A stretch of DNA of 10,983 nucleotides from Gemmatimonadota bacterium (GTDB lineage: Bacteria > GCA-2686955). Both the position numbers and the translations under genes were made by a program. Location: contig NYZA01000016.1 in assembly GCA_002686955.1 (NCBI GenBank), forward strand, positions 1-10,983, in the 5' to 3' direction. The notes under the pieces were generated by a model. The model was not told where the DNA came from, did not search any database, and worked only from the letters and a program-made list of their open reading frames with translations. The number at the start of each line of letters is the position of its first letter. The stretch's first letter is position 1. This document shows, piece after piece, positions 1 to 10,983 of this stretch.

Positions 1-319
1 CCGCCGCAACATGGTCGAGATTCCGATAAGCAAAGGAACGATTCCGCACCGGATCGTCGGGAAGTTCGGTGCGAGCCGTGTCCTGCTCAAGCCAGCCGCC
101 GAAGGAACCGGAGTGATCGCGGGAGGCGCCGTGCGCGCGATTCTCGAGATGGCGGGGGTGTCCGACATCCTCACGAAGAGCTACGGCTCCCGGAACGCTC
201 ACAACGTGGTCAAGGCGACGATGCAGGGGCTCAACTCGCTGCAGACGGCGGGCAAGGTCGCCGCGCGCCGGGGCATCGATGTGCGCCAGGTCTTCGGCAT
301 GGCCGTGGAGGTGGAGTAA
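1..319 (+). CDS. rpsE: Small ribosomal subunit protein S5 (uS5), 3' end only
   Basis: The window opens inside this gene: base 1 is the last base of a codon, and the readable frame starts at 2 with RRN then [11 protein letters not shown]. About 105 C-terminal residues are present. They match the S5 C-terminal domain: the R-V-L-L-K-P-A motif, [19 protein letters not shown], and the [14 protein letters not shown] segment that packs in the 30S body near S4 and S8. S5 takes part in decoding fidelity and in mRNA entry. The ATG at 11 is internal, not a start, because S5-like sequence continues upstream of it. The stop TAA (317-319) shares one base with the rpmD ATG, so the two genes are probably translationally coupled. 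The N-terminal double-stranded-RNA-binding half lies outside the window. Confidence 0.97.
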
Positions 320-501
320 TGGGCAAGATCCGCATCACGCAGCGACGAAGCGCCATCGGTCGTCATTTCACGCAGAAGCGCACGGTGCGTGCGCTCGGCA
401 TCCATCGCCTCCATCAGAGCGTCGAGCATGAAGACACGCCGAGCGTTCGCGGCATGGTCAACAAGATCTCCCACCTTGTCGAGGTGGAGACGGTCGGTTA
501 G
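319..501 (+). CDS. rpmD: Large ribosomal subunit protein L30 (uL30)
   Basis: This 60-residue protein has the usual bacterial L30 length. It begins [15 protein letters not shown] and carries the family pattern of a basic first strand, then TVRALGIHRLHQSV, then the C-terminal MVNKISHLVEVETV strand. L30 is a small 50S protein that bacteria keep between rpsE and rplO, as here. The start ATG overlaps the rpsE stop codon (TAATG), which fixes the start and suggests translational coupling. The stop is TAG. Nothing is unusual in the protein. Confidence 0.96.
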   Translation: MGKIRITQRRSAIGRHFTQKRTVRALGIHRLHQSVEHEDTPSVRGMVNKISHLVEVETVG

Positions 502-525
502 ATCCGACCACTCGAGGACAGGTCA

Positions 526-966
526 ATGAACTTGGCAGAGCTGACACCCGCCGAAGGCGCCATCAAGAAGCGCAAGCGCGCCGGTCGCGGTCACGCGGCG
601 GGGCGGGGGAAGACATGCGGGCGTGGCCACAAAGGCATGGGTGCCCGGGCCGGCAGCAAGCAGTACGTCGGTTTCGAGGGAGGGCAGATGCCTCTCCAAC
701 GCCGGGTCCCGAAGCGTGGTTTCCACAATCGTTTCCGCAAGGAGTACCGGGTCGTGAACCTCGGTGATATCGCCGCGCTCGAGGGCGTGGACGAGGTTGG
801 CCCCGAGCTCTTGCGCTCGACCGGTCTCGTCAAGGGGCGCGGGCCGATCAAAGTCTTGGGGCAGGGCGAGATCTCTCGTGCCGTGACGATCACGGCCCAT
901 GCGTTTTCGAAGTCGGCCGGCGAGAAGATCGCCGGCGCCGGAGGAAGCACCGAGGTTTTGAAATGA
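526..966 (+). CDS. rplO: Large ribosomal subunit protein L15 (uL15)
   Basis: This 146-residue protein is a late-assembling 50S protein that binds 23S rRNA. The N-terminal third is the typical glycine- and arginine-rich extension (residues ~15-45, with [18 protein letters not shown]) that threads into rRNA. It is followed by [17 protein letters not shown], which is nearly invariant in L15, and then the globular C-terminal domain ending in a KIAGAGG-type turn. The ATG at 526 has a good ribosome binding site (GAGGACAGG, 514-522). The stop TGA overlaps the secY ATG (ATGA, 963-966), the usual coupling between rplO and secY. Confidence 0.97.
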
Positions 967-2276
967 TCGGCAGCTTCCGGGACATGTTCAAGATTCCGGA
1001 ACTCCGGGCGCGCATCGGATTCACCGTTGCGCTCCTGATCGTGTACCGCGTCGGCGGGCACATCTTGCTGCCTGGCGTGAACCAGGCGGTGATCCAACAG
1101 TTCTTCGAACAGCAAGCTGGGAACATGTTCAAGATGTACGACATGTTCGCCGGCGGAAATCTGTCGCGCGCCTCGATCTTCGCGCTGGGCATCATGCCCT
1201 ATATCAGCGCGTCTATCATCATGCAGATCGCGACCGCCGTGGTCCCGTATTTCGAGAAACTGCAGAAAGAGGGCGACCAGGGCCGGAAGCGAATCGACCA
1301 ACTCACCCGTTACGGAACGGTTTTTCTGGGTCTGATTCAGTCGGCGGGGATCTCGCGTTCGTTGCCCGCGCTCTTGGGCCAAGACGCGATCACGATGAAC
1401 CCGAACGGGTTCATGCTTTTGTCGATGCTCACACTCACTGCCGGCACGATCTTCGTGATGTGGCTCGGCGAGCAGATCACCGAGCGTGGAATCGGCAACG
1501 GAATCTCGCTGATCATCACGATCGGTATCATCGCGCGTTATCCGCAAGATGTGAGCAACACCGTTCAGAAGCTCAGCATTCCCGGGAGCGATTTCGGCTA
1601 CGCGCACCTGGCCGCACTGCTCGTCATTACGGTGGCGATGGTGGCTGGGATCATCGCGATCACCACGGGGCAGAGACGCATTCCCGTGCAGTATGCGCGT
1701 CGAATGGTCGGGCGAAAGGCCTACGGTGGCCAGCAGACCCACATTCCGCTCAAGGTCAATACCTCGGGTGTAATGCCGATCATCTTTGCTCAGTCGTTGA
1801 TGATGTTTCCGTCGATGGTGGCGCAGCTCTTTCCGGGAACGACCTTGGCCGACACGATCATGCGCTGGTCGACTCCGACCAGCCCCGTTTATGTGATCAC
1901 ATATAGTCTCATGATTGTTGGCTTCAGCTATTTTTACACGGCGATCGTCTTCAACCCGGTCGACCTCGCCGACAATATGAAAAGGTACGGCGGGTTCATT
2001 CCGGGGATCAAGCCCGGCAAGAAGACAGCGGAGTACATCGATCGCGTTTTGACGCGCATCACGCTTCCCGGCGGGATCTACCTGGCGTTCATCGCCATCA
2101 TCCCGGCCTTTCTCGCTCAGTGGTTGAACGCGCCGATCGCCTGGCAGCTCGGGGGAACCGGGCTCTTGATCGTAGTTGGCGTGGTGCTCGACACCATGCA
2201 GAAGATCGAGTCCCACCTCGTGATGCGCTCCTACGAGGGCTTCATGCAGAGCGGTCGCGTTCGTGGGCGGAGATAA
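963..2276 (+). CDS. secY: Protein translocase subunit SecY
   Basis: SecY is the channel-forming subunit of the SecYEG translocon in the inner membrane. It moves unfolded proteins with SecA and inserts membrane proteins. The 437 residues are the normal length, and about ten hydrophobic segments are visible, the first around residues 18-36. Family landmarks are [13 protein letters not shown] (~76-88), [16 protein letters not shown] (~174-189), and the long cytosolic loop with [15 protein letters not shown] (~238-252) that contacts SecA and the ribosome. The second cytosolic loop runs [20 protein letters not shown] (~342-361), followed by VLTRIT. The C-terminal tail is basic. The start ATG overlaps the rplO stop. 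The stop TAA is directly followed by the adk start region. Confidence 0.97.
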
Positions 2277-2279
2277 GTG

Positions 2280-2831
2280 ATGCGAATGATGCTCCTCGGT
2301 CCGCCAGGTTCGGGAAAGGGAACACAGGCAGAGTATCTGATCGATCGATACCGAATTCCCCATGTTGCCACCGGTGACATGTTGAGGGCCGCGGTTCGAG
2401 AAGGCACAGAGCTCGGCAATCGGGCAAAGGCGATCATGGATCGTGGCGAGTTGGTGCCCGACGATCTGGTAATCGGAATGTTGATGCAGCGGCTCGCGAA
2501 TGAGGATGCGGAAGAGGGGTTCATCCTCGACGGCTTTCCTCGCAATACCGCGCAGGCGCGGGCGCTCGATGCGCAGCTCGAAGACCGCGGTCTCGGGCAT
2601 GTCGTCGCCCTGGAGGTTCCCGAAAGGGAGCTCACGAAACGAATGCTCGGTCGGGGCCGTTCAGACGACACGGAAGAAACCGTACGCAACCGTCTGACGG
2701 TCTACCACGACATGACCGTGCCTCTTTTCGAGTACTACGAAAAGGCAGGAATCCTGAGACGGATCGATGGGTTCCAGAGCATCGAGGATGTGGCCGCGAG
2801 TATCGTGTCGGCGCTGGAGTCCACTGGGTGA
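2280..2831 (+). CDS. adk: Adenylate kinase, short-lid form
   Basis: Adk interconverts AMP plus ATP and two ADP in the cytoplasm. The P-loop is GPPGSGKGT (residues 7-15), followed by the AMP-binding helices (HVATGDMLRAAV) and the ILDGFPRN segment. After RMLGRGRSDDTEETVRNRL the protein goes straight to the C-terminal helices. The ~30-residue LID insertion of E. coli-type enzymes is missing, so at 183 residues this is the short form known in several phyla. I chose ATG 2280 over GTG 2277 because GGAG (2269-2272) is 7 nt away and MRMMLLG matches the usual MR-hydrophobic start. Its stop overlaps the map GTG start (GTGA). Confidence 0.96.
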   Translation: MRMMLLGPPGSGKGTQAEYLIDRYRIPHVATGDMLRAAVREGTELGNRAKAIMDRGELVPDDLVIGMLMQRLANEDAEEGFILDGFPRNTAQARALDAQLEDRGLGHVVALEVPERELTKRMLGRGRSDDTEETVRNRLTVYHDMTVPLFEYYEKAGILRRIDGFQSIEDVAASIVSALESTG

Positions 2832-3601
2832 TCACGCTGAAGTCCGACCGAGAGATCGAGCTGATTCGTAAGAACGGCCGCATCGTCGCGAATACACTCG
2901 CGCTGATGCGCCGTCACGCCGCGCCCGGTGTCACGACGAAGGAGCTCGATGGGATCGCGGAGGACTACATCCGTGGAGAGGGCGCAGTCCCGAGCTTCTT
3001 GGGCTACGGGGAGCCGCCCTACCCGGCGGCGATCTGCACCTCCGTCAACGAGGCGGTGGTTCACGGGGTGCCCGACGGTCGAGCTCTTCAGGAGGGCGAT
3101 ATCGTCGGAATCGACGTGGGTGCCTCATCGGGCGGTTTCCACGGGGACGGAGCCGCGACGCTGCCGATCGGCCGGATCGATGATGAAACAGGCAGGCTCC
3201 TGGCGGCCACGCAGGCGGCCCTCGCCGCGGGAATCGCCAAGGCACTTCCCGGTGGACGCCTGGGTGATGTCTCAGCGGCGATTCAGGGCGCGGCCGAGGA
3301 CGCGGGCTTCTCCGTCGTTCGGGCGCTCGTCGGTCATGGCATCGGCAGAGAGATGCACGAGGCGCCACAGATTCCGAACTACGGAAGAGCTGGTCGAGGT
3401 GTTCGTCTCAAGACCGGCATGGTGCTGGCACTGGAGCCGATGATCAATATCGGCACCTACGAAGTGGAGCTGCTCGATGACGAGTGGACGATCGTTACGG
3501 CGGATCGGACACTGTCGGCCCACTTCGAGCATACCGTCGCGATCACCGAAGACGGGCCGGTGATCCTCACCGTTGCCGATCCGGAGTTCCTGGACCAATA
3601 G
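2828..3601 (+). CDS. map: Type I methionine aminopeptidase
   Basis: This enzyme removes the initiator methionine from nascent proteins and is a two-metal hydrolase. All catalytic residues can be placed on the 257-residue frame: metal ligands D96, D107, H170, E203 and E234, and substrate histidine H79. They lie in IDVGASSGGFHGDG, GHGIGREMHE, LALEPMI and HFEHTVAI. Numbering is within one residue of the E. coli enzyme, so it is a plain type Ia protein without an N-terminal zinc-finger extension. The start is GTG 2828, overlapping the adk stop, with GGAG at 2816-2819. The stop is TAG at 3599-3601. The infA frame follows in the same reading frame. Confidence 0.96.
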   Translation: MITLKSDREIELIRKNGRIVANTLALMRRHAAPGVTTKELDGIAEDYIRGEGAVPSFLGYGEPPYPAAICTSVNEAVVHGVPDGRALQEGDIVGIDVGASSGGFHGDGAATLPIGRIDDETGRLLAATQAALAAGIAKALPGGRLGDVSAAIQGAAEDAGFSVVRALVGHGIGREMHEAPQIPNYGRAGRGVRLKTGMVLALEPMINIGTYEVELLDDEWTIVTADRTLSAHFEHTVAITEDGPVILTVADPEFLDQ

Positions 3602-3618
3602 GCAGCATCTACCCGGGC

Positions 3619-3623
3619 GGAGG
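3619..3623 (+). promoter_or_regulatory. Strong Shine-Dalgarno (GGAGG) pointing at an ATC codon for infA
   Basis: A perfect GGAGG, continuing as GGAGGAAAG, lies 18 nt after the map stop. Eight nt downstream is ATC at 3632, in frame with IF-1. No ATG, GTG or TTG in that frame lies between the map stop and the conserved IF-1 domain. This site is the main evidence for the infA start proposed here. Confidence 0.6.
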
Positions 3624-3631
3624 AAAGCGTT

Positions 3632-3946
3632 ATCGGCAAGCGAGGCTATAATCGCGGTCGAAATCCGAAGAAGAAAAAAGGCGCGGCCGCGCAAGGCACT
3701 GGAACGGAAGAGACCGGCGCAAGAAAAGTCGGCAAGCAAGGCGCGATTCAGGTAGAAGGAACGGTTCTCGAACCTCTTCCGAATACGATGTTTCGAGTCG
3801 AACTGGAGAATGGACACGTCGTGCTTGCGCACATATCCGGAAAGATGCGGATGTACAACATCCGTATCTTGGTCGGCGACAAAGTGACCGTAGAGCTCTC
3901 GCCCTACGATTTGAGCCGAGGACGCATCGTCTATCGTTACAAGTAG
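3632..3946 (+). CDS. infA: Translation initiation factor IF-1, apparent non-canonical ATC start and basic N-terminal extension
   Basis: The frame ending at TAG 3944 encodes an unmistakable IF-1 OB fold: [40 protein letters not shown], then [22 protein letters not shown]-1 binds the 30S A site and, with IF-2 and IF-3, controls initiation fidelity. From the map stop (3599-3601, same frame) to the internal ATG at 3788, inside the OB fold, there is no ATG, GTG or TTG. The best start is ATC 3632, 8 nt after GGAGG, giving 104 residues against the usual ~72. The extra ~38 residues are basic and low-complexity ([19 protein letters not shown]). The canonical Met position aligns with a GTC codon at 3728, which has no convincing ribosome binding site. 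ATT 3746 is another candidate. A base error is possible. Identity is certain; the start is not. Confidence 0.9.
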
Positions 3947-3972
3947 GCCGAAAGGTCTGGAGGACAGCGCCG

Positions 3973-4089
3973 ATGAAGGTTCGGCCTTCAGTCAAGAAAA
4001 TGTGTGAGAAGTGTCGAATCATCCGACGCCGCGGAGTGGTGCGGGTGATTTGTCCAGCCAACCCCAGGCACAAACAGCGCCAGGGTTGA
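3973..4089 (+). CDS. rpmJ: Large ribosomal subunit protein L36 (bL36), zinc-ligand form
   Basis: This 38-residue gene begins [14 protein letters not shown] and ends NPRHKQRQG, which is diagnostic for L36. It binds 23S rRNA near the peptidyl transferase region. The four zinc ligands are all present (C11, C14, C27, H33), so this is the zinc-binding form. The ribosome binding site GGAGGA (3959-3964) is 8 nt before the ATG. The position between infA and rpsM is the standard one. Confidence 0.96.
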
Positions 4090-4104
4090 CCAAACCCCAT
4101 GAAC

Positions 4105-4136
4105 GGATCCGCCAAGGCGGGTCAAGTCGCGGATCG
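4105..4136 (+). promoter_or_regulatory. Competing hairpins in the rpsM leader, candidate S4 autoregulatory site
   Basis: In the 80-nt rpmJ-rpsM gap, GATCCGC (4106-4112) can pair with GCGGATC (4129-4135). The same CCGC (4109-4112) can instead pair with GCGG (4117-4120) across a CAAG tetraloop. The two structures exclude each other. In E. coli, S4 represses the alpha operon by trapping a pseudoknot in the rpsM leader. A similar role here is inference from location and alternative pairing only; the E. coli nested pseudoknot was not matched base by base. Confidence 0.35.
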
Positions 4137-4169
4137 ATCAGCGGTCCCGTGGCGAACGGAGAGTAGACC

Positions 4170-4544
4170 GTGGCAAGAATCGCCGGCGTGGACATTCCCA
4201 ACGACAAGCGCGTCGAGACTGGGTTGACCTATATCTATGGGATCGGCCTGACCACGTCTCAGCAAATCCTGCGCGAAGCCGGAGTCGATCCCGATCGACG
4301 CTGCCGAGATCTGACGGACGATGACGTAACGCGAATTCGCAAGCAGATCGAGGCCAATGTTCGGGTCGAAGGTGCGCTACGCACGGAGGTGGCGATGAAC
4401 ATCAAGCGTTTGATGGACATCGGCTGCGTTCGTGGACTGCGCCACCGTCGTGGACTGCCGGTGCGTGGGCAGCGCACCCGTACCAATGCACGGACCCGCA
4501 AGGGGCCGCGACGCACCATCGCTGGGAAGAAGAAGCCCAGGTAG
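4170..4544 (+). CDS. rpsM: Small ribosomal subunit protein S13 (uS13)
   Basis: This 124-residue protein of the 30S head forms bridges to the 50S and contacts P-site tRNA through its C-terminal tail. The N-terminus [19 protein letters not shown], the helix-two-turn-helix region with TYIYGIG, and [19 protein letters not shown] are standard S13 motifs. The lysine- and arginine-rich tail ends IAGKKKPR. The start is GTG, with GGAGAG at 4158-4163. The [11 protein letters not shown]-terminus leaves no ambiguity. It is the first gene of the alpha-operon part of the cluster. The stop is TAG. Confidence 0.97.
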
Positions 4545-4607
4545 CACGGCCCTCGATCCGGTGCCGTCCGCGGACGGTGTTGGACGACCCGGGCTTAGGA
4601 GATTCGA

Positions 4608-5003
4608 ATGGGCCGAAGACGCTCAACATCGAGAGTCAAGAAGAAGAAGATTCAGGTCGAGGCCAATGGCGTCGCCCATATCAAGGCGACGTTCAACAAC
4701 ACGGCGGTCACGATCACCGACACCCAAGGGCGAGTGGTGAGCTGGTCGACCGGCGGAAAGGTCGGCTACAAAGGCTCACGCAAGAGCACGCCTTTCGCGG
4801 CGCAGCTAGCTGGTGAAGAGGCTTCTCGCGAAGCCTATGAACTGGGCATGCGAAACGTCGAGGTCTGGGTGAAGGGACCGGGATCCGGTCGCGAAGCGGC
4901 GATCCGATCGATCGCCGCCGGAGGACTCGACATCTCGCAAATCAAGGATGTGACGGCGATTCCCCACAACGGTTGCCGTCCACCGAAGCGGCGTCGCGTC
5001 TGA
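4608..5003 (+). CDS. rpsK: Small ribosomal subunit protein S11 (uS11)
   Basis: This 131-residue protein of the 30S platform contacts 16S rRNA near the mRNA exit and the Shine-Dalgarno helix. The basic N-terminus ([20 protein letters not shown]) leads into [20 protein letters not shown]. The conserved [18 protein letters not shown] and the C-terminal [18 protein letters not shown] follow, all S11 signatures. ATG 4608 has AGGAG at 4597-4601. The 63-nt gap from rpsM holds nothing else I could support. Confidence 0.97.
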
Positions 5004-5060
5004 CGACTCTTGCAAGAACCCGCCACCAGCCTGAGGCATGGGCCCCGGGGGTTGGCGTAG

Positions 5061-5077
5061 GGAGCGCAACGCGCTCC
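5061..5077 (+). promoter_or_regulatory. Perfect 7-bp hairpin directly upstream of the rpsD ribosome binding site
   Basis: GGAGCGC (5061-5067), loop AAC, GCGCTCC (5071-5077) form a perfect stem that abuts the Shine-Dalgarno AGGAG (5078-5082) of rpsD. The left arm itself contains GGAG, so the stem could present or hide ribosome binding. With no T-run it is not a terminator. A regulatory role is inference. Confidence 0.4.
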
Positions 5078-5090
5078 AGGAGATTCCAGA

Positions 5091-5732
5091 ATGGCTCGCT
5101 ATACCGACGCGGTGTGCAAACTCTGCCGCCGCGAAGAGATGAAGCTCTTCCTCAAGGGGGAGAGGTGTTTCACCGAGAAATGCGCGTACGAAAAGAGGCC
5201 CTTCTCTCCCGGCGACAAGTCGAAGAGAGGCGGACGCCGCCAGGTCTCGAACTACGGGCAGCAGCTTCGCCAGAAGCAGAAGGTGAAGCGGATCTACGGA
5301 GTGCTGGAACGACAGTTCCGCAACTACTTCGCCAGAGCGGACCGCATGAAGGGCGTCACGGGAGAGAATCTCCTGCGGCTGCTCGAGATGCGCCTCGACA
5401 ACGTCGTTTTCAGGATGGGCATGGCCCCATCAAGGAAGGCGGCGCGACAGATGGTTCGCCATCGCCATATCGCCGTAAACGGGCGAACGGTCGACATCCC
5501 CTCGTACCAAGTACGGGTGGGGGACGAGATCGCCGTCCGGGAACGAGATCGCAGCCGTCAGAGCCAGTACGTGGCCGCCGGCCGTGCCGTCAAGGGTCTC
5601 GGAACGACGCCCGACTGGGTGACGCAGATGGACGCGAAAACCTTCGCGGGCCGCGTGATGTCGGAGCCGAGACGAGACCATGTGGATCTTGCGATCGAGG
5701 AGCACCTGATCGTCGAGCTCTACTCCAAGTAG
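5091..5732 (+). CDS. rpsD: Small ribosomal subunit protein S4 (uS4), zinc-ligand form
   Basis: S4 is a primary 16S rRNA-binding protein that nucleates 30S assembly and lines the mRNA entry tunnel. In many bacteria it represses its own operon. The 213 residues start MARYTDAVCKLCRRE. Four cysteines (C9, C12, C26, C31) form the zinc site seen in C+ S4 proteins. The body has RIYGVLERQFRNYF, then the S4 RNA-binding domain (residues ~102-165: LLRLLEMRLDNVVFRMGMA, IAVNGRTVDIPSYQVRVGD). It ends in DLAIEEHLIVELYSK. ATG 5091 has AGGAG 8 nt upstream. The stop is TAG, followed 3 nt later by a long palindrome. Confidence 0.97.
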   Translation: MARYTDAVCKLCRREEMKLFLKGERCFTEKCAYEKRPFSPGDKSKRGGRRQVSNYGQQLRQKQKVKRIYGVLERQFRNYFARADRMKGVTGENLLRLLEMRLDNVVFRMGMAPSRKAARQMVRHRHIAVNGRTVDIPSYQVRVGDEIAVRERDRSRQSQYVAAGRAVKGLGTTPDWVTQMDAKTFAGRVMSEPRRDHVDLAIEEHLIVELYSK

Positions 5733-5735
5733 CTA

Positions 5736-5916
5736 GGGTCCGGAAAGAAACAAACGTGTCACCTCGCATCCCATCTTCGGGCCATCTTCGACCGATGCCG
5801 CAATCGTGCAATCCTCGACGTAGGCTGCGACTACGCCTGCGGTTGCACTCAATCGGATCGGCCGAATCTGACCCGAATCTCGGCGCGATCCGACACGTTT
5901 GTTTCCTTCCGGACCC
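5736..5916. repeat. 181-nt near-palindrome with 25-nt terminal arms (MITE-like element or large operon hairpin)
   Basis: The left arm 5736-5760 (GGGTCCGGAAAGAAACAAAC, then GTGTC) is the reverse complement of 5892-5916 at 24 of 25 positions; the one mismatch is A5746 against C5906. The interior is also imperfectly self-complementary, including TTCGGG, CCGAT and GTGCAA matches. It closes on CGTAG-GCTGCGA-CTACG (5819-5835), which sits at the centre of symmetry. Each half carries an 11-bp-period direct repeat: CCATCTTCG at 5771 and 5782, CCGAATCT at 5862 and 5873. Together this predicts one long imperfect hairpin filling most of the rpsD-rpoA gap. No convincing target duplication flanks it. It has no T-run, so it is not a simple terminator. 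Confidence 0.85.
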
Positions 5917-5982
5917 TTGCGAGGGGCAGCCGCCCGAATCGTGGGGCGGGAGGTTTCCGATTCCGGTCAAGGAACTGATGCT

Positions 5983-7026
5983 ATGAAGATGAAGATGAAG
6001 AGCCTGACCATGCCGAAGCGCGTCGAGGTCGAAAAAGAGACGACCACCGATCGCTACGGGAAGTTCGTTGTGCAGCCCCTGGAACGGGGATTTGGACACA
6101 CCCTGGGCAATGCGATGCGACGTGTGCTCCTATCGTCGATTCACGGTGCCGCGGTCACCGCGGTGCGAATCGAGGGTGTGCAGCACGAGTTCTCGACATT
6201 GCCCGGCGTGCTCGAAGACATGAGCCAAATCGTGTTGGCGCTCAAGCGTTTGCGCGTGAAACTTCTTGCGGACATCGAGCCGAAAACGATCCGCATATCG
6301 CACAGCGGCAAGGGGCCGGTGACCGCGGCCGATATCGAGCCGGACCCAGAGATCGTGATTCTCAATCACGATCTTCATATCGCGACCGCGACCGAAGACC
6401 GCAAGTTCCAGCTCGAGGCGGAGATCACCACCGGCCGAGGCTACGTACCGGTCGACCGAAGCGCGCTGGATGGTTCGGGGATCGGCACGATTCCGGTCGA
6501 TGCCGTGTACTCGCCGGTGACCCGTGTGCTCTACGAAGTTGGTAATACCCGTGTCGGGCAACGAACCGACTACGACAAGCTGACGCTCGAAGTCCACACC
6601 GACGGAACCGTTTCTCCCGAGGATGCGGTTTCCTTCGCCGGCAAGATCCTCAAGGACCATCTCCAACTCTTCATCACCTTCGAAGAGGAGCCGGAGATCG
6701 AAGAGGAGGAGGAGCACGACGAGGAGCTGGAGCGCATGAAGGATCTGCTCAGGCGTCCCGTCGACGAGCTCGAGCTCTCGGTGCGTTCGGCCAACTGCCT
6801 GCGGATGGCGAATATTCGAACGCTGGGCGATCTGGTTCAGAAGACCGAGCCGCAAATGCTCAAGTACCGCAACTTCGGTCGCAAGTCGCTGGTGGAGCTC
6901 AAGGAGATCCTCTCCGAGTACGGACTCGGCTTCGCGATGGAGGTCGAGGGTTTCATTCCCCCACAGGGTGCGCCGGCAGCGGACACTGAAGTGGACGAAT
7001 CGACCGAGGCGACGATCGCCGGATAG
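5983..7026 (+). CDS. rpoA: DNA-directed RNA polymerase subunit alpha
   Basis: The alpha dimer nucleates RNA polymerase assembly, and its C-terminal domain binds UP elements and activators. The 347 residues have an N-terminal domain with KFVVQPLERGFGHTLGNAMR (~27-46), the dimer and beta/beta' contact region. A strongly acidic linker follows (EEEPEIEEEEEHDEELERM). The C-terminal domain has LELSVRSANCLRMANIRTLG and FGRKSLVELKEILSEYGLG. The arginine of VRSANCL, the DNA-contacting residue R265 in E. coli, is kept. ATG 5983 has AAGGA (5969-5973). The frame stays open back to 5899 through the palindrome arm, but that stretch has no RpoA similarity. The stop is TAG. Confidence 0.97.
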   Translation: MKMKMKSLTMPKRVEVEKETTTDRYGKFVVQPLERGFGHTLGNAMRRVLLSSIHGAAVTAVRIEGVQHEFSTLPGVLEDMSQIVLALKRLRVKLLADIEPKTIRISHSGKGPVTAADIEPDPEIVILNHDLHIATATEDRKFQLEAEITTGRGYVPVDRSALDGSGIGTIPVDAVYSPVTRVLYEVGNTRVGQRTDYDKLTLEVHTDGTVSPEDAVSFAGKILKDHLQLFITFEEEPEIEEEEEHDEELERMKDLLRRPVDELELSVRSANCLRMANIRTLGDLVQKTEPQMLKYRNFGRKSLVELKEILSEYGLGFAMEVEGFIPPQGAPAADTEVDESTEATIAG

Positions 7027-7034
7027 GGACTGCC

Positions 7035-7418
7035 ATGCGGCACAAGAAGAGAACGATCAAGCTGAACCGGACCGCCTCGCATCGAAGGGCGATGTTCCGA
7101 AATCTGACCACTGCCATGTTCAATCACGGCGAGGTGCGCACGACGCTGGCCAAAGCGAAGTACGGACGCCGCTACGTGGAGCGCATGATCACCCTTGGAA
7201 AGCGGGGCGATCTGCACGCCCGCCGGCAGGCGGCGCGCTTCATCCAGGAGCCAAAAGCCCTGCAACGACTCTTCGACGAGATCGCACCCGGCTACAAGGA
7301 GGTCAACGGTGGCTACACGCGGGTCATCCGCCTCGGCTACCGCCAAGGCGATGACGCCCCGATGGCGATCCTCCAGCTCACCCACAAGCCGGAGTCGATG
7401 GAGCTGGTAGACGAGTAG
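7035..7418 (+). CDS. rplQ: Large ribosomal subunit protein L17 (bL17)
   Basis: This 127-residue 50S protein sits near the peptide exit tunnel and closes the alpha operon. It begins MRHKKRTIKLNRTASHRRAM and carries NLTTAMFNHGEVRTTLAKAK, then the GGYTRVIRLGYRQGDDAPMA strand typical of the family. ATG 7035 lies 5 nt after AGGGA, which overlaps the rpoA stop. The stop is TAG. Confidence 0.97.
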   Translation: MRHKKRTIKLNRTASHRRAMFRNLTTAMFNHGEVRTTLAKAKYGRRYVERMITLGKRGDLHARRQAARFIQEPKALQRLFDEIAPGYKEVNGGYTRVIRLGYRQGDDAPMAILQLTHKPESMELVDE

Positions 7419-7430
7419 TCACTGCACGAA

Positions 7431-7476
7431 GAGAGTGGATCGAAAAGCCGATCGAGAGGTAGCATCCTCCACTCTC
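7431..7476 (+). other. Stem-loop between rplQ and tRNA-Asn
   Basis: GAGAGTGGA (7431-7439) pairs perfectly with TCCACTCTC (7468-7476). An alternative inner helix, GATCG (7438-7442) with CGATC (7449-7453), overlaps its base. No T-run follows, so an intrinsic terminator is unlikely. A processing site separating the operon mRNA from the tRNA is possible (inference). Confidence 0.4.
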
Positions 7477-7505
7477 GAGAGCCGACAGTTCAGAACACAA
7501 AATAT

Positions 7506-7580
7506 TCCCCGGTGGCTCAACGGCAGAGCGGGTGACTGTTAATCACTAGGTTGTAGGTTCGAATCCTACCCGGGGAGCCA
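7506..7580 (+). tRNA. tRNA-Asn (anticodon GTT)
   Basis: A full cloverleaf can be drawn. The acceptor stem is TCCCCGG (7506-7512) with CCGGGGA (7570-7576), then discriminator G and encoded CCA (7578-7580). The D stem is GCTC/GAGC. The anticodon stem is GGTGA/TCACT around the loop CTGTTAA, with anticodon GTT at 7538-7540. The T arm is GTAGG-TTCGAAT-CCTAC. The anticodon reads AAC/AAU (Asn). It lies 87 nt after rplQ, with no clear promoter of its own, so it may share the operon transcript. Its 3' end also encodes, on the other strand, the tail of a recombinase remnant. Confidence 0.96.
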
Positions 7581-7887
7581 ACTAGGACAAGGGCCGTCGG
7601 AATCGAGTCCGGCGGCTCTTTCTGCTTTGTGCTCGGCGTTTGCAACGGCAAGCATATCAAAGGGTTGGCGGAACTTCACGTTTAGTCCGTCTGTGCCCCA
7701 GGTCGAGTTCGATAACACGAAATCGAGCAAACGGCGTTTCTCGCGGGCAGGCTGCGTAACGAATAGTGCAGCAACACGTTGCGAGAGTTCGAGGAGTTTG
7801 ATGCCCTCGTCGACGTAGGAGCGATCTGCGGCCTCGTGGGCCTCGATTTGCTCCCGAATCCCCTCTTGCTCTGCCCGCCAACCGAGC
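7566..7887 (-). pseudogene. C-terminal fragment of a large serine recombinase, cut by an IS
   Basis: Reading the - strand from the IS edge, about 107 codons encode WRAEQEGIREQIEAHEAADR, YVDEGIKLLELSQRV, then AREKRRLLDFVLSNSTW and VKFRQPFDMLA. These are characteristic of the C-terminal end of large serine recombinases (recombinase-domain proteins of mobile elements). The catalytic resolvase domain and the rest of the N-terminal part are absent, so it cannot be active. The open frame continues upstream to 7979, but that part is read through the IS terminal repeat and is not recombinase. The last residues, WLPG-stop, are encoded by the complement of the tRNA-Asn 3' end (stop at 7566-7568). The family call rests on motif recognition without a search. 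Confidence 0.75.
7590..7623 (+). terminator. Probable intrinsic terminator after tRNA-Asn
   Basis: GCCGTCGGA (7593-7601), loop ATCGAG, TCCGGCGGC (7608-7616) form a 9-bp stem with one G-U pair. It is followed by TCTTTCTGCTTT on the + strand, an interrupted T-run. It would end the operon/tRNA transcript. The same DNA is read as recombinase codons on the - strand. Confidence 0.6.
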
Positions 7888-7931
7888 TGTCCTCCAAGAC
7901 ATTCTAGAGAATCTTGTACGACTACTCGACA
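7884..7931. repeat. Left terminal inverted repeat of the IS
   Basis: These 48 bases, starting GAGCTGTCC and ending CTCGACA, match the reverse complement of 9472-9519 at 41 positions. Both copies share GACATTCT and GAGAATC cores. It directly adjoins the truncated recombinase fragment. Confidence 0.85.
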
Positions 7932-8109
7932 AGCCGGGCGGGAGTTGGGCATCCGGGACGGCAGATGTGGGCTGAGCACCGATCAGGCCGTCGTCTCAGT
8001 CCTGATTTCGCGGTTCGCGAACCTGACGGCCACGGGCCTCACGGTTCACGAGCATGATCGAGCTCTTCTGTGATGGCCACCACGGTGATGGACGTGCTCT
8101 ACCCCCTCC

Positions 8110-9393
8110 TCATTTAGGCTGGAGCATGGGCTCGACGCAAACCTCGCACGAGAGCGACCGATTGGCGGACATGCGGGCCAGCCTGGCGTCCTCCCGGGCA
8201 GTCTGGAGCTGGCTGGGAACATGGCCTCCGGTCCCGAAGTAGATCTCATCGGGTGTCTGGCCTTGGAAGGCAGAGTGCGTAATCTCGCCGTTGTGGGCCT
8301 CGACGTAGAACTTCACGAGCCTGGACACGGTTTGGAAGCTGTCCAGGGAGTGGAGGAATAGATGTTGGTGTTTCAGCTGCCGCCACCAAACCTCGATCAT
8401 CGAGTTCGAGAACTTGATCTCCGTGAACGCGAGGAGGCGGCGAAGGAGGCCGGACTCGATGAGCTCGTCAACTTGGGCGTTGACGTTCTCGACTCCTTGG
8501 TCCGCGATCACGCTCGGTGGGCCATCTATGGCTGACCCGGCCTTGGCCGCGTTGGGCAGGATGGCGACGGTATTCCCGACCGCGAATCGTTCGGCGACCC
8601 GGAAGGCCAGGATCCGCCTCGAGAAGTTGTCGATTACCGCATGGAGATAGACCCGGGTCCCGTCGAGCAGCCGGATGACGGTGTTGTCGATGTGCCACGC
8701 TTCATTGGGTCGTGTAGTCCGGAGGCCGATCTTCGGCTTTTCGGGGTGAATGCGTCGCCTTGGTCGGCGCCATCCGCGATCTCGGACGAGTCGGTACCAG
8801 GTCGAGGGTGAGGCGAATACTCTCCCGAGTCGCTGGGCAAGGACGGCCAGGGGGCCGGTCGGGACATGGCGGTAGTCGGGCGACAGGGCCATCTCCTGCC
8901 CGGTCGCCACTTCCTCGGCCGTGAGCTGGGTGGGCGAGGACCGTGGGCAGCTGGACCGATCCTCGAGTTGGCAGCCAGCCTGGGCGCGACGCCAGGCGTG
9001 GTATCGGGCCGGCTAGATCCCCAGCACCCGCAGAGTGGCGCGCAACGGGAGGGCCTCCCCAGCGCGGTCGACGGCATCCAGGATCCTGCTCTTCGCTGTA
9101 CCGTCCGGGACGGCACGGCAGCCGGCGAGCCGGACCACGACGAGCAGGAGGCGCGCGACTGCCCCGAGCCTCTCGACCCTCCGCGTCAGCTTGATCACCT
9201 CTCGCTCCAGCTCCAGCCGGGTGAGGTCGAGAATGTCCAGGCTCACGACCTCCTGGGGCGCGCGGGCAATCCAGCCGGCGGCTGTGGATCGAGGCACGCC
9301 GATCTTCGTGGCGATGCTCAGGTCGCCGGTCCGGTGGACGAGGTCGCGGAGCCGGTGGTCGTAGGTCTTCTGGACGTGGGTGGAGTTGGCCAT
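8110..9393 (-). pseudogene. IS transposase (HTH plus rve integrase core), interrupted by an in-frame TAG
   Basis: The - strand frame from ATG 9393 begins MANSTHVQKTYDHRLRDLVH with a helix-turn-helix (LSIATKIGVPRSTAAGWIAR) and a basic helical region. It reaches TAG at 9013-9015 after LPLRATLRVLGI. The same frame continues without a shift: PARYHAWRRAQAGC, HVPTGPLAVLAQRLG, then the integrase core. Counting from the next ATG (8910), the catalytic residues are D75 (WHIDN), D137 (IADQGVEN) and E173 (NSMIEVWW), a D,D35E spacing. The rest ends QTPDEIYFGTG plus a short tail, with TAA at 8110-8112. The TAG falls where relatives I recall have Ser, so TCG to TAG is the simplest event. TAG ends seven host genes here, so it is a true stop. 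Confidence 0.85.
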
Positions 9394-9471
9394 GCCCGAC
9401 TCATCGGCCGAGATCGGACCGGCTTGGCGCCGCGCTCAGCATCGGTGAGGGCGGTCGAAGTCGTGTCCTGC

Positions 9472-9519
9472 TGTCGAGCACTCGTACCGGATTCTCCAGA
9501 ATGTCTCGGTGGACAGCTC
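9472..9519. repeat. Right terminal inverted repeat of the IS
   Basis: These bases start TGTCGAG and end GGACAGCTC. They are the inverted copy of 7884-7931 with seven mismatches in 48. The repeat lies about 80 bp upstream of the transposase start codon, the normal place for the right end. Confidence 0.85.
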
Positions 9520-9834
9520 CGCAATGATCGGGGGAGAGGCGATCCGGCGAGAGAATCGAGAGAAGAGAGGGGCGACAGTGCTGGCGTGTTGGCTACACTG
9601 AATGGCGAAAAGCCGGTTTGGAGTGCCTATCCGCTACGCAAGCCGACCTACGGTCCGCTCGAGGAAGCGTGGGGGCCCAGGGCGGAAGTCCCAAAAATGG
9701 CCTCTTTGGCGGCCAGGCCACCGTTCAACGCTGGGGGAGTCTGAGACGAGCTCTTCCGGCCAGAGCTTGATGCGCAACACAATCCTTGCGTGGAGCCCTT
9801 TCATCTTGAATCTGTTCACGCGCTTGGAGTTCCA
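9520..9834. other. Unassigned accessory DNA, no recognisable gene
   Basis: This 315-bp stretch lies between the IS and the NHL-repeat gene. Open frames exist on both strands: - strand 9634-9819 with 61 codons, and a + strand frame ending at 9744. None matches a family I recognise. Next to the IS on the - strand the frame reads RRIASPPIIAEL. Joined to the left-flank WRAEQEG, this could be decayed recombinase, but the match is too weak to claim. No tRNA, terminator or clear promoter is seen. Confidence 0.5.
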
Positions 9835-10866
9835 ATGAAGTTGTCCGCAGTCGCTGTTGCGTATATTTGCGGCGTGCCGCCGGTATGGGGCTGTATGGAC
9901 ACGGCGAGAGACCCTGCCGGGCTCGCTGCTGAAGGACCGGGGCGGTCAGCAGTCGAAAGTCTGCCAGAGAGCTACGAATTCATGTTGGCGTGGGGTGAGC
10001 CAGGAGACGAGCCGGGGCAGTTTCAAGCGGTCAATTCGATCGCCGTCGCTCCGGATGGTACGATCTACACTGGCGAGCTGCACGGGCTGCGCATTCAGCG
10101 GTTCACCAGCACCGGGGTGTTCCTGGACAGCTGGGGCGAGCCAGGAGAGGAGCCTGGCCGCTTTGTCGGTATCAGGGGGCTCACGGTTGCGCCGTGGGGG
10201 GACGTTTATGTCAGCGATGTTCACCCTGGAACTGGTGAGCCGGCACGGATCCAAGTTTTCTCCCCTGAAGGGGAGTTCATCCGCTCGTTCTGGCAGGCAG
10301 GCGATGGCCCCGATGATTTTCACATGAACTGGGGCCTCGAAATAGGGCCGGACGGCCTCCTTTATGTGACCGATTTGAATCGCGGGGTACTGGTCTTCAC
10401 GAGACAGGGAGACTTTCACTCGCACTGGCTCTACGAGCCACCTCTTTCCTCCCCCAGCGACATCGCCTTCGGCTGGGACGCAGCGCTTGCGATGGACGTC
10501 GCGTACATCCACGCCCGCGGACCGGTGAAGTACGAACCTCTCGGTGATCTTCTTCTCGATGGCTCTGGGAGCGGCTACTCAACGCTGCATATCGCGACCG
10601 ACAACAACGACGATATCCATGTGCTTCGCTGGTCGGGTCCATGGCACATCGAGAAGCGGGATTCCCAATTTGATCTGCTCGCACTCTTTGGGGGGCACGG
10701 GACGGCGCCAGGCGAATTTCTAGACATTGCTGGCCTAGCTGTAGACGACTCTGGATATGTCTACGCTGGAGACGTAACGCTCAATCGCATCCAGAAGTTC
10801 CGCAAGATTCCGGAGACGAGCATCGCTCAAACGAGTTGGAGCACGCTCAAACGCAGTAAACACTGA
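9835..10866 (+). CDS. NHL-repeat six-bladed beta-propeller protein, possible lipoprotein
   Basis: The frame encodes 343 residues from ATG 9835, which has GGAG (9826-9829) 5 nt upstream. The frame is open back to 9790, but the earlier ATG lacks this site. Repeating blades carry the NHL pattern of glycine turn, PG-x-F, then hydrophobic-x-V-x-P-x-G-x-hydrophobic-Y. Examples are GEPGDEPGQF/SIAVAPDGTIY (~54-78), GEPGEEPGRF/GLTVAPWGDVY (~101-125), AGDGPDDF/LEIGPDGLLYVTD (~155-180) and GTAPGEF/GLAVDDSGYVYAGD (~289-313). The middle (~200-280) is less regular. The N-terminus MKLSAVAVAYICGVPPVWGC suggests export; C20 could be lipidated, though W18 fits a lipobox poorly. Such propellers bind ligands or proteins, and some are lyases; no function can be given. 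It is unrelated to the ribosomal cluster. Confidence 0.8.
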   Translation: MKLSAVAVAYICGVPPVWGCMDTARDPAGLAAEGPGRSAVESLPESYEFMLAWGEPGDEPGQFQAVNSIAVAPDGTIYTGELHGLRIQRFTSTGVFLDSWGEPGEEPGRFVGIRGLTVAPWGDVYVSDVHPGTGEPARIQVFSPEGEFIRSFWQAGDGPDDFHMNWGLEIGPDGLLYVTDLNRGVLVFTRQGDFHSHWLYEPPLSSPSDIAFGWDAALAMDVAYIHARGPVKYEPLGDLLLDGSGSGYSTLHIATDNNDDIHVLRWSGPWHIEKRDSQFDLLALFGGHGTAPGEFLDIAGLAVDDSGYVYAGDVTLNRIQKFRKIPETSIAQTSWSTLKRSKH

Positions 10867-10910
10867 AGGGAACACGCAATGCGAAAGTAAGCGGTCAAAG
10901 TGCGGCGTTC

Positions 10911-10939
10911 TTCACAGACCCCGCCGCGCGTCATATCGT
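10911..10939 (+). promoter_or_regulatory. Weak sigma70-like promoter candidate for the downstream gene
   Basis: TTCACA (10911-10916; 5 of 6 to TTGACA) is followed after 17 nt by TATCGT (10934-10939; 4 of 6 to TATAAT). It would start a transcript about 25 nt before the ATG at 10972. Chance matches of this quality are common. Confidence 0.25.
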
Positions 10940-10971
10940 CTCCCCGTCACCCACAACGAGGAGCACGAGCG

Positions 10972-10983
10972 ATGCGCGCGCAA
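10972..10983 (+). CDS. Start of an unidentified gene, cut by the window end
   Basis: ATG 10972 lies 8 nt after GAGGAG (10958-10963), a strong ribosome binding site. Only four codons (M-R-A-Q) are visible, so nothing can be said about the product. The 105-nt gap after the NHL-repeat gene holds no clear terminator. Confidence 0.45.

Follow-up and report, generated by a model that had tools for sequence, protein, structure and literature searches.

The gene for initiation factor IF-1 (infA) in a ribosomal-protein cluster of a draft genome (G000, catalogued as a Gemmatimonadota bacterium) from a little-known bacterial phylum is likely to start at an AUC codon at position 3632. It is likely, too, that this codon lowers the output of IF-1 and that infA, together with an AUC-started infC (the gene for IF-3), is under feedback from start-codon proofreading. 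The cluster, which reads rpsE-rpmD-rplO-secY-adk-map-infA-rpmJ-rpsM-rpsK-rpsD-rpoA-rplQ, was analysed in a window of 10,983 nucleotides, by which we mean the whole stretch of DNA under study. The features of the infA locus are as follows.

2828..3601, + strand: map (methionine aminopeptidase), with a GTG start and the stop TAG at 3599-3601; gene order and GTG start are the same in the second genome, G001
3619..3623, + strand: Shine-Dalgarno (SD) sequence GGAGG of infA, 8 nt before ATC, with the same spacing in G001
3632..3634, + strand: proposed AUC start codon of infA, invariant in both genomes
3635..3745, + strand: basic, Gly-rich segment extending the N terminus of IF-1, specific to the lineage and predicted to be disordered
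3728..3730, + strand: GTC (Val33), the counterpart of the initiator Met in alignments with ordinary IF-1s; Val in G001 too; no SD
3746..3748, + strand: ATT, opening codon of the OB core and the next AUN codon shared in frame, with a weak AAGG 4 nt upstream
3746..3946, + strand: OB-fold core of IF-1 with the stop TAG at 3944-3946 (TIGR00008, PF01176, confident beta-barrel model)
3788..3790, + strand: first ATG in frame, located within the OB fold and lacking an SD; not a plausible start
3973..4089, + strand: rpmJ, the gene 3' of infA, with an ordinary ATG start and a homologue in G001

The product of this frame is a bacterial IF-1. It scored 122.5 bits against the curated infA equivalog model TIGR00008 (cut-off, 61) and 99.9 bits against PF01176, and it fell below the cut-offs of both the eIF-1A model (25.9 bits; cut-off, 102.9) and the aIF-1A model (21.5 bits; cut-off, 108). 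The conserved residues of the OB-fold core are present, the neighbourhood map-infA-rpmJ-rpsM is that of bacterial infA, and the window's copy was the only infA found in G000. Outside the ribosomal genes, the window contains the following features.

7506-7580: tRNA-Asn(GTT), after rplQ
8110-8910, - strand: integrase-core transposase ORF (rve/DDE)
9013-9393: second ORF beside the transposase
9790-10866, + strand: NHL-repeat protein (PF01436)

The interval 8110-9393 has the appearance of an insertion element adjoining the ribosomal cluster.

The preliminary description of this DNA had reported that the IF-1 frame, open from the in-frame map stop at 3599-3601 to the TAG at 3944-3946, lacks a canonical start before the OB fold. 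The translation bore this out: between 3599-3601 and 3788, a position already within the fold, the frame contains no ATG, GTG or TTG, and the translation of 3599-3946 ends in RIVYRYK. The perfect SD described 8 nt before ATC 3632 was likewise found, at 3619-3623. A fusion of Map to IF-1 by readthrough of the map stop was also considered and rejected: that stop is not in the IF-1 frame in G001, so the readthrough arrangement is not conserved.

Within the phylum, the comparison was made between two genomes, G000 and G001, which belong to the same family and to different genera; both are draft bins of ~84% completeness. In a tree of map, rpsM and rpsK, the window and the G001 locus (L002) formed one clade, inside a group that mixed Gemmatimonadota with Krumholzibacteriota sequences. 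G001 carries GGAGGATAGCGTTATCGGC at the place of GGAGGAAAGCGTTATCGGC in the window. The layout GGAGG-8 nt-ATC-GGC is thus common to the two genomes, the block being nearly invariant, and the first six codons (G000/G001) are ATC/ATC, GGC/GGC, AAG/AGG, CGA/CGT, GGC/GGT and TAT/TAT. A search for an ordinary ATG or GTG in relatives, proposed with the original observation, was run on G001 alone and found none before the OB fold, the first canonical codon there being a GTG that falls within the fold's first strand. In the stretch from the upstream in-frame stop to the OB fold, the two genomes share no AUN or NTG codon other than ATC 3632. The earlier proposal of AUC 3632 as the infA start gains support from this conservation, and the base error that had been entertained as an alternative is rejected, since the layout recurs in another genus. 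The start site at AUC 3632 is therefore well supported by comparison of the two sequences, from which we infer initiation at AUC in the cell.

Further comparison of the two genes indicated that the infA frame below the ATC is diverging as a coding sequence. In the extension, which has 11 K/R in 38 residues with the start included, 19 of the 36 aligned residues are identical, nine changes are synonymous, and gaps comprise whole codons; differences fall 15/11/20 across the three codon positions of the 36 aligned codons. The OB core, judged by the same comparison, is under strong purifying selection (61/66 residues identical, 38 synonymous changes, position differences of 6/3/39). An AlphaFold model gave pLDDT below 50 at residues 9-32 and a confident OB-fold beta-barrel behind them. 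GTC 3728 is probably a lost ancestral start codon, and the simplest history consistent with the alignment is that this start was lost and the frame became extended upstream to the SD-led AUC, adding the basic Gly-rich segment. Long, mostly Lys/Arg-rich N-terminal extensions were also seen on unrelated bacterial IF-1s (L115, L116, L120, L169 and L170), which suggests that such tails evolved repeatedly.

AUC does not serve as a general start codon in G000, because the operon neighbours have canonical starts (as do the other genes of the infA operon in G001) and the 285 kb of G000 that were scanned showed no enrichment of SD-led AUC. In that sequence, GGAGG lay 6-9 nt upstream of ATH at 128 of 19,760 triplets (0.65%), a rate at which a single GGAGG-ATH pairing at the right place is unlikely to arise by chance. 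GGAGG-led ATC codons without a canonical alternative were no commoner than other codons so placed, and a recognisable product followed in only one of six such ATC cases, namely, infA. The output of a naive gene finder run on G000 consisted mostly of shadow frames and was left out of further analysis. Searches of the infA and infC leaders against Rfam gave no match, one tRNA being the only family found. Local RNA folds at the infA start differed between G000 and G001, with no conserved structure; in the G001 model, local structure may hide the infA SD. The 16S rRNA was found in neither bin, and hence the anti-SD was not seen. A scan of viral contigs for the infA start block found none, as expected.

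The parallel with infC, drawn as an analogy when the frame was first described, proved stronger than claimed, since infC has an SD-led AUC in both genomes. The infC start region of G000 reads CACAAGGAGG-CCAACC-ATC-AGA-CGA, i.e., AAGGAGG-6 nt-ATC-AGA, and that of G001 reads CATAAGGAG-TGCGATC-ATC-AGA-AGA, i.e., AAGGAG-7 nt-ATC-AGA. No canonical start was observed between the infC SD and the IF3_N domain in G001. G000 has an ATG seven codons below the ATC, without an SD and not conserved, so the infC AUC in that genome rests on SD position and conservation. From these comparisons, the genes of both proofreading factors, infA and infC, appear to begin with AUC in this phylum.

In order to place these starts among those of other bacteria, we surveyed 169 infA loci (L002 and 168 from outside the phylum), and the SD and codon were scored by one scheme for infA and infC. 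The infA start was canonical at 148 loci, unclear at 17 (best canonical start ATG in 16 and GTG in 1, with a weak SD), CUG at three and AUC at one (L002). An SD-led non-canonical start was thus found at 4/169 infA loci, the CUG cases all being from Actinomycetota, compared with AUH starts at 20 of 31 infC loci, where ten were canonical and one unclear. Non-canonical starts thus predominate at infC and are exceptional at infA. As distant phyla have ordinary infA starts nearly throughout, AUC on infA is a lineage-specific state. A pattern search of 386 genomes for ordinary infA genes started by AUH found none, a weak negative given that the pattern recovers just 9 of 88 known infA genes. As a separate observation, infC without a canonical start and with an SD-led ATA, ATT or ATC was seen across roughly two thirds of diverse phyla and most of the Acidimicrobiales (L193-L221, L257-L275).

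The CUG cases of the survey were L043, L082 and L087, and the search was then extended to the order of the genome carrying L087 (order of G386, identified as Acidimicrobiales from the title of a member), with a sample of 30 infA loci (L225 and L228-L256). At 27 of the 30, a CTG stands behind AGGAG(G) at the usual IF-1 start position; the other three are L248, which has TTG; L254, where ATC follows a weak SD; and L249, whose site is displaced, with CTG a few codons farther up. Some of the 30 have a canonical codon higher up in frame, and more than half are without any. At the same loci, rpmJ starts with ATG, GTG or TTG in 28/28 cases and rpsM with ATG in all 13 recognised cases. Elsewhere in the phylum of the Acidimicrobiales, infA starts are mostly TTG, GTG or ATG; one further infA in that phylum (L279) has no canonical in-frame start and looks as though it begins with GTA behind AGGTGG, just upstream of the IF-1 core. 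Acidimicrobiales infC mostly has an SD-led ATA or ATC with no canonical start nearby. The Acidimicrobiales genes therefore resemble the window's infA in their conserved, SD-led non-canonical start, in the normal starts of the sampled rpmJ and rpsM, and in an AUH-started infC; they differ in that CUG occupies the usual IF-1 start position and there is no long N-terminal extension. The CUG form is of separate origin, in another phylum, and from the distribution of these codons infA appears to have gained a start codon of the kind that IF-3 rejects at least twice. The occurrence of such infA codons in two lineages whose infC has them too favours a link to proofreading and is not proof of it.

Apart from AUG, GUG and UUG, start codons are discriminated against by IF3, and IF1 backs this fidelity function, mainly at subunit joining (PMC4611024). 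Under the reading that we prefer, infA would be translated from AUC 3632, positioned by the strong SD, to give an IF-1 with a 38-residue segment before its OB-fold core. AUC would be among the triplets rejected by IF3 with the help of IF1, so IF-1 would be expected to be made in smaller amounts than the ribosomal proteins of its operon, and infA would be sensitive to IF3 and, by synergy, to IF1. More IF1/IF3 activity would then mean less initiation on both infA and infC. This feedback loop on infA is plausible by analogy with infC. A wider version can be put forward more tentatively, and we regard it as possible rather than probable: infA and infC would form a coupled autogenous circuit in which both genes start with AUC and both products together reject AUC, so that start-codon stringency sets its own level; the Acidimicrobiales would have a separate CUG version; and the basic tail of IF-1 may sharpen start checking, as the eIF1A tail does.

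It could also be that AUC is the start and merely lowers IF-1 output by a fixed amount, for stoichiometry in a ribosomal-protein operon, with no feedback. This accounts for the infA sequence as well as feedback does: infA is flanked by map and rpmJ in a cluster of ribosomal-protein genes, a weak start codon behind a strong SD makes a simple attenuator, and in S. aureus the non-canonical starts of cvfC1 and ccpN are reported to be conserved and to limit initiation (PMC13009471). It leaves unexplained why the recurrent carriers are the proofreader genes infC and infA, and we judge it rather unlikely.

The alternatives that move or remove the AUC start fare worse. Initiation at GTC 3728 (GTT in G001), the ancestral start position, would yield a normal-length IF-1 with the segment above it as leader, and the exact alignment of Val33 with the initiator Met of ordinary IF-1s speaks for it. 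No SD precedes this codon in either genome, however, GTC and GTT are poorer starts than AUN, and the 32 codons above it stay in frame with whole-codon gaps and synonymous changes below a nearly invariant GGAGG-8 nt-ATC block; such a start is very unlikely. Were translation to begin at ATT 3746, where the OB core opens, the start would still be AUN, a codon that both genomes have with AAGG shortly before it, and the product would be a short IF-1. That SD is weak and, at 4 nt, too close, the product would lack N-terminal residues found in nearly all IF-1s, and neither the GGAGG-ATC block nor the coding-like divergence of the extension would be explained, which makes this start highly improbable. 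An error in the assembly or in a base, or decay of this infA with a working copy elsewhere, might be suspected from the draft state of both bins (~84% completeness) and from an apparent single-base indel elsewhere in the G000 assembly (L183), near the 5' end of a pfkA-like (phosphofructokinase-like) gene, where the frame shifts just before GGGDAPGLNA through sequence error or decay. Given an independent genus with the same infA layout, strong purifying selection on the OB core and no second infA found in G000, we consider this scarcely credible.

If infA is truly like infC, then start-codon stringency would be set by feedback on two factors and not one. The AUC and CUG lineages would be natural tests of start-codon discrimination by IF1 in cells. 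Genes with such starts may also be missed or mis-started by annotation restricted to ATG, GTG and TTG.

The closest known systems include infC, the textbook gene repressed by its own product through a bad start codon, which in E. coli is AUU. Start-codon discrimination by IF1 is better established in vitro than in vivo, and the in vivo evidence for its action on AUN codons is weaker than that for IF3. In S. aureus, infC has an AUA start, which likely allows the gene to autoregulate as in E. coli (PMC13009471). The window's infA resembles these genes in that it encodes a fidelity factor and has a conserved AUN codon behind a strong SD, with no canonical start before the domain; it differs in that the gene is infA, whose product checks start codons mainly with IF3, at subunit joining (PMC4611024).

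In the mainly open-access literature searched, a bacterial infA with an AUC or CUG start was not found described, the nearest case being the chloroplast infA of Chlorella and tobacco, which has a functional UUG start (Hirose et al. 1999, cited in PMC9845219). This is likewise an IF-1 gene with a weak start codon, and UUG strongly limits translation there. UUG nevertheless belongs to the canonical class spared by IF3 (PMC4611024), whereas AUC and CUG lie outside it. With respect to the extension, the N-terminal tail of yeast eIF1A touches tRNAi, mRNA and rRNA and influences the choice of start site (PMC5756025). The window's IF-1 is like eIF1A and aIF1A in having a disordered basic tail, in its case by prediction, before the same OB fold. 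It is unlike them in that it scores far below the cut-off of the eIF-1A profile, and the tails are likened in character only; basic extensions of other kinds are carried by other bacterial IF-1s as well (L115, L116, L169 and L170).
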